DNA of 62,919 nt. Origin: Roseivirga sp. (GTDB taxonomy: Bacteria > Bacteroidota > Bacteroidia > Cytophagales > Cyclobacteriaceae). Position numbers and translations under genes: made by a program. Within the stretch, counting starts at the first letter, position 1; every line of letters starts with the position of its first letter. The notes under the pieces are model-generated. The model did no database searches, had not been told where the DNA came from, and was given only the letters and a program-made list of their open reading frames with translations. Shown in pieces: positions 1-62,919 of this stretch. The stretch spans positions 1 through 62,919 of the forward strand of contig JAJCYM010000092.1 in NCBI GenBank assembly GCA_029262895.1, read 5' to 3'.

Positions 1-552
1 AGGGCTAACCGTGACACCCGTGGCCGGCACGCTCACGTTGGCGGTACCTCCGGTAATTGCTCCAGATTGAGCAGCCATCGTTGCTCCATTTTCTGTAGTG
101 CTGTAGGGCGTAATTGCATTCTTTCCTACTGAAGGTGCATCAGCCAAATAATGACCACTTGGTGAAGATTGATCTCCTGTACCACTATTGACCTTTTGGG
201 TGGTATCAACAGATCCACCGGTCAAAGTAGCCGTTCCTGTAGATCCCTGTGTCACAGCTGAATGAGTATGACTCGGGATTTGCAATTGATTTAGGTAAAC
301 AATTTCAGTACCCGAACGCTGGCCTAGTGGGCGCGGAGACAATCCCGGACCAGTACCCTGACTAATCGGCACACGGCCCCTCAGATCAGGCAATGCAAAA
401 GTAGTACGGCCATCACCACCGTAAGTGGTACCGAGAATTGAAAACAAAGCCGTATTCTGCGCTATAGACAATAACTGCCCATTGCAATAGGCCCAAGCCC
501 TGGGGGCAAAATTTCCGCCAAAGCCGCGGATTTCTCCTATAGTTCCTTCCAT
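1..552 (-). CDS. Tail-collar domain fibre protein (MdpB-like), 3' part missing
   Basis: The start codon is at 552 and the frame stays open for 184 codons to the window edge, so the C-terminus is missing. The N-terminus (MEGTIGEIRGFGGNFAPRAW, then AYCNGQLL) and the following YGGDGRTTFALPDLRGRVP are the conserved blocks of the phage tail collar fold found in microcystin-dependent proteins. A histidine-rich IPSHTHS motif lies near residue 95, followed by a Gly/Thr/Ser/Ala-rich region typical of a fibre shaft. There is no signal peptide. No other phage structural gene is visible, so this is an orphan fibre-type gene rather than part of a visible prophage. It is the last visible gene on the minus strand after a formyltransferase, a binding-protein-fold protein and a hydroxylase. 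Family recognition is firm; its role and how it leaves the cell are unknown. Confidence 0.88.
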   Translation of the reverse strand, partial: MEGTIGEIRGFGGNFAPRAWAYCNGQLLSIAQNTALFSILGTTYGGDGRTTFALPDLRGRVPISQGTGPGLSPRPLGQRSGTEIVYLNQLQIPSHTHSAVTQGSTGTATLTGGSVDTTQKVNSGTGDQSSPSGHYLADAPSVGKNAITPYSTTENGATMAAQSGAITGGTANVSVPATGVTVSP

Positions 553-882
553 AATTTCTTAAGTGTATGTGGTTAAATAAAAATTCGTTTAGTTAAAACT
601 TGAGCGGTTAATATAAAGATTTTCAGTTTTAATTAAACATACATACCATAATTTTTTATTTAAGATATTATATGAATGGATGTTCTAGGATAAGGACGTT
701 TGATTAAATGTGTTGAATGACAATAATCGGCAAACTCATTATTATTTAATCAGCGAAACGTATTTCAGGGTTTTCCCCGATATAGATCAGTACTATTTGA
801 TCACACCCTTTTAAGAAGTTACTTTCCAAAGTAGGTCTAATCATAATGTAAGAATTTTTTCTTAGGCCTCTGTCAAATTGAC
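553..882. other. 330-bp intergenic region, no gene seen
   Basis: This AT-rich stretch lies between the stop of the formyltransferase gene (883) and the start of the tail-collar gene (552), both on the minus strand. No credible reading frame was found. It has a short perfect inverted repeat (TAAGAA/TTCTTA, 849-864) just after the formyltransferase stop, with no T-run, and I saw no exact TAnnTTTG promoter match. Its length suggests the fibre gene has its own promoter. Confidence 0.5.
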
Positions 883-1806
883 TTAGTCGAATCGGTGACC
901 GACTACAAAACCAAGGTTAAATAGTTTGACCCCGGAAACATAACCTTCTCTTGTTCTTGCTACGGTGATTCGAACATATTCATCATCAGAGCAAGCCACA
1001 ACCAATCCATAGACGGAATCGGCATGCACAATTTGACCCGGTTCAGCCTCAACAGGGTTGTCCAGGTTTACGGGAGTAATTTCAAGAATTGACATGTCGA
1101 CATCATTGTTCCGGGTTCTGGCACCCTGGTATTTTGGGTTGGTCGCGTTGATCAATGCTTCAATCTCTTCTGAGGTTTGCCTTTGCCAATCAATGGTAAG
1201 ATCATCATTTGATGGTTTTTGATTAATCACCTCATCTGAAGGCTCAAGTTTCACGTATTCGAAATTTTCATCATTTTGAATTTGGACAACCTTTTCAACA
1301 AGATCGGGAACGGCATTTCCAAGTCGCATACAGTGAAATCCATAGTTCTCTCCAGGGAATATTGAAACTAACTCCTGATGTAAAACCGGTCCTTCGTCAA
1401 TATTCTCATTCATCAAATGGATGGTGAATCCTCCATCCCTTTCACGGTTCTTGAATTGCCAAAAAATCGGATCTATACCTTTGTACTTTGGCAAAATTCC
1501 AAAATGAAAATTGACAAAACCATAAGGTGGAATTTTTAGAAGTGAGGCGGGAACCTTCCATGGAAAGGTAAGCACCCAAACGGTGTCGGTTTTAGTTTCT
1601 AATATCTTATCGGCAAGCACCTTTTCCCAGCTCTTTCTTTCTAATGTGACAATATCAACTCCAAGATCCATATCCTCCAGCATTGGTGCCAAGAATGTCT
1701 CGTTCTTCTTAACTATGCCTATAGCGGTAAGAAAACCTAACTCCTTGAGCTTTGAAATTGTAGGGAAAGCCAGGGAATCGGAATTACATAAAACCAGAAT
1801 TTTCAT
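883..1806 (-). CDS. Formyltransferase of the Fmt/ArnA type, substrate unknown
   Basis: The 307-residue protein has the formyl-THF-dependent transferase fold. The catalytic triad is visible: Asn99 and His101 in VNFHFGILPKYKG and Asp137 in NENIDEGPVL. A C-terminal domain from about residue 205 to the end (DWQRQTSEEIEALINATNP onward) resembles the FMT C-terminal OB-like domain, so the whole family architecture is present. By family it should move a formyl group from 10-formyl-tetrahydrofolate to an amine. The context (fibre protein, hydroxylases and an arginine-methyltransferase-like protein, no translation genes) argues against the housekeeping Met-tRNA formyltransferase; an amino sugar or a protein/peptide amine is more likely. 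It lies 44 bp downstream of the binding-protein-like gene on the same strand. Fold is well supported; substrate is inference. Confidence 0.82.
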   Translation of the reverse strand: MKILVLCNSDSLAFPTISKLKELGFLTAIGIVKKNETFLAPMLEDMDLGVDIVTLERKSWEKVLADKILETKTDTVWVLTFPWKVPASLLKIPPYGFVNFHFGILPKYKGIDPIFWQFKNRERDGGFTIHLMNENIDEGPVLHQELVSIFPGENYGFHCMRLGNAVPDLVEKVVQIQNDENFEYVKLEPSDEVINQKPSNDDLTIDWQRQTSEEIEALINATNPKYQGARTRNNDVDMSILEITPVNLDNPVEAEPGQIVHADSVYGLVVACSDDEYVRITVARTREGYVSGVKLFNLGFVVGHRFD

Positions 1807-1850
1807 TGCATTAATTTTTTAATGACATAAGACATTCTATTTAACTGCGA

Positions 1851-2954
1851 TCAAACACCAAGATATGGATTCACCCAATTGGAGGTCATTGCGTCTCGAA
1901 GAGCATTCAAATCTTTATCTCCGTCCAAGTCGACCGTTTTCTGTAAGAGAATAGTAAAGTCATGTTTATTGTCTTTTCCAAAAGTGTTTTTCAAAACGCT
2001 TATGTCGCCCAGAAGTTTAGCCGAGAAAGTAGATTGATAGAGCTTAGTGTTATCCAGTTTTCTTAAGGCATCGTTTAATCCACTCGCTCCTATCTCTCCA
2101 TTGTTCGCCAGGATAGTTTCACCTATAGCAGTACCGGCAGAAGCTCCCAAATTTCCAAACACATCAGTGTATAGTATATCACTTTTAACATTAGACTGGT
2201 CTACAGTAGTATATACCGATAAACCTGATAAGTCCTGTTTACCAGAATCCAATAAAAAAGGCAATGCACATAATGCCACCTTCTTATCGAGGTTCCGTGA
2301 TTTGAACTCATTGATAAACAAGTCCGCCTCTTCACCAGAAAAGAGTGCAAAAACGAAGTCTTTACTTTCGAGATTCACTTGATCAAAAGCTTCTTGAACA
2401 GGAGACAGACCACCATCCGGAGGCATCGGAATTAAACTTACTTCGCAATTTGTCTCATTCTCAGCATCCCTCACCCCCACCTGGAATGCCTGCATAAAGG
2501 CATAGCCAATATCGTAAGTGGCAGAAAAGATAAGACCATTCTTACCAAGGTGGCTTGCCGCGAAATAACCTAGCAGCCAAGATTGTTGCCATAAATGAGG
2601 TGAGTTTAAGAAAACATGATCGTTGTAACCTGCGGATGGGAAAAAATGTTCTCCAACATTGCTACAGAGGAAAGGAACTTCCCTCTTCTCAAACCTTTCC
2701 AGAGAGTGTTGCATGCCTTCGCACGACACTATGCCAGTAACGATATCTACATCATGATAACCAAAGAATCTGTCAAGAGCATCGTTGATTGGCTTTATGC
2801 TCCCATCGTTGATTAGCTCAACTATGATTTCGGGTTCATATTCGGAACCGTCCAAGGTTTGGTTTATGGCTTTTTCAAAAGCTCTCTTATACTCTTTTCC
2901 CATGGGACGAATCCCTGATGTTGGCAGCATCATTCCGATGGAAATACTCCTCAT
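1851..2954 (-). CDS. Periplasmic-binding-protein-fold protein without signal peptide
   Basis: The 367-residue protein looks like the Leu/Ile/Val-type (Peripla_BP_6) ligand-binding family. It opens with IGMMLPTSGIRPMGKEYKRA, the typical first strand and loop of amide or branched-chain amino acid binding proteins, and continues with a two-lobed alpha/beta pattern (DIVTGIVSCEGMQ, FSATYDIGY). Unlike transport binding proteins it begins directly with the mature fold, with no signal peptide or lipobox, and no ABC permease or ATPase gene is nearby. It is therefore probably cytoplasmic, perhaps a sensor like AmiC or a substrate carrier for the neighbouring enzymes. It sits 73 bp after the hydroxylase gene and 44 bp before the formyltransferase gene. 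Its ligand is unknown. Confidence 0.7.
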   Translation of the reverse strand: MRSISIGMMLPTSGIRPMGKEYKRAFEKAINQTLDGSEYEPEIIVELINDGSIKPINDALDRFFGYHDVDIVTGIVSCEGMQHSLERFEKREVPFLCSNVGEHFFPSAGYNDHVFLNSPHLWQQSWLLGYFAASHLGKNGLIFSATYDIGYAFMQAFQVGVRDAENETNCEVSLIPMPPDGGLSPVQEAFDQVNLESKDFVFALFSGEEADLFINEFKSRNLDKKVALCALPFLLDSGKQDLSGLSVYTTVDQSNVKSDILYTDVFGNLGASAGTAIGETILANNGEIGASGLNDALRKLDNTKLYQSTFSAKLLGDISVLKNTFGKDNKHDFTILLQKTVDLDGDKDLNALRDAMTSNWVNPYLGV

Positions 2955-3027
2955 TGCGTATTTTTATTCATTGAAATTCGGGTTGACATCCTCCTCTTTT
3001 AATCCAAAAAAAGCTATCCTTTTTCAA

Positions 3028-3717
3028 TTAAAGTTCAGCCCACATTCTAATCAGATTACTATGTGCTTGCTGTAATATAGTCTTGTTCTCATTGGACTTA
3101 GCATCATTCTGTGAATTGATCACATGACTCATTTGTCTGAGAATCCCCCGTTTTTGACTATCTCGTATGGCAGATTGCATCCAGGTCACTACAGCAACTC
3201 TTGTTCCTTTTGTCACCTCCAATACTTGGTGTAATCTAGTTGTAGGGTAGATTACAGCATCTCCCGCATTTAACTTGAACTTATGCTCTCCGATTTCCGT
3301 CATTACCAACAATTCTCCTCCTTCATAGGTGTCTGGTTCGGATAGAAAAAGCGTCATCCCAACGTCAGTCCGAATTGTAAACTGACTCCCCATCAATGGA
3401 CTATCAACATGCATTCCATAATTCATTCCGACCTCATACTTACTTATCAAGGGTGGCAAGACGGCCTTCGGTAAGATAGCTGATTGGATTTCCGGATTAT
3501 GAGAAATTGCCATCATAACAATATTCTGAATTTGCTGTGCCTCAATACTCTCTTCGGCTCTCATCTGGAGGTTCTTTTTTGCTTGTCTCGCATTATCAGT
3601 AGCAGAAGCTCCTCCGTCTTGAAATTTTGCCCGGTTTGCCAATTGAAGAATGGTCGCCAGCCCCTTCTCTGAAAGTAATTGTTTGACTATCAAATAGTCT
3701 GGATAAAAATTCTCCAT
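3028..3717 (-). CDS. Fe(II)/2-oxoglutarate dioxygenase, PKHD/P4H type
   Basis: The 229-residue protein has the full facial triad of this superfamily: His103 and Asp105 in GMHVDSP, His163 in TRLHQVLEV, and Arg173 (KGTRVAV), which would bind 2-oxoglutarate. YEGGELLV and LNAGDAVIYP are the usual double-stranded beta-helix motifs of PKHD/prolyl-4-hydroxylase-like enzymes such as PiuC. Length matches the family (about 225). It is first in the minus-strand group that runs towards the fibre gene, 209 bp from and divergent to the TPR-methyltransferase gene. PiuC-type genes usually sit beside iron-uptake receptors; none is seen here, so a protein or peptide hydroxylation role fits the context better. 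Enzyme class is firm, substrate unknown. Confidence 0.85.
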   Translation of the reverse strand: MENFYPDYLIVKQLLSEKGLATILQLANRAKFQDGGASATDNARQAKKNLQMRAEESIEAQQIQNIVMMAISHNPEIQSAILPKAVLPPLISKYEVGMNYGMHVDSPLMGSQFTIRTDVGMTLFLSEPDTYEGGELLVMTEIGEHKFKLNAGDAVIYPTTRLHQVLEVTKGTRVAVVTWMQSAIRDSQKRGILRQMSHVINSQNDAKSNENKTILQQAHSNLIRMWAEL

Positions 3718-3926
3718 TTGGTTAGTAAATCATTTTGAAACTCCGATGACCTGAATTAATCATCCGGCACTATAAAGTCAAAACTTTAACTTAATTATAC
3801 CATAATTTAATAGCAACTATCCATATTTAAATCGATTTTTTTTACAAATTGTAAAAAAGCGTTGAAACCTCTCAATCACGTTGTTTGTAATTCAAGTTCT
3901 TACTAAAGGAAACCCCGGTTAAGTCA

Positions 3927-5696
3927 ATGGCATCTGAATCCAATTTTCAAAAAGCGTTAAAATTTCATCAGAATGGCGATTTGATGAACGCCCAGATATT
4001 CTATCAAAAAGCTATCGAACTTTCAGATAGCAGTTCCAATGCCTATAATAATCTGGGGCTTATCCATTTCGCCCAGGGCAATTTGCCCGAGGCGATGAAA
4101 TTGTGGAAATCGGCCACAGACTCAAATTCCAATTTTGTAGATCCGTTGGTCAATCTTGGGATTGCACATTCACAAAGTCAAGATTTTAAGAATTCCATAC
4201 ATTATCTGGAGAAAGCAACTCTAATAGTTCCAGGCCGCTCAGACATCAAGTTTATGTTGGCTCAGGCCTATAGTCAAACAGGCAACCCAGACAAGGCCAA
4301 AAAATTTCTAACTCCGATTTTAAAAGGTAACTCTCCAGATCCTAATGCTTTTTTGCTTTCTGCTCAAATCGATGCGACCGAAGGGGATTTTGCAGCTGCT
4401 GAAAAGACCCTAAAAGAGTTGTTAAAGCTTTCACCCGGAATCCCTGAGGCAATTATCAATCTAGGTCACCTGAACAAAGACCAGGGTAATTTTTCAAATG
4501 CAAAAACCTACTTTCTCAAAGCCCAGAAGGAAAATTCAAATCACTTTTTGGCCAATGCTGAACTGGGCAGGTTTCTGGATGAAAGTGGAGAAACGGAATC
4601 GGGTATAGGTTACCTGGAAAAAGCTTTAAAGCTAAAGCCTAACGATTGGTCGGTCCTTGTACATCTGGGAAATGCCAAACAGCGTCTGGGCCTTTTTGAA
4701 GAAGCAATCGAGGCATTTCGAATGGCGCTGAAAGTTAATCCCGATGATTTAGGGACACGTCAAAACCTTAGCCGGGTACTCACAAGATTTGTCCCTCCCT
4801 GGCATTTGAGTATGCTTGCCGATCATGTCCGTAATGATCGATTTGAAAAAGCCATACAACATAGAGTACATACAGATAGCATTGTGCTGGACATTGGGGC
4901 GGGATCTGGCATTCTTTCTATGATGGCTGCCCGACACGGGGCCAAACAAGTCTATGCCTGTGAGACGTCCGCACATATTGCCAAAGTGGCTCAAGAAATT
5001 ATCGCAAAAAATGGATTTGATAAGAAGATTAAATTATTTCAGAAGAAATCGACCCAAATTAAACCTGAGGAAATAGTCGAAAAGCCCAATCTTGTAGTGG
5101 CTGAAATATTCGATGCCGGTCTACTTGGAGAAATGGCGATACCAACATTTCGCCACGCTCAAAAGGAATTAGTGGACAAAAATTGTCGAATTATTCCGTC
5201 CAAGGCAGATGTAATCGGAAAACTTCTTTCTGCAGAAAGAAGCGCATCTGTAAATCCTATGAAAGAAATTTCGGGTTTTGACTTATCCCCTTTCGACCAA
5301 TTCAGAGTTGCAAAAGAATATGTTTCTGAAAACCTTAATAAGATCAGTCACGAGTTTCTCTCTGATGAATTTCCAATGTTGAAATATGACTTTGAGAATT
5401 TAGGTGAGCCAGTAGGTGAACACGAATCTCGACAAGAAGAAATTGAGGTGGATATTACTTCCGATGGTGTGCTTAACGGTGTTGCTTTTTGGTTCAATCT
5501 CCATTTAACTGAGGACATTAGCCTCAGCAGCTCACCTGAAAGACTCGATAATCATTGGGGGCAAGCGTTGTTCTTTTTTGAAAATTCAATGCAAGTAATC
5601 AAAGGGGATAAAGTAAAGCTATCCATTTGCCATAACGATGTAAAAATATGGTTCGATGAGCCAATCCTAAAAAAACGACAAACTACAAAGCGATGA
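3927..5696 (+). CDS. TPR protein fused to a PRMT7/PRMT9-like methyltransferase
   Basis: The 589-residue protein has two parts. Residues 1 to about 285 are tetratricopeptide repeats (NAYNNLGLIHFAQGNLPEA and further copies). From about 288 a protein arginine methyltransferase core follows: FVPPWHLSMLADHVRND, the SAM-binding LDIGAGSGILSMMAARHGA at 321-339, acidic Glu346 in QVYACE, a double-E loop with Glu393 and Glu402 (AEIFDAGLLGE), and NHWGQALFFFE near 542 where PRMTs carry the THW-loop equivalent. A C-terminal beta-barrel region completes the fold. The layout and motif wording recall eukaryotic PRMT9/PRMT7. The expected reaction is SAM-dependent methylation of protein arginine, with the TPRs binding substrate. 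Its stop overlaps the next gene's start, so it is coupled to the oxygenase at 5693. Confidence 0.85.
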   Translation: MASESNFQKALKFHQNGDLMNAQIFYQKAIELSDSSSNAYNNLGLIHFAQGNLPEAMKLWKSATDSNSNFVDPLVNLGIAHSQSQDFKNSIHYLEKATLIVPGRSDIKFMLAQAYSQTGNPDKAKKFLTPILKGNSPDPNAFLLSAQIDATEGDFAAAEKTLKELLKLSPGIPEAIINLGHLNKDQGNFSNAKTYFLKAQKENSNHFLANAELGRFLDESGETESGIGYLEKALKLKPNDWSVLVHLGNAKQRLGLFEEAIEAFRMALKVNPDDLGTRQNLSRVLTRFVPPWHLSMLADHVRNDRFEKAIQHRVHTDSIVLDIGAGSGILSMMAARHGAKQVYACETSAHIAKVAQEIIAKNGFDKKIKLFQKKSTQIKPEEIVEKPNLVVAEIFDAGLLGEMAIPTFRHAQKELVDKNCRIIPSKADVIGKLLSAERSASVNPMKEISGFDLSPFDQFRVAKEYVSENLNKISHEFLSDEFPMLKYDFENLGEPVGEHESRQEEIEVDITSDGVLNGVAFWFNLHLTEDISLSSSPERLDNHWGQALFFFENSMQVIKGDKVKLSICHNDVKIWFDEPILKKRQTTKR

Positions 5697-6283
5697 AAAC
5701 AAAACTACCTTTTGGTCCCCCGAAATTGACGCAATTTATGGATGCCTGTTGGTTTGAAAGTTATTTTTCAAAGGAAGAAGTTGCCCTTTTAAATGATCGC
5801 TGGGATGAGGAAAACAAGCAAACTGCTGAAGTTGCAGAAGACGGACAACATGTACCTACCTTACGCCAATCATCCGTTACTTTTGTTGAACCGGGAGAGG
5901 AGGATTTTCAGTGGTTCATGCATAGGCTTTCGGAAATAGCCATTAATGTCAACCATCAGAGATACAACTTCGACTTGCTTGGTTTCTATGAGCCTATACA
6001 AATCGCTGAATATACGGAAGGTGACTTTTTTGATTGGCATATGGATTTCACCAATGAATCTGCCTCAAATCGCAAATTGAGTATTAGTATTCAGTTATCT
6101 GAACCTAGCGCCTATGAAGGTGGGGACTTGGAGTTTATGGTAAATACTAAACACATTTGTGCTCCAAAAACACCGGGGACTGTTATTGTTTTTCCTTCTT
6201 TTATTCAGCATAGAGTGACTCCAATTACCAAGGGGTCCAGAAGGTCTGTAGTTGGATGGGTAAATGGGGCTCCATTTAAATAA
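5693..6283 (+). CDS. Fe(II)/2-oxoglutarate oxygenase, tandem copy 1
   Basis: The 196-residue protein carries His116 and Asp118 (DFFDWHMDF), His173 (FIQHRVTP) and Arg183 (KGSRRSVVGWV), the metal and co-substrate ligands of 2-oxoglutarate oxygenases. YEGGDLEF and GTVIVFPSF complete the beta-helix signature. The start codon overlaps the end of the TPR-methyltransferase gene by four bases, implying translational coupling and perhaps a shared substrate. It is a paralogue of the next gene, with identical length and ligand positions. It probably hydroxylates a protein or peptide side chain, but nothing in the sequence fixes the substrate. Confidence 0.85.
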   Translation: MKTKLPFGPPKLTQFMDACWFESYFSKEEVALLNDRWDEENKQTAEVAEDGQHVPTLRQSSVTFVEPGEEDFQWFMHRLSEIAINVNHQRYNFDLLGFYEPIQIAEYTEGDFFDWHMDFTNESASNRKLSISIQLSEPSAYEGGDLEFMVNTKHICAPKTPGTVIVFPSFIQHRVTPITKGSRRSVVGWVNGAPFK

Positions 6284-6361
6284 CGCTTTAACACAATAGC
6301 ACGAACCACAACACAATTCACTTAGAAAGCCAGAAATAATCGAAGCCCCCATAACACTACA

Positions 6362-6952
6362 ATGAAGGAACTTTTGCCATTCAGACCACCCGAGCTTCAG
6401 AATTATCTGGATGCCTGCTGGGTGGAAGGTTATTTCAACGAAGATGAAGTAACCCAAATATCGAATATGTATGATGCCGGAGATAAAAAGGGAGCAGAGG
6501 TAACTGGCAATGAAGCTTTAGAACCTGATTTCAGGAAATCGACAGTGGCCTTTGTTGAACCAGGGGAGGAAGAATTCCAAAACATCATGCTCAAGTTGGC
6601 TCAATTAACCACACAAATCAATCAGCAGCGCTATCATTTTGATTTGATGGGGTTCTATGAGTCCATACAGATAGCTGAGTATGGTAAGGGTGACTTTTTT
6701 GATTGGCATGCCGATTTTGGCAATGGTTCAACTTCCAATAGGAAGCTAAGCCTAAGTGTGCAATTAAGTGATCCGGAGGAATACAAAGGAGGAAATCTGC
6801 AGTTTATGGCACACAAAAAGGGAGTCGATGCTCCGCGTACTAAAGGAACCGTGATAATCTTTCCTTCCTTTGTATTACATCAAGTGACTCCTATTATTTC
6901 AGGTAAAAGGCGATCTATGGTCGGCTGGGTCTCAGGTGTGCCATTTAGATAA
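6362..6952 (+). CDS. Fe(II)/2-oxoglutarate oxygenase, tandem copy 2
   Basis: This 196-residue protein is collinear with the preceding one. His116, Asp118, His173 and Arg183 fall at the same residue numbers, and DFFDWHADF, YKGGNLQF and GTVIIFPSF match the same motifs. The shared opening (LPF-PP, then LDACW) and ending (GWV-G-PF) show a tandem duplication, while divergence in the region before the first histidine (about 30-65) suggests the two copies have specialised. A 78-bp spacer separates it from copy 1 and it is the last plus-strand gene of the cluster. By family it would use Fe(II), oxygen and 2-oxoglutarate to hydroxylate a substrate that is not known. Confidence 0.85.
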   Translation: MKELLPFRPPELQNYLDACWVEGYFNEDEVTQISNMYDAGDKKGAEVTGNEALEPDFRKSTVAFVEPGEEEFQNIMLKLAQLTTQINQQRYHFDLMGFYESIQIAEYGKGDFFDWHADFGNGSTSNRKLSLSVQLSDPEEYKGGNLQFMAHKKGVDAPRTKGTVIIFPSFVLHQVTPIISGKRRSMVGWVSGVPFR

Positions 6953-7101
6953 TTCACCTATTCGAAAAAATTAAAGGGCGACTTTATACATGAAATCCTC
7001 ACATAAATTTTCATTCATTCTTCAATGAAAAAAGGCCGCTTGAGGCAAGCAACAAAGTACTTGACGTTTACCAAAATCAAAATAGGTGGAGGCTACCTTG
7101 G

Positions 7102-7443
7102 CTACTTGCTACCCGGCTTGACTGCCTTGCTCCAGACTTTAGACAATTCCGGATGATTCCTTTTTAACCACCAAACGGCATAGTCGGCTCCTGCCTTGCT
7201 ATAATATCGCTCAACATACACATAGTATTGCTTTGAATCTTCATCATAATAAATGTCTGCTTCCTTGAAGTTCTTTTTTGTTTCGGCAAGTACTTGCTCA
7301 TTGGCAGTCTTATCAGTGGAGTTAGCGATCACTATAATGTGGTCCATTCTTTCAGTCTCTTGACCGACTTGCGCATTTAATTTTTCGGCAGAAAAAAACA
7401 CAAGGCAAAGGACCAGTGTCACATATTTGAATAAAGTTTTCAT
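7102..7443 (-). CDS. Small secreted protein with SPOR-like domain
   Basis: The 113-residue protein starts with a signal peptide (MKTLFKYVTLVLCLVFFSAE, cleavage probably after LNAQ). The rest, especially YYVYVERYYSKAGADYAVWW and the closing helix, resembles a single SPOR-type fold (YYV-V...S.A.A......L), as found in gliding-associated proteins of Bacteroidota. I cannot prove it binds peptidoglycan, and the match is at the motif level only. It is monocistronic. A strong minus-strand terminator (7489-7511) lies 46 bp upstream of its start codon, which could be an attenuator in its leader. Confidence 0.6.
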   Translation of the reverse strand: MKTLFKYVTLVLCLVFFSAEKLNAQVGQETERMDHIIVIANSTDKTANEQVLAETKKNFKEADIYYDEDSKQYYVYVERYYSKAGADYAVWWLKRNHPELSKVWSKAVKPGSK

Positions 7444-7488
7444 GTTTGAGAAAGTTTTAATGAAAATAATATAAAGTTGTTTTTAAAA

Positions 7489-7511
7489 AAAGCCACCCGT
7501 CCGGTGGCTTT
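7489..7511 (-). terminator. Intrinsic terminator, minus strand
   Basis: Read on the minus strand, the arms AAAGCCACC and GGTGGCTTT (7489-7497 and 7503-7511) enclose a five-base loop and are followed by a run of T (seven in all, counting those in the arm). It is 46 bp upstream of the SPOR-like gene and 860 bp below the end of the next minus-strand gene, which has its own terminator. It therefore ends some other minus-strand transcript or acts as an attenuator. Confidence 0.75.
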
Positions 7512-7614
7512 CTGGTCAAAAGATACCTCAACCTTTATCTTTTGAACAACCTGCTGAGGAAAAGAGTCTCATCTTTCCATCAGCATTTTCTTAAAATGTT
7601 TTAAACAGGGTTAA

Positions 7615-7800
7615 ACCCGGATAATGCAATAGACTTTCTATTACGGACGTAACCTGCCTTTGCCGGCAGGCAGGCTCACTTCGAATCAGCCGCTTCGCTT
7701 CGTTTGTCTTTTCACCATAGCGGTGCTATGCTTTCAAAGCCAAACCTCCTGATTCTTTGTGATTTACGCCCTCATTACGACCTCTATTGCATAAACCGGG
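7615..7800. repeat. Inverted-repeat element, copy A
   Basis: A ~186-bp non-coding element with imperfect terminal inverted repeats (ACCCGGATAATGCAATAG at the left, CTATTGCATAAACCGGG at the right) flanked on both sides by TTAA. Its reverse complement matches 46197-46391 over most of its length, including the CGAATCAGCCGCTT and TAGCGGTGCTATGCTTTCAAAG blocks. It differs by a short GC-rich stretch near 7655-7672 and by lacking about 30 bp present in copy B. It has no coding capacity, so it resembles a MITE or an intergenic palindromic repeat. Confidence 0.8.
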
Positions 7801-8154
7801 TTAAATGTTTTCAGCTTATTCCATTCTTCAGTTTTAAGTTCAAAGGGTCGAGCCCCTTAAATAGCCGGGTCTGGCTTAAGAACTTTCCTGATTTCTGGTT
7901 TTAAGCGAAACAATAGATCATACATTCGAAATCACAAATCGTAATTCTAAATTTTACTTAGTAATTGTCATTGGCATGAGCGCGATAAATTTCCATCTAT
8001 AAGCAACGGCAAATAAATACCGCTGCTATAGATGGTACTTGTTTGAATAGGGGAATTGATCCGGAATTTTATCCGGGACGTAATATCGCTGGTTAGCGTG
8101 TAAATAATCGAGGGGCGATACTTGACACTATTACTAGATAAGCATCGCGTATAG

Positions 8155-8184
8155 CAAATATAGTAATATGTTCTTTAGCCACAA
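8155..8184 (-). promoter_or_regulatory. Bacteroidota-type promoter candidate, minus strand
   Basis: On the minus strand TTG (8184-8182) is followed after 19 bases by TATATTTG (8162-8155), an exact match to TAnnTTTG at the usual spacing. It points into the gene-free region towards the terminator at 7489. No protein gene starts nearby on this strand, which is why I link it to a candidate RNA. Confidence 0.45.
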
Positions 8185-8318
8185 ATTTATTTAAAGACTA
8201 TTTACATATCTATAGCCTTGAATAAATTATAGCAAACATTGATTTTATAACAAAACAGTCCTCTTTCCTTCAATTTCAATTAGTGCTGATTGAGGGCCAA
8301 AGTAATCGAGTATTGACC

Positions 8319-8348
8319 AAAAAAAAGCCCTGACAAAACTGTCAGGGC
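8319..8348 (-). terminator. Intrinsic terminator of the VPS10/BNR gene
   Basis: Arms GCCCTGACA and TGTCAGGGC (8327-8335, 8340-8348) form a perfect nine-base stem with a four-base loop. On the minus strand it is followed by eight T, 26 bp after the stop codon of the gene ending at 8374. Confidence 0.9.
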
Positions 8349-8373
8349 CCGTTGAGTCTGTACGTGTATGGTA

Positions 8374-11300
8374 TTAATTGTTCTGAGGAGAAGTACTAGT
8401 GTCTGTCACCTTGGTCTTCTTCTTTTTAATGATAATAGCGTCAATCGACTTCTGCTTTACTTTATCATTGAAAGCTGGCAAATCATTTTGCATGATTGTT
8501 CGTAATTTTTGAAGTTGACCATCAATCTTACCTGTAATTTCTTGTCGAACTGCCTCAACTTGAGCAGTCGGTCGCCAGGCGCCACTACCAGCTACTCCTG
8601 TAAGAGCCGCTAACTTATTATTCAACTTGATTGGAAAGTTCAATGGATCCTGTCCTGAACGGTTCTTCGTTTGGTACAAGGTTTCTTCCACTTCTGTCAT
8701 CTTCTTATCAAGCTCCTTGGCAGCATCGATCACATCCTTATAGTTTTCATCATCCTTTATCTTGTCAGTCAGTGCCTTCATTTGTGCTCTGGCCGAACGG
8801 ATGTCTTTGATGGCCTGGTGTGTTTCGGTCACCTTATCTCTAACCTTGATAAGGAATTCGAATTGTGCCTGTAAGTCTGCATCGGTAGAAGGATATCGCG
8901 GGTCACGCAATAGTTTGAACTTCTGCTCCTGGCTTTCATCATCAACACTTAGCTTCACAGTATATTCTCCCGGAGGTGCCATTGGGCCTCTTAGTGTACC
9001 GGCCCACATAATCAAGCCTTCAAAGCCTTCTGCATTGTCATACATCATATTCCAGTTAAAGGAATTCAGTCCTTTTTTGGGCTTTTGATTGAAAGACTTA
9101 ATCAAGTCTCCCTGTGGATCAAAAACTTCCATTTTTACTTTAGCTCCTTTTGCCGGTGCGTCTTTCATGTTGTAATACACCGTGGCCCCGCCTGCTTTAT
9201 TGGCTCCATAAAGCAAAGTTAAGTTGCTACTAGCACCACCTCTGCCAAATCGGAAGCCACCGCCTCCTATTCTATAGGCATCCATAGGGTCAAACAAGTG
9301 AAAGTCCGCTTGGGCCACTTCATCGCTCAATTGATGAAGCACTGTGAGATCGTCAATCATCCAGAAACTTCTGCCCTGAGTAGCAGCGATTAGATTGTCC
9401 TCTTTAATGGCCAAGTCGGTGATAGGAACAATCGGCAAATTCATCTGGAATGGCTTCCATGATGCACCATCATCAAATGAAATGAACATTCCTCTTTCCG
9501 TACCCGCATATAGCAACCCTGCTCTTTTAGGGTCAGCCCTTATTACTCTGGTAAAATAATCATCTGGAATACCATTGGTGATCTTTGTCCATGTTTTGCC
9601 ATAGTCTTTGGTCTTAAATAGATAGGGCTCATAATCTCCCATTTTGTATTGCGTACCGGCAACATAAGCTCCTCCTTTTACAAATGGATCAGCATCAATG
9701 CTATTGACCATTAAGTACTTCGGCATAACGTCTGAAGTCACGTTATCCCAGTTCTTACCACCATCTCTTGTAACATGAACCAATCCATCATCGGAACCAG
9801 CCCAAATCAAATCTTTTTCATAAGGAGATTCAGTTGCTGCAAAAACCGTAGCATAGTATTCTACACTGGTATCGTCAAAGGTGATTGGCCCACCTGATTT
9901 GCCCAGCTTTTCCGGCTCGGCTCTTGTGAGATCAGGGCTAATGATTTCCCAGGATTGGCCCTCATTATAAGTGACATGAACCTGATTGGAAGTGGTGTAC
10001 AATTTATTCTCATCATGAGGAGAAAAGAAGATTGGAAAATTCCACTGGAACCTGTACTTATAATCTTCAGCACCATGTCCCATTGGGTTATCCGGCCAGG
10101 CATTAATGTTTCTGCCTATTCCGTTTTTGTGATCTTGACGGGTTAAGAACCCACCATAACTTCCGCCATAGACAATGTCCGGGTTAGTTGGGTGTGGAGC
10201 GATATGAGCACTCTCTCCTCCAGCTGTCGACTCCCAGTTGTCTTCTGTAATGGCAAAGCCAAATGATCTGTGATCGATTCTTACCGTGGAGTTATCCTGC
10301 TGAGCACCATATATTCTATATGGAAAACTGTTATCGGTTGTAACTCTGTAAAACTGGGCGGTAGGTTGGTTCATATAAGTTGACCAATTGCCTCCGGCAT
10401 CATAAGAAACCTGAGCTCCTCCATCATCAGCAATTACCAATCTCTTATTGTCTTCAGGAGCGATCCACAAATCATGGTGGTCTCCGTGGGGAGCACCTCT
10501 CCTGTTGAATGTTCTACCACCATCGTTTGAGGTGTGGTAACCCACATTCATTACATATACTCTATCTTCATCTTGAGTATCGGCATAAATTCTTGAATAA
10601 TACCAGGCGCGCTGTCTCAGTGCACGATCTGAATTTGTGTTTCTCCAGGTATCTCCACCATCTGTGGATTTATAAACACCACCCTTATTGGCTTCAATAA
10701 TGGCATAAATTGTCTTTGGGTTAACAGGTGAAATTGAAACACCAGATACACCAATAGGGCCTTTCGGCATTCCTGTATTCTCAATGATGTTTTCCCAGGT
10801 TTCTCCACCATCTTTCGAACGCCAGATTGCAGAGCCATCCCCTCCTGAAGTCAAGCTATAAGGTGTTCTTCTAATTCTCCAGGTACTGGCTAACATAAAA
10901 TCCGGGTTGTTCGGATCCATGGAGATATCTACAGCCCCTGCATCAGCATTAGCAAAAAGTGTCCGTGTCCAGGTTTTACCACCATCGGTAGTTTTATAAA
11001 CTCCTCGTGTATCTGAGGACTTGAAAAGGTCTCCCATTACGGCAACCCATACTATGTCCGGATTTTTTGGGTGAATTCGGATTCTACCCACATGCATGGC
11101 ATCCTTCAAACCTATATTGGTCCAGGTCGCTCCTTCATCTGTAGATTTCCATAAACCTTCAAATCCCGAAGAAACATTTCCTCTCACGGTTTCCTCACCC
11201 TGACCTACATAAATCACTTGATTATTTGATTCACTTACGGCAACAGCTCCAATTGACCCTCCAAAAAAACCATCAGAGATGTTTTTCCAGGTAGTGCCTC

Positions 11301-11580
11301 CATTTTCTGTTCTCCAAACACCTCCGCCTGCTGCTCCCATATAAAATAGTTGTGCCTTCCCAGGCACACCGGTTACTGCGGCAGATCGACCTCCACGATA
11401 GGGTCCAATAGATCTCCAGTTAATTCCGGAATAAACATTTGCATTGTGGTCTACTGCTGGTTGAGCAGGCTCATTATTTCGTCTGTTTCTGCGCTGGGCT
11501 TCTGTCTCAAACGTGAGCGTAAGAAGCATGATGAATGCAAGGCTCCACACCCATTTTGAATAGCTTGTCAGTTTGTTCAT
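8374..11580 (-). CDS. Secreted VPS10/BNR-repeat beta-propeller protein
   Basis: The 1068-residue protein has a signal peptide (cleavage likely after ETEAQ) followed by a short basic RRNRRN stretch. Residues ~50-750 are sortilin/VPS10-type propeller repeats with many BNR/Asp-box motifs of the S-D-G-G-TW kind (STDEGATW, TTDGGKTW, SKDGGETW, STDGGDTW). An Ig-like region follows (about 800-890) and then a helical segment (~900-1050). Members are often annotated as glycosyl hydrolases, but catalytic residues are not evident, and BNR propellers also serve in binding or peptide handling. It has no obvious C-terminal type IX sorting domain; the tail is a Lys/Thr/Ser-rich stretch. It is monocistronic with its own terminator. 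A related protein begins at 61547. Confidence 0.85.
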   Translation of the reverse strand: MNKLTSYSKWVWSLAFIMLLTLTFETEAQRRNRRNNEPAQPAVDHNANVYSGINWRSIGPYRGGRSAAVTGVPGKAQLFYMGAAGGGVWRTENGGTTWKNISDGFFGGSIGAVAVSESNNQVIYVGQGEETVRGNVSSGFEGLWKSTDEGATWTNIGLKDAMHVGRIRIHPKNPDIVWVAVMGDLFKSSDTRGVYKTTDGGKTWTRTLFANADAGAVDISMDPNNPDFMLASTWRIRRTPYSLTSGGDGSAIWRSKDGGETWENIIENTGMPKGPIGVSGVSISPVNPKTIYAIIEANKGGVYKSTDGGDTWRNTNSDRALRQRAWYYSRIYADTQDEDRVYVMNVGYHTSNDGGRTFNRRGAPHGDHHDLWIAPEDNKRLVIADDGGAQVSYDAGGNWSTYMNQPTAQFYRVTTDNSFPYRIYGAQQDNSTVRIDHRSFGFAITEDNWESTAGGESAHIAPHPTNPDIVYGGSYGGFLTRQDHKNGIGRNINAWPDNPMGHGAEDYKYRFQWNFPIFFSPHDENKLYTTSNQVHVTYNEGQSWEIISPDLTRAEPEKLGKSGGPITFDDTSVEYYATVFAATESPYEKDLIWAGSDDGLVHVTRDGGKNWDNVTSDVMPKYLMVNSIDADPFVKGGAYVAGTQYKMGDYEPYLFKTKDYGKTWTKITNGIPDDYFTRVIRADPKRAGLLYAGTERGMFISFDDGASWKPFQMNLPIVPITDLAIKEDNLIAATQGRSFWMIDDLTVLHQLSDEVAQADFHLFDPMDAYRIGGGGFRFGRGGASSNLTLLYGANKAGGATVYYNMKDAPAKGAKVKMEVFDPQGDLIKSFNQKPKKGLNSFNWNMMYDNAEGFEGLIMWAGTLRGPMAPPGEYTVKLSVDDESQEQKFKLLRDPRYPSTDADLQAQFEFLIKVRDKVTETHQAIKDIRSARAQMKALTDKIKDDENYKDVIDAAKELDKKMTEVEETLYQTKNRSGQDPLNFPIKLNNKLAALTGVAGSGAWRPTAQVEAVRQEITGKIDGQLQKLRTIMQNDLPAFNDKVKQKSIDAIIIKKKKTKVTDTSTSPQNN

Positions 11581-11700
11581 AGTATTGTGGTTTGGTTTAA
11601 TATGAAAGCTGGTGGCTTTCCATTCCCAAAATTTATGAAACTCTCTTCAAATTGGCCTCTTACGACTTACATTTTATATGAACGGAATCTGATAGGGCAT

Positions 11701-11723
11701 AAAAAAAGGAGCCAATTGGCTCC
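11701..11723 (-). terminator. Intrinsic terminator of the small acidic protein gene
   Basis: GGAGCC and GGCTCC (11708-11713, 11718-11723) pair around AATT. On the minus strand the stem is followed by seven T, 27 bp after the stop codon at 11750. Confidence 0.85.
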
Positions 11724-11749
11724 TCGGAATAAAATCTGATTTATATATA

Positions 11750-12127
11750 TTATTTCGAAATTCTATAAATAGATGTGTTATTGTACTCAGTTAAAAACTC
11801 TGCCTGATGTACCAAGTTTAATGTCTCGGCATCTTCAATGATTTCATCGTCTCCTAGTTCAACAGTTTTGATCAATTGATCTTCGCTGTCGTAAACCTTA
11901 ATCGTGTGCGTCTCGATTAATTCAACTTCTTCAAACTCATCTACCATTACATCGGTATAAGCTCTTTCCAAGATTTCGTCTTCAAGCAAATTGCTTTCAA
12001 ACTCCGTATCATTTGTTACTCCAAATGAATTCATTACTGCGCTAAATGTAATGATTGCTCCTAGCATCAATGCGACTATCGCTGATGCTGTTTTCTGTGA
12101 TTTTGTTAATAATTTTTTCATGACCAT
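11750..12127 (-). CDS. Small acidic membrane-anchored or secreted protein, unknown
   Basis: I do not recognise this 125-residue protein. After a basic start (KKLLTKSQKTA) there is one hydrophobic segment (about 15-35), which may be an uncleaved anchor or a signal peptide. The remainder is very acidic (EFESNLLEDEILERAY, DEFEEVELIE, LGDDEIIEDAE) with alternating strands. An in-frame ATG two codons inside (MKKLL) is an equally good start. It stands alone, with about 170 bp to the VPS10-like gene and 370 bp to metB-like, and has its own terminator, which supports its being real. Confidence 0.6.
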   Translation of the reverse strand: MVMKKLLTKSQKTASAIVALMLGAIITFSAVMNSFGVTNDTEFESNLLEDEILERAYTDVMVDEFEEVELIETHTIKVYDSEDQLIKTVELGDDEIIEDAETLNLVHQAEFLTEYNNTSIYRISK

Positions 12128-12494
12128 GTTGTTTTGATACTTCTATAATTAGGTGAAAAACGTTTAGACTTTGGATGATGCTCGACCAGAACATTTTTTC
12201 CATCTGCCGTCTACTATATATGACGACAAAGTTCTATAAAAGTTTACTCATACGCCCTAAAAAAGTATAAAATTCGTCTCAACCGGTATATTTCAAGGAT
12301 GAACCGTAGAATATTTGGAATGAAAATTCAATCACCAAAAAGCCGGCCTGAGATCTGGCAATAAAACGATATTTAATTCCGTTTTTTGAGAATCTACAAC
12401 AAGCAAAAAGCCCGATTTGGCTTCAAATCGGGCTTTTTCTTGAAAAAAAGTTGTTATTTTTTTGTTAAGAGCCGAAAAACTCGGTCAAAAAGGG
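12128..12494. other. 367-bp intergenic region
   Basis: It holds the terminator of the upstream trans-sulfuration gene (12405-12438) and the presumed promoter region of the small acidic protein gene. No exact TAnnTTTG match was seen on the minus strand and no further gene. Confidence 0.5.
12405..12438. terminator. Strong bidirectional-type terminator
   Basis: AAAAAGCCCGATTTG (12405-12419) and its exact complement (12424-12438) flank a four-base loop. Read on the minus strand it ends the group 17920-12495, 57 bp after the stop codon; the T-run exists on both strands. Confidence 0.9.
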
Positions 12495-13634
12495 CTAGCC
12501 AATGGCCTGCTCAAGGTCCGTAATCAAGTCATCCGCATCTTCGATACCCACACTCAAGCGAATCAGAGAATCCAATAATCCAGTAGCTTCGCGCTCAGGT
12601 TTTGGAATACTTGCATGAGTCATTGTGGCCGGATGGTTCACCATCGACTCAACACCACCAAGTGATTCAGCCAAAGCGAAAACCTTAAATCTTTCCATTA
12701 CCCTGAAAGACTCCTGCATGTCATCTTCTTTGAAAGTAAAAGATAACATGCCTCCGAAATCACTCATTTGATTCTTGGCAATATCATGATTGGTATGACT
12801 TTCAAGCCCAGGCCAATACACCTTCCCTACTTTTGGGTGATTTACCAGATACTCCGCCACTTTTCTTCCGTTTTCACAGTGACGTTCCATTCTTAAATGA
12901 AGGGTCTTGATTCCCCTAAGCACCAAGAAACAATCTTGCGGACCACAGATACCACCAGTTGCGTTTTGTATAAAGGCCAATTTCTCGTTCAGTTCATCAT
13001 CATTTAGCGCCAAAGCACCCATCACCACATCTGAATGACCTCCTAAATATTTTGTGACCGAATGCATCACAATATCAGCTCCCAAATCGAGGGGTCTCTG
13101 TAAGTAAGGCGTTGCAAACGTATTATCAACTCCTACCAGCGCTCCATACTTTTTCCCAATAGCCACAGCCGCGGCTATATCTATGATGTTGAGCATTGGA
13201 TTAGTTGGTGTCTCTATCCAGATCAGCTTTGTATTCTCATTGGCGTGGCGTTCGATATTGGCCGAATCTTCCATAGAGATGAAATGGAACTTGATACCGT
13301 ACTTAGCAAAAACATGCTTAAACATTCTATAGCTTCCACCATAGAGGTCATTGGTACTTATTACTTCATCACCCGGAGAAAGCAACTTGATAATTGCATC
13401 TATTGAGGCGAGACCAGAGGCAAAACAAAGACCATGCTTCCCATTTTCCAAGGCAGCAATACTGTCTTGAAGAGCAAAACGCGTTGGATTCTGCGTCCTT
13501 GAATACTCAAAACCTTTATGATCTCCCGGAGATTTCTGAACGTAGGTTGAGGTTTGATAAATAGGAGTCATTATTGCTCCTGTTGTTGGATCAGGCTCTA
13601 CGCCTGCATGAACGGCTTTGGTACCAAATTTCAT
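12495..13634 (-). CDS. Cystathionine gamma-synthase / beta-lyase family enzyme
   Basis: The 379-residue protein belongs to the PLP-dependent Cys/Met trans-sulfuration family. MTPIYQTSTYVQ, the EYSRTQNPTR phosphate-binding segment and HSVTKYLGGHSDVVMGA with the PLP lysine at Lys195 are diagnostic, and SLGGVESMVNHPA near 325 is the usual C-terminal motif. Length matches the family (380-400). It makes or breaks cystathionine in methionine/cysteine metabolism. Motifs alone do not separate MetB, MetC and cystathionine gamma-lyase; the FE-YSRTQNPTR and SLGGVES wording is typical of MetB-like members. It is last in a tight minus-strand group, 14 bp after an MscS-type channel gene, and is followed by a strong terminator. 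Confidence 0.9.
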   Translation of the reverse strand: MKFGTKAVHAGVEPDPTTGAIMTPIYQTSTYVQKSPGDHKGFEYSRTQNPTRFALQDSIAALENGKHGLCFASGLASIDAIIKLLSPGDEVISTNDLYGGSYRMFKHVFAKYGIKFHFISMEDSANIERHANENTKLIWIETPTNPMLNIIDIAAAVAIGKKYGALVGVDNTFATPYLQRPLDLGADIVMHSVTKYLGGHSDVVMGALALNDDELNEKLAFIQNATGGICGPQDCFLVLRGIKTLHLRMERHCENGRKVAEYLVNHPKVGKVYWPGLESHTNHDIAKNQMSDFGGMLSFTFKEDDMQESFRVMERFKVFALAESLGGVESMVNHPATMTHASIPKPEREATGLLDSLIRLSVGIEDADDLITDLEQAIG

Positions 13635-13648
13635 TGATGTCTAAGGGT

Positions 13649-15259
13649 TTATTTTTTCTGTTTGTCAAAGAACTCGTTAAGAGCACCCGTCATTTCTTTC
13701 TTACTATTTGAATGCCGTGGGGTCAACGACAGTTGACCAGGCAATTCTTCTACATGTAATGTCTGCGTTGGGAACGCAAATCGTACTCCTAAATGTTCCG
13801 CCAATTTGTTAATAGCCAACATTATTTCTTGCCTGCACCTAAGTTCATCATTCCAAGTTGGCACTTCGAAGAAAATGTATAGCATGATGTCCAGTGAACT
13901 AGCCGCATAATCGTTCAGGAAAATGTTGTAATTATCTTTACGCGTTTCAGGGTGCTCATTCACTATCCTTTCGATTCCTGTAACAAAGACCTCAATCGCC
14001 TCTGCTGGTGTATCATAGGTCACTGACAATCGCGTATAAAACCTTCTATACTTTCGGAGACCATGGTTGTCAACGCTATTGTTGGAAAGCACAGAGTTTG
14101 GTACATACAAAACTGAATCTCTAAAGGTTCTTATGCGAGTTGACCTGAAACCTACCTCCTGCACCGTACCATCTATGTCACCGGATGTAATCCAATCTCC
14201 TATTTGAAATGGTCTATCAATAAAAATCATTAGTGAGCCAAAGAAGTTTTTAAGTGTGTCTTGAGCAGCCAGAGCAAAGGCCAAACCTCCTAAAGAAAGA
14301 CCTGTCAATAAAGGCCAGATGTCCGTCCCCAATCCTTTCAGAATGGCCAGAATCCCTATAATAATGATAAATGTTTTTAAGGCCTTTCTAATGAGAGGTA
14401 CCAACTGATCATCCAGCGTATTGGCTGATTTGGCTGCAACTTTTTGCATATAGGCCCCAATCACATCTACTAACTTGTAAAGGAACAATGTGGCTAACAG
14501 TGGGATCAGGGCATTGATTGCGAGTATGACATACCTGCCGAATATTGGTGGGAGCTGCAGCACCGGGATCAAAAGACTGATAAACACAAAAACAATGAAC
14601 AAGCTCAAAGGCCTGGCCATTGGCAGGATGTAGGTGTTGGCCAAATCAATCTTGCCGTATTTATGTAGAATACGTACTGTGGTGTTTCTGAAAAGGAAAG
14701 TCAGAATTTTGTGGAATGCATAGCTCAGGAAAATGATAATGAAGGCACCCAGGAATTGCCATAAGTGAAGACCCAAGTATTTTTTTGATCCAATTTTTGG
14801 CAATAGATTCAACAGGCGATCAGTACCGAAAGGGTAAACCTGTTTATGAATTTTGTCTATCTCAGCGAGAGTTCGGGAGGAGTACTGCCAGCTTTGACCA
14901 TAACGTTCCAAGTAGATGTCCGGATATTGTTCAAAGAGAATAAATCGATTCTTACCCGTTAAAGAATCTAAATGGTCTGCCTGAAGTGGCACATCTTCTA
15001 GTCTAACATAATTACCGCTGCCATCAAATATCTGCTTGAGTTCGATGGCGAGTTTTCTTAGTTCCTGATCAGAAAACTCTCCGGCATAAAGGGATTTGGC
15101 CGCTCGGTCGGGATCAAAAGATTCCTCCTGTAGGTACTTCAAATGATTAAGAACTGCCGCGTGTGGAGACGAGAAGCCATTGAATGGCTCGGTTTCCTGA
15201 GCCAGAAGACCAACAACCTGAAAGGTAAATAACGTGATGATTAAAAAAAACTTCCGCAT
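13649..15259 (-). CDS. MscS-family mechanosensitive ion channel
   Basis: The 536-residue protein has a signal peptide (cleavage after GLLAQ), a soluble N-terminal extension (~20-165) and then about five membrane segments. The MscS core begins near 310 with GLSLGGLAFALAAQDTLKNFFGSL, the pore helix and the Gly/Ala-rich packing motif. The beta domain GDWITSGDIDGTVQEVGFRSTRIRT and FVPN-equivalent VLYVPNSVLSNNSV follow, then an alpha/beta C-terminal domain. It should release solutes from the cytoplasm under osmotic downshock. The periplasmic-looking extension makes it longer than E. coli MscS (286). It is spaced 12 bp and 14 bp from its neighbours, so it is part of an operon with an unknown membrane-anchored protein and a trans-sulfuration enzyme. 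Confidence 0.9.
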   Translation of the reverse strand: MRKFFLIITLFTFQVVGLLAQETEPFNGFSSPHAAVLNHLKYLQEESFDPDRAAKSLYAGEFSDQELRKLAIELKQIFDGSGNYVRLEDVPLQADHLDSLTGKNRFILFEQYPDIYLERYGQSWQYSSRTLAEIDKIHKQVYPFGTDRLLNLLPKIGSKKYLGLHLWQFLGAFIIIFLSYAFHKILTFLFRNTTVRILHKYGKIDLANTYILPMARPLSLFIVFVFISLLIPVLQLPPIFGRYVILAINALIPLLATLFLYKLVDVIGAYMQKVAAKSANTLDDQLVPLIRKALKTFIIIIGILAILKGLGTDIWPLLTGLSLGGLAFALAAQDTLKNFFGSLMIFIDRPFQIGDWITSGDIDGTVQEVGFRSTRIRTFRDSVLYVPNSVLSNNSVDNHGLRKYRRFYTRLSVTYDTPAEAIEVFVTGIERIVNEHPETRKDNYNIFLNDYAASSLDIMLYIFFEVPTWNDELRCRQEIMLAINKLAEHLGVRFAFPTQTLHVEELPGQLSLTPRHSNSKKEMTGALNEFFDKQKK

Positions 15260-15271
15260 ATGTAGCGATAC

Positions 15272-17920
15272 TTATTTTGAAAACTTATAGACCGCGAATT
15301 GATTCTCGAAGTTAATAAAGAGTTCGTATTCTCCACGACTTTGATAATAAACTAAACCCACTTCAAAGTCGGTTCCTACCGGCTGATCTAATTTACTGGT
15401 CCCTGACTTGTCAAGAATGTGCAACTGCCCTCCAGCATTAATAAGATAAATCTCGGATTCATTGCGGAAATTATAGAAACTAACCTTGTCAGCATCTTCG
15501 AGCACCAACTCCGAAGAAAACAACTCTTCTCCCTTGGAATCAAAAAACACTGTTCCTCTACTATCTTTCCTAATCACAATATGATCGGTGCCCAGTTTAT
15601 CAGAGATCAATTCGAATTTACTTTCAACAGAGGGTTTAAAAAGCTGCGAACGAGCCTGAACAGTTCCATTGAGATTAATCGACAGTTGCTGACCATCAAT
15701 GGAACTCACTGTGATTAGGGTTCTATTAAAGTCAGGGCCTTTGCTGAGTTTAACATCTCCGGCCAGTCTCTTGCCCACTTTGAATGGGAATCCTTCGTAT
15801 AGCTCTCCTCTCCTATTGGTTAATTCAATAGTTCCATCCTGCCGTACAAAAACAAAGCAGTCTTTCCCCCTTACCCTTATGTGCTTGGGTAAATCAGCCA
15901 AAGTTACGCCTCCACGTCTAGGGTTCCAGCCTTCAAGAACTCCACCATTTTTATCAAAAAGATAAGCGTTCCCTCTTCTGTCATAAGTCAAATAGCGATA
16001 GCGTTTGCTATTGTCGTAGTCAACTGGAGTGGCATTAAGTAATGGTAATTCCGTATTTATAGGTCTTGGGAAGTTCTCCACATTATCTCCGTTTCGATCC
16101 ATCAAGTGGATTGCACTGTCTGTAACGAAAAGGTATTGCAGCTTTCGGTTATTGTAAAAATCGATCTGATTTACCGATCCATTAATCTTTTGCCCGATGC
16201 TCTTTTTCCATACCAGTGTTCCTTCTTTAGATATAAGATAAACATCATTGTTGGCGTCCTGAAAAAATATTTCCTGCCCTCCATCATTATGGTTTCTCAC
16301 GACATAAGGACGTGAAGTAATGGGTAGATCAGAAAAGGCATTCGAGACCAAATTAAGGTTGTCAGATTCCTTTGGCGTTGAAACGACATCAGTAACCGAT
16401 TTTGTCAATGGATTCAACGAAACTTGCGTGCTGGTATAATACCCATTGCCAGAACTGGTCATTTGAAATACTACCAGATCAATCAGGTCAAGCAACTGCT
16501 GCCGTTCTTCAAAAAAGGTCTTCCACTTCGGTTTAAGGTCCTCCTTGAGCGCATCAACTGAAAACTGAAAGTTAATTAGTCGGGTATGCACGGTCTCTTG
16601 AATCAAATCATCTAAAAACCGCCTTCGGGTCACTATCTTTCCCCAGGTATTTTCGTCATCATATTCTTTTAAAATCAACTTCACAATGTCTACACTTTCA
16701 CCTAGGACCAACACATTGTTATACACGGCATAATAGCATTGCTCAAAAGCAGAAGCGCCAGCTCCATAAAAATCTGTTGTAATCTCCTTCTTGTTCAAAA
16801 AGGTAATCGCGGCATTCATAAAGACTTCCTGGTAAAGCGTATCGTTTTGGTTTCTACTCAAATCAAGTGAGAGCCTATCGAGTTGTGATTGCACCAATTC
16901 CCGATTGTCAATAGTGGCTACTATCGCCATTTGCTTCTCCTGTCCACCGGCATCCATTTCAATTTCTGTGATAGAGCCTTGGTGTAAATTTAAAAAAGCC
17001 TCGAGGTCAAAATTCTCCAATTCATTACCGGTCTTTACGGAAGTTGGCAGAGCGGATACACTTACATTACTCAGTTCATTGGGTAAATAATCTTTCTCAT
17101 TTAAGCCTATTTCCTTTTTAACTGCCTTACCGGAGGTAGGTCTGATAAGGCCATTAAAATTGATCAGTCCTTCGGAGGCATTCATTTCCAGATTCAAAAG
17201 CCCTTCCAGAGCCTCTCCATTTGATTTTTTTGAATTGAGGAAAAAGACACGCTCTAAATCATCCAATTTGGAGGTGTTTAAAATCAGGCTTAATCCTCCA
17301 TTTGCATTAAGCTGTTCTTTGCCCGAATCAAATAAAGAGGCCGTAATACCCAGGGCCGTTCTAATTACGTCTTCAACCAAAATGGCGTTTGTTGAATAAA
17401 TGAGGTAATCCGAGATAATAATAAAGGCATAGTTCTGCCCACCAAGCTTCAACTCTTTTAGTGTCAACCCCTCATATGTCCTTTCTGATACTTTTGGTTC
17501 CTCCTTTGGCCATATCAATTTGATTGTTTGTGAAATAGCTTCCTGAGACCAACTGAAGGTATTGCTGCTTACAAAATGGAGTGTTTCTATCTGATCATTT
17601 GCCGTTATATGCAAAGATATTGTGTGTTCTAGTTGATTCAGCTTAGATTGCAACTGCTGATCGTCAATCAAACCTTGTATGATTTGAAGCTGATCGAGAC
17701 TATTTTTGAAAAAAGGTATCTCTTGAAGAGAATTCCACCATGCATATTTGGATAGATCATCAATTGTCCGTTCTGGATTTGTTGAGTTGATGATACCAAC
17801 ACTGCTCAGTGGAACCAATCCCGTAAGGGATGAGTTTGAAGGTTTTTTATAAAATTTGAAATACCAGATTGAAGCAACAATCAGCAGCAACAATAAGGTT
17901 AAAGTGAATTTCGTTTTCAA
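15272..17920 (-). CDS. Membrane-anchored protein with C-terminal propeller-like repeats, unknown
   Basis: I do not recognise a named family for this 882-residue protein. An N-terminal hydrophobic segment (about 6-22) followed by KFYKKPS suggests a single membrane anchor with the bulk outside the cytoplasm. Residues ~30-530 are an alpha/beta region. From ~540 on, repeated strands such as DVYLISKEGTLVWKK, AIHLMDRNGDNV, AYLFDKNGGVLEGW and LHILDKSG look like PQQ/FG-GAP-type propeller blades. No other start is available, so TTG at 17920 is used. The gene is first in the group leading to mscS and the trans-sulfuration enzyme. It may be a sensor or scaffold, but no function can be claimed. Confidence 0.7.
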   Translation of the reverse strand: MKTKFTLTLLLLLIVASIWYFKFYKKPSNSSLTGLVPLSSVGIINSTNPERTIDDLSKYAWWNSLQEIPFFKNSLDQLQIIQGLIDDQQLQSKLNQLEHTISLHITANDQIETLHFVSSNTFSWSQEAISQTIKLIWPKEEPKVSERTYEGLTLKELKLGGQNYAFIIISDYLIYSTNAILVEDVIRTALGITASLFDSGKEQLNANGGLSLILNTSKLDDLERVFFLNSKKSNGEALEGLLNLEMNASEGLINFNGLIRPTSGKAVKKEIGLNEKDYLPNELSNVSVSALPTSVKTGNELENFDLEAFLNLHQGSITEIEMDAGGQEKQMAIVATIDNRELVQSQLDRLSLDLSRNQNDTLYQEVFMNAAITFLNKKEITTDFYGAGASAFEQCYYAVYNNVLVLGESVDIVKLILKEYDDENTWGKIVTRRRFLDDLIQETVHTRLINFQFSVDALKEDLKPKWKTFFEERQQLLDLIDLVVFQMTSSGNGYYTSTQVSLNPLTKSVTDVVSTPKESDNLNLVSNAFSDLPITSRPYVVRNHNDGGQEIFFQDANNDVYLISKEGTLVWKKSIGQKINGSVNQIDFYNNRKLQYLFVTDSAIHLMDRNGDNVENFPRPINTELPLLNATPVDYDNSKRYRYLTYDRRGNAYLFDKNGGVLEGWNPRRGGVTLADLPKHIRVRGKDCFVFVRQDGTIELTNRRGELYEGFPFKVGKRLAGDVKLSKGPDFNRTLITVSSIDGQQLSINLNGTVQARSQLFKPSVESKFELISDKLGTDHIVIRKDSRGTVFFDSKGEELFSSELVLEDADKVSFYNFRNESEIYLINAGGQLHILDKSGTSKLDQPVGTDFEVGLVYYQSRGEYELFINFENQFAVYKFSK

Positions 17921-18028
17921 ATGTAAAAGTCAATAATCGAAGCTCGCTGCAATTTATTATTTAATCAGTCAACAGAGTTATCGGAAACAGTATTTAACGA
18001 TACTTATTTCTGCTTAAAGCTAACTAAA

Positions 18029-20110
18029 ATGAACCACCCGTATTACAGTAACCTTTTGAAAGGATTATTCATTGTTCTACTGACATTATCTTTTCCCGGC
18101 TTAAAAGCACAGCAAAAACTAACCTCTGGCATAAGCCTTCCAAACTCCGTAGACTATGCCCCTTCTGTGAGTGCCGATGGAAACACATTAATTTTTCAGT
18201 CCAACAGAGATGGTAAGTTCAACCTTTACTTGTCTAAGAAAAATGCCGCAGGGGAATGGAGTACCCCAAAGTCACTCGACAAGATCAATAATTTTGGTAC
18301 GAGTTCGGATTTAATTGGGGGGCCCACCATTTCTTATGATGGCAATGTTCTCTACTATTTTGCCACATTCAAAGGGAGCCATGGCAATGAAGATATTTGG
18401 TATTCGGTAAGAGAGGGAGATGATTTTGGGGAACCCATTAATGCTGGGCCTGCAATCAATTCCAAGGGCTATGAAGGCTTTCCGTCCATTTCCGTTGATG
18501 GAAATAAAATCTACTTCATGAGGAACAATGCAGAACAGAAGATCGCTGGTGCATTTTGCTACTCAATATGGATGTCTACTAGAGATGTTGCTGGTGTCTG
18601 GCAACAACCAGAAAGGCTACCTTCACCAATTAACCTGGGTTGTGAAAAAAGTCCAAGAATCATGTCGGACAATGAAATGCTGATTTTCGCATCAATTCGC
18701 GAAGGGGGCTTAAGCCCAAACAAGTTTGATTTATACTATTCGCGACTTGACAATGCAGGCAATTGGGGTGAGGTAAAGCCCCTCGATTACATAAATACCC
18801 CGGAAAACGAGTTGTTTGCCGCAGTTCCGGCTTGTGGCGACATGCTCTACTATGTGAGTGCAGATGTATCTCAGGATACCACCAGTGCTTCGAAGGGAGG
18901 TTTTTTAGACCTTGATCTCTACACCAGTGCCATGACAAAGGAAACCAGACCTAAACCGGCTATTTTGATCAAAGGAAACCTTATTGACTCTGAGACAGGT
19001 GAGGCCCTTTTTGGGGAGATCACCATAGTAAAAGACAACAATAATGACTCCCGTGGACTATTGGTCACCAACAAAGGAAGTGGTGGGTTCACTTTGATTT
19101 TGACAAAAGGCCATACCTATAAGGTTGGCTTTAATGTCCCCGGATATTATCCTCAGGAAGTAGACTTGAATACCTCTTCGCTCAATCAGTGCACAACTAC
19201 ACAACGGGACATTAAACTCAAAAGATGGCAGGGATATTATGCCCTTACTACGCTTGATGCGGCCAGCAATAACCCCATGGATCTGAGTATTGAGGTTACT
19301 CAGGTTTCAAATAATGCCAATATCCCAGTCAAAAGAAAAAGTGTGGGAAACCATCAAGCTGCCGTAATAGGTGGTGAAGAGTATTCAGTGAGCATTTCTG
19401 GAGGCTGCATCAGCGACACCACATATAATTTCACACCAAAGATTGACGACACCTCAATTAAGAGTATAGAGAATAGCATGGCTTTTGATTTGGGACAAAC
19501 CAAATTGAAACTCCGGGTTATCAATAAGGAAACTCGAGAGGAAGTGAATAATGCTGTTCTGCTGGCTGTTGATGCGAAAACCAGAAAGCCAATTTATAGA
19601 AATGTACTCAAGGGAGACACTACCCTTGATATCAGTTGTACGGGTACATACGTACTGCTTGGGGTTGCCGCCAACCATTTCTCTGACAGACAAGTACTTG
19701 AGGTAGCAAAATCGGGAACAAAGGGACTAATAGAAATGGATCTTGAACTTACCGAGCTTAAGCCAGGAGCTAAACTGGTTGCGAATAGTATCACTTTTGC
19801 TACTAACTCGGCCGAACTAAACAAAAGTTCATTTGCAGAAATAGATCAGGTAATTGGCGTATTGAAAAACAACGCACACATTAAGATAGAGATTGCCGCA
19901 CACACTGATGATATAGGTACACCAGAAGCCAACCTGAAGCTATCAGATGCTAGGGCCAAATCGGTTTTGGATTATATGACCAGTAAGGGCATCGATGCGA
20001 AAAGACTTATTTCTAAAGGTTATGGAGAGTCTGACCCGGCCGTGGCCAATGACTCTGCTGCCAACAGGGCACAGAACAGGCGGGTAGAGTTCCGCATTCC
20101 AAAAGACTAG
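18029..20110 (+). CDS. OmpA-family outer-membrane protein with PD40 repeats
   Basis: The 693-residue protein starts with a signal peptide (cleavage after GLKAQ). Residues ~40-300 are TolB-like PD40 repeats (PSVSADGNTLIFQSNRDG, PTISYDGNVLYYF, PSISVDGNKIYF). Carboxypeptidase-regulatory-like or SRP-like domains follow (about 315-560). The last ~115 residues are an OmpA C-terminal peptidoglycan-binding domain: ITFATNSAELNKSSFAEID, IAAHTDDIGTPEANLKLSDA with the aspartate/arginine pair, and RAQNRRVEF. It probably tethers the outer membrane to peptidoglycan. Proteins of this layout are common in Bacteroidota and some belong to the type IX secretion or gliding apparatus (PorE-like), though that assignment is only suggestive here. 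It is divergent from the 882-residue protein gene and stands alone. Confidence 0.9.
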   Translation: MNHPYYSNLLKGLFIVLLTLSFPGLKAQQKLTSGISLPNSVDYAPSVSADGNTLIFQSNRDGKFNLYLSKKNAAGEWSTPKSLDKINNFGTSSDLIGGPTISYDGNVLYYFATFKGSHGNEDIWYSVREGDDFGEPINAGPAINSKGYEGFPSISVDGNKIYFMRNNAEQKIAGAFCYSIWMSTRDVAGVWQQPERLPSPINLGCEKSPRIMSDNEMLIFASIREGGLSPNKFDLYYSRLDNAGNWGEVKPLDYINTPENELFAAVPACGDMLYYVSADVSQDTTSASKGGFLDLDLYTSAMTKETRPKPAILIKGNLIDSETGEALFGEITIVKDNNNDSRGLLVTNKGSGGFTLILTKGHTYKVGFNVPGYYPQEVDLNTSSLNQCTTTQRDIKLKRWQGYYALTTLDAASNNPMDLSIEVTQVSNNANIPVKRKSVGNHQAAVIGGEEYSVSISGGCISDTTYNFTPKIDDTSIKSIENSMAFDLGQTKLKLRVINKETREEVNNAVLLAVDAKTRKPIYRNVLKGDTTLDISCTGTYVLLGVAANHFSDRQVLEVAKSGTKGLIEMDLELTELKPGAKLVANSITFATNSAELNKSSFAEIDQVIGVLKNNAHIKIEIAAHTDDIGTPEANLKLSDARAKSVLDYMTSKGIDAKRLISKGYGESDPAVANDSAANRAQNRRVEFRIPKD

Positions 20111-20521
20111 GATTGGGTCTCTTTTGAATAATTCCAACTTCCTTGTTCAGATTGAATTTGGTTGGTAATACTTACCAAGTTGGGAATAATCCACCAATTA
20201 TTATGAGGGGCTTAAACTATTTGGCCCATTAATGTGTCTAACCAATTATACATTTCAAAGATTAAAATTCAGTGTGTCAATTGCTAAATGAACGATAATC
20301 AGAAAAATGTCATAACTTTGTAATAAGTTGATTGCCAGTCAATTTTGGCGATCAAAATTAACGGATTCATACCTCAACAGTATTAATCAGAATTCGATTT
20401 TATGGTCCTGCACCTATGGTGTTTGGCTATGAATGCTGTCAATACTTTTGAGCTAGGTCCACGTGACAAAATTTGGAACGAACATTGCTTCAAATAATGC
20501 ACACCTAAATGCTGAAAAGGA
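20111..20521. other. 411-bp intergenic region
   Basis: It carries a short hairpin (TTGGTAA/TTACCAA, 20162-20178) without a T-run and an exact TAnnTTTG match (TAACTTTG, 20313-20320) with no TTG at the usual distance. If that is the promoter of the MORN-type gene, its leader is about 195 nt. A 31-codon frame at 20402-20497 has no support. Confidence 0.4.
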
Positions 20522-21112
20522 ATGAAAAAGCACTTATTGATAGGTCTCTTGCTGACGCTGTATAGCCTAGTGATTGAAGAGCCAACCACATACATTGAAT
20601 TTGAAGCCGCATACCCCAATGCAGAAACCGTTTCAATTTCTAACATCACCTATAAAGACGGACTCTACTATTTTAAGGAGAAAGCCTTCAACGGGAACAT
20701 TGTAGCACATTATGAGAATGAGAAATTAAAATACCTATCTCAGGTATTTGATGGTCGCCTGCATGGTCTAACTACAGAATATTTTCCTCAAGGCGAAGTG
20801 AAGGCCGAACGCAATTACTACCTGGGCAAATTACATGGTGCTTTCACCGAATATTTCCAAAATGGCAAAATCAGAGTTCAAGCTGACGTTAAGAACAATA
20901 ACTATCACGGTGGAGAAGACATTGAGCGTTTAACCGTGTACACTGTCAAGAAAGGAAAAATAAGATCTAAGACCTTTGAAAGGGCTAAGATCATATTTGT
21001 TTCACCAACTGGAGAACACCACAAGTCTAGCGAGGGCACGCCTATTTATGAACAGAATCACTTTATAATCACGAACCCAGAGGGCACCAAGATCTTATTG
21101 GAAGTCAAATAA
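20522..21112 (+). CDS. MORN-repeat (YwqK-like) protein
   Basis: The 196-residue protein opens with a hydrophobic stretch (MKKHLLIGLLLTLYSLVI) that looks like a signal peptide or anchor. The middle carries MORN_2-type repeats: KLKYLSQVFDGRLHGLTTEY, FPQGEVKAERNYYLGKLHG and FQNGKIRVQADVKNNNYHG. Such proteins are often annotated as YwqK-family antitoxins, but no partner toxin is next to it, so the name should not be taken as function. It ends at a strong terminator shared with the convergent mdh gene. Confidence 0.75.
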   Translation: MKKHLLIGLLLTLYSLVIEEPTTYIEFEAAYPNAETVSISNITYKDGLYYFKEKAFNGNIVAHYENEKLKYLSQVFDGRLHGLTTEYFPQGEVKAERNYYLGKLHGAFTEYFQNGKIRVQADVKNNNYHGGEDIERLTVYTVKKGKIRSKTFERAKIIFVSPTGEHHKSSEGTPIYEQNHFIITNPEGTKILLEVK

Positions 21113-21136
21113 AAAAGGGCCAAATGGCCCTTTTTT
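21111..21136. terminator. Bidirectional terminator between convergent genes
   Basis: AAAAAAGGGCCA and TGGCCCTTTTTT (21111-21122, 21125-21136) pair around AA. It gives a stem and a T-run on either strand, serving the MORN-type gene on the plus strand and malate dehydrogenase on the minus strand. Confidence 0.92.
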
Positions 21137-21157
21137 ATTTATATGATTAATTCACGA

Positions 21158-22087
21158 TTAACCGAGATTGTCTAAAACCCTCATCACTTCTTTTACATGT
21201 CCTTCAGACACTTTGAGCAATTCCATTTCAGAGTCGGTTAGGTCAAGTTCGATGATTTTCTCAATTCCGTTTTTACCCAGAATCACAGGAACCCCTAAAT
21301 AACAATCGCTTATTCCGTATTCTCCTTCAAGTTTCACACAAACCGGAAAAACTCTTCTTTGGTCTCTCACAATCGCCTCTACCATTTGAGCTGCTGCCGA
21401 ACCTGGAGCATACCAAGCGGAAGTTCCCATCAGTTTCACAAGCTCTCCTCCCCCAGTCTTAGTCCTAGCAATAATTGCCTCGAGTTGATCCGCATCAATT
21501 AATTCTGTTACCGGAATACCACTCACTGTGGTGTATCTCGGCAATGGCACCATGGTATCTCCATGACCGCCCATCAAAACTGCCTGAATATCCTTTGGGG
21601 AAACGTTTAACGCTTCAGCTAGGAAAGCCCTATATCTAGCCGTATCCAAAATTCCGGCCATCCCCATTACTTTGGTTCTTGGAGCTGCAGAAGTTAAATG
21701 CGCCTGGTAGGTCATTACATCCAAAGGATTGGAAACGATAATGATGATTGCTTCAGGAGAGTGTTTAATCACATTTTCAGTGACCATTTTCACAATTCCA
21801 GCATTGGTTTCAATCAGGTCATCGCGAGTCATCCCAGGCTTCCTAGGAAGACCGGAAGTGATTACTACAACATCCGAATCGGCTGTTTTTGTATAATCAT
21901 TTGTAGAACCGGTGGTTCTTGTATCATAAAGATTAATTGGGGCTTTTTGCCAGATGTCAAGAGCCTTGCCTTCAGCAACTCCTTCTTTGATATCAAGTAA
22001 AACTACCTCGTTCGCAATTTCTCTATAAGCCAATACATCAGCGCAAGTTGCCCCTACGTTTCCGGCTCCAACTACAGTTACTTTCAT
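21158..22087 (-). CDS. mdh: Malate dehydrogenase (LDH-like type)
   Basis: The 309-residue protein has the NAD-binding GAGNVG loop (7-12) and Asp32, which favours NAD over NADP. The substrate-binding Arg82 and Arg88 (LPRKPGMTRDD) are those of malate rather than lactate dehydrogenases. VSNPLDVMTY follows, then the catalytic pair Asp148/His175 (GGHGDTMVP) and Arg151. Length matches the family. It interconverts malate and oxaloacetate in the TCA cycle. It is monocistronic, with a shared terminator 22 bp downstream. Confidence 0.96.
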   Translation of the reverse strand: MKVTVVGAGNVGATCADVLAYREIANEVVLLDIKEGVAEGKALDIWQKAPINLYDTRTTGSTNDYTKTADSDVVVITSGLPRKPGMTRDDLIETNAGIVKMVTENVIKHSPEAIIIIVSNPLDVMTYQAHLTSAAPRTKVMGMAGILDTARYRAFLAEALNVSPKDIQAVLMGGHGDTMVPLPRYTTVSGIPVTELIDADQLEAIIARTKTGGGELVKLMGTSAWYAPGSAAAQMVEAIVRDQRRVFPVCVKLEGEYGISDCYLGVPVILGKNGIEKIIELDLTDSEMELLKVSEGHVKEVMRVLDNLG

Positions 22088-22180
22088 GGAATTTAATTGG
22101 GTTTGTTCTTAAAATTTTGAGGCCGCTAAGTTAGAAAGGAAAGCGACCAAATAAAACCCAAAATGCTGAGTTTATGAGAA

Positions 22181-22708
22181 CTAGGACGGGTCACTAGAAT
22201 AAGCCTGCTTCAATTCAAAAAAACCGAATGATGACTTGTAAGCTTCAAACACCTTGAGCGTATATTCATTATATTGTTCAACCAGGCTTTCGAGTATTTT
22301 GGCCTTTATCTTTTGATTGGCTTCAAAAATCTCAAGTACATTTCCCTGAGGCAATACGATCAAATCAGCCTCCTCCGATTCAACAACAGCATTGTATATT
22401 CTCACTGTATTAGGGATGAATGCATTGTCACCAAAAGCCTCTGCTTCGGTAGCAGTAGTTAGCACTTCAAATTCACCTCCCCTATTGAGGTTGAGCGAAA
22501 CAGCACCGGACTGGATTAAATAGATGGCTTGGCTAGGGTCATTTCTAAAGAATACAGCCTCATTTTTCTTGTATTTCCGATGATATAGGAGTGGCAAAAA
22601 TAGATTTAACTCATCATTTGTTAAACGCTCAAAGCATTTGATTCCCTTGAGAAAGTCGAACTGAGCCAACTCCTTTGATCCGTATGACTTCTTAAAAGGG
22701 TTAAACAT
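22181..22708 (-). CDS. Cyclic-nucleotide-binding-domain protein without HTH
   Basis: The 175-residue protein is a single cNMP-binding-type beta-roll: FERLTNDELNLFLPLLYHRKYKKNEAVF, then IYLIQSGAVSLNLNRGGEFEVL and FGDNAFIPNTVRIYNAVVESEEADLIVLP. It ends in a helical tail and lacks the DNA-binding helix-turn-helix of CRP/FNR regulators, so it is not a classical transcription factor. The phosphate-binding arginine seems present (TVRIY), but cAMP binding cannot be asserted. Its start overlaps the end of tilS by eight bases on the same strand, so the two are translationally linked. Function unknown. Confidence 0.75.
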   Translation of the reverse strand: MFNPFKKSYGSKELAQFDFLKGIKCFERLTNDELNLFLPLLYHRKYKKNEAVFFRNDPSQAIYLIQSGAVSLNLNRGGEFEVLTTATEAEAFGDNAFIPNTVRIYNAVVESEEADLIVLPQGNVLEIFEANQKIKAKILESLVEQYNEYTLKVFEAYKSSFGFFELKQAYSSDPS

Positions 22709-24032
22709 CAGCTTTGCCTTGAGTTATTAAAAAAATTTGATTTGTTCTATGAGTCACTTTGTATCTGTCATCAATCCGCTTTCCAACCACCCAAACAATA
22801 TCCTCACCTGACAGAACCACCTCTTGTTGCTGCTTTAAGTTTAAAGGAATTTTTGTGTCAATCATAAAATCACTAAGCTTTTTTTTGCCCTGCATACCCA
22901 ACGGCACAAAGTAATCACCCTCCTGCCATGTTCTAAGCTTCAATGGAAATTGTAAAAGATCAAAATCCAAGAATGCCTTTTGAGGATACTTTTCCACGGT
23001 AGTGTTAGCATCCATCTTCTCAAAAAACAGTGTACTGATTGAAGTAATAGTTTTTGTGGATTCACTGATTGTTTGAACTTCTAAGTGGCCGCTTTCGCGC
23101 TTGGAAATCAGGAGCTCTTTACGGTCAATTGTTAATGTGAAGTCCGATGCATTGAATTGTTTTCCTACATGACCGTCCAGTTTCGTCAACATATCCTGGC
23201 ATTGGGAATGATTAAAACCAAAATCGGCTAGGAGCTTTGTCAACACATAAGGACCTACACCTTCCTCCTTTAACTTCTCAATACCAATTGAGAATGAATT
23301 CTCGTCTACTGATACAATTAGCTTAGACTTCAGCTCAGCAACTCGCGCTTTGAATATTTGTTCCACCTCGCGATTCTTCCCTAAGGAGTCTGTTATCACC
23401 TCAAGATAATTGGGATTCAACTCGGAAAACTTGGGGATAATGTTCTGCCTGATATAATTGCGTTTATAATAGTCAGTCTCATTTGAACTGTCCTCTCTCC
23501 AGCTAAGGTTCATTTCTGTGGCAAAGTCAGCAATTTGAGCCCGTGAGAGACCAAGTAAAGGTCTGATAACGCTCTCGTTTTGTGGAAGCATCCCTCTGAG
23601 CCCCGAAATGGATGTGCCTCGAACAAGGTTATGTACTAGAGTTTCTACGTTATCATCTTTGTGATGGGCAACAGCAATTTTCGTGTAGCCAAATTGACTG
23701 CATAATTCCTTAAACCAATCATATCGCAATTCCCTGGCTGCCATCTGGGTGGAAATGCCCTGGGCTTCGGAAACCTTGCCAGTTTCAAAACCCTTTGAAT
23801 GGAACTGAACCTCCAATCTTTTGGCCAGGCCCTCAACAAATTGCTCATCACTATCAGATTCCTCACCCCTTAATCGAAAATTGCAGTGTGCTATTCCAAA
23901 CGTGAATCCTGATTGTTGGAACAGATGGGTCATGACTGTCGAATCTAAGCCTCCACTCACAGCCAATAGCACTGAATCCTCGTTATTAATCAGGGCATGC
24001 TTTTTGATATAATCCAAAAAGTCTTTTTGCAT
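22701..24032 (-). CDS. tilS: tRNA(Ile)-lysidine synthase
   Basis: The 443-residue protein has the N-type ATP pyrophosphatase P-loop SGGLDST (26-32), the HCNFRLRGEESD motif and AVAHHKDDNVETLVHNLVRG. It has a C-terminal TilS domain (LRTWQEGDYFVPLGMQGKKKLSDFM). It converts C34 of tRNA-Ile(CAU) to lysidine so that AUA is read as isoleucine; it is essential in most bacteria. Length fits the family. It is divergent from the OstA-like gene at 24076 and overlaps the downstream cNMP-domain gene. Confidence 0.95.
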   Translation of the reverse strand: MQKDFLDYIKKHALINNEDSVLLAVSGGLDSTVMTHLFQQSGFTFGIAHCNFRLRGEESDSDEQFVEGLAKRLEVQFHSKGFETGKVSEAQGISTQMAARELRYDWFKELCSQFGYTKIAVAHHKDDNVETLVHNLVRGTSISGLRGMLPQNESVIRPLLGLSRAQIADFATEMNLSWREDSSNETDYYKRNYIRQNIIPKFSELNPNYLEVITDSLGKNREVEQIFKARVAELKSKLIVSVDENSFSIGIEKLKEEGVGPYVLTKLLADFGFNHSQCQDMLTKLDGHVGKQFNASDFTLTIDRKELLISKRESGHLEVQTISESTKTITSISTLFFEKMDANTTVEKYPQKAFLDFDLLQFPLKLRTWQEGDYFVPLGMQGKKKLSDFMIDTKIPLNLKQQQEVVLSGEDIVWVVGKRIDDRYKVTHRTNQIFLITQGKADV

Positions 24033-24036
24033 AGGC

Positions 24037-24063
24037 CAAAAATACTACAAATGACTAGTTTTG
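24037..24063. promoter_or_regulatory. Divergent -7 elements between tilS and the OstA-like gene
   Basis: TAGTTTTG at 24056-24063 (plus) and TATTTTTG at 24044-24037 (minus) both match TAnnTTTG exactly. They lie 12 bp and 4 bp before the respective start codons. I see no TTG at the usual 17-23-bp spacing for either, so these are half-matches supported by position. Confidence 0.4.
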
Positions 24064-24075
24064 CGCATTCTTAAT

Positions 24076-25641
24076 ATGAAGAGAAGATTTCTTATTTGGT
24101 TGTTGCCCCTGACGTGCATTTTCAGTGCGAATGTATTTGCGCAGCAAACTGTAACGGTCAAAAGTGCAGAATCGCTAAGTCAGGTGATCATAGATGGCCA
24201 AAAGGCGCAGAAACTGGTTGACAATGTATGGCTTCAGCACGAAGACACAGACATACGCTGTGACTCGGCCTATTTTTTTATTGCCACTAACTCCGCTAAG
24301 GCCTTTGGTCATGTTACTATTATAGATGAGATTGACAAATTGAATCTCAAAGGGGATTACTTAGAATACAGTGGAGACACCCGAATCGCCAAAATTCGCG
24401 AAAACGTTATTTTGAAAGATGACAGTGCCGACCTCTACACAAATTATCTTGACTTCGACCGGAATGCTCAAATCGGATACTACTCGAATGGCGGCAAGCT
24501 TGTAGATAGTACCAATGTGTTAACCAGCCTGCAAGGTTTTTACAATACAGAAACTAAAGAATCTCAATTCATAGACTCGGTTCACCTTGTAAGTCCTGAT
24601 TTTGAAATGTGGACTGATACGCTTAACTACACTTCACAAGACAAAATCGCGATCGCCAGGGGAAAAACGCTGGGTCACTCGCAAGAAGGTGATACGCTGA
24701 CAACCAATACCGGACTGATATACAACTCAAGGCTCAAGTACAGCGAGGTTTATTTTGGCACCATTACCACGGCTGACTATAAAATCAAAGGAGATACGCT
24801 ATTCGCCAACGACAGCACACGCTATTATCAAGGTGATCTGAACGTCCGCATGACTTCCTTTCAAGACTCCCTCACCATTTTTGGAGACAGAATGAGGTAT
24901 GATAGGAATAAGGGCCACGCAACAGTCTATGAGCGGGCTTATCTGCGAAAGATGATGCAGAACGACAGTCTTTTCATCAGGGGAGACACTTTGGTTTCAG
25001 TTCAGGACACCATTAAAAACGAAAAGTATTTAACTGCCTACAAGGATGTCCAAATGTATAAATCAGACATGCAGGGAAAGGCAGATTCTGTGAGTTATAA
25101 CATGAACGATTCAACCATTTACATGTACCAAGACCCGGTTATTTGGAACATTGATAGCCAAATTGAGGCCGACTCGGTGAATATTCAAATCGCCAATAAC
25201 AAAATTCACAGGATGAATTTGAGTGTTAATTCGTTCGTAATTACCCAAGATTCTGTGCTCAATTTCAATCAGGTAAAGGGCCGCAGCATGGTAATACATT
25301 TTGATGAAGGCTTCATTACAAAAGCCGATGTTAATGGCAACGGGGAAAGCATCTATTTCACAATTGATAGAAATAACAATTCCAGTTCGATGAACAAGGT
25401 GGTATGCTCCAACATGGCTATTTATTTTGAGGACAATGTCGTTTCAGACTTAAGAATGTATCGGCAGGTTGATGGTAATTTTGTACCTCCACCGGAAATC
25501 AAAGATCCTGACAAAAGGCTGCGGGGATTTGAGTGGAAAGCCACAGAAAAGCCGAAGTTGTTAGACATTGCTCGACATCTTCAAAAACCAGCAATTAAAT
25601 TAACAAAAGAAAGCCCTCCTGATCCTGTTAAAAAAGGTTAA
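24076..25641 (+). CDS. OstA/LptA-like lipopolysaccharide transport protein
   Basis: The ATG at 24076 is preferred to a TTG five codons upstream because it begins a clean signal peptide (MKRRFLIWLLPLTC..., cleavage after NVFAQ); the product is 521 residues. The sequence is repeated beta-jellyroll of the OstA/LptA/LptD N-terminal type: KLVDNVWLQHEDTDIRCDSA, AKAFGHVTIIDE, LYTNYLDFDRNAQIGYYSNG and similar strands for nearly the whole length. It lacks the C-terminal LptD barrel, so it is the periplasmic LPS bridge form that Bacteroidota carry as a long protein. It is followed 98 bp later by bamD, so envelope-assembly genes are grouped. Confidence 0.85.
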   Translation: MKRRFLIWLLPLTCIFSANVFAQQTVTVKSAESLSQVIIDGQKAQKLVDNVWLQHEDTDIRCDSAYFFIATNSAKAFGHVTIIDEIDKLNLKGDYLEYSGDTRIAKIRENVILKDDSADLYTNYLDFDRNAQIGYYSNGGKLVDSTNVLTSLQGFYNTETKESQFIDSVHLVSPDFEMWTDTLNYTSQDKIAIARGKTLGHSQEGDTLTTNTGLIYNSRLKYSEVYFGTITTADYKIKGDTLFANDSTRYYQGDLNVRMTSFQDSLTIFGDRMRYDRNKGHATVYERAYLRKMMQNDSLFIRGDTLVSVQDTIKNEKYLTAYKDVQMYKSDMQGKADSVSYNMNDSTIYMYQDPVIWNIDSQIEADSVNIQIANNKIHRMNLSVNSFVITQDSVLNFNQVKGRSMVIHFDEGFITKADVNGNGESIYFTIDRNNNSSSMNKVVCSNMAIYFEDNVVSDLRMYRQVDGNFVPPPEIKDPDKRLRGFEWKATEKPKLLDIARHLQKPAIKLTKESPPDPVKKG

Positions 25642-25701
25642 TAAAGCACGTTTGGGGCTAAAAAGTCGTTTTCTTTGATAAGATTCTTAAAGCAATCAAA
25701 A

Positions 25702-25732
25702 TTGGATATCTCAAGCATTACTGGTAACTTTG
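25702..25732 (+). promoter_or_regulatory. Bacteroidota-type promoter of bamD
   Basis: TTG (25702-25704), 20 bases, TAACTTTG (25725-25732): both elements exact and correctly spaced. The bamD ATG is only 7 bp beyond the -7 element, so the message should have almost no leader. Confidence 0.65.
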
Positions 25733-25739
25733 CGAGCTT

Positions 25740-26570
25740 ATGAAAAAATCCCTTTGGATAGTGGTGTTGGTGGCGGCCTTATTCGCCTCTGGTTGTAGTT
25801 CAAGATTGGCACAACTAGAGCGTACCAACGACTTTGATGAACTCTATAAAGGAGCCATCACTTTCTACGAGCAAGGGAAATACGGAAGGGCAAAAATCCT
25901 TTTTGAGAGAATTGAACCATTCTTTAGAGGTACCGCTGAGGCGGAAAAGGTGAGGTTCTACTGGGCATATGCAGAATATTATTCACATTATTATGTATTG
26001 AGTGCTCACCACTTCAAAGATTTTTTCCAAACCTACGGCAGAAGTCCGCTGGCCGAAGAAGCCGAGTTCATGCATGCTTTTTCATTATACAAAAACTCCC
26101 CGGATGAAAATCTGGATCAAACCACATCTCAAGAAGCGGTTGTGGCCATGCAGAATTTCTTGAACAGAAGACCAGCGACAAAGTATTTTCAGCAAGGCAC
26201 TGATATTATCGATGAGTTGCAAGTTAGGTTTGAAACGAAGGCCTACAATACTGCAAAACTTTATCACAAACTCACTCTAGGGCTGTCCTATCGTAATTAT
26301 TTAGAAGCCGCCCTGGAGAGCTTCGACAGCTTTAAAAAAGACTTCCCCGATTCGAAATTTAACGAAGAATTACTATTCCTTTCTGTTGAAACGAGTTATA
26401 AAATCGCAGAAAATAGTTTATCAAGATTACAGACTGAACGATACAGCAAGGCGATTGATTTTTACAATGATTTCGTTTCTAAGTATCCGAAAAGCGAATA
26501 TATGAGTCAAGCAACAGAGTTGTTTGAAAAATCACAATTAGAATTAAAAGCATTAAAAAGCACAAATTGA
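25740..26570 (+). CDS. bamD: Outer-membrane assembly lipoprotein BamD
   Basis: The 276-residue protein starts with a lipoprotein signal (hydrophobic stretch, then lipid cysteine Cys19 in FASGC). TPR-like helices follow: AITFYEQGKYGRAKILFERI, AHHFKDFFQTYGRSPLAEEAEFMHAFSLY, LAALESFDSFKKDFPDS-type repeats and KAIDFYNDFVSKYPKS. This is the YfiO/BamD arrangement and length. BamD works with BamA to insert beta-barrel proteins in the outer membrane. It is followed by rpoZ after 1 bp and coaBC after a further 4 bp, so the three form one operon from the promoter at 25702. Confidence 0.93.
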   Translation: MKKSLWIVVLVAALFASGCSSRLAQLERTNDFDELYKGAITFYEQGKYGRAKILFERIEPFFRGTAEAEKVRFYWAYAEYYSHYYVLSAHHFKDFFQTYGRSPLAEEAEFMHAFSLYKNSPDENLDQTTSQEAVVAMQNFLNRRPATKYFQQGTDIIDELQVRFETKAYNTAKLYHKLTLGLSYRNYLEAALESFDSFKKDFPDSKFNEELLFLSVETSYKIAENSLSRLQTERYSKAIDFYNDFVSKYPKSEYMSQATELFEKSQLELKALKSTN

Positions 26571-26571
26571 T

Positions 26572-26898
26572 ATGGCAGTAAATCCATCTATTATCACAAG
26601 AAATGCCGAAGAATTAGCACAACCAACTGGTAACATTTACGAGTCGGTTGCTATAATTGGCAGAAGAGCCAAACAAATTGCGACTAACGTCAAAGAAGAG
26701 TTGAATGGCAAACTAGCTGAATTCGCTTCTACAGTTGACAATCTTGAGGAGATTTTCGAGAACAGAGAGCAAATTGAGATTTCTAAATTCTATGAAAGAA
26801 TGCCAAAGCCAACTTCAATGGCGATAGAGGAATTCAAGAATGAAGAAATTTTCTGGAAGTATAAAGAAATAGAAGAAGGAAGCGAACAAAGTCGCTAA
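26572..26898 (+). CDS. rpoZ: RNA polymerase omega subunit, Bacteroidota form
   Basis: The 108-residue protein has the omega core in the form used by Bacteroidota: NIYESVAIIGRRAKQIATNV (26-45), an acidic middle and a C-terminal helix. The tyrosine/isoleucine-arginine-arginine-A-KQI segment corresponds to the RRARQL region of E. coli omega. It stabilises the beta' subunit. Starting one base after bamD and followed within 4 bp by coaBC, it keeps the bamD-rpoZ-coaBC order that I recognise from this phylum. Confidence 0.88.
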   Translation: MAVNPSIITRNAEELAQPTGNIYESVAIIGRRAKQIATNVKEELNGKLAEFASTVDNLEEIFENREQIEISKFYERMPKPTSMAIEEFKNEEIFWKYKEIEEGSEQSR

Positions 26899-26902
26899 AC
26901 CC

Positions 26903-28105
26903 ATGCTTAAGGGGAAAAAAATAGTTCTTGGTGTAACCGGAAGTATAGCAGCTTACAAAGCTGCTTTTTTCGTCAGACTCCTGGTGAAAGAACAAGCCGA
27001 GGTCAAGGTGATTATGACCAATGCGGCCAAGGACTTTATAACTCCTCTCACTTTGGCGACAGTTGCGAAAAACCCTGTGCTCAGTGAGTTCGTCAAAGGA
27101 CAGGGCGGTGAATGGAACAATCACGTTGAGTTAGGGCTTTGGGCTGATGCCATGATCATCGCTCCTGCCAGTGCCAATACTATTGGCAAAATGGCCAATG
27201 GTCTCTGCGACAACCTACTGCTGGCCACCTACCTTTCTGCTAGATGTCCCGTGTTTGTGGCTCCGGCAATGGATTTGGATATGTATCAACATCCGGCAGT
27301 TTTAAGCAATTTGAAAAAGCTCAAAACGTATGGCAATCACATTATTGACGCGCAACATGGCGAACTCGCCAGCGGTCTGGTAGGCACAGGCAGGCTTGCT
27401 GAACCGGAACACCTGGTACAACAGCTCAATGATTTTTTTGATAGCCGACATAGCCTGAGCAAAAAAAAAATACTCATAACGGCCGGGCCAACCTATGAGG
27501 CTATTGACCCCGTTAGATTTATAGGCAATCATTCTACTGGAAAAATGGGCTTTGCCATAGCCGAGGAAGCTGCCAATCAAGGGGCAGAAGTGATATTAGT
27601 AAGTGGCCCAACACATTTACAGACCAACCACCCGGCCATCAAAGAGATTAAAGTAGCCTCAGGAAATGAGATGTATCTGGCCAGTAAACAAGAGGCAGCT
27701 ACCAGCGATATCAACATTCTAGCAGCGGCTGTTGCTGATTATGCACCAAAAACTGTGGCTAATCAAAAGATCAAGAAGAAGTCTGACGATATGACTTTGG
27801 AATTGGTTAAAACCACAGATATTGCTAAGGAATTAGGGAAAACCAAGCGAAATGGTCAGATCAATGTTGGCTTCGCTCTTGAAACCAATTCCGAAATCGA
27901 AAATGCACAAAATAAGATCGCAGCCAAAAACTTCGATTTGATTGTACTCAATTCCCTTAATGACCAGGGTGCGGGGTTTGGCCATGACACGAATAAAATA
28001 TCCATCATTGACAATCAGAATAAAATTCAACATTTTGAGTTAAAGTCAAAAAAGGAAGTTGCCAAAGACATCATTCATGCGATTGTTGATAAAATCCATT
28101 CTTAG
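26903..28105 (+). CDS. coaBC: Bifunctional phosphopantothenoylcysteine decarboxylase / synthetase
   Basis: The 400-residue protein is a fusion. Residues 1-~180 are the flavin-dependent CoaC part (GVTGSIAAYKA, catalytic His in NNHVELG, PASANTIGKMANGLCDN, PAMDLDMYQHPA, ELASGLVGTGRLAEP). Residues ~185-400 are the CoaB synthetase (ITAGPTYEAIDPVRFIGNHS, then STGKMGFAIAEEA, AAVADYAP and a Lys-rich nucleotide loop KIKKKSDD). Together they make 4'-phosphopantetheine from phosphopantothenate and cysteine in CoA synthesis. Its 3' end overlaps the start of porD by 29 bases. Confidence 0.95.
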   Translation: MLKGKKIVLGVTGSIAAYKAAFFVRLLVKEQAEVKVIMTNAAKDFITPLTLATVAKNPVLSEFVKGQGGEWNNHVELGLWADAMIIAPASANTIGKMANGLCDNLLLATYLSARCPVFVAPAMDLDMYQHPAVLSNLKKLKTYGNHIIDAQHGELASGLVGTGRLAEPEHLVQQLNDFFDSRHSLSKKKILITAGPTYEAIDPVRFIGNHSTGKMGFAIAEEAANQGAEVILVSGPTHLQTNHPAIKEIKVASGNEMYLASKQEAATSDINILAAAVADYAPKTVANQKIKKKSDDMTLELVKTTDIAKELGKTKRNGQINVGFALETNSEIENAQNKIAAKNFDLIVLNSLNDQGAGFGHDTNKISIIDNQNKIQHFELKSKKEVAKDIIHAIVDKIHS

Positions 28106-28991
28106 TACCATCGGCCTCGTCCTCTGCACTACATTTAGTGGACTGGCTCAAGAGCTTAATTTCACGGTAAACATTAATGCCGACCAAGTTCAAACTACGG
28201 AGAGGGGCATATTCCAAGAAATGGGAACAGCATTCGAGCGATTCTTGAATGAGAAAACCTGGACAGGTGATAATTTTCGAAACAACGAAAAAATTAAGGG
28301 TAACCTTATTCTCACTATTCAGAGTCAGCCATCCATTGGTTCGTTCACGGCTAATGCTCAGGTGCAGGTAGTTAGACCTGTTTATGGCACCAACTACGAG
28401 ACACTGCTCCTGAACTTTGCCGACAGAGATTGGGAATTTGCCTATACGGCATCACAACCACTCGATTTCAACGAAAACAGCTATTTGAACAACATCACTT
28501 CCCTCCTTGCCTATTATGCTTATCTGGCCATTGGTCTGGATTATGACTCCTTCAGCCCCCTTGGTGGAAACCAGTTCTATGAAAAAGCACTTAATGTAGT
28601 GAACAACGCACAGCAAGCAGGGAGGCCAGGTTGGAGGCAATTTGAAAACACCAGGAACCGCTATTGGCTAATAGAGAATCTTGGTATCAACAATCAGTAC
28701 CAGCCGGTTCGTCAGGCCATATATGCCTACCATCTTAACGGTCTGGATATCCTAAAGACAGAAGGTGACAAGTGCCGCGCAAATATTTTGGAGGCTTTCA
28801 AAAACATACAGCAAGTGAATCGCACGCTGCCCAACGCCATTTTGATCAGGTCCTTCTTCGATTCCAAATCGGATGAAATAGTCAACATTTTCTCTGAGGG
28901 GCCATTGAATGTAAGGCGAGAGGTTTACAACGAGCTTCTAAAACTTGATCCTACAAGAAGCGCGAAGTATCGCAAAATCGTTCAGAATTAG
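28077..28991 (+). CDS. porD: DUF4835 / PorD-type type IX secretion protein
   Basis: The ATG at 28077 is chosen over TTG at 28059 because it gives a compact signal peptide (MRLLIKSILSTIGLVLCTTF, cleavage after GLAQ); 304 residues. The mature part (ELNFTVNINADQVQTTERGIF, NYETLLLNFADRDWEF, LLAYYAYLAIGLDYDSF) is the DUF4835 family, which includes PorD of the type IX secretion/gliding machinery. PorD's exact role in that system is not settled. The gene overlaps coaBC by 29 bases, a placement I recognise from this phylum. It implies the organism has type IX secretion. Confidence 0.88.
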   Translation: MRLLIKSILSTIGLVLCTTFSGLAQELNFTVNINADQVQTTERGIFQEMGTAFERFLNEKTWTGDNFRNNEKIKGNLILTIQSQPSIGSFTANAQVQVVRPVYGTNYETLLLNFADRDWEFAYTASQPLDFNENSYLNNITSLLAYYAYLAIGLDYDSFSPLGGNQFYEKALNVVNNAQQAGRPGWRQFENTRNRYWLIENLGINNQYQPVRQAIYAYHLNGLDILKTEGDKCRANILEAFKNIQQVNRTLPNAILIRSFFDSKSDEIVNIFSEGPLNVRREVYNELLKLDPTRSAKYRKIVQN

Positions 28992-28993
28992 CG

Positions 28994-29024
28994 TTGCACC
29001 TCCCCCTTCGAATTAATACATTTG
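28994..29024 (+). promoter_or_regulatory. Bacteroidota-type promoter of recN
   Basis: TTG (28994-28996), 20 bases, TACATTTG (29017-29024): exact -33 and -7 elements at standard spacing. Only four bases separate the -7 element from the recN ATG, so the transcript may be leaderless. Confidence 0.6.
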
Positions 29025-29028
29025 TTTG

Positions 29029-30681
29029 ATGCTGCTTAATCTGCACATAGAAAATTATGCGCTTATCCAAGAGCTTAGTCTCTCTCCTGATAAGGCATTA
29101 AATATTGTAACTGGAGAAACCGGGGCAGGTAAATCCATTATGCTTGGTGCACTTGGCCTTCTTCTTGGAAAGAGAGCTGATACCAAGGTGCTGCTTGACA
29201 CTAACAGAAAGTGCATTATCGAAGGTGTATTTGATATCAGGGCTTATCAACTCAAAGGCCTTTTTGACGAGCATGACATGGAATTTGAAGAGGAATGTAT
29301 CATTCGAAGAGAGATTAGCCCGAGTGGAAAGTCTCGCGCTTTTGTGAATGACGGGGTGTCAAACCTTGAGTTTTTAAAAGTACTTGGCACGAGCCTAATG
29401 GATGTTCACTCCCAGCATGAAACCCTTTTGTTAGCCACCAACAAATTTCAGCTAGGCATTATTGATGACTTTGCTCAAAACAATACTCAGTTGACAACAT
29501 ATCAGGCCGCCTTCAGAAAGTATCAAGATCAACATAGTATTTACGAAGAATTGGTTAGCGAATCAGCCGAATTGAAAAAAGAGGCAGACTACAATCAATT
29601 TTTGTTTGACGAACTAGACAAAGCCGATCTCCATGCAACAGAGCAACAAGAGCTAGAGGAGCAAGTGAACAAATTGGAGAATGCCGAAGAAATCAAGCTC
29701 AAGCTCAATGAGGCCCTGGCCTACCTTGACCAATCTGAAGTTTCTGTCAATACAATGGTCTACGACCTTAAAAGTACGCTTGATCAGATTTCTTCCTATA
29801 CCGAAAGTTTTGGGAAGCTCAACGAACGCATTAATAGTATTTTGATCGAGCTTAAAGACCTGACTAATGAATTGGAATCAGAGGAATCATTGGTAGAATA
29901 TGATCCACAGCTTACGGAGGAAAAGCAACAACGGTTGAGTTTGATCTACAAGCTGCAACAAAAACATCAAGTGGATAGCATTCAGGAATTACTGGATATT
30001 CTCGAAACCTTAAGTGATAAGGTTTTGAAGGTAGAAAACCTGGATACAGTTATTGAGGAAGCCAGACAAGCAAGAGATAAAGCCTATGGCGATGTGCTTG
30101 AGTCTGGAGGCGTACTCTCAAAATCACGGATATCCTGCTTCAAGACCTTCGAAGATAAGTTACTGCAGTTGCTCTATGAACTCGGCATGCCGGAAGCTTC
30201 CATTAGCATTCAGCACAAGTCAATAGAGCCTGGCAATGCTGGACTTGATGAAGTCAATATTGGTTTCTCTGCAAATAAAGGCATTGCGCCCCAGTCACTT
30301 AAGGTGGCGGCTTCAGGTGGAGAGTTTTCGCGCCTTATGTTCTCCATCAAATACATTTTAGCAGATAGAACGGCTTTACCTACCATCGTTTTTGATGAAA
30401 TTGACACCGGAGTATCAGGTGAAATTGCCATTAAATTAGCGCAAATGATGCATCAAATGGCAGCTAATCACCAGGTAATCACCATTACCCATCTACCCCA
30501 AATTGCAGCAAAAGGTCATGCACATTATTTCGTCTACAAAGACAATGAGTCTGAGACTACTTCCAGCAAAATCAGGGAATTGTCTGAAGCAGATCGCATC
30601 ACAGAAATTGCTCAGATGATTGGGGGAAAAGAACCTTCTGAAAAGTCCTTGGAAAGTGCCAAAGAGCTGATGGCCTTGTAA
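29029..30681 (+). CDS. recN: DNA repair ATPase RecN
   Basis: Start taken at the ATG (MLLNLHIENYALIQEL), one codon inside an in-frame TTG. The 550-residue SMC-like protein has Walker A TGETGAGKSIM (~31-41), a central coiled coil (about 150-360), the ABC signature ASGGEFSRLMFS and Walker B PTIVFDEIDTGVSGE, then ITHLPQIAAKGHAH. Length and domain order match RecN throughout. It helps hold and align broken DNA for double-strand-break repair. Monocistronic with the promoter just upstream. Confidence 0.96.
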   Translation: MLLNLHIENYALIQELSLSPDKALNIVTGETGAGKSIMLGALGLLLGKRADTKVLLDTNRKCIIEGVFDIRAYQLKGLFDEHDMEFEEECIIRREISPSGKSRAFVNDGVSNLEFLKVLGTSLMDVHSQHETLLLATNKFQLGIIDDFAQNNTQLTTYQAAFRKYQDQHSIYEELVSESAELKKEADYNQFLFDELDKADLHATEQQELEEQVNKLENAEEIKLKLNEALAYLDQSEVSVNTMVYDLKSTLDQISSYTESFGKLNERINSILIELKDLTNELESEESLVEYDPQLTEEKQQRLSLIYKLQQKHQVDSIQELLDILETLSDKVLKVENLDTVIEEARQARDKAYGDVLESGGVLSKSRISCFKTFEDKLLQLLYELGMPEASISIQHKSIEPGNAGLDEVNIGFSANKGIAPQSLKVAASGGEFSRLMFSIKYILADRTALPTIVFDEIDTGVSGEIAIKLAQMMHQMAANHQVITITHLPQIAAKGHAHYFVYKDNESETTSSKIRELSEADRITEIAQMIGGKEPSEKSLESAKELMAL

Positions 30682-30748
30682 TGGACGATTTTTTAGCAAT
30701 TTGATTAATGGTAAAGAATACCAATCCATTATTAATATTTTCGTGCCA

Positions 30749-31894
30749 ATGATTGCCAGCCTAATATCTAATGCAAGACTGACATTGATTGGCTTTTGGG
30801 CCATGTGTTTTACCCAATTAGGCCTTGCTCAGGACACGCTCAAATTTGAAAACCAATTCGAATATACCGTTGAAGCCTTAAATGTATCAACCCCTTTTGG
30901 AGAAAAACACACTGAATTTCTAGGTAAAATTCTTAACCAATCTACGCTCAGCCTCGGCAGCAAGCATAGTTTGAATTTAGGCCTCATGATCGTTCATGAC
31001 AATATGCCGTCTGCCTTGAGGGTCGGTGATCTTCAAACCTTTTCAAACCTGGAGGCAGGAAATCTTTACGGCTTTAATGAGCTTTATTACCAATTCAAAA
31101 CTGAAAACCTCACCATAAAAGTAGGTGGTCAGGATATCAATACAGATTTTTTTGTCACTGAGAACGGGCTTCTTTTCGCTCACAGTTCTATGGGTATTGA
31201 TCCTGTGGCTACCGTGAATATGCCAACCCCTACTTACCCCTTTACAGGATTTTCAGTTTCAGCCAATTGGAATATTAACAAGACGCTAGGCCTGAGAGTC
31301 GGGGTATTTGACGGACAATTTGCCAATGCGCGTAACAAATTCTTACCCGTTTCCTGGACACTCAGTGGCAATCAAGGTTTTCTATATCTTCTCGAACCTG
31401 AGGTACGGCTTTTCAAAAATCGGCTAATAACGAAAGTTGGCGCTTACCATCACTCAGGTTTTTTTCCTAAAAAAGATGCCGGGGGTCGTGGAAAATTCTG
31501 GGGTTTTTATAACATCTCAGACCTTAAGTTGAGCGAAATTGGGCAGGAGTCAATCCATTTTTATTACCAGATAAACGCAACCTCAAAAGCCTTAAGTGAT
31601 CTTGATTTATACTACGGATTAGGTTTTAGATTCGTAAATGTCCTGCGCCTTCAAAAAGAAAATGAATTAGGAATTGGGTTGGCCCACGCCAGCATCAATA
31701 CCGACTTCCCTTCAGTGAGAAACCAATATGATATCCATTCTGAAACAGTGCTGGAGATCAATTGGAAAGTACAAATCAATAATAAGATTGCGCTTCAACC
31801 CTACTTCCAATACATAAACATAAAAGAAATAGATACCGATCTCAAAGAGCCTGTGGTCTTCGCTCTTAGAGCTTACTTTAATCTTGAGTATTGA
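30749..31894 (+). CDS. OprB-family carbohydrate porin-like protein
   Basis: The ATG at 30749 is used instead of an upstream TTG at 30701; it gives a signal peptide ending at GLAQ (381 residues). The mature chain is a beta-barrel: alternating short strands with many aromatic residues, an opening YGFNELYYQF segment and GFSVSANWNINKTLGLRVGVFDG, then QPYFQYINIK and VVFALRAYFNLEY at the C-terminus, ending in an aromatic residue as outer-membrane proteins do. The pattern fits the carbohydrate-selective porin OprB family. Substrate unknown. It follows recN by 67 bp. Confidence 0.7.
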   Translation: MIASLISNARLTLIGFWAMCFTQLGLAQDTLKFENQFEYTVEALNVSTPFGEKHTEFLGKILNQSTLSLGSKHSLNLGLMIVHDNMPSALRVGDLQTFSNLEAGNLYGFNELYYQFKTENLTIKVGGQDINTDFFVTENGLLFAHSSMGIDPVATVNMPTPTYPFTGFSVSANWNINKTLGLRVGVFDGQFANARNKFLPVSWTLSGNQGFLYLLEPEVRLFKNRLITKVGAYHHSGFFPKKDAGGRGKFWGFYNISDLKLSEIGQESIHFYYQINATSKALSDLDLYYGLGFRFVNVLRLQKENELGIGLAHASINTDFPSVRNQYDIHSETVLEINWKVQINNKIALQPYFQYINIKEIDTDLKEPVVFALRAYFNLEY

Positions 31895-31964
31895 TTCCGG
31901 TGTACAGATGTCAAATTCTAAAATCTAATTTCTATTTTTACGCGCAGATTAAGACGAACAAACT

Positions 31965-32780
31965 ATGGCACATAATCTATTAAAAGGTAAAAGAGGAATC
32001 ATTTTTGGCGCTTTAGACAAAAGATCAATCGCATGGAAAGTAGCGCAAGTAGCTAAGGCTGAGGGTGCTGAATTCACTTTGACCAATGCCCCCATAGCCA
32101 TGCGCATGGGAGCCATTAATCAGTTGGCGGAAGAATGTGGATCGGAGATAATTCCAGCAGACGCCACCTCCATAGAAGATTTAGAGAATCTATTCACTAA
32201 ATCAATGGAGATACTTGGTGGTAAAATTGACTTTGTGCTTCATTCCATTGGCATGAGCCCAAACGTGAGAAAGGGTCGTGATTATGGCAATTTGAATTAC
32301 GATTGGTTAACCAAGACCCTCGATGTTTCAGCCATTTCTTTTCATAAAGTCATGCAAACTGCTGAAAAGTTGGATGCCATGAATGAATGGGGTTCTATCA
32401 TGGCGCTTTCCTATATAGCAGCACAGCGATCATTCCCGGATTATTCTGACATGGCCCAAGCAAAAGCTATGCTTGAATCTATTGCCAGAAGTTATGGGGA
32501 GCGGTTTGCCAGGTTGAAAAAAGTGCGCGTAAACACAATTTCGCAATCACCTACAATGACAACTGCTGGAAGCGGAGTTGGAGGCTTTGATGTCTTTTTC
32601 TCTTATGCGGATAAAATGTCTCCTCTCGGCAATGCAACTGCAGAAGATTGTGCAAACTACTGCGTGACCATGTTCTCTGACATGACTAAAATGGTGACCA
32701 TGCAGAACTTGATGCATGATGGTGGCTTCTCAAGCTCCGGCATTACGGATGATTTGATTGAGCAATTAACTAAAGAATAA
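31965..32780 (+). CDS. fabI: Enoyl-[acyl-carrier-protein] reductase (NADH)
   Basis: The 271-residue SDR-type protein opens with LLKGKRGIIFGALDKRSIAW, the FabI cofactor loop. The active-site pattern is Tyr150 and Tyr160 with Lys167 (SYIAAQRSFPDYSDMAQAK), the FabI Y-x6-K layout. SQSPTMTTAGSGVGGF follows. It reduces enoyl-ACP in the last step of each fatty-acid elongation round. The C-terminal region IMLM-like MQNLMHDGGFSSSG matches the family. It is followed by a hairpin at 32795. Confidence 0.95.
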   Translation: MAHNLLKGKRGIIFGALDKRSIAWKVAQVAKAEGAEFTLTNAPIAMRMGAINQLAEECGSEIIPADATSIEDLENLFTKSMEILGGKIDFVLHSIGMSPNVRKGRDYGNLNYDWLTKTLDVSAISFHKVMQTAEKLDAMNEWGSIMALSYIAAQRSFPDYSDMAQAKAMLESIARSYGERFARLKKVRVNTISQSPTMTTAGSGVGGFDVFFSYADKMSPLGNATAEDCANYCVTMFSDMTKMVTMQNLMHDGGFSSSGITDDLIEQLTKE

Positions 32781-32794
32781 AGTGGCCCTTCTAG

Positions 32795-32817
32795 ACCTCC
32801 CTTGAGTGGGAGGTTTT
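32795..32817 (+). terminator. Probable terminator after fabI
   Basis: ACCTCCC (32795-32801) and GGGAGGT (32808-32814) pair around six bases and lead into TTTT. The T-run is short. A second imperfect pairing (CCCTCATT...ATGGGG) follows at about 32828-32843, so this may also be a degraded palindromic intergenic repeat. Confidence 0.5.
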
Positions 32818-32861
32818 AAGAACAAGTCCCTCATTGAATGGGGATTAGGGCGACCAATTAT

Positions 32862-33674
32862 ATGATCACCTTCCCAAATGCTAAGATCAATCTGGGGCTT
32901 CAAATCACTGAGAAGCTGGCCAATGGCTACCATGCCATTAACAGTTGCCTCTATCCAATTCCCTGGTCGGATATTTTGGAAGTTGTCCCGGCAAAGAAAA
33001 CGTCATTTGCCGCTACAGGAATAGAAATTCCTGGAAAATCTGAGGACGATATCATCCTGAAAGCCTATAGACTCCTCAAGAAAGACTACCAACTTCCGGA
33101 ATTGGCCATCCATTTACACAAGCTCATCCCAATAGGTGCTGGCCTGGGTGGAGGTTCAGCTGACGCGGCATTTATGCTTAAACACCTTAACAATGAATTT
33201 CAGCTCTTTTTGGATGATGAAATACTTGAAGGCTATGCCGAAGAGTTGGGTAGTGATTGTCCCTTTTTTATTAGAAATCAGCCCGCCATCGTTACCGGAA
33301 CAGGCACAAAACTAGAGCCTCTGGATTTGAACTTGAGTGGTCTGTATTTAGTCATGATCAATCCAGGTATTCATGTTTCCACAAAACAAGCCTATGATGG
33401 GGTTAGCCCAACACCAGCTGATGTAGATATCAAGGAGTTATTGCTCTCGAGAGATTTCAAAGGATGGCAAAAAGACTTAATCAATGATTTTGAAAAGAGT
33501 GTCTTTGTGAAATTCCCTGAGTTGGGTGCCATCAAACAAAGTCTGTACAAACACGGAGCGGCCTATGCGGCCATGACGGGTTCAGGATCTAACATATTTG
33601 GGTTATTTGAGTCTAAACCCTCCGGGTTTGAGGCCGATTTGTCACATTGCTCAGTGAAGGAGTTTATTCTGTAG
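32862..33674 (+). CDS. ispE: 4-diphosphocytidyl-2-C-methyl-D-erythritol kinase
   Basis: The ATG at 32862 (MITFPNAKINLGLQ) matches the usual IspE N-terminus better than an ATG eight codons earlier; 270 residues. The GHMP-kinase ATP loop PIGAGLGGGSADAAFML, the catalytic Lys/Asp region (NAKINLG; ELGSDCPFF) and the C-terminal AMTGSGSNIFGLFE are all present. It phosphorylates CDP-methylerythritol in the MEP isoprenoid pathway. Its product feeds, among others, the menaquinone side chain, whose head-group genes lie at 53445-59841. Confidence 0.94.
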   Translation: MITFPNAKINLGLQITEKLANGYHAINSCLYPIPWSDILEVVPAKKTSFAATGIEIPGKSEDDIILKAYRLLKKDYQLPELAIHLHKLIPIGAGLGGGSADAAFMLKHLNNEFQLFLDDEILEGYAEELGSDCPFFIRNQPAIVTGTGTKLEPLDLNLSGLYLVMINPGIHVSTKQAYDGVSPTPADVDIKELLLSRDFKGWQKDLINDFEKSVFVKFPELGAIKQSLYKHGAAYAAMTGSGSNIFGLFESKPSGFEADLSHCSVKEFIL

Positions 33675-33721
33675 CCTCCAATTTCGTATATTCGATCACA
33701 CTACTTATAATTCACGTACTA

Positions 33722-34549
33722 ATGAGGAAATCTACACTGATCATTATGATCTTGCTTAGTGTATCGACTCTTGCTATGAGTCAGGTCGAGCAAGCTCAGC
33801 CCTTAAACGTTTACATTGAACAGGAAGGCAATTGGGTTGTCATTTATGCTGATAATAACGAGATATTCCCTCAATCCGTAAGTCTTGATTTAGATTATAA
33901 AGGATTGACCTTCAATGGAACCAAGAAGGAATTTTATCTTGTCCCCCCGGGAGAGGTCAAATTCAGAGTTGCTGAATTAAAAGCGAATGGCGGGAGCAAA
34001 TTACGCTTTAGCTATAAATACACTACCTATGTAGGTGACATACCCAATGCAAAACATGATAATTCGTTCTCCTATCTTCTCCCATTTCAGTCTGATGAGT
34101 CCTTTGAATTGACACAGGCATATGGAGGCAAGTTTTCACACAGAGACAAAAAGGCCTTGGATTTTACCATGCCTGAAGGAACTCTAATTGTTGCTGCCAG
34201 AGGCGGTCTGGTAATTAAGCTCAAGGAAGACTCCAACTTTGGCTGTGCGGAGGCTCGCTGTCTGGAATCATCCAACTTTGTGACAATTCTTCATGATGAT
34301 GGCTCTGTTGGCCAATATTTTCATTTGAGAAAAGATGGTGCCTCCGTGGAATTGGGCCAAACTGTTGAGTCAGGTGATTTGATTGGGTACAGTGGTAATA
34401 CAGGTTTCACTTCGGGCCCGCATTTGCACTTTGAAGTGGCCATCCCGACAAAAAAGGGCTTTAAAACGGTAGCCACCGAATTCATGATCAATGGCACCAA
34501 ACAACCTTTAATAAGGGGAAATTATTACAAGGCTGAAAAATCTAACTGA
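33722..34549 (+). CDS. M23-family metallopeptidase
   Basis: The ATG at 33722 begins a signal peptide (MRKSTLIIMILLSVSTLAMS); 275 residues. The C-terminal LytM domain has its zinc ligands: the HxxxxxxxD pair in SHRDKKALDF, His in YFHLRKDG and HxH in GPHLHFEV. N-terminal strands (about 25-120) form a separate beta domain. The protein should cut peptidoglycan cross-bridges or act in cell-wall remodelling; the zinc ligands suggest it is active rather than a degenerate EnvC type. It ends 4 bp from the convergent peptidase gene. Confidence 0.88.
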   Translation: MRKSTLIIMILLSVSTLAMSQVEQAQPLNVYIEQEGNWVVIYADNNEIFPQSVSLDLDYKGLTFNGTKKEFYLVPPGEVKFRVAELKANGGSKLRFSYKYTTYVGDIPNAKHDNSFSYLLPFQSDESFELTQAYGGKFSHRDKKALDFTMPEGTLIVAARGGLVIKLKEDSNFGCAEARCLESSNFVTILHDDGSVGQYFHLRKDGASVELGQTVESGDLIGYSGNTGFTSGPHLHFEVAIPTKKGFKTVATEFMINGTKQPLIRGNYYKAEKSN

Positions 34550-34553
34550 TCCG

Positions 34554-35765
34554 TTATCCAAAAGGGTCTTCCACAGACTTGCAAGGTTCTGTAAACCACT
34601 TTGGTCCATCCTCAGTCATGTAAATATGATCCTCTAATCGGATACCGAATTCACCTGGCATACAAATCATGGGTTCTACGCTGAAACACTGCCCAGGAAC
34701 CAAAGGGGTTCTGTCATTACCCACCAAATTAGGAGACTCATGTATGTCCAACCCGATGCCATGACCGGTACGATGAGGTAGGCCGGGCAACTTGTACTCC
34801 GGCCCTAAGCCTTGAGATTCTAAATATTTTCGCACCTCAACATCCAAATCACCGCAAGGCTTGCCTGTTTTAGCAGCATCAAAGGCCACTTGTTGTGCCT
34901 GACGTTCAATATTCCATATCTGACGCTGCCTTTCACTAATCTCTCCGTAAACGTAGGCCCTGGTTAAATCGGAAATGTAGCCGTTCAATTGGCAACCGGT
35001 ATCTACTAATACCATTCCGTTTTCGACTAAGTTTTGCGGTGCTTTGACACCATGAGGAAATGAAGTATCAACCCCAAAGAGTACAATGCAGAAGTAATTA
35101 CCAGAGGCTACACCGGATCTTATATGCGCCTCTTCAATAAAGTCAACGACCTCCTGACTACTAATACCCGGGCGCATGATTTTGGCGGCAGCCTTATGTA
35201 CATCCAGTGTAATATCCATCGCCAATTTAATCAGGGCTATTTCATCGGCTGATTTAATACTTCGACAACCGGTGATTACCGGCTTTCCAGATACAAAGTC
35301 GAATTTCGGGTTAGCTGCACTCAACAACTCTGACATAAAGAATGGAATTTGCTCATCAAGACCAACCTTGCCTTCAGACAGGCCATAATTAGACAGTATG
35401 GTTCCAAACAAGGCGTAAGGGTCCTCATGCTCCTCCCAGCAATTAACTGGCCCCTCTAAAGTCATAAAGCCTTTCAATGTGCCCTCCTCAAATTGTGGTG
35501 AAATAAATTCCAAAGCCCCATTGGGGAAAATAAGTGCTCCTACAATACGCTCACTGGGATGCCATGGTGTACCTGTGAAATAATATAGGCTGGTTCCTGC
35601 ATGAACATAGATAGCATCGAATCCTTCTTGTGCCATTAAGGCCCCTGCCCTGGCGGCTCTTTCTTTATACTCAGACAATCCAATGGCTTTTGCCCCTAAG
35701 GTTCTATTCTTGAATTTGGATAATTCAATCTCAACTGTCGAACCTCCTACTCCTATTGTTCTCAT
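34554..35765 (-). CDS. M24-family Xaa-Pro peptidase
   Basis: The 403-residue protein has a creatinase/prolidase-like N-terminal domain (to about 165) and a pita-bread catalytic domain. The two-metal site is visible: Asp in VLVDTGCQLNGYISDLTRAY (two aspartates), His in LPHRTGHGIGLDIHES, Glu in SVEPMICMPGEFGIRLED (two glutamates). It should remove the N-terminal residue before proline or cleave Xaa-Pro dipeptides. No signal peptide is seen, so it is cytoplasmic. It is convergent with the M23 gene with only a four-base gap. Confidence 0.88.
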   Translation of the reverse strand: MRTIGVGGSTVEIELSKFKNRTLGAKAIGLSEYKERAARAGALMAQEGFDAIYVHAGTSLYYFTGTPWHPSERIVGALIFPNGALEFISPQFEEGTLKGFMTLEGPVNCWEEHEDPYALFGTILSNYGLSEGKVGLDEQIPFFMSELLSAANPKFDFVSGKPVITGCRSIKSADEIALIKLAMDITLDVHKAAAKIMRPGISSQEVVDFIEEAHIRSGVASGNYFCIVLFGVDTSFPHGVKAPQNLVENGMVLVDTGCQLNGYISDLTRAYVYGEISERQRQIWNIERQAQQVAFDAAKTGKPCGDLDVEVRKYLESQGLGPEYKLPGLPHRTGHGIGLDIHESPNLVGNDRTPLVPGQCFSVEPMICMPGEFGIRLEDHIYMTEDGPKWFTEPCKSVEDPFG

Positions 35766-35870
35766 AATTCAATCTTCTAAAATCTAAACTATGCATTTTT
35801 CTGATTGACCAGTGGTTTCTTATGAAAGGACAACGAAAGAAACCAGAGAGACCCGAATGAAAATGGTCTT

Positions 35871-36764
35871 CTATGGTTTGGTAGAAGTTTTTTTCTTAAG
35901 GACCGGATAACTGAGCACAGAGACAAGAATAATCAAAGTGCCCCAGTAGAATCCCCCACTCATTTTTTCTTTCTCTCCATAGATAATCACGGCCATCACA
36001 ATACCATAAACAGGCTCAAGATTAATGCTCAGATTGACCGTAAAGGCGGAAATTCGCCTCATCAATTCTACAGATTCTGCAAAAGCATAAACTGTACAAG
36101 CCAAAGAAAGTACTAGCAAAAAACCAATGTCCCTTGATGTAGGTAAGGCATATGAAACTGAGGTTTCAAGAATGAATGTCTGATATATGGGTATGAAAAT
36201 GAACAGGGCTATGCATGCACCAATCATTTCATAAAAAGTGATCACGTATGGAGAGTGCTTTTTTGTATAAAGTGAATTGAGTACGTAAAAAGTAGCGGAA
36301 AGCAGGGCAGCACAAATGGCGAGGATCAGCCCTAAGGCATTGTCAAATTCAAACTGAAAAATTAAATACAGTCCAATAATCGCTACAAAGCCCAACACCA
36401 CCTCCAGCGGGCTGATTTTCCTTTTACTGAAAAGTGGTTCCAAAAGACTGGTCCAAAAGGTAACCGTGGCCATACCTGCGAGACAAACGGAAACAGTAGA
36501 AATTCTGGCGGACTCAAAAAACAACACCCAATGGGCAGCCACGATTAAACCCGTCAAAAGAATTTTAATCAAGGCCTTTCTTTCCAGGCGTATGGTTTCT
36601 CCTTTGAAACGGATCAAAAACAAAAGCGCAATGGCTGCTATACCGGTTCTGTAAAGCACCACATCTGTGGTAGGCATATGAATTTCCTTGCCCAAGATTG
36701 CTGTGAAACCCCATAGTACAACAATAAAATGAAGCTTAAAATAATCTTTGAAGCTGCTCGGCAT
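35871..36764 (-). CDS. EamA-family (DMT) transporter
   Basis: The 297-residue protein has about ten membrane segments in two EamA halves: FKLHFIVVLWGFTAILGKEIH at the start, VVAAHWVLFFESARISTVSVCLAGMA and, in the second half, LACTVYAFAESVELMRRISAFTVNLSINLEPVYGIVMAVIIYGE (the conserved EamA ending). It probably exports a metabolite; substrate cannot be inferred. It overlaps the upstream LptF/LptG gene by one base and is therefore in its operon. Confidence 0.85.
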   Translation of the reverse strand: MPSSFKDYFKLHFIVVLWGFTAILGKEIHMPTTDVVLYRTGIAAIALLFLIRFKGETIRLERKALIKILLTGLIVAAHWVLFFESARISTVSVCLAGMATVTFWTSLLEPLFSKRKISPLEVVLGFVAIIGLYLIFQFEFDNALGLILAICAALLSATFYVLNSLYTKKHSPYVITFYEMIGACIALFIFIPIYQTFILETSVSYALPTSRDIGFLLVLSLACTVYAFAESVELMRRISAFTVNLSINLEPVYGIVMAVIIYGEKEKMSGGFYWGTLIILVSVLSYPVLKKKTSTKP

Positions 36765-37846
36765 TATTTAGGCACTATTTTGTACAGCACCATGGCCACC
36801 CCACTGAAGATGATGTTGGGCATCCATACGGCAAGTAGCGGATCAGTCGAACCTGTTTCCGCCATACTTTTTGAAGCGATAAAGAGAATGATGAAAATAA
36901 AGGCTATAAGAAAGCCCATGGCAATTTGAAAACCCACACCTCCTCTGGTCTTCCTAGATGACACAATAAGTCCAATAAATGTCAAGACTAACATGGAAAA
37001 TGGGGACATGTAGCGCACGTACTTCTCAATCTGGTAAATAGGAATGTTATCGGCACCCTTCAATTCCAGATTTGCGATATAATCGTTGAGCTCATTAATT
37101 GTCAGGGTCTGCTCAAGGCTTTTGTTATTCCCAAAATCATCGGGTGTCATATTTAAATGAAGTAAGGTGTCCCTGGTTTTTCCATATACATAATCTTCCG
37201 AAAACTCCTTAAATTCTCTTAAATGCCAATCAATTGCTTTCCAAGCCCTTTCTGTGGTGTCCCATTTTATTTGCTTTGAGGTAAACTTATACAACACCTT
37301 TTTATCCTGTATCTCCTCTAAAGTAAATCGATGGCCCTCATCCTTGAATGAATTATAGGAGGCCAGATAAACATAGCTGGTCGGGCTCACTTTGAAATGA
37401 ACATCCCGTTCGTTATAACTGAATTTTTTATTTGCAAAGTACTGCTGTTCAAAGGCGATCCTCGATTTATTGGCATTAGGTATCACCCAACCAGTAAATA
37501 AGAAACTCACTATCGCAATGGCAACAGACCCGATAAGGTATGGACGCATAAGCCGCGGAAAACTCACCCCACCCGCAAGCATAGCTATGATTTCGGTATG
37601 CCCGGCAAGCTTTGATGTGACAAAGACTGCAGCAATAAACACTGTTAAAGGGGCAATTAGATTGGCTATATAGGGTGCATACGTAAGAAAGTAACCCAGA
37701 ATCTCCATGGTGGATACCTCGTTCTTAATGAAACTTTCGTTTCGTTCAGAATAGGTGATAATCAACACAATCGATACAAGAATAACCACCACAAACACAA
37801 ATGTGGTAAGGAATTTCTTGATGATATAGCGATCCAGAATGTTCAT
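36764..37846 (-). CDS. LptF/LptG-family permease of the LPS export system
   Basis: The 360-residue protein begins MNILDRYIIKKFLTTF, the signature of YjgP/YjgQ (LptF/LptG) permeases. Three N-terminal membrane helices, a periplasmic beta-jellyroll (about 130-255, RDVHFKVSPTSYVYL) and three C-terminal helices follow (MSPFSMLVLTFIGLIVSSRK, GFQIAMGFLIAFIFIILF). It would extract lipopolysaccharide from the inner membrane with LptB; which of LptF or LptG it is cannot be told. It abuts tgt (0 bp gap) and the EamA gene on the same strand. Confidence 0.9.
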   Translation of the reverse strand: MNILDRYIIKKFLTTFVFVVVILVSIVLIITYSERNESFIKNEVSTMEILGYFLTYAPYIANLIAPLTVFIAAVFVTSKLAGHTEIIAMLAGGVSFPRLMRPYLIGSVAIAIVSFLFTGWVIPNANKSRIAFEQQYFANKKFSYNERDVHFKVSPTSYVYLASYNSFKDEGHRFTLEEIQDKKVLYKFTSKQIKWDTTERAWKAIDWHLREFKEFSEDYVYGKTRDTLLHLNMTPDDFGNNKSLEQTLTINELNDYIANLELKGADNIPIYQIEKYVRYMSPFSMLVLTFIGLIVSSRKTRGGVGFQIAMGFLIAFIFIILFIASKSMAETGSTDPLLAVWMPNIIFSGVAMVLYKIVPK

Positions 37847-38977
37847 TTAAAGGCGATTAGTCACTTTTTTAACCATTTCGTTCTTCCAAGAGGCAAAGGT
37901 ACCCATCTTTATCTGTTCACGGGCTTCTTTTACCAGCCATAGGTAAAACGAGAGATTATGAATACTAGCAATTTGCGCGCCTAACATTTCCTTGCTCGTG
38001 ATTAAATGTCGCAAATAAGCTTTGTTGTAAAAGGAGCTGGCGTAACCATCCATGTTTGGGTCTACCGCGCTGAAGTCATCTTTCCATTTTTCATTGCGCA
38101 TATTCAGAATGCCCTCACTGGTAAAGAGCATTCCGTTTCTGGCATTCCTGGTTGGCATTACGCAATCAAACATATCCACCCCAAGAGCAATACATTCTAA
38201 AATATTCTCAGGCGTTCCCACCCCCATTAAGTAACGTGGCTTGTCCTTTGGCAGAATGTCACAAACCACTTCAGTTTGCTCATACATTATTTCGTGGGGC
38301 TCACCCACCGAAAGCCCGCCAATAGCATTGCCCTCCCTTTCAAATGAGGCGATGGTTTCTGCAGATTTTACTCTCAAATCTTTGAAGGTACTTCCCTGTA
38401 CAATTGGAAAAAGCGTTTGATCATAACCATACAACCCTTCAGTTTCATCAAATCTATCACAACACCTTTTGAGCCAACGATGTGTCATCTCCATGGATTC
38501 TCGTGCATATCCATATTCACAAGGATATGGCGTACACTCGTCAAAGGCCATCATAATATCCGCTCCAATAACCCTTTGAATGTCCATCACCTTTTCGGGT
38601 GAAAACATATGCTTTGACCCATCAATATGCGATTTAAAGGTAACGCCCTCCTCTTTGATCTTTCGTGTTCCCGATAGTGAATACACCTGGTAGCCACCAC
38701 TGTCGGTTAGCATAGGTTTTTCCCAACCATTGAACTTATGCAAGCCACCACCCTTTTGAATGATGTCTAAACCGGGCCTTAAATAGAGATGATAGGTATT
38801 GCCAAGGATGATTTCGGCATGAATATCCTGATCAAGTTCTCGCTGATGAACCGCCTTCACAGAACCTGCAGTGCCTACAGGCATAAAAATAGGCGTTTCG
38901 ATTTCACCATGCGCTGTAGTGATGTGACCTGCTCTGGCTTTTGATTTTGAATCTTGTGCTTCTAACTTGAATTCCAT
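37847..38977 (-). CDS. tgt: tRNA-guanine transglycosylase, zinc ligands missing
   Basis: The 376-residue protein has the Tgt catalytic residues: Asp92 in LTDSGGYQVYS and nucleophile Asp270 in GVDMFDCVMPTRNARNG. It exchanges guanine-34 for preQ1 in tRNAs with GUN anticodons. The zinc site usual near the C-terminus (CxCxxC before YSRAYLHHL) is not present: the aligned stretch AVDPNMDGYASSFYNKAYLRHL (split here at about 303-324) has Met, Gly and Ser instead of the three cysteines. The following KEMLGAQIASIHNLSFYLWL is well kept, so the fold ending is intact. It starts the tgt-lptF/G-EamA operon. Confidence 0.94.
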   Translation of the reverse strand: MEFKLEAQDSKSKARAGHITTAHGEIETPIFMPVGTAGSVKAVHQRELDQDIHAEIILGNTYHLYLRPGLDIIQKGGGLHKFNGWEKPMLTDSGGYQVYSLSGTRKIKEEGVTFKSHIDGSKHMFSPEKVMDIQRVIGADIMMAFDECTPYPCEYGYARESMEMTHRWLKRCCDRFDETEGLYGYDQTLFPIVQGSTFKDLRVKSAETIASFEREGNAIGGLSVGEPHEIMYEQTEVVCDILPKDKPRYLMGVGTPENILECIALGVDMFDCVMPTRNARNGMLFTSEGILNMRNEKWKDDFSAVDPNMDGYASSFYNKAYLRHLITSKEMLGAQIASIHNLSFYLWLVKEAREQIKMGTFASWKNEMVKKVTNRL

Positions 38978-38993
38978 CCCCTTGATTATCGCA

Positions 38994-39001
38994 CAAAAAT
39001 A
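38994..39001 (-). promoter_or_regulatory. -7 element upstream of tgt
   Basis: On the minus strand TATTTTTG matches TAnnTTTG exactly, 16 bp before the tgt start. No TTG is at the right distance upstream. Confidence 0.4.
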
Positions 39002-39054
39002 GTACTAATCGTTAATTCTTATTTCTTTAATTTTCCATTAGTCATTTCTCTGAA

Positions 39055-40158
39055 TTGGAATTAAGTCTGCTCATATTATTTGCCTTTTGCCTTTTGGTTC
39101 AGGTCTACTATTCCCTGAGGTATTTTGGCGGGCTAATTCAATATAGAAGTCAGGAACCAACCCACAGAGAAGAGATACCTGTAACTATCGTAGTAGCGGC
39201 CAGAAATGAGGCTGACAATTTACCCTTGCTACTTCAACGTTTAAAAAGTCAAGACTACTCCAACTACGAAGTAATTGTAGTTAACGATAGATCTGAGGAT
39301 GGAACTGAAGCTATTCTGAAGACCTTCTCAGGTCAATTTCCAAAACTCCGATATATAAATATTGACATGCTTCCAGATGGCTGGAATGGAAAAAAACATG
39401 CGTTGAAACGGGGAATAGAAGCAGCCAGAAATGAAGTTATATTATTGACTGATGCTGATTGTGTGCCGAAAAGCGATCATTGGGTATCTGAAATGTCGGG
39501 GGCTTTTGACAAAAAGACTGACTTTGTACTTGGCTTTTCTCCTTATGAAGAGAAGCCAGGGTTTCTCAATCATTTTATTCGGTTCGAAACCTTATGGACC
39601 GGCATTCAATACTTGTCATTTGCCATTGCACACAAACCCTATATGGGGGTAGGTAGAAACCTTGCCTATAGAAAGCGCATTTTTCTCAATGATGGGTTCA
39701 AAAACACCCAACACATTACCGGTGGAGATGATGATTTGTTAGTAAACGCATTCGCTAATAAATCCAATACCGAAATCATGATTGACCAATCTGCTCAGTG
39801 CATATCTGTTCCAAAAAAAACCTGGGCATCCTATTTGACACAAAAAACTCGTCATTTGTCGGTAGGGAAAGAATATCGTCAAAAAGACCGAACGAGATTG
39901 GGCATTTTTGCGTTATGTAATTTGTTCGGTTGGTTTTTACTCTTTTACCTTCTTTTTGCGGGTCATAACATCGGTTGGATTTTGACAATGTTTGGGTTTA
40001 GGAGCACATTATTTTATATTATCTTTACCCGAACAGGTCGAAAACTTGGAGTGAGAATATTGCCGTTTACCCTACCTCTGTTAGATTTATTCTATAATCT
40101 TTTTTACTTGGTGGTTGGATTGAGGGTACTCGCTGCGAAAAGAATTAAATGGAGTTAG
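39055..40158 (+). CDS. GT2-family glycosyltransferase, membrane-bound
   Basis: The 367-residue protein has an N-terminal membrane segment, a GT-A catalytic domain (PVTIVVAARNEADNLP, VIVVNDRSEDGT, the metal-binding LLTDADCVP, GGDDDLLVNAF) and two or three C-terminal membrane helices (about 280-360). Members make polysaccharides or glycolipids from nucleotide sugars. The only plausible start is TTG at 39055, because no ATG or GTG lies in frame nearby; the next upstream in-frame stop is at 39028. Its 3' end overlaps the following sigma-factor gene by 10 bp. Confidence 0.85.
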   Translation: MELSLLILFAFCLLVQVYYSLRYFGGLIQYRSQEPTHREEIPVTIVVAARNEADNLPLLLQRLKSQDYSNYEVIVVNDRSEDGTEAILKTFSGQFPKLRYINIDMLPDGWNGKKHALKRGIEAARNEVILLTDADCVPKSDHWVSEMSGAFDKKTDFVLGFSPYEEKPGFLNHFIRFETLWTGIQYLSFAIAHKPYMGVGRNLAYRKRIFLNDGFKNTQHITGGDDDLLVNAFANKSNTEIMIDQSAQCISVPKKTWASYLTQKTRHLSVGKEYRQKDRTRLGIFALCNLFGWFLLFYLLFAGHNIGWILTMFGFRSTLFYIIFTRTGRKLGVRILPFTLPLLDLFYNLFYLVVGLRVLAAKRIKWS

Positions 40159-40757
40159 GAAAGCAATTTTCAGAGAAGGCATTACAGGATTTTAAATTAA
40201 TAGATGACGCGGTCAATGGCCAGGATCAACAGGCCTTTGCATCTTTGATGCAGCGCTACAAAAAGCCCGTCTATCATATGATCCTCAAAATGGTCAGAAA
40301 TGTGGATGACGCGGAAGATCTGACCATAGAGGCATTTGCAAAGGCCTTCAAGAACCTTCACAAATTCAAAAAGGATTTCACATTCAGTACCTGGCTCTTC
40401 AGAATTGCTACCAATAACACCATTGATTTTATTCGTAAAAAGAGGTTGGACACCATGAGTCTGGACACTTCCTTTAAGGATGACAATGGCGACTCTGTCA
40501 CCATTGATGTTCAGGACAGAAACCTCAACCCACAAGAAGAAGCGATTAAAGCCCAAAAAATAGAGTTGGTCCAAATGTTTGTCACGAAGCTTCCTGCCAA
40601 ATACCAGCGGCTGGTTAGGCTCAGGTACTTTGATGAGCTGAGCTACGAAGAAATTGCCCGTGAACTTGAAGCACCACTGGGCACAGTCAAAGCGCAATTA
40701 CACAGAGCCAGAGAGCTTATGTATGACCTGGTAAAAGGCAAAAAAGAGCACATTTAA
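40149..40757 (+). CDS. ECF-type RNA polymerase sigma factor
   Basis: The 202-residue protein has sigma region 2 (DAEDLTIEAFAKAFKNLHKF, TFSTWLFRIATNNTIDFIRKK) and region 4 (LPAKYQRLVRLRYFDELSYEEIARELEAPLGTVKAQLHRAR), with no region 1 or 3. These are the extracytoplasmic-function sigma factor hallmarks; the motif pieces are quoted shortened here by position: region 2 at ~40-100, region 4 at ~140-195. There is no anti-sigma factor gene beside it; the upstream neighbour is a glycosyltransferase (10-bp overlap) and the downstream one is rsmG. Its regulon and signal are unknown. Confidence 0.92.
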   Translation: MELGKQFSEKALQDFKLIDDAVNGQDQQAFASLMQRYKKPVYHMILKMVRNVDDAEDLTIEAFAKAFKNLHKFKKDFTFSTWLFRIATNNTIDFIRKKRLDTMSLDTSFKDDNGDSVTIDVQDRNLNPQEEAIKAQKIELVQMFVTKLPAKYQRLVRLRYFDELSYEEIARELEAPLGTVKAQLHRARELMYDLVKGKKEHI

Positions 40758-40790
40758 TAAATCTCTTTCTATCTTCGCGTTCACTTGCAC

Positions 40791-41435
40791 ATGGAGATAA
40801 TTTCACAACACTTTCCCAACCTTAACCCCAAGCAAATCGCTCAGTTTGAGCAGCTCAAAGACTTATATACATATTGGAATGAACGCGTTAATCTCATATC
40901 GCGAAAGGACATTGACAATCTATATGAGAAACACGTACTCCACTCCCTTGGCATAGTCACCGTCCTAGATTTTATGCCCGAATCCCACATTCTTGATGTA
41001 GGCACGGGAGGTGGATTTCCAGGTATCCCTCTGGCCATTATGTTTCCTGAATGTCAATTTGATCTCGTTGATTCAACAGGAAAAAAAATAGTTGTGGTCA
41101 AAAATATTGCCTCAGAGTTAGGACTTGAAAATGTGGTAGCCAGGCAAATCAGAGCCGAAGAGATTAAAAATAAACAGTATGATTTTGTTGTAAGCAGGGC
41201 CGTCTCTCGACTTTCCATATTTTACTCCTGGATCAATGATAAATTCAAGGTCCAATCAAGGCACAAACTCAAAAATGGCCTCCTGTATCTTAAAGGAGGA
41301 GATTTAAGAGAAGAAATTGCAGAGTCTGGCCTAAGAAATGTTAAAGAGTACAGCCTTTCCGGTGAATTTTCCTCAGACTTTTTTGAGACAAAGAAGGTAG
41401 TTTATGTCCCAGCTCAATTGTCCCGAGTAAGGTAA
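40791..41435 (+). CDS. rsmG: 16S rRNA (guanine-527-N7)-methyltransferase
   Basis: The ATG at 40791 is preferred to TTG two codons earlier; 214 residues. The SAM motif HILDVGTGGGFPGIPLAIMFP (~68-88) and the VDSTGKKI and VVSRAVSRL segments are those of RsmG/GidB. It methylates G527 in the 530 loop of 16S rRNA; loss of it gives low-level streptomycin resistance in other bacteria. Its 3' end overlaps the convergent membrane-protein gene by 22 bp. Confidence 0.93.
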   Translation: MEIISQHFPNLNPKQIAQFEQLKDLYTYWNERVNLISRKDIDNLYEKHVLHSLGIVTVLDFMPESHILDVGTGGGFPGIPLAIMFPECQFDLVDSTGKKIVVVKNIASELGLENVVARQIRAEEIKNKQYDFVVSRAVSRLSIFYSWINDKFKVQSRHKLKNGLLYLKGGDLREEIAESGLRNVKEYSLSGEFSSDFFETKKVVYVPAQLSRVR

Positions 41436-41815
41436 GATTCAGTCTTATCTTCCTTTGGCTTGGCAGTGAAAACCATAATGGCATAAACTCCCAAAGCGGT
41501 TCCAACTGGGATGTTCAGTAATCCAATTACCGCGAATACCAGGCCTGGTGTATCAGCCCATTTACTATTGTTCACAAGTCCAAAACCGATGATCAATCTT
41601 GGTATCAAAAATAAAATAGCAATCGCCCACACCACTTTCTCTATCAAGTCGAAAAACCACATCATTTCTGGCACAAAGTCGGCATCTCTGGTCGCCATAT
41701 CCAAGACAAAATCCATGAAATAGCTGTAGAAGAACATCATAACCAGGCCTAATGCGCTAAAAGCGATAAAGCAAATACCTATGACTTTTCGGTGAATTGG
41801 TTCTGTTAAATCCAT
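41414..41815 (-). CDS. Small four-helix membrane protein, unknown
   Basis: The ATG at 41815 (MDLTEPIHRKVIG) is preferred over an upstream TTG at 41854; 133 residues. Four hydrophobic helices are visible (VIGICFIAFSALGLVMMFFYSYF; VVWAIAILFLIPRLIIGFGL; PGLVFAVIGLLNIPVGTALG; YAIMVF). The end overlaps rsmG tail-to-tail. I cannot name the family. Confidence 0.65.
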   Translation of the reverse strand: MDLTEPIHRKVIGICFIAFSALGLVMMFFYSYFMDFVLDMATRDADFVPEMMWFFDLIEKVVWAIAILFLIPRLIIGFGLVNNSKWADTPGLVFAVIGLLNIPVGTALGVYAIMVFTAKPKEDKTESYLTRDN

Positions 41816-41837
41816 GACTTTAATTTTCAATAAATAT

Positions 41838-41862
41838 AAAAAAAGCCCCAACAAGTTGGGGC
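41838..41862 (-). terminator. Terminator of the MacB-type permease gene
   Basis: GCCCCAAC and GTTGGGGC (41845-41852, 41855-41862) pair around AA, followed on the minus strand by seven T. It is 24 bp after the stop of the permease gene. Confidence 0.9.
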
Positions 41863-41886
41863 CATTTCATCAGCGGTATAAACCGC

Positions 41887-43122
41887 TTATTCAAATCTTA
41901 AGGCCTCTATCGGGTCAAGTTTAGCCGCTTTTCTTGCAGGCAAATAACCGGAAAGCAAACCGACAAATACACAAACAACCAAGCCCACAATTATCCAAAC
42001 CCAAGGAATCACAAAGGCTCCTCCCAGGATTTTAGCCAATAGATTGCCCACTACTATACCGAGAATTGCGCCAGCAACACCACCCATTTGGCAAATGGTA
42101 ATGGCCTCTATCAAAAATTGTTGTTTAATCCGCTGAGGAGTGGCACCTAAGGCCTTCCTGATACCAATTTCACGAGTCCGCTCTGTCACGGACACCATCA
42201 TAATATTCATTAATCCAATTGCCGCACCAAGCAATGTCACTGCGCCAATTACAATACCACCCATTCTCAGACCATTGGTCATGGTATCCAAAGCCTCCGT
42301 CACAGAGTCACTTTTCTCTACTTCAAATGATTCCTCTTCTCCTATCCTATCCCCTCTAATTTGTCTCATCAAACCTGTAGCCTCACCCATAGCCACTTGA
42401 ATTTCTTCCTGGTCTTGAATTGTAGCAGTAATATTAAATCTCATAGAACCCCTTCTATCTAATCTTTTGGCATTGATTAATGGAATTATAATATTCCTAT
42501 CTTCCTCAGTATCGCCACCAAAACCACCTTTTTCCTCCAGTACACCAATAACGCGATAGTTGTTACCATAAAATTTTACGGTCTTGTTCACAGGGTTCTC
42601 ATTGTCTTCAAAAAGTGCTTTAACTACCTCAGTGCCAAGCAGACAAACATAATTTCCATACTGAATTTCAAGCCCTGAAAAGTTTCTTCCATTGTCAATT
42701 TCGATACCTTTTATGGCAATGTAGTTTTCATCCCCACCGGTAATGGTAATGTTGGGATTCGTTTTCTTGTTTTCAAATTTTATTTCCGCACTTCCCGAAG
42801 CCCTGGTATACACCGTGACGGTCGATGGGTAGTCATAAACTTCTTTAAATCGTAAAGCCTCTTTAAAAGAAATGGGCTCATAGGATTTTTCTCTTTGACC
42901 ATTTCGATTTCTTCTGCCCGAAGACCGAGTATTCACGTCAAAGCTGTTGGCGCCCAGGCTCGACAAACTGGAGTCAATCTCACTTCTAATTCCGTCAACA
43001 GCCGTAAGCATGCCAACCAACGAGGTAATTCCGATGGCAATAATCAGACCTGTGAGTATTGTTCTTAATAGGTTGGACTTGATCGACTTGACCCCCTCCC
43101 GAATGTTTTCGCGTAAATTCAT
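41887..43122 (-). CDS. MacB/FtsX-type ABC transporter permease
   Basis: The 411-residue protein has an N-terminal membrane helix ([21 protein letters not shown]), a large MacB_PCD periplasmic domain (about 45-275) and three C-terminal helices with the family motif [19 protein letters not shown]. The ending [17 protein letters not shown] is the standard tail of these permeases. It needs a separate ATPase, which is not in the window. Such systems export peptides, lipoproteins or drugs with an envelope partner; substrate unknown. It has a clear terminator. Confidence 0.92.
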
Positions 43123-43235
43123 TTACTTTTCTGCGTTTTTCACGTTCCTAAACTAGTTGACCATTGATCAAAGTTTACAAACATTTATTTAAATTGAACG
43201 ATCCTACTGTTAATCGGTTCATAATCCAGTTCACC

Positions 43236-44504
43236 ATGAGAAAGATACTTGTACTCCTAACTCTCGTAATTTTTTCTATCCCCGGCTATTCAAATAAAAT
43301 ATTGATACCCATGGATGAAACCCAAACCAATCACTTAAAAGCATATGGTGTTGCGTACTGGGTTTTAGAGAGAGACGAATCAATTGAATGGATGTTAAAT
43401 TTTAGAGGTGGAAGTTTTTTACTTCCAGCAAGAACGGCATATGAAAATGAGCTAGTGATCAGGGGAATTAAGTATGAGGTGATTTCAGATGCACAGGCAG
43501 CACAGTATGAAGCGCAGATTTCATCACCAGCTTCTAACATGGATATGATGCGCCTTGAAAAGGTGCCAAAAATTGCTGTATACTCTCCAAAAACAAAGAT
43601 GCCATGGGATGATGCTGTAACGCTGGCACTCACTTATGCCGAAATTCCCTATGATGTGGTTTATGATGATGATGTGATGGCGGAAAAGCTACCGACCTAT
43701 GACTGGTTGCATTTACACCATGAAGATTTCACAGGACAATACGGAAAATTTTATGCCTCTTTTAGCCCCTATGCATGGTACCAACAGCAACAGAGAGATT
43801 ATGAAGAAACGGCCAGAAAACACGGCTTTGCAAAAGTCTCGCAACTCAAACTGGCCATTGCAAAAAAGATAAAGGGTTTTGTTGCTGGAGGGGGTTTCCT
43901 CTTTGCCATGTGCTCAGCTACTGACTCCTTTGATATCGCCCTTGCCGCTGACGGTGAAGACTTTATAGAGGCTATGTATGATGGTGATCCGGCAAACCCC
44001 AATGCCGAATCTCAGTTCGATTTTGGTAAAACCTTTGCCTTTGAGAATTTCAAATTGCGCAAAGACCCTATGGAATATGAATTCTCTGATATTGACAATA
44101 CTGAGGCTAGAAGGTCAAGAGCTTTGAGAGAGGACAATGACTATTTCACCCTTTTTCAGTTCTCCGCCAAGTGGGATCCAATACCTACTATGCTTACACA
44201 AAACCACACCAACTTGATCAAGGGGTTTTATGGACAAACAACCTCTTATAAGAAGAGGGTAATTAAACCAGATGTTGTGATTTTAGGGGAAACCAAAGCC
44301 GCAGATGAAGCCAAGTACGTCCATGGAGTCTTAGGCAAAGGGTTCTTTACTTTTTATGGAGGACATGATCCTGAAGATTATCAACACAGGGTTGGGGAAG
44401 AACCAACTGACCTGAATTTATACCCAAATTCATCTGGTTATCGCCTCATTCTTAACAACATTCTATTTCCGGCTGCCAAGAAAAAGAAGAGAAAGACAGA
44501 ATAA
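43236..44504 (+). CDS. Secreted glutamine-amidotransferase-fold protein, unknown
   Basis: The ATG at 43236 gives a good signal peptide (MRKILVLLTLVIFSIPGYSN); 422 residues. The chain has an alpha/beta class-I-amidotransferase-like look (GGGFLFAMCSATDSFD with a Cys at the nucleophile-elbow position, HGVLGKGFFTFYGGHDPEDY). Relatives are often labelled asparagine synthetase B, but the N-terminal Cys and synthetase domain of AsnB are absent, so that label is not supported. Being exported, it is more likely a secreted hydrolase or a binding protein. It lies 113 bp from the divergent permease gene. Confidence 0.6.
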   Translation: MRKILVLLTLVIFSIPGYSNKILIPMDETQTNHLKAYGVAYWVLERDESIEWMLNFRGGSFLLPARTAYENELVIRGIKYEVISDAQAAQYEAQISSPASNMDMMRLEKVPKIAVYSPKTKMPWDDAVTLALTYAEIPYDVVYDDDVMAEKLPTYDWLHLHHEDFTGQYGKFYASFSPYAWYQQQQRDYEETARKHGFAKVSQLKLAIAKKIKGFVAGGGFLFAMCSATDSFDIALAADGEDFIEAMYDGDPANPNAESQFDFGKTFAFENFKLRKDPMEYEFSDIDNTEARRSRALREDNDYFTLFQFSAKWDPIPTMLTQNHTNLIKGFYGQTTSYKKRVIKPDVVILGETKAADEAKYVHGVLGKGFFTFYGGHDPEDYQHRVGEEPTDLNLYPNSSGYRLILNNILFPAAKKKKRKTE

Positions 44505-44569
44505 AAAATCAAATACAAGTACAAATTCCAAAGAGCCAAGGCTGAGGTTTGTCTTTTAAATTTCAGATT

Positions 44570-45175
44570 TCAGTGCATCCTATCCCCTCGAACATTAAGC
44601 TCACTAAGGATATTCGCCTCAGCGAATAGAAATTCTTTCCAACGCTGTTGCACATAGTCTTCTGGCATATACTCCTTCGCCAAGGATATGAAGTTTCTGT
44701 AATGGCCAGCCTCTGAAACCATGAGCTCATAATAAAATTTTTGCAGCTCCTCGTCCTTAATATTCTGAGAAAGAATCTTGAATCGTTCACAGCTCCGGGC
44801 CTCTATTAGAGCATTCATCAATAACTTCTCTACCAATTGTTGTTCTCTGGTTCCTCCCTTTTTCAAAATGCCGTTGAGCGCAATCACGTATTCATCCTTG
44901 CGCATCTTGCCCAGCTCATAGCCTCGTTTTCTCAATTGTTCGATCACACGTTCAAAGTGACTCCACTCTTCCGACACAACAGGCACCAACATTTCAATAA
45001 GTTTGGCTCTTTCCGGATATTGTACAATCAAGGAAATGCAGGAAGATGCGGCCTTCTGCTCACAATAGGCATGATCTACCAGGATATCCTCAATACTCAT
45101 TTGAGCAATATCTACCCACCTTGGGTCAGTGGGTAATTGAAGACCCAGTACATTATTTTTGAAATCCATCATCAT
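44570..45175 (-). CDS. miaE: tRNA 2-methylthio-N6-isopentenyladenosine-37 hydroxylase
   Basis: The first of three consecutive ATGs (45175) is used; a GAGGA stretch sits just upstream. The ~201-residue protein is ferritin-like, with di-iron ligands in EDILVDHAYCEQKAA, the ExxH EEWSHFERV and EAGHYRNF, plus EARSCERF. This is the MiaE pattern. It hydroxylates ms2i6A37 on tRNA in an oxygen-dependent step. It is divergent from the DUF3078 gene with the start regions 142 bp apart. Confidence 0.85.
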   Translation of the reverse strand: MMMDFKNNVLGLQLPTDPRWVDIAQMSIEDILVDHAYCEQKAASSCISLIVQYPERAKLIEMLVPVVSEEWSHFERVIEQLRKRGYELGKMRKDEYVIALNGILKKGGTREQQLVEKLLMNALIEARSCERFKILSQNIKDEELQKFYYELMVSEAGHYRNFISLAKEYMPEDYVQQRWKEFLFAEANILSELNVRGDRMH

Positions 45176-45317
45176 TTCCTCAAAGGTAAACGGAACATCT
45201 TTTATAAAAAACACCTCGAGCAAGCATGTGCTTTCTGCAAGATTTTACTTTATCACATCTCAATTGAATCAGTTTTTAGAAGATTATTACTATTTTGATC
45301 CCAACAATCAAAAATCC

Positions 45318-46196
45318 ATGAAAAAGGCACTTCTTACGTTACTCACACTATTTATCAGCACAGGACTTTTTGCTCAAAATGCAGACTCCGTTACTAGAAC
45401 AAAAACAGGCAATTGGGGTCTGAGTTTTGCAAATGTAGGCCTCTCAAACTGGGCTGCAGGGGGTGAAAACTCTGTGGCCATTGGAACCATATTTAATGTG
45501 ACGTCCATCCGTGAATCACCAAATTCCATTTGGAAAAATCAATTCGATTTTGCCTTAGGGGGAGCAAAGGTTGGAGAGCAGGACTTCAGAAAAACCGATG
45601 ATGCAATTATTTTTCTGAATCAATACAGTAAAAAAATAAATAATAACTGGGCATGGGGACTATCCAATGTATTCAGAACCCAGTTACTGGAAGGAGTCAA
45701 CTTTGCCACGGACACACAAGACCGCATATCAGCATTTATGGCACCTGGCTATTTATCCATCAACCTTGGCATCGAATATAAATCAGGGGATGTATTCTCG
45801 ATTTCATTTGCCCCTGTTGCAGGGAAGTTCACTTTCGTCTTAGATGATGCGTTATCTGCTGCTGGCGCCTTTGGCGTTGATCCAGGGAGCAAAACCAGGG
45901 CTGAACTTGGAACCAACTTGCTCACTACATTGAACGCTAAACTCGCAGAAAACATAAGCCTGCAGAGTAGTCTAAATTTCTTTACCGCTTACGATTCCTT
46001 TGGCAATGTTGATACCAATTGGGAAACCCTATTGGTCATGAAGGTCAATGAATGGTTCAATGCGACATTCGGAACCCAATTAATTTACGATGATGATATT
46101 ATGATTGAGCAAGATGATGGCAGCTTTGAAAGAAACATCCAGTTCAAACATGTGCTCAACCTAGGTGTGAGTTTCTCTTTATTCAACTCAAATTAA
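45318..46196 (+). CDS. DUF3078-family outer-membrane protein
   Basis: The ATG at 45318 gives a signal peptide (MKKALLTLLTLFISTGLFAQ); 292 residues. The mature part is predicted barrel-like with the DUF3078 motifs NWGLSFANVGLSNWAAGGEN and AIIFLNQYSKKINNNWAWGL, and it ends with a beta-strand (FKHVLNLGVSFSLF) followed by NSN. Function unknown. Its stop codon is the left border of the inverted-repeat element copy B. Confidence 0.83.
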   Translation: MKKALLTLLTLFISTGLFAQNADSVTRTKTGNWGLSFANVGLSNWAAGGENSVAIGTIFNVTSIRESPNSIWKNQFDFALGGAKVGEQDFRKTDDAIIFLNQYSKKINNNWAWGLSNVFRTQLLEGVNFATDTQDRISAFMAPGYLSINLGIEYKSGDVFSISFAPVAGKFTFVLDDALSAAGAFGVDPGSKTRAELGTNLLTTLNAKLAENISLQSSLNFFTAYDSFGNVDTNWETLLVMKVNEWFNATFGTQLIYDDDIMIEQDDGSFERNIQFKHVLNLGVSFSLFNSN

Positions 46197-46391
46197 CCCG
46201 GTTTATGCAATAGAGGTCGTGATGAGGGTGTAAATCGTAATGAATCAGGATGTGTGCCACCGCTAAAGCTATGGCGACACGCGGTTTGACTTTGAAAGCA
46301 TAGCACCGCTACGGTGAAAAGACTAACGAAGCAAAGCGGCTGATTCGAAGCGAGTTACATCCGCAATAGAAATCCTATTGCATAAACCGGG
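46197..46391. repeat. Inverted-repeat element, copy B
   Basis: A 195-bp element bounded by exact 17-bp terminal inverted repeats: CCCGGTTTATGCAATAG at 46197-46213 and its complement at 46375-46391. TTAA lies on the left and TTTAA on the right. It matches copy A (7615-7800) in reverse orientation. It exactly fills the space between the stop codons of the DUF3078 gene (46194-46196) and the convergent porin gene (46393-46395), so it may serve as their bidirectional terminator. Confidence 0.88.
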
Positions 46392-46392
46392 T

Positions 46393-48300
46393 TTAATCAA
46401 AGAACGACCAGCGCATTCCTAAATCTAACGTTCGTCTTCCGCCAGTATAATATGGGGTCAGGAAATAGCCGTTATAGGTGAGGCCTTGAGTCACATTGGA
46501 CATCTTTAAGAATAGGTTGAAATTCTGAACTTTGAAATTGAAGAAAAGGTCTGCCTTTACAAAAGCATCCGCTTTAAAGTCATCTTGCAAAAAGAACTGT
46601 TGATTTATTGGGTTGTATGCATAAGGCTTATATTCCGACCTTAAATGAAGGTCTACTCCCATGTGAAAGATCATCTTACCATTAAAGAGGATATTTTTCA
46701 GAGAGAGCTGCGCATTACCCATGAACTCAGGAATTCTGTAGACGTCCGTATTTTTACCAGAAACGGAGTTGTAGTATCCTGTCGTCTTCAAAGACCATTT
46801 TTGTGACAACTGCCAGTCAAAATCAAACCCAGGAGATAACAACGTCACATCATTACCAGCCTGCGCGACTAACTTATTGGTGTCAAAGTATATGAAGTTG
46901 CTGATTCTATTGAAGCGCACTGTTGGCCTGAAGCTTAGCTTTGTAGTATTAAATTTAATTTGTCCTGAAAGATTATCAGAAATTTCATTCTTGAAGCTGT
47001 TCGTCCAGGAGGCCTGCTGCCCTGCATAAGCCTGTGCCAGGTAAGAAGGTTGTGACTCTACTCTGCTATATGAGATATCAAATAAATCGCTTGTGAAATT
47101 TCCACTTAAGGAGTAGTTCCCATCGAACATAAATTCGCCTTTTGCCGACAAAAATACCTTCCGAGAAATCTGCTGGCGCAGTGTACCACCAATGTAATGT
47201 TCAGTGTTCCTGATTTTTCCGTCCAATAGTACATTCTCATAGCTGACCTTTCGGTATTTATAAAAGGCACTGTAGGCAAATTTCGAAGTCCTGCCCTTGA
47301 TGCCAAATTCACTTTTTAACTCCCGGAATGTAGTCCTGTTGGCAACGGTGTCAATCGTTTGCCCATCCACACTATTATAAATTAGTGAATCAATACCACC
47401 TGTATCGTATATATCTGTATAACGATCCAACTGCTCATAGTAATCCGCCACGTGGTATAGCTGAAAAGCAGAGTCCACTTTATACTGATGATAGATGTGC
47501 AAGCCACCTCGCTTTTCAAGACTAATGGCATCACTCAGAATCACATTGGCGTCCTGGTACCTAAACAAGCTGGCATCTGTATCCGTATCAATCTCCGGAG
47601 GAATTATTCCGCCTGATTCCGTGACTTCATGCTTCATCTGAGTAAGATTCAGTAGCAACTCATATTCTTTAATTTTTTCAGGTCTTACATAGGCAAAAAG
47701 ATTCCAGTCGGAATTTTCGACATTTCTATCTCCGCGTTGCAGAAATGCCAATTGCTTATCAGCTCTTATACTTTTATAGCCAAAACCAAAGCTGAGTCTA
47801 GTACTATCGTTCACGGCAAAAGTCAGATCCGTTCTGGCCCTACCACCACCACCAAAGTAAGCGGTCACGTCAGAGTATGGTGAACGCGTATCGAAGTAGC
47901 GGATTTTATCAGGCCCTGTATAAAACTGGTCGAATGAATGATACCCGCCAGTTCTGCCTATGGTTTCTTTGGGCTGGAAAAAGAGTGGTTTTATAGCAGT
48001 CCCGAGATTACCCAGGTTTTGCATGAAATTCTGATTTCTGTCCAGATCAGTGAATCGATGGAAATTATCGGGAATTGTGTCAGGATGAAAGAATTGTAAA
48101 TCATTGCTTTTGATAAGCCTCTCGTAGGTGAACTTGGTGGTCAGGGCCGTGTATGATGCCTCAATCGTATCACCGAGAATCCGAGACCTTCTAGTAGTAT
48201 CTCGTTGAATCCCACCTCCATCAGTACGATTGATCTGTGCGAAAGCTACACTTATAACCAACCATCCCATTAATATTAGTAACCCTCTACGCACGCCCAA
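46393..48300 (-). CDS. Putative porin (Porin_10-type)
   Basis: The ~635-residue protein has a signal peptide (RRGLLILMGWLVISVAFAQ) and a long beta-barrel with many aromatic strands, ending LGMRWSFFD, an aromatic C-terminus typical of outer-membrane barrels. It fits the putative-porin family of Bacteroidota. The start is uncertain: the frame opens at TTG 48300, but a TATTTTTG promoter element overlaps that codon (48298-48305), so GTG at 48294 or ATG at 48270 may be used; the ATG would lack the basic residues of the signal peptide. Substrate unknown. Confidence 0.75.
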   Translation of the reverse strand: MGVRRGLLILMGWLVISVAFAQINRTDGGGIQRDTTRRSRILGDTIEASYTALTTKFTYERLIKSNDLQFFHPDTIPDNFHRFTDLDRNQNFMQNLGNLGTAIKPLFFQPKETIGRTGGYHSFDQFYTGPDKIRYFDTRSPYSDVTAYFGGGGRARTDLTFAVNDSTRLSFGFGYKSIRADKQLAFLQRGDRNVENSDWNLFAYVRPEKIKEYELLLNLTQMKHEVTESGGIIPPEIDTDTDASLFRYQDANVILSDAISLEKRGGLHIYHQYKVDSAFQLYHVADYYEQLDRYTDIYDTGGIDSLIYNSVDGQTIDTVANRTTFRELKSEFGIKGRTSKFAYSAFYKYRKVSYENVLLDGKIRNTEHYIGGTLRQQISRKVFLSAKGEFMFDGNYSLSGNFTSDLFDISYSRVESQPSYLAQAYAGQQASWTNSFKNEISDNLSGQIKFNTTKLSFRPTVRFNRISNFIYFDTNKLVAQAGNDVTLLSPGFDFDWQLSQKWSLKTTGYYNSVSGKNTDVYRIPEFMGNAQLSLKNILFNGKMIFHMGVDLHLRSEYKPYAYNPINQQFFLQDDFKADAFVKADLFFNFKVQNFNLFLKMSNVTQGLTYNGYFLTPYYTGGRRTLDLGMRWSFFD

Positions 48301-48321
48301 AAATATAAATTCAGTTTAGGT

Positions 48322-49359
48322 TTATCTTCCCTTTATTGTGTCAAATAGCTGTTTCTGAAACTCTTCATTCTCATCAATCACAAACCCAATTGGCGTGTAA
48401 AAAACAGCATTTTTTTTGAATAACATGTGATCCTTGAACTTCAAAAGTCGTACCATATCTTTCTCGGTAGTCATTATAGACACATCACCTTCCGTATTTG
48501 AGAGTTTTTCGTTGATGCGATCCAGTTCGGTACTATTAAAATGGTGATGATCTTGAAACTTGAAATGTTCGATGATGTTGTGTGCTTCGCCCAGGAAGGA
48601 TACCAAACTTTGAGAATTGGCCAATCCTGTAATGAGCACAATATCTTTACCAATTGTATTCACCGATGCTCCAAACACGGCTTTTGGTTCCATGTATTTG
48701 ATTCGAGAAAAATAAATCGGAATGCCTGTTGCATATTTCCTTAGTCTATTGCTCAATTCTGCCTTTTGCTTATTCGATAAGTCAGGACACTTGGTCATAA
48801 TAATGCAGTCTGCCCTCGCTGCTCCCTTTCTCGCCTCTCTCAATCCGCCATATGGCACCACAAAATCATCAAAAAAAGGTTTCGAATAATCAGTTAACAA
48901 AATGTTCAAATCTCTACCAGCCTTTCTATGCTGGTAGGCGTCATCCAATAAAAAAACTTCAGTCTCTGGGTGGTCCAACAGCACTGATGGAATCGCTAAA
49001 ATCCGCTCCTCTCCTACTGAAACTAGTATTTTCCTTCCAAACTTCTTATAAAACTGTAATGGTTCATCACCTATACTCTCCGCTGTATCTTCTTCATTAG
49101 CCAATCTAAACCCTCTCGTTTTTCTTCCGTAACCTCTGCTCACCGTGGCCACTTTGTGCTCATCCTTAAGCACCCTGATTAGGTTCTCGATCATTGGCGT
49201 CTTTCCTGTACCACCCATTGATAGGTTGCCAACACTGATAACCACTGGATCAAAGTCCGTGACAGGTCGTTGTCCGGTATCAAATTGATGATTCCTCACC
49301 CTGGTTATCCAGTCATATAAAATGGAGAAGGGAAACAATAACCATTTGAAGAGCTTCAT
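48322..49359 (-). CDS. lpxK: Tetraacyldisaccharide 4'-kinase
   Basis: The 345-residue protein has the LpxK Walker-type loop SVGNLSMGGTGKTPM (~42-56), a membrane-associated N-terminal segment (LFPFSILYDWITRVRN) and the downstream DDAYQHRKAGRDLNILL motif with the catalytic aspartates. It phosphorylates the 4'-position of the lipid A disaccharide precursor at the inner membrane. With the LptA- and LptF/G-type genes of this window it shows a complete-type LPS pathway. It is followed by the porin gene after 21 bp. Confidence 0.94.
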   Translation of the reverse strand: MKLFKWLLFPFSILYDWITRVRNHQFDTGQRPVTDFDPVVISVGNLSMGGTGKTPMIENLIRVLKDEHKVATVSRGYGRKTRGFRLANEEDTAESIGDEPLQFYKKFGRKILVSVGEERILAIPSVLLDHPETEVFLLDDAYQHRKAGRDLNILLTDYSKPFFDDFVVPYGGLREARKGAARADCIIMTKCPDLSNKQKAELSNRLRKYATGIPIYFSRIKYMEPKAVFGASVNTIGKDIVLITGLANSQSLVSFLGEAHNIIEHFKFQDHHHFNSTELDRINEKLSNTEGDVSIMTTEKDMVRLLKFKDHMLFKKNAVFYTPIGFVIDENEEFQKQLFDTIKGR

Positions 49360-49414
49360 AAAACGAGGTCTCTGTTTATCTTTAAGATCTTAAAGGCAGC
49401 AAATATCTCTAAAA

Positions 49415-50512
49415 ATGGCAAAAATAAAGGATATAATTAATCACCTCGAATCCATAGCCCCTAAAGCCTACCAGGAATCCTACGACAATTCAGGACTAAT
49501 AACCGGCAATGCAGGAGATGAATGCAACGGAATTCTGGTTTCATTGGATTGCATTGAATCGGTAGTGGATGAAGCCATAAGCAGACAATGCAATTTAATT
49601 GTAGCACATCACCCAATTGTTTTTAGCGGCATCAAGCAATTGAACGGCAAGAACTATGTTGAACGAACGGTGATCAAAGCCATTAAGAACGACATTGCCA
49701 TTTACGCCATACATACAAACCTGGACAATGTAAGCATGGGGGTAAACAGGAAGATTGCTGAGATGTTGGGGCTGGAAAACCTGCGCATTCTATCGCCAAA
49801 AAAACAAACGCTGCAAAAGCTCATCACGTTTGTTCCGTCAAAGGACAATCAAAAGGTACTGGACGCGCTTCATAAGGCAGGCGCAGGTCACGTTGGCAAC
49901 TATTCAAATTGCAGCTTCAAGGTTACCGGCACTGGTACATTCATTCCCAATGATTTGGCTAAGCCTTCCATAGGAAAGTCCAATGCAATAGAAGAAGTTG
50001 AAGAAGACCGGATAGAATTGATTTATCCGGCTCACCTTCAGGCACAAATTGTCAACGCGCTGAAGTCCGAGCATCCCTATGAAGAAGTCGCCTATTATAT
50101 ACAGGCATTGGAAAATAGCAATCAGGAAGTAGGCTCTGGAATGATTGGTGATTTAAAAGAACCGTTATCCTCTCCGGATTTTCTTCAACATCTGAAAACA
50201 GGTATGCATTTAAATGTAATTCGTCACACAGAATTTATTGAAAGGAAAATAAAGAAAGTAGCGCTTTGCGGTGGGGCCGGGAGCTTCCTGCTCAAAGCTG
50301 CAATCAATGCTGGTGCAGATGCCTTTGTTACTGCAGATTTCAAGTATCATGAATTCTTTGATGCTGAAGGAAAACTCATGATTTCTGACATCGGACACTA
50401 CGAAAGTGAAATCTACACAAAAGACTTATTGCACTCATTTTTGACCGAAAAATTTCCTAATATTGCAACCTGTTTGTCGGAGGTGAATACGAATCCCGTT
50501 AAATACTTTTAA
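49415..50512 (+). CDS. Nif3-like dinuclear metal centre protein
   Basis: The 365-residue protein is the long YqfO form: an N-terminal NIF3 half (SLDCIESVVDEA, the metal ligands in VAHHPIVFSG), a middle PII-like insert (~130-230) and a C-terminal half with GGAGSFLLKAAINAGADAFVTAD and ISDIGHYESE, which supplies further His/Glu ligands. Members are annotated as GTP cyclohydrolase I type 2, but activity differs among them. It is followed 9 bp later by the zinc-ribbon gene, an arrangement I recognise from other phyla too. Confidence 0.9.
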   Translation: MAKIKDIINHLESIAPKAYQESYDNSGLITGNAGDECNGILVSLDCIESVVDEAISRQCNLIVAHHPIVFSGIKQLNGKNYVERTVIKAIKNDIAIYAIHTNLDNVSMGVNRKIAEMLGLENLRILSPKKQTLQKLITFVPSKDNQKVLDALHKAGAGHVGNYSNCSFKVTGTGTFIPNDLAKPSIGKSNAIEEVEEDRIELIYPAHLQAQIVNALKSEHPYEEVAYYIQALENSNQEVGSGMIGDLKEPLSSPDFLQHLKTGMHLNVIRHTEFIERKIKKVALCGGAGSFLLKAAINAGADAFVTADFKYHEFFDAEGKLMISDIGHYESEIYTKDLLHSFLTEKFPNIATCLSEVNTNPVKYF

Positions 50513-50521
50513 AAAAATTAG

Positions 50522-51310
50522 ATGGAAAAGACGATTGCACAGAAATTGGAGGGAATGAAGAAGCTCCAATCCATTGATTCCCAACTAGATGAGATTAAGA
50601 AGGTGAGAGGAGCGCTTCCTGACGAAGTGGCTGACTTGGAGGATGAAATTGCTGGCTACGAAGTTAGAGTTGAGAAGTTCAAGTCTGAGGTTGCTGAGTT
50701 GGAAGCAAACATCAATGATCATAAGACTCAAATCAAAAACTCTGAAGCACTTATAAAGAAGTATGAGGAGCAGCAGATGAATGTTAGGAATAACCGAGAG
50801 TATGATGCAATCACCAAGGAAATGGAATTGCAGACCTTGGAAATTCAAATTTCTGAGAAACGCATCAAAGAGGGCTACGTCAAAATTGAGGTAAAAAACG
50901 AGGAAGTGGAAAAGACTTCAGGTGAGCTATCTGAAAGAAACAAGGACCTTGACGTCAAGAAAGCTGAGCTTGAAGTTTTGATTAAAGAAAGCGAAGCGGA
51001 TGAGCAAAAGCTCTTAAAGGATAGAGAAAAAGCAACTAAGCCAGTAGATGAAAGGTTGTTAAACTCATACGAGAAATTAAGAACCAATGCACGTAACGGC
51101 TTAGCAGTGGTTTCGGTAAACAGAGGAGCATGTGGTGGCTGCTTTAACGTAGTACCTCCTCAAAGACAAGCTGACATCAGAGAGCATAAGAAACTGATTG
51201 TTTGTGAGCACTGCGGTAGAGTTTTAGCTGATGTGACAGATGAGATTATCACAGAAGAAGTCAAACCAAAAAGAAGCAGACGAACAGCTGCTACTAAGGC
51301 GAAAGCATAG
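50522..51310 (+). CDS. C4-type zinc-ribbon, coiled-coil protein
   Basis: The 262-residue protein has a long coiled coil (about 10-180, highly charged with Glu/Lys heptads) and then a zinc ribbon with CxxC pairs in RGACGGCFNVVPPQRQAD and LIVCEHCGRVL (DUF164-type). The tail is basic (KRSRRTAATKAKA), which suggests nucleic acid contact. Function is not established for the family; placement beside the Nif3-like gene is often seen. The following TTG-started gene begins right after its stop. Confidence 0.85.
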   Translation: MEKTIAQKLEGMKKLQSIDSQLDEIKKVRGALPDEVADLEDEIAGYEVRVEKFKSEVAELEANINDHKTQIKNSEALIKKYEEQQMNVRNNREYDAITKEMELQTLEIQISEKRIKEGYVKIEVKNEEVEKTSGELSERNKDLDVKKAELEVLIKESEADEQKLLKDREKATKPVDERLLNSYEKLRTNARNGLAVVSVNRGACGGCFNVVPPQRQADIREHKKLIVCEHCGRVLADVTDEIITEEVKPKRSRRTAATKAKA

Positions 51311-52780
51311 TTGTCTGACTTTAAAAAAATAAGCTTTAAAAAGTGGATAGGTCTGATGATCTATCCACTTTTTATTTGGCTAAACTGTGGTAAAGCATTT
51401 TCTCAAAGTCAGCTTCCCTTGGCTTATAAGCAAGTTTTAAATCTTGAATTTGAAAATTCAAGATTGTCTTCACAAGAACTTAGCCAGGAAGATATTCCAT
51501 TCTTTGACGTCTATTTGCAAAACCTGGCTGATGTGCTAGAGCTCTTCCTAAGTGAAAACAAAGAACGCTATGAGGAACTTGAAAACAATGAGACGGCAAG
51601 GCTAAAGCGCATTAGAGCAACGGATGAAGAAAGTCCCTATCATCTGTTCTTCCAAGCTGAAATCAAATTACAATGGGCATTTATCAAACTCAAATTTGGG
51701 GAACAATGGAATGCGGCCTGGGCACTAAGAAGTGCCTACAAGACCATCAGAAGAAATATTAAGAAGTATCCCGACTTCGTGCTCAATCAAAAATCCATGG
51801 GACTGCTTCACATCATTTTCGGTGCTGTTCCCGCCCGACATCAGTGGCTTCTGGGTCTTTTTGGCCTGGAAGGTGATGTTATGCTAGGACTTGACGAATT
51901 GAAAACAATAAGCCAGGATCAATCCGATATCTTCAACCTAGAGACACGGCTAATTTCCTCACTGGTTTTCTCCTACCTTCTTGAAGATCACCACCAAGCT
52001 CAGGCCGGTCTGAAGCTTGACCAAAAGGAGTCATTGCTGGCAGAAACATTCATTTCCAGCTTGGTGCTTATGAAAGCTCACAAGGCCAAGGAAGCCCAAC
52101 AACTGCTATCAAATATCCAAAGCGAGCAACCGCTTTTCAAATACCTGCTAGCCGAAACCTATTTCCAGGAAGGAAAATATGAACAAGCCAAAACGCATTA
52201 TCAATCATTTCTGGATGGCTTTGAAGGCCTGAACAATGTAAAAGACGCACACTTCAAAAAGAGCTTATGCCTACTATTTACAGGTGACTTAAATGCATAT
52301 TCAGCAGAAAAAGAAAAAGCAATGGCACTCGGCAAAGATTATAGCGAAGTAGACAAGAATGCTGCTGACCTGCTCAGCCAACAAAACGAAAATAATCAAA
52401 CACTACTTCAACTTAGATATGCCATTGACGGAGGCTTTTATTTACGAGCATACTCATTAATCGGAAGTTTTGACCCGGATGACCTCACCCATTACGAATT
52501 GGTACAGCTGAAGTATAGAAAAGCGCGACTAAGTCATCTGACCCAGAACGTTGATCAGGCAATTCTGGAATATGGTGAAATCATACAATCTGACAATCTC
52601 ATTCCAGAGACATATTTTGCCCCGAACTCCTTACTTCAGTTGGGCCATATCTACTTGGAAAGAGGAGAGTCAGACAAAGCCACCATGTATTTGAAGCGAG
52701 TCCTGAAATTCAGAAAGCATCCTTATAAAAACAGTCTGGACAGCAAGGCCAAAATTGCCTTGGCGAAAATCAAGCAGTGA
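51311..52780 (+). CDS. Secreted TPR-repeat protein, unknown
   Basis: The 489-residue protein has a signal peptide if TTG 51311 is used (MSDFKKISFKKWIGLMIYPLF, cleavage after AFSQ). The alternative ATG at 51356 would lose its basic N-region, so I keep the TTG, which directly follows the previous stop. The mature part is mostly helical with TPR-like repeats near the middle and end (AETYFQEGKYEQAKTHYQSFL; LQLGHIYLERGESDKATMYLKR). No named function. Its last 11 bases overlap the convergent phosphatase gene. Confidence 0.65.
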   Translation: MSDFKKISFKKWIGLMIYPLFIWLNCGKAFSQSQLPLAYKQVLNLEFENSRLSSQELSQEDIPFFDVYLQNLADVLELFLSENKERYEELENNETARLKRIRATDEESPYHLFFQAEIKLQWAFIKLKFGEQWNAAWALRSAYKTIRRNIKKYPDFVLNQKSMGLLHIIFGAVPARHQWLLGLFGLEGDVMLGLDELKTISQDQSDIFNLETRLISSLVFSYLLEDHHQAQAGLKLDQKESLLAETFISSLVLMKAHKAKEAQQLLSNIQSEQPLFKYLLAETYFQEGKYEQAKTHYQSFLDGFEGLNNVKDAHFKKSLCLLFTGDLNAYSAEKEKAMALGKDYSEVDKNAADLLSQQNENNQTLLQLRYAIDGGFYLRAYSLIGSFDPDDLTHYELVQLKYRKARLSHLTQNVDQAILEYGEIIQSDNLIPETYFAPNSLLQLGHIYLERGESDKATMYLKRVLKFRKHPYKNSLDSKAKIALAKIKQ

Positions 52781-53387
52781 TATGGTTATTGTCATTGAAT
52801 TTGTCCAAAGTGAACATGGACCCGGTATGGGTCAATTGGTAAAGGCATAAATTCTGATGTTCAAATAAATCCATCGCACTCAATGGGTAATTGAGCATTA
52901 AACACAGCATTATACGCATTGCTCGGCCATGCATACAAATCAGAACTGTCGATTCCTCCGTTCTGGATATAATATGTTCCAAGCCACGTTTCATTCTCAC
53001 CATCACCTGATCAGGGCTTTCTCCTCCTTCAATGCGCACATGGGTCTCCCCTCGCCTCCAGGCTGCCATCATCTGCATATAAAAGGCATTGCCCTCTTCA
53101 TCGATAGGGATGCCTTCCCTTACCCCCCAACTTATTTCGTTCACTTCTGCCAAAGACTCCATCGGCAACCCAAGATTGACAAATGGCGCTACAGACTGAT
53201 GTGTTCTCTTTAGTGCTGAGGTATAGATTTTATCAAAGGGAACGTCAGCGTATCGCTTAAAAAAATCTTGGGCCTGAGCATTGCCAGTTTCATTCAGAGA
53301 AGAATCTACCCCACTACCCTGAACGATTCCACGAAGGTTAAAATCTGTTTGTCCATGCCTGACTAAGTAGATTTTTTTGATGTTCAA
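52770..53387 (-). CDS. Histidine-phosphatase-family (phosphoglycerate-mutase-like) enzyme
   Basis: The start is taken as TTG at 53387, with AGGAC seven bases upstream: it gives NIKKIYLVRHGQTDFN right at the N-terminus, whereas the frame upstream lacks any family similarity and overlaps the divergent gene. The 205-residue protein has the RHG motif with its catalytic His, the ETxWNxxG-like region degenerated to NLRGIVQGSG, Glu in NEISWG, and the second His in ICMHGRAMRIML. It hydrolyses or transfers phosphate on a small substrate that is not identified. It is convergent with the TPR gene. Confidence 0.82.
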   Translation of the reverse strand: MNIKKIYLVRHGQTDFNLRGIVQGSGVDSSLNETGNAQAQDFFKRYADVPFDKIYTSALKRTHQSVAPFVNLGLPMESLAEVNEISWGVREGIPIDEEGNAFYMQMMAAWRRGETHVRIEGGESPDQVMVRMKRGLEHIISRTEESTVLICMHGRAMRIMLCLMLNYPLSAMDLFEHQNLCLYQLTHTGSMFTLDKFNDNNHITA

Positions 53388-53395
53388 TTTTGTCC

Positions 53396-53424
53396 TATTT
53401 TTGCTCGAATCAGCCGCAAAACTA
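53396..53424. promoter_or_regulatory. Divergent -7 elements before the thioesterase and phosphatase genes
   Basis: TATTTTTG at 53396-53403 (plus) and TAGTTTTG at 53424-53417 (minus) match TAnnTTTG in the 57-bp divergent gap. The plus copy has a TTG 16 bases upstream (53377-53379), slightly short of the usual 17-23. The minus copy lacks a clear -33 element. Confidence 0.4.
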
Positions 53425-53444
53425 AAAACTAATCCATAAATACC

Positions 53445-53864
53445 ATGTTTAATCCTGGAGTAAGTGTCGAAACAGCGAATGCACGCAATCAAAACACAAT
53501 GGTTGACCATCTGGGTATTGAAATAACAGAAGTTGGAGAAGACTTTATGGTAGCAAAAATGCCTGTGGATAGGCGAACAGTACAACCTTTGGGCCTTCTA
53601 CATGGAGGGGCTTCAGTAGCCCTGGCTGAAACTTTAGGAAGTGTAGCTGCAAACTGCGTGATTGATCCTGAAAAGCAATACTGTGTTGGGCTGGAAATTA
53701 ACGCCAACCACATCAGAAGTGCCACCGAGGGTTATGTGTATGGAACTGCAAAACCTGCTCATATTGGCCGAAAAACTCATGTTTGGGAGATCAAGATTCG
53801 AAATGAGCAAGGCAAACTTACCTGCATCAGCAGAATTACCATGGCGGTAATAGACAAAAAGTGA
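53445..53864 (+). CDS. Hotdog-fold thioesterase, probable DHNA-CoA hydrolase MenI
   Basis: The 139-residue protein has the PaaI/MenI-type hotdog pattern: DFMVAKMPVDRRTVQPLGLLHGGASVALAETLGS, whose LHGG and following Glu are the active-site residues, with CVGLEINANHIR later. It comes four bases before menF and opens the cluster menF-menD-menB, so 1,4-dihydroxy-2-naphthoyl-CoA hydrolysis is the likely role, by context rather than by sequence. It is divergent from the phosphatase gene. Confidence 0.82.
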   Translation: MFNPGVSVETANARNQNTMVDHLGIEITEVGEDFMVAKMPVDRRTVQPLGLLHGGASVALAETLGSVAANCVIDPEKQYCVGLEINANHIRSATEGYVYGTAKPAHIGRKTHVWEIKIRNEQGKLTCISRITMAVIDKK

Positions 53865-53868
53865 TTGA

Positions 53869-55107
53869 ATGAGTTTAGAAGAGAACATTGAGGTGGTAAA
53901 AAGCGGAACTCTAAATTTCTCAAAAGAGAAAATACTGAAATCTGCCCTAACTGCAGCATATGAGGCGGAGCTTCCGATTGCGCTTTGGAGGTTGCCCCAA
54001 TCACAAGAAATTCACCTTGTAGTTGCTTTTGATCAAGCAAGAAAAATCGAAAAACTTGACTTAGAGGAAGCAGGTTCTGGCTTTACCTTTGGTCCATTCA
54101 ATCTTGAAACTGATTCACTTTTCATTCGAGAAGATTTCCATTGCTCTTTTGATCAGGATGAAGTACACAGCTCATATAACTTTGGCAAAGCAGTTAAGAA
54201 TGAGGAGGAGGCATTGTTCATAGCGCATTTTTTGAAGTTCCTCAACGACAACACACAGGATGCAACCAAATACCACTCAGCTCAAAATCAAATAAATTCT
54301 AATACCCCGTCTGCTTATTTGGAGTTAGTTCAAAAATCTGTGAAGGCAATCAAAGATGGCCTTTTTCAAAAGGTGGTACCCGCTCAAAAAAAGGATATCG
54401 AACTTAACGAGTCTTTCGATCCCGTTGACATGTTACTTGCACTTTGTAAGCGATATGAAAACGCCTTTACCTCACTAGTATCAGTTCCCGAAGTAGGGAC
54501 TTGGATTGGAGCAACACCGGAGTTGCTACTACAAGTTGAAGATTCGACCATTTTCAGGACCGTAGCACTGGCCGCTACCCAAAAAAGGGATGAGCAGAAA
54601 GCTCCAAGTGAAACAGCCTGGACGCAAAAGGAAATCGAAGAGCAGGCGATGGTGAGCCGATATATCATTAACTGTTTTAAGAAAATCAGATTAAGAGAGT
54701 TTGAAGAGCGTGGCCCTAAAACGGTGGTTGCAGGAAACTTGCTTCATTTAAAAACCGATTACAAGGTTGATATGATCGAGACCAACTTTCCACAGCTCGG
54801 TACGGTAATGTTGGACCTTTTGCATCCTACTTCTGCCGTGGCTGGAATGCCAAAAGATGAAGCCTTGGCATTTTTGGCTGAGCACGAAGGGCTGGACAGG
54901 GAGTTCTTCAGTGGATATCTTGGGCCTGTGAATATGGCAGGGTCAACCGATATATTTGTGAATCTTCGATGCATGCAAATCTCAGGGAGGATGGCAAGGC
55001 TATATGCCGGGGCAGGTATCACGGAAGATTCAATTCCAGAAAAAGAATTGGCTGAAACACATATGAAATTCAACACATTGCTGAACGTCATTGACCAGGG
55101 AGTTTGA
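53869..55107 (+). CDS. menF: Isochorismate synthase
   Basis: The 412-residue protein belongs to the chorismate-binding family. GTVMLDLLHPTSAVAGMP, REFFSGYLGPV and RLYAGAGITEDSIPEKELAET are the C-terminal catalytic segments of isochorismate synthases. Its position directly before menD supports menF over anthranilate or aminodeoxychorismate synthase. It converts chorismate to isochorismate as the first committed menaquinone step. Four bases after the thioesterase gene and overlapping menD by four bases, it is clearly co-translated. Confidence 0.92.
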   Translation: MSLEENIEVVKSGTLNFSKEKILKSALTAAYEAELPIALWRLPQSQEIHLVVAFDQARKIEKLDLEEAGSGFTFGPFNLETDSLFIREDFHCSFDQDEVHSSYNFGKAVKNEEEALFIAHFLKFLNDNTQDATKYHSAQNQINSNTPSAYLELVQKSVKAIKDGLFQKVVPAQKKDIELNESFDPVDMLLALCKRYENAFTSLVSVPEVGTWIGATPELLLQVEDSTIFRTVALAATQKRDEQKAPSETAWTQKEIEEQAMVSRYIINCFKKIRLREFEERGPKTVVAGNLLHLKTDYKVDMIETNFPQLGTVMLDLLHPTSAVAGMPKDEALAFLAEHEGLDREFFSGYLGPVNMAGSTDIFVNLRCMQISGRMARLYAGAGITEDSIPEKELAETHMKFNTLLNVIDQGV

Positions 55108-56792
55108 TACTGCAACACATAAATGATATCGCCAGCATTTGTGCCGGCCACGGTGTGAAAACAGCTGTTATTTCACCCGGCTCAAGGTCTGCCCCACTTA
55201 CATTGGCTTTTTCCAGGCACCCTGAAATTGAATGCAAGGTGATCCCTGATGAGCGCTCTGCTGCCTTTATCGGAGCAGGTATCGCACAACAACAAAGAAC
55301 ACCAGTCGCGTTAATATGTACTTCTGGCTCTGCGGCTTACAATTACGCACCAGCTATTGCTGAAGCATTCTATCAGGAGATTCCTCTCCTTGTACTTACA
55401 GCTGACAGACCTCCTGAGTGGACCAACCAATATGATGGCCAAACTATTCAACAAACCGGCATTTACGGTAAACACGTTAAAGCCAGTTTTGACTTTCCGG
55501 TAGGTAGCAATCACGAAGACGCCTTATGGCATTGCAACAGAATAGTTAATGAGGCATTGTTAGAATCGATGTCTGAACCCAAGGGTCCGGTTCATATCAA
55601 TGTACCCTTCAGGGAGCCCTTTTACCCTGGAAAAGAGCAGAAAATGACATTTCCAGAGGTCCGAATTATTAAACGGAGTAAGAGTGTATTGGGCCTACCT
55701 CAATCTGTCTGGGATGAGCTGGCTTCTGAATGGAAGCAACATGAATCCAAGGCGATTGTAGTCGGGCAATGCGATTTTTCTTCCAACTTGAGGGGATTGC
55801 TAAAACAATTTGGAGAGGATATCAAGGTTCCGATAATCACCGATATTATATCCAACCAACAAAACTCGGAGAGCATCAAACATCAGGATGCTTTTCTTAA
55901 CCCTCAACTTGACAGTATAAACTCTCGGTTGGCCCCAGAACTTCTGATCACTTTTGGCAAGTCTCTAATCTCTAAAAACCTTAAAACGTTCCTGCGCAAG
56001 AATTCACCAAAGGCACATTGGCACATCAGTGAATCTGACAGATCAAACGACACTTTGCAACATACCACAAGACATATTCGGATGTCTCCTGAAGGATTCT
56101 TTAGTACGTTCAAACCTGAGGCCACCAACACCGATTTCACAAGTCAATGGCTGCAAAAAGATCAAACCACGGCCAACTCAATTTCTGAGTTCTTCCATCA
56201 TTCTGAATTTGGTGAGTTCAAAGCAGTTCAGGCCTGCCTTGATACCCTACCAAACCAAAGCCAACTGCACCTGGCCAACAGCATGGCAGTTCGATATGCC
56301 AATCTCCTGGGGCTACCTTCAGAAAAGAATATCTCCGTTTTCGCTAATAGAGGAACCAGCGGTATCGATGGCAGTAATAGCACAGCGGTAGGAGCCTCAT
56401 TATCTCAGGATCAAATCGTGACTTTGATCACTGGTGACATGGCTTTCTTTTATGACAGAAATGCCTTTTGGCATAACTACAATTTGAAGAACCTTCGAAT
56501 TATTATTCTGAACAATCATGCTGGAGGAATTTTCAGGTTGATCAAGGGGCCATCAAGTCAACCCGAACTGAAAGAATATTTTGAAACAAGGCAGGAACTA
56601 ACCACAGAAAATGCCTGTAGAGATTTTAAGTTTGATTACAAAAAAGTGAACAGCGAAACTGATTTCAAAGAAGCCCTTTCAACTTTCTACCAAGCAAGTG
56701 AGAATGCTTGCGTTTTGGAAGTAGAAACCTCTTCTGAAGACAATGCTGATATCTTTGTAAAATTTAAGCAACATATAATAGACCATCTATGA
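55104..56792 (+). CDS. menD: SEPHCHC synthase
   Basis: The 562-residue ThDP enzyme has the N-terminal [13 protein letters not shown] and the catalytic Glu in [27 protein letters not shown], and a C-terminal ThDP site ([17 protein letters not shown], then [13 protein letters not shown] and [10 protein letters not shown]). It adds 2-oxoglutarate to isochorismate. The start is TTG at 55104 within a TTGA overlap with the menF stop, an unusual variant of the ATGA overlap; no ATG is near, and [18 protein letters not shown] matches the family N-terminus. It overlaps menB by four bases. Confidence 0.94.
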
Positions 56793-57613
56793 CCTCTAAT
56801 TATACTTGGAAGACAATCAAATACTTCGAGGACATCAAATTTGAATTCTTTGAAGGCATAGCCAAAATCACTATCAACAGACCGGAGGTTTACAATGCCT
56901 TCAGGCCGCAGACCAATACCGAAATGATTGAGGCTATGGATATAGCCCGAGAACGCAACGACATTTTTGTCGTGGTTTTCACCGGTACTGGAGATAAGGC
57001 TTTTTGTTCCGGAGGAGATCAAAATGTCAAGGGAATTGGCGGATATATAGGAGATGATGGTGTGCCCAGACTCAATGTGTTGGACCTCCACAAGCGCATT
57101 CGTTCACTGCCAAAGCCTGTGATTGCTATGGTGAATGGTTATGCCATAGGAGGCGGACATGTATTGCATGTGGTTTGCGATCTCACGGTAGCCTCGGAGA
57201 ATGCCATCTTCGGTCAAACCGGACCGAAGGTTGGTAGTTTTGACGGGGGCTTTGGTTCTTCCTATTTAGCAAGACACGTAGGCCAGAAAAAGGCGCGCGA
57301 GATTTGGTTTCTGTGTGAGCAATACTCGGCAGAAGAAGCTGAAAAAATGGGCATGGTAAACAAAGTAGTGCCTTTAGAAAGTCTGGAAGATGAAACTGTA
57401 AAATGGTGCAGAACCATTATGAAACGTAGCCCTTTAGCGCTTAGAATGATCAAACGTAGCCTTAATGCCGAATTGGATGGGCAAACTGGTATTATGGAAA
57501 TGGCAGGTGATGCTACACTGATGTACTACTTGATGGAAGAAGCACATGAAGGCAAGAATGCATTTTTAGAAAAGCGAGATCCTGATTTCAAGAAGTTTCC
57601 AAGATTCCCTTAA
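56789..57613 (+). CDS. menB: 1,4-dihydroxy-2-naphthoyl-CoA synthase
   Basis: The 274-residue crotonase-family protein shows the MenB hallmarks: [11 protein letters not shown] (oxyanion hole), [43 protein letters not shown] with the substrate aspartate, and the MenB-specific [17 protein letters not shown]. It cyclises o-succinylbenzoyl-CoA. It starts in an ATGA overlap with menD and ends in a four-base tail-to-tail overlap with the opposite-strand gene at 57610. Confidence 0.95.
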
Positions 57614-58752
57614 CGTTTTCGGCCCTTGGATTTTTCGGTTGGTGTCACTTGATAATCGAGGGGCATCATGTCGGCCACTTTTTCAAAAGACCAAAGACCA
57701 TAAGAGAAGAAAGACAGCGGATTGACAACATATCCGTTGCTTTCAAAGTGTATGGCGGTTTCCTCTTCTCTCATTATAATCCAGGATTTCTGAGTTTCAA
57801 TATCGTCTCCTCTGCTTATTGTCAATGCGGCACCACTGGTTCCGTAATATTCCTTAGGCATTGGCTCCTTTTTGTAGTAAATGTATAGTATGTCCTCAAA
57901 CTCCAGCTTTTTTGTTTGATCATTATCTCCCTGGCTTACCACTTTTTTAGCCCTTAATTGATTCTGGTCAAACATTCTTCCGCCACCCTCCATGTCTTTG
58001 GCCCGATAAATCTCATAGCCTTCAGCCCTGGTTGTTCCTGCGTATAATGCACTAAAGAAATGTTCCTGTGAACCGAGATATGCCACGTTTCTTTCTTTAA
58101 TATATTTCTCAGCTACTTTTCCTTTTTTCAGTTCTTCAAAAGAAGCGAAACCATAAAAGGAGCTATAACCTTCCCTACTATGCAAGCGAAAACCTTCCAG
58201 TAAGTACCTGACCCTATAGCCCAGGTTTTTATTTTCTATAATTAAAGCCTCGTAGGCGAATGCCTCGAAGGTGTCGGTTTCTCTATCATAACTAAAATTG
58301 AGTACCTCCTCGTTCAAAATTTTGCTGGCCATTCCGTTTTTTGAGATTCCCAAAAATTCCAACTTAAACTGTGCTAACCTTCTTTTCCAAGTGGCAGCAT
58401 CAACGGAAGTAACCACAGCCCCAACCACCTCACGGCTTTTCGTAACCAATTTTGCCTCAATTGGTACAATGGCAGGTTCCAAAAAGCGAATCGACCTGGC
58501 AAAGGTCTCGTAGCCAGTAAATGAAATAATCAAGTCATAAGTTCCGGCAGCTGGAAGTTCCAGACTAAACTTTCCCTTGTCATCTGAGGCTACTCCATAA
58601 GTTGTACTGGCAATAAATACACTTGCAAATGGCAGTGTTTCTCCAGACTCAGCATCAGTGACAACGCCCTCAATCACATATTTGCCCTGGGCCAAAAGCG
58701 CACTGGTGCAGAGCAATAAAAAAGAAGGCAGTAGAATTCGGAGAGATTTCAT
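57610..58752 (-). CDS. Carboxypeptidase-regulatory-like domain protein
   Basis: The 380-residue protein has a signal peptide (ending ALLAQ), then an N-terminal CarboxypepD_reg-like domain ([33 protein letters not shown], as on SusC-type proteins), here at ~25-110. The rest is an unnamed domain of about 270 residues. It lacks a TonB plug or barrel, so it is not a receptor. It sits between menB and menE on the opposite strand, splitting the menaquinone cluster, and is not expected to act in that pathway. Confidence 0.75.
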
Positions 58753-58773
58753 CTTTTAACTTACATTAGATAA

Positions 58774-59841
58774 ATGGCTGGTGCAATCAAGGTTGGAAAT
58801 AACACCTATACCTTCGAACAATTTGTAGGGTTAAAAGACCTTACTCTCAGGGATGAACACCTTCTGGCTGCTCAAGGGTTTTTAAGGAGCTGGCTCTCGG
58901 GTCAATCCGAATACATACTTTCTACTTCTGGCTCCACCGGAAAACCGAAGTCAATAGATATTTCAAGGGAGCAGATGATGGCCAGTGCAAACATGACTGC
59001 CAATGCATTGGGGCTTAAGCAAGGTGACTCGGCCCTCCTTTGTATCAATTCTAATTTCATTGGAGGCAAGATGATGTTGGTAAGAGCCGTGACTTCTGGA
59101 CTGCAACTCTCCATTATACCCCCATCCTCCAATCCCTTAGATCACCTTGACAGGAATGCGCAATTTGACTTTGCTGCCTTTGTACCCATACAGGTGAAAG
59201 AGTTATTGAAAACGGAGACTGGTAGAAGTCTTTTAAATTCGATCAAAAAAATCATCATAGGCGGTGGGGCCGTAGATGAGTCACTGGTCGCGGCCCTTCA
59301 GGAAATACAGACTGCTGTATACAGCACCTACGGCATGACAGAAACCGTATCACATATTGCGCTGAAGAAACTCAACCAATCTGATAAATCTGAGTTTTTC
59401 CATCTCCTTCCGAGTGTCGAGGTGAAATTGGATGAAAGAGACTGCCTTTGCATTAAGGCACCTATGACCAATAATCAGTGGCTGACAACAAATGATATTG
59501 TTCAGCTAAACCGCGATGATAGCTTTAAGTGGTTGGGCAGATTCGACAATGTGATTAATTCAGGAGGTATCAAAATTCAGATTGAGGAGCTAGAGGCATT
59601 GATACGGGCGATACTGCCTGATGTCCCTTTTATGATCACTTCCAAAGCAGACGAAGATTATGGCGAGGCTGTGGCTCTACTGTTTGAGGGCCAGGAAATT
59701 AACGATAAACAAAAAAAAGTGATTAAGGATAAACTGCCAAAATTCCATTGCCCAAAAATATTCAAGGCTGTTAATCAGCTCCCGATGACTACGGCCGGGA
59801 AGCCGGATCGCTCCAGAGCCAGAGTTTTGATCAACTCTTAA
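58774..59841 (+). CDS. menE: o-succinylbenzoate-CoA ligase, short form
   Basis: The 355-residue protein is an ANL adenylating enzyme: P-loop STSGSTGKPKS (~50-60), YSTYGMTETVSHIALKKL, the Asp/Arg pair in LGRFDNVINSGGIKIQ, and catalytic Lys near the C-terminus (TTAGKPDRSRA). It is shorter than E. coli MenE (451), which fits short MenE forms. Context with menF-D-B makes OSB-CoA synthesis the likely role. It starts 21 bp from the divergent neighbour and ends in an 11-bp overlap with the XRE gene. Confidence 0.88.
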   Translation: MAGAIKVGNNTYTFEQFVGLKDLTLRDEHLLAAQGFLRSWLSGQSEYILSTSGSTGKPKSIDISREQMMASANMTANALGLKQGDSALLCINSNFIGGKMMLVRAVTSGLQLSIIPPSSNPLDHLDRNAQFDFAAFVPIQVKELLKTETGRSLLNSIKKIIIGGGAVDESLVAALQEIQTAVYSTYGMTETVSHIALKKLNQSDKSEFFHLLPSVEVKLDERDCLCIKAPMTNNQWLTTNDIVQLNRDDSFKWLGRFDNVINSGGIKIQIEELEALIRAILPDVPFMITSKADEDYGEAVALLFEGQEINDKQKKVIKDKLPKFHCPKIFKAVNQLPMTTAGKPDRSRARVLINS

Positions 59842-60616
59842 GTTTAATAACCTCCTGCTGAAGCTCCAGCACTATATCAGCTAAACGCTCAAAAGTCATA
59901 TTCTCTTCTGAGTGCTCAGGAAATTCCATGCTCAGAAAAGCCTTGGCTTCCCATATCTCGATTACATCACTCAAAGGTATTTCATAAGGTGAATAAGCCT
60001 TGTTATCCGATACCAGAAACAGTTTGCCGTGATCACCGCTATAATCAAACACACGCTTGTATACCACCCCTTCTTCTTTTGACAAAAGAATATAGCACTG
60101 CCCATTTCTAATGTCCTGCACCTGATCCATGTATTTCCCAACCACGATGGTTCCGGGTTTTAAGGGAAGCATTGAATCACCTGTGATTTCAAAAGCACGA
60201 TAGGTACCGGATCTTGGTAAATTGGGTAATTGAAATTTCGGGAGTTCTTCAAGGTATTCAGGGTCAGCATACCCGTTCAGGTATCCGGCTGAGGCTTTTT
60301 GAGGAATAAGGTCAATGTACTCCTCATCATTTTCATTCACCGTAATCGATAGCACCTTGGCGGCAGCCTTCTTGCTCTGACCCAATTTTTCGATTTGTGG
60401 TAAGCTCAATTTTGTAAGGTCCTTGCTAATCAACAAATCAACAGGGACTTTGAACAATCTGGACATATTAAGCAGGTTATTCAATCGTGGATCTGCCCGC
60501 CCCTCCTCGTATGCACCTACCAGAGACCGTTTGATCTCTATTTTCTCAGCAAAATCACCTTGCGTCCAGCCATGCGATTTTCTCAAATGCTTAATGTTTT
60601 CAGATATGGTGCTCAT
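59831..60616 (-). CDS. XRE-family regulator with S24 (LexA-like) peptidase domain
   Basis: The 261-residue protein has an N-terminal helix-turn-helix (about 5-60, SHGWTQGDFAEKIEIKRSLVGAYE) and a C-terminal S24 domain. The catalytic Ser148 (GDSML) and Lys187 (VYKRV) are present, and an Ala110-Gly111 bond (ASAGYLNGY) sits where LexA and phage repressors self-cleave. That suggests a repressor inactivated by self-cleavage, for example on DNA damage, though many such proteins in this phylum have other signals. A dyad at 60645 in the divergent spacer is its likely operator. Confidence 0.88.
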   Translation of the reverse strand: MSTISENIKHLRKSHGWTQGDFAEKIEIKRSLVGAYEEGRADPRLNNLLNMSRLFKVPVDLLISKDLTKLSLPQIEKLGQSKKAAAKVLSITVNENDEEYIDLIPQKASAGYLNGYADPEYLEELPKFQLPNLPRSGTYRAFEITGDSMLPLKPGTIVVGKYMDQVQDIRNGQCYILLSKEEGVVYKRVFDYSGDHGKLFLVSDNKAYSPYEIPLSDVIEIWEAKAFLSMEFPEHSEENMTFERLADIVLELQQEVIKLKS

Positions 60617-60644
60617 GGTGCCTTTCTTGATGTTTTGCTAAAAT

Positions 60645-60661
60645 AACTAATAATATTAGTT
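60645..60661. promoter_or_regulatory. Dyad-symmetric candidate operator
   Basis: AACTAAT and ATTAGTT flank AAT, a perfect 7-bp dyad, 28 bp before the XRE/S24 start and in the 130-bp spacer shared with the barrel-protein gene. A further TTATTAGG half-site-like stretch lies near 60677. Binding by the XRE protein is inferred from position only. Confidence 0.4.
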
Positions 60662-60746
60662 TTATTGATAACTTTATTAGGATTTTCAATCAAGAGAATT
60701 TTGGCACACTATTAGCTTAATTGAGGTTAGACAAAATCTTCAACCG

Positions 60747-61436
60747 ATGAAAAGACTTTTACTCATTTCCATAATGAGCCTTTTTTTTATCAATTTATCT
60801 CAGGCTCAATCTACATTAGGCTTCAATTTCCATGGGTTTCTACCTACCGGGGAACTGCGAGAGGATTCTCCTGAAATCTGGGGAGGAGGCTTTGGATTAG
60901 ACTTAGCTGTTCAAATTAAGCAATCCCCTATCCACCTCGGTGCTCAGTTTGGCTTTACCCGTTATGGTTCTGAGGTGCGGGAGGGAGATCATGGCAGTTT
61001 TCTTGGTGACGTCCGCGTAAGACGCAATAATGAAATTACATATGGACTTGGGCTGCTTCGCGTAAAGCCTCCGATAAATAACAACTTTCAGCCCTATCTT
61101 GATTTTTATAGCGGACTCAGCTACATCTACACCAGGTCAAGCATTAGGGAAGATGCATTTTCTGAACCATTTGAGCGAAGTCTGGATTTTGACGACATCG
61201 CTTTTAATTATGGTGCCGGAGCAGGCATCGAGTTCTTTCTTAATGAGTTTGTCAGTTTTGATTTTAGCTTCAAGGCCCTTAAAGGTTCACGCCCAAAATA
61301 CCTTACACCCAGGTCGGTAACCTACGATGCTGAATTAGAGGGTTATAACTTCAACATCAAAGAATCCAGGCTGGATCACTTCACTTTTTCCCTTGGCATT
61401 AAGGTGCTTCTTTCACACATTGATGACGAAAACTAG
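60747..61436 (+). CDS. Outer-membrane beta-barrel protein
   Basis: The 229-residue protein has a signal peptide (MKRLLLISIMSLFFINLSQ, then AQ) and a small barrel: alternating strands with LGFNFHGFLPTGELRED, LGAQFGFTRYGSEV, PYLDFYSGLSYIYTRSS and a final strand LDHFTFSLGIKVLL. It fits the OmpX/porin-family OMP_b-brl type. Function unknown. It is divergent from an XRE/S24 regulator and may be its target. Confidence 0.78.
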   Translation: MKRLLLISIMSLFFINLSQAQSTLGFNFHGFLPTGELREDSPEIWGGGFGLDLAVQIKQSPIHLGAQFGFTRYGSEVREGDHGSFLGDVRVRRNNEITYGLGLLRVKPPINNNFQPYLDFYSGLSYIYTRSSIREDAFSEPFERSLDFDDIAFNYGAGAGIEFFLNEFVSFDFSFKALKGSRPKYLTPRSVTYDAELEGYNFNIKESRLDHFTFSLGIKVLLSHIDDEN

Positions 61437-61546
61437 GCCCAAACCGCTCAACCCCCATTATTTGCGTTCCTAGAAATTGAATTTCAGGCCAAAGGTTCTT
61501 AGCTTACTTTCATTCGATTTTCATTTTCAATCAAAACATAAATCAA

Positions 61547-62919
61547 ATGAGATTTTATAAGGTTAAGAACCTGAAGAAATTCAGTTTCATGTTCCTTGTC
61601 ATGCTTTTGACTTCCGTTGCGTGGGGTCAGAAGGTGGACATGGATATATTCAAAAATATGAAGGCACGCCCCATTGGTCCTGCCGGAATGAGCGGAAGGA
61701 TTACCGCCATAGATGTGGTTCAAAGCGATCCGAACATCATCTATGCTGGTGCGGCATCCGGAGGTCTTTGGCGCTCCACTAGTGGTGGGCTCGATTGGGA
61801 ACCACTCTTCGATGATCAGGAAGTTCTGGGTATCGGAGCTATCGCCATAGATCAAAACAACCCTGATGTTATTTGGGTTGGAACAGGTGAAGGTAATCCA
61901 AGAAATTCTGTTTCCAGTGGCTACGGCCTCTACAAAACCATCGATGGTGGGGAGACCTGGAAATTATTGGGTCTGGAGGCCACTAGAAGTATACATCGTA
62001 TTATCATTCACAAAGATGATCCCAATACAGTTTTTATAGGTGCCATTGGCTCTCCATGGGGTGAAACCCCGGAAAGAGGTTTATGGAGAACCAAAGACGG
62101 TGGTGAAACTTTTGAACACATCTTGAAGGTAAATGACCTTACGGGTGTGGCCGATATGATTGTTGATCCGGACAACCCAAATAAAATATTTGTGGCTATG
62201 TGGGAACACAAGAGATGGCCATGGTTCTTCAAGTCAGGAGGAAAAGGTTCAGGTCTATATGTAACCTACGATGGTGGAGACAACTTCAAAAAACTTTCGA
62301 GTAAAGACGGCCTCCCCAAAGGTGATTTGGGTAGAATTGGTTTGGCCATATCAAAAAGCAATCCCGATTATATTTATGCCTTGATTGAATCAAAGACTAA
62401 TGGGCTTTACCGCTCCACGGATGGAGGTAAAACCTGGTCTTTAAGAGGAGCTTCGGCTAAAGTGCGAAACATTGGTGACCGCCCTTTTTACTATGGTGAC
62501 ATCTATGTGGATCCGGCAAATGAGAACAGACTTTACAGCCTTTATTCCCGAGTGTCAATGTCTGAGGATGGTGGTAAAAGCTTTGAAGTGATACTGCCTT
62601 ATTTTGGTCAATATGCAGTACATCCAGATCACCATGCTTTCTGGATACATCCAGATGATCCTTCTTTTATGATCGATGGAAATGATGGTGGACTCAACAT
62701 TACCAGAGATAAAGGAAAGACCTGGAGGTTCACGGAAAAACTACCTGTGGGTCAATTCTATCATGTCAATGTAGATCAAGAGACTCCTTATAATGTATAT
62801 GGAGGAATGCAGGACAACGGTTCGTGGAGAGGCCCTGGTTATACATGGACTAGTTCCGGCATCAGAAATCATGACTGGCGGGAATTGAGTTTTGGTGATG
62901 GTTTTGACGTAGTGCCAAT
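61547..62919 (+). CDS. VPS10/BNR-repeat secreted protein, 3' part missing
   Basis: The ATG at 61547 begins a signal peptide (MRFYKVKNLKKFSFMFLVML, cleavage after AWGQ), and the frame stays open for 457 codons to the window edge. The mature chain carries Asp-box motifs (STSGGLDW, TIDGGETW, TKDGGETF, STDGGKTW) and the segment RPIGPAGMSGRITAIDVV, which parallels the RSIGPYRGGRSAAVTGV region of the 1068-residue protein at 8374. The two are paralogues of the same secreted propeller family. The C-terminus is missing, so a sorting domain cannot be judged. Confidence 0.88.
   Translation, partial: MRFYKVKNLKKFSFMFLVMLLTSVAWGQKVDMDIFKNMKARPIGPAGMSGRITAIDVVQSDPNIIYAGAASGGLWRSTSGGLDWEPLFDDQEVLGIGAIAIDQNNPDVIWVGTGEGNPRNSVSSGYGLYKTIDGGETWKLLGLEATRSIHRIIIHKDDPNTVFIGAIGSPWGETPERGLWRTKDGGETFEHILKVNDLTGVADMIVDPDNPNKIFVAMWEHKRWPWFFKSGGKGSGLYVTYDGGDNFKKLSSKDGLPKGDLGRIGLAISKSNPDYIYALIESKTNGLYRSTDGGKTWSLRGASAKVRNIGDRPFYYGDIYVDPANENRLYSLYSRVSMSEDGGKSFEVILPYFGQYAVHPDHHAFWIHPDDPSFMIDGNDGGLNITRDKGKTWRFTEKLPVGQFYHVNVDQETPYNVYGGMQDNGSWRGPGYTWTSSGIRNHDWRELSFGDGFDVVP

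What the first reader, a model, noticed from the sequence alone, without database searches (positions are those of the whole stretch)
1..6952. Candidate modification system around a tail-collar fibre gene
Seven adjacent genes in two divergent groups: a tail-collar fibre protein, a formyltransferase with intact triad, a signal-less binding-protein-fold protein, three Fe(II)/2-oxoglutarate oxygenases and a TPR-arginine-methyltransferase fusion. Three kinds of small-group chemistry (formylation, hydroxylation, methylation) around one surface-fibre gene suggest a dedicated machinery that decorates the fibre or a peptide. No other phage gene and no natural-product synthetase is visible. I know of no described system with this set, but I cannot search.
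Basis: partly seen in the sequence, partly recalled or inferred. Interest (0 to 1): 0.78.

Follow-up and report, generated by a model that had tools for sequence, protein, structure and literature searches.

The report
Phage-tip-like proteins with modification enzymes
Many bacteria carry short proteins built like the tip of a phage tail fibre, next to a dedicated acyl-transferring enzyme, sometimes a binding protein, and often a giant surface protein; the genes in this window belong to that little-studied set and add hydroxylating and methylating enzymes to it.

Summary
The seven genes are real. The window is a whole contig that ends inside the collar gene. The grouping is not chance: in 395 sampled genomes of the phylum (the window's own included), 20 of 21 formyltransferase-clade hits, 24 of 24 binding-protein hits and 9 of 9 strong hits of an alternative GNAT acetyltransferase lie within 1.4 kb of a collar gene. 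A like layout (1-3 short collar genes, an N-acyltransferase, sometimes the binding protein, often a giant Ig-type protein) recurs in Proteobacteria, Deinococcota and Bacillota with GNAT in the formyltransferase's place. In near relatives a second collar and a giant protein follow where this contig stops. The hydroxylases and the PRMT9-like TPR-methyltransferase are lineage-specific extras. Best reading: a non-phage, fibre-tip-like surface module whose proteins are modified by small groups; the modification is inferred. Capping of the collar N-terminus fits GNAT loci (cleavable start in 73 of 82 collars, against 17 of 191 in formyltransferase loci), but is not significant after tree correction on supported branches, has counterexamples, and formyltransferase loci do not differ from loci with neither enzyme. 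Ten searches of one open-access library found no description. Structure prediction was never available.

The parts
1..552 (-). Standalone phage tail-collar protein (PF07484), 3' end cut by the contig end
   Evidence: family profile matches T4 gp12; begins MEGTIGEI, contains HTH (HxH) and Cys23
883..1806 (-). Formyltransferase of a collar-linked clade (not the canonical Fmt)
   Evidence: the clade scores 149 bits or more, next hits 122.5 or less; 20 of 21 beside a collar gene
1851..2954 (-). Type-I periplasmic-binding-protein-fold protein without signal peptide
   Evidence: 24 of 24 family hits beside a collar gene
3028..3717 (-). PKHD-type (YbiX-like) Fe(II)/2-oxoglutarate hydroxylase
   Evidence: NF003974, 227 bits, cut-off 143; PKHD/OXY cluster in 15 of 78 related loci
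3718..3926 (.). Divergent intergenic region between the two gene groups (presumed shared promoter region)
   Evidence: coordinates; promoter not tested
3927..5696 (+). TPR repeats fused to a protein arginine methyltransferase domain, nearest solved relative PRMT9
5693..6283 (+). Fe(II)/2-oxoglutarate oxygenase (2OG-FeII_Oxy_3), overlaps the methyltransferase gene by 4 bases
6362..6952 (+). Second Fe(II)/2-oxoglutarate oxygenase, paralogue of the previous gene

Best explanation
This is a bacterial, non-phage module built on short proteins that resemble the receptor-binding tip of a phage short tail fibre. The module works at the cell surface, often together with a giant repeat protein (secreted by the type IX system in Bacteroidota), and its proteins are modified with small groups by enzymes encoded beside them. 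Core step (inferred): a dedicated N-acyltransferase, formyltransferase here and a RimI-like GNAT elsewhere, acylates an amine of a module protein, most likely the N-terminus of the lysine-poor collar protein. Extra steps in this lineage (inferred): hydroxylation by three 2OG oxygenases and arginine methylation by the TPR-PRMT9-like enzyme, on the collar proteins or on the giant protein. The binding protein would bind the ligand or hold the substrate. Shown: the genes, their intact catalytic residues, and tight genomic coupling of acyltransferase, binding protein and collar, with the acyltransferase-collar coupling seen in several phyla. Inferred: substrate, order of steps, surface location of the collar protein, and function (adhesion or recognition).
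For: Coupling: FMT clade 20 of 21, binding protein 24 of 24, strong GNAT hits 9 of 9 within 1.4 kb of a collar gene in 395 genomes (without the window's own genome 19 of 20, 23 of 23, 9 of 9; score limits set at gaps in the lists). In 78 loci found through the formyltransferase alone, a collar gene lies within 8 genes in 72 and at the next position in 51. Swap: in 81 mapped collar loci of the sample, FMT beside 20, GNAT beside 9, never both within 3.5 kb; GNAT lies beside the collars in 13 of 16 non-Bacteroidota plasmid loci (8 of those 13 were also seeds of the profile); 8 of 8 further GNAT hits that I opened also have collars beside them. A homologue of the binding protein sits between collars and GNAT in three Deinococcus plasmids. 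Giant neighbour. Enzyme variety near the formyltransferase: AspH-like, PhyH, APS kinase, carbamoyltransferase, a methyltransferase-like family, sulfotransferase in L096. Collar: HxH and Cys23 in 100% after rounding of 210, lysine 0.9% against 6.26% for 753 other ORFs of the loci; T4 gp12 match. N-terminus: GNAT-locus collars start with a residue allowing Met removal in 73 of 82, FMT-locus 17 of 191, neither 9 of 58. In Acaryochloris three collar genes and a putative acetyltransferase with neighbouring tags are listed together among lowered genes: PMC11633204 (passages seen).
Against: No modified product has been seen. The collar protein has no signal peptide by eye, so its surface location is an assumption. 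52 of 81 mapped collar loci have neither acyltransferase nearby, so acylation by these enzymes is not needed for every collar protein. N-terminus test: after tree correction only 7 supported independent pairs remain (same way 3.8, opposite 0.0 on average, median p 0.125), and FMT loci do not differ from loci with neither enzyme. Exceptions: one group of FMT loci starts MSTEPF or MSYEPF (L323, L327, L332, L347, L191, L192), and L308 has three MSEPF collars but neither acyltransferase. The giant gene is not universal: an ORF of 1000 aa or more (600 if cut) lies within 3 kb in 106 of 180 loci, and in 53 of 91 formyltransferase loci. It is unseen in the window's own genome. The search tool scored only the best few candidates per genome, so tallies may miss members.
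Confidence: 0.5

Rival explanations
1. The enzymes tailor a small molecule, peptide or glycan (natural product or surface sugar), and the collar and giant proteins bind or display it; formyl, hydroxyl, sulfate, carbamoyl and methyl groups are typical tailoring groups.
For: APS kinase (10 of 78 loci), NodU/TobZ-type carbamoyltransferase (10 of 78) and AspH-like enzymes (30 of 78) recur near the formyltransferase. Lasso-peptide-like genes (asparagine-synthase-like cyclase, B2, PqqD, HprK-related kinase, NTP_transf_5) lie in 7 to 9 of 119 collar loci by family, and such genes are annotated in two Azospirillum plasmids. The binding protein has a ligand-binding fold.
Against: In L028, L029 and L031 the stretch from the collars to the oxygenase holds no unassigned gene (a 235-aa AspH-like ORF follows in L029, seen), and lasso-like families were not found in the four Roseivirga loci L048-L051. 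The acyltransferase and the binding protein follow the collar gene, not the lasso-like genes. PRMT family members act on proteins (recalled).
Confidence: 0.25
2. The substrate is the giant surface protein rather than the collar proteins; the collar proteins are chaperone-like or tip subunits.
For: Giant proteins with signal-peptide-like starts (by eye) and type IX sorting domains (3 of 3 complete ones scanned) lie near collar genes; their repeats could carry Asp/Asn hydroxylation, and AspH-like genes are common nearby.
Against: The giant gene is present in 106 of 180 collar loci. A type IX substrate crosses the inner membrane unfolded (recalled), which limits cytoplasmic modification. Collars of GNAT loci differ from others at their N-terminus (with its limits).
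Confidence: 0.15
3. Remnant of a prophage or tailocin whose fibre gene was kept, with unrelated enzymes next to it by chance.
For: Collar domains are typical of phage fibres; 348 phage records match the collar protein of a close relative, all under 60% identity (the rows shown were 32-37%).
Against: No other phage gene recognised among the eight window proteins scanned, nor another phage structural gene named among the features of the 19 annotated plasmid stretches opened; the related chromosomal loci were not scanned for phage genes. Bacterial plasmid copies are closer over full length (about 50%). Linkage of 20 of 21, 24 of 24 and 9 of 9.
Confidence: 0.03
4. A sensing unit: the binding protein senses a ligand and the other proteins transmit or regulate, comparable to AmiC-type cytoplasmic binding proteins (recalled).
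For: The binding protein shows no signal peptide in the window and in most other Bacteroidota rows of alignment A2 by eye, although its fold is a ligand-binding one.
Against: The Deinococcus homologues begin with a twin-arginine-like signal (read by eye); I saw no regulator shared by the loci, though none was searched for specifically.
Confidence: 0.07

Closest known systems
Phage T4 short tail fibre gp12 (collar / receptor-binding tip)
   Same: Collar domain; the family profile matches 1ocy at 9.4e-7 and a long tail fibre (8kec) at 2e-9; HxH motif (metal-binding role in T4 fibres recalled)
   Different: Standalone protein of about 170-200 aa starting right at the collar domain, in 1-3 tandem bacterial copies; no other phage genes recognised in what was scanned
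Methionyl-tRNA formyltransferase Fmt and ArnA formyltransferase domain
   Same: Two-domain formyltransferase, N-H-D catalytic residues
   Different: Separate clade far below the Fmt and ArnA cut-offs, tied to collar genes; the window's genome has a second, separate formyltransferase match
RimI-type N-terminal acetyltransferases (GNAT)
   Same: One GNAT from the alternative slot (L202) matches the rimI model (39.8 bits, cut-off 86.4)
   Different: Own family, beside collar genes; substrate unknown
Protein arginine methyltransferase 9 (PRMT9)
   Same: Catalytic domain matches solved PRMT9 at 2.7e-47; TPR repeats in front of the domain (TPRs in PRMT9 recalled)
   Different: Bacterial, in the collar locus of 6 of 19 genomes of the genus; substrate unknown
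Dedicated modification enzymes encoded beside their surface-protein or toxin substrate (for example RTX-toxin acyltransferases, flagellin or adhesin glycosylation islands; recalled)
   Same: Enzyme genes adjacent to one structural gene
   Different: Small-group chemistry, phage-fibre-like structural gene, two unrelated acyltransferase families in the same slot

Membership tests
Phage short tail fibre / prophage | Collar domain fold | tested here: met
   PF07484 99.9 bits; gp12 match of the family profile
Phage short tail fibre / prophage | Other phage structural or replication genes nearby | tested here: not met
   None recognised among eight window proteins scanned, nor in the feature names of 19 annotated plasmid stretches; related chromosomal loci not scanned for phage genes
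Canonical methionyl-tRNA formyltransferase | Score over the Fmt equivalog cut-off | tested here: not met
   92.4 bits against 201.5
Formyltransferase superfamily | N-H-D catalytic residues | tested here: met
   Invariant in 14 of 14
Protein arginine methyltransferases | PRMT oligomerisation domain, double-E loop, HW motif | tested here: met
   PRMT_C 49.5 bits; motifs in 6 of 6 (motif names recalled); PRMT9 match
Protein arginine methyltransferases | Arginine methylation activity | not testable with these tools
   needs an assay
ABC transporter substrate-binding proteins | Exported by signal peptide and linked to transporter permease and ATPase genes | tested here: not met
   No signal peptide by eye; no permease or ATPase among the neighbouring window genes. 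The fold itself is met
Collar / N-acyltransferase / binding-protein module (defined here) | Collar gene beside an FMT-clade or GNAT gene | tested here: met
Collar / N-acyltransferase / binding-protein module (defined here) | Giant surface protein next to the collar genes | tested here: inconclusive
   Contig ends; present in near relatives L028, L030, L031; 106 of 180 loci overall
Lasso-peptide-like biosynthetic cluster | Cyclase, B2 protease, PqqD-type chaperone | tested here: not met
   None among the window proteins scanned and none found in L048-L051; one other Roseivirga locus, held twice as L045 and L054, has a B2-like hit only

The most novel reading that the evidence does not exclude
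A bacterial surface system that spans several phyla was overlooked because its central proteins are annotated as phage tail fibre: short fibre-tip proteins, often three in a row, which may form one trimer from three different chains, are capped at their N-terminus by a dedicated enzyme. The cap is acetyl on Ser/Ala/Thr in GNAT lineages and a restored formyl-methionine in Bacteroidota. They are displayed with a giant surface protein and further decorated by lineage-specific hydroxylases and methyltransferases, including a bacterial TPR-PRMT9.
Probability: 0.2. Interest if true: 0.9.

Novelty: new variant of a known kind. Interest (0 to 1): 0.68.

Why it matters
If true, many genes annotated as phage tail fibre are parts of a bacterial surface or recognition system with its own protein-modifying enzymes. 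Deliberate N-formylation of a mature bacterial protein by a dedicated enzyme, and a working bacterial PRMT9-like enzyme with a neighbouring substrate, would both be unusual. The swap between formyl- and acetyltransferase in the same gene position makes the reaction type directly testable.

Tried and rejected
Rejected: prophage remnant (no other phage gene recognised, strong linkage); Fmt duplicate working on tRNA as the simple reading (separate clade, tied to collar genes, though tRNA formylation is not excluded without an experiment); chance neighbourhood. Lysine formylation or acetylation of the collar protein looks unlikely because it is lysine-poor (median 1 to 2 per protein); however all charged residues are low, so this is weak.

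Led nowhere or ran against the reading: formyltransferase loci do not differ from loci with neither enzyme in collar N-terminus; the GNAT association is nearly always the same way or tied but underpowered after tree correction; L308 has the acetylation-type N-terminus without such an enzyme. The 351-of-395 tally is mostly other formyltransferases and says nothing. In the phylum sample around L096's genome, 4 of 148 genomes had a collar hit. Of eight genomes reached from formyltransferase loci, three (those of L079, L100, L114) have no collar of this profile, so the formyltransferase search also reaches relatives outside the module. Literature: ten searches of one open-access library found no description; of papers I saw only listings, plus passages of PMC11633204, PMC3174227 and PMC13288928. 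Structure prediction could not be run.

Limits and dropped rows: one search fetched 18 of the 22 relatives matched (L021-L024 matches left out). Searches scored only the best 4 to 9 candidates per genome. In one search, 2 of 80 loci (L105, L111) had no called FMT ORF. In one search ten redundant or off-target loci and the window were left out; its count of ORFs of 600 aa or more includes housekeeping genes, so I use. In one search, 81 of 85 listed collar loci were mapped (four not fetched; further matches were not listed by the tool), and collars whose start could not be placed were left out (29 in the none class of the census, 1 in the plasmid set). In one search identical sequences, collars under 100 bits and collars without a placed start were left out. 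Some loci were held twice under two ids (for example L045 and L054, L126 and L194), so the 119 and 180 loci are not all independent. ORFs were called by my own simple script (longest first), which mis-picks some ORFs in G+C-rich loci; for the plasmid loci all ORFs were kept instead. Eight plasmid loci (L229-L236) were fetched through the GNAT and one (L203) through the formyltransferase, so they are not independent for linkage. The background for giant ORFs (0 of 43 overlapping 8-kb stretches) comes from the window contig alone.
Full report
What is there. The window is one whole contig of a Roseivirga-like genome (102 contigs; contigs of its genus mates match named Roseivirga records in length). 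Its first 7 kb hold two divergent gene groups. Leftward: collar protein (cut by the contig end), formyltransferase, binding-protein-fold protein, PKHD-type hydroxylase. Rightward: TPR-arginine methyltransferase, then two paralogous Fe(II)/2-oxoglutarate oxygenases. Spacing inside each group is short (44 to 330 bases; the methyltransferase and the next gene overlap by 4), and the groups are separated by 209 bases, so two divergent transcription units are likely (inference). Catalytic residues are intact in the formyltransferase (14 of 14) and the methyltransferase (6 of 6); the iron-binding residues of the oxygenases were read by eye.

Is the grouping real? With the binding protein as query, 23 of 147 genomes had a match, the window's own included. 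I fetched loci of 18 of the 22 relatives, and all 18 have a collar gene within about 1.5 kb of the binding protein. The full set with formyltransferase, binding protein, PKHD, methyltransferase and one short oxygenase is kept in L028, L029 and L031; L030 lacks the short oxygenase. A scan of 84,980 species with the formyltransferase alignment alone kept the best 80 of 227 relatives; in 78 a formyltransferase ORF was called, and 72 of those have a collar gene within eight genes, 51 of them at the next position downstream. A sample of 395 genomes of the phylum gives the cleanest numbers. The formyltransferase clade is set apart by a score gap (149.8 bits and up, then 122.5 and down) and has 21 hits, 20 beside a collar gene; the exception is on a 6.5-kb contig. 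The binding protein has 24 hits, 24 beside a collar gene. Fourteen genomes have formyltransferase and binding protein next to each other. Collar genes of this profile occur in 82 of the 395 genomes, so chance is excluded.

The module outside Bacteroidota. Plasmid records with collar genes show the annotation 'tail fiber protein', often three in a row, followed directly or after one gene by a GNAT N-acetyltransferase: Aminobacter, Pontibrevibacter, Phyllobacterium, Azospirillum; in three Deinococcus plasmids the order is large protein, three collars, 'ABC transporter substrate-binding protein', GNAT. That Deinococcus protein matches the window's binding-protein profile (40, 49 and 130 bits in the three loci with GNAT, 26 bits in L200 without it) and shares its C-terminal SGW...L ending; it begins with a twin-arginine-like signal (read by eye). 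A GNAT query against all plasmids hit 45 records; eight that I opened have collars beside the GNAT, in Paenibacillus, Pseudoalteromonas, Ruegeria, Rhizobium, Comamonas, Azospirillum, Indioceanicola and Sinorhizobium. Six of these eight records are annotated; five of the six have an Ig-like, YDG-domain or choice-of-anchor giant protein next to the set, while the Azospirillum oryzae stretch shows lasso-like genes instead. In the Bacteroidota sample itself nine strong GNAT hits (125 bits or more; the next is 79.9) are all beside collar genes, and two genomes (G347, G482) carry one GNAT-type and one formyltransferase-type collar locus. Of 81 mapped collar loci in that sample, 20 have the formyltransferase, 9 the GNAT, none both, 52 neither. 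So two unrelated N-acyltransferases occupy the same slot, and many collar loci have neither.

The giant neighbour. In L028, L030 and L031 the collar genes are followed by an ORF of more than 1800 aa running off the stretch; the part read in L028 carries bacterial Ig-like and Calx-beta domains, as do those of L032 and L042. Three complete ones scanned elsewhere (L042, L053, L190) end in type IX sorting domains. Over 180 loci an ORF of at least 1000 aa (600 if cut off) lies within 3 kb of the collars in 106: formyltransferase loci 53 of 91, GNAT loci 21 of 29, binding protein without either enzyme 9 of 10, none of the three 23 of 50; none of 43 overlapping 8-kb stretches elsewhere in the window contig has one, a small control. 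The window's contig stops inside the first collar gene; repeats in a following giant gene would explain the assembly break (inference).

Extra enzymes. Within eight genes of the formyltransferase in 78 loci: an AspH-like cluster in 30 loci (54 copies), a methyltransferase-like family without a Pfam match in 19 (named from its sequence by eye), PKHD/oxygenase cluster in 15, PhyH in 14, APS kinase in 10, NodU/TobZ-type carbamoyltransferase in 10, TPR-PRMT in 4 (a cluster's name rests on one scanned representative). In 7 to 9 of 119 collar loci, by family, lasso-peptide-like genes occur as well. In the window's genus the TPR-PRMT scores 780 bits or more in 7 of 19 genomes, 6 times at the collar locus and once beside the Pfam-less methyltransferase-like family with no collar gene recognised within the 15 kb fetched. 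Its catalytic domain is nearest to PRMT9 among solved structures.

The collar protein. 210 distinct sequences share HxH and a cysteine at position 23 (100% after rounding), are lysine-poor (0.9%; 753 other ORFs of the loci 6.26%) and start directly at the fold. The profile matches phage T4 gp12 and another tail fibre. Second residue: named formyltransferase loci D/E in 131 of 146; sampled formyltransferase loci D/E in 33 of 46, with Ser in one group (12); sampled GNAT loci Ala/Ser in 21 of 24; plasmid GNAT loci Ser/Ala/Thr/Gly/Val in 52 of 58. Within Bacteroidota the locus-level difference (cleavable start in most collars: 9 of 9 GNAT loci against 6 of 20 formyltransferase loci) gives Fisher p 7e-4, but loci are related; on supported branches of a tree only 7 independent pairs remain, on average 3.8 the same way, 0.0 the other way and 3.2 tied, median p 0.125. 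Formyltransferase loci and loci with neither enzyme do not differ. So the idea that both enzymes cap the collar N-terminus, acetyl on Ser/Ala/Thr after Met removal or formyl on the retained Met, is a lead and not a result.

Mechanism, shown and inferred. Shown: genes, intact active sites, coupling within Bacteroidota and of collar with acyltransferase in other phyla, interchangeability of the two acyltransferases. From established family knowledge (recalled): formyl-tetrahydrofolate or acetyl-CoA as donors, 2-oxoglutarate and iron for the oxygenases, S-adenosylmethionine for the PRMT. Inferred: the acceptor is a module protein; collars are surface-exposed recognition tips working with the giant protein; hydroxylation and methylation are lineage-specific additions.

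Verdict. I rate it a new variant of a known kind (dedicated modifying enzymes beside a structural surface gene), with a bolder reading kept open in the novel case.

Noticed in passing
L198 1-19801; L096; L127; L086; L197; L199; L207; L234: Collar genes with formyltransferase or GNAT lie beside lasso-peptide-like genes (asparagine-synthase-like cyclase, B2, PqqD, HprK-related kinase, NTP_transf_5, sulfotransferase, ABC transporter, in varying subsets) in a minority of loci.
   Followed up: partly
L061 3020-4765, L060, L066, L067, L074: A NodU/TobZ-type carbamoyltransferase (scanned in L061; others by length and position or cluster) stands at the divergent position where Roseivirga has the TPR-PRMT.
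   Followed up: partly
L361 6325-8151 and 8288-9232: A second-site TPR-PRMT of the genus sits beside a methyltransferase-like protein of a family with no Pfam match (MT333), which itself recurs at collar loci.
   Followed up: partly
L046 9249-9965 and L047 5058-7358 (own genome, contigs C86 and C44): Two further collar-domain genes in the window's genome, one a lone short protein and one a 766-aa protein, with no formyltransferase or binding-protein homologue recognised in the stretches fetched.
   Followed up: partly
L186 193-4342: A collar/binding-protein locus with two short PhyH-like ORFs, a methyltransferase-like and an AspH-like gene on a short contig.
   Followed up: no
L053 7628-8632, L072 12484-13374, L189 6786-7778: A family of about 300 aa with weak metallophosphatase similarity and, in some members, a twin-arginine-like signal recurs near the collar genes (9 of 78 loci).
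   Followed up: no
A8 columns at the C-terminus of the binding protein: The binding protein ends in SGWxNPYL in most relatives, resembling the QPYLxxNY stretch near the collar protein's C-terminus; possibly chance.
   Followed up: no
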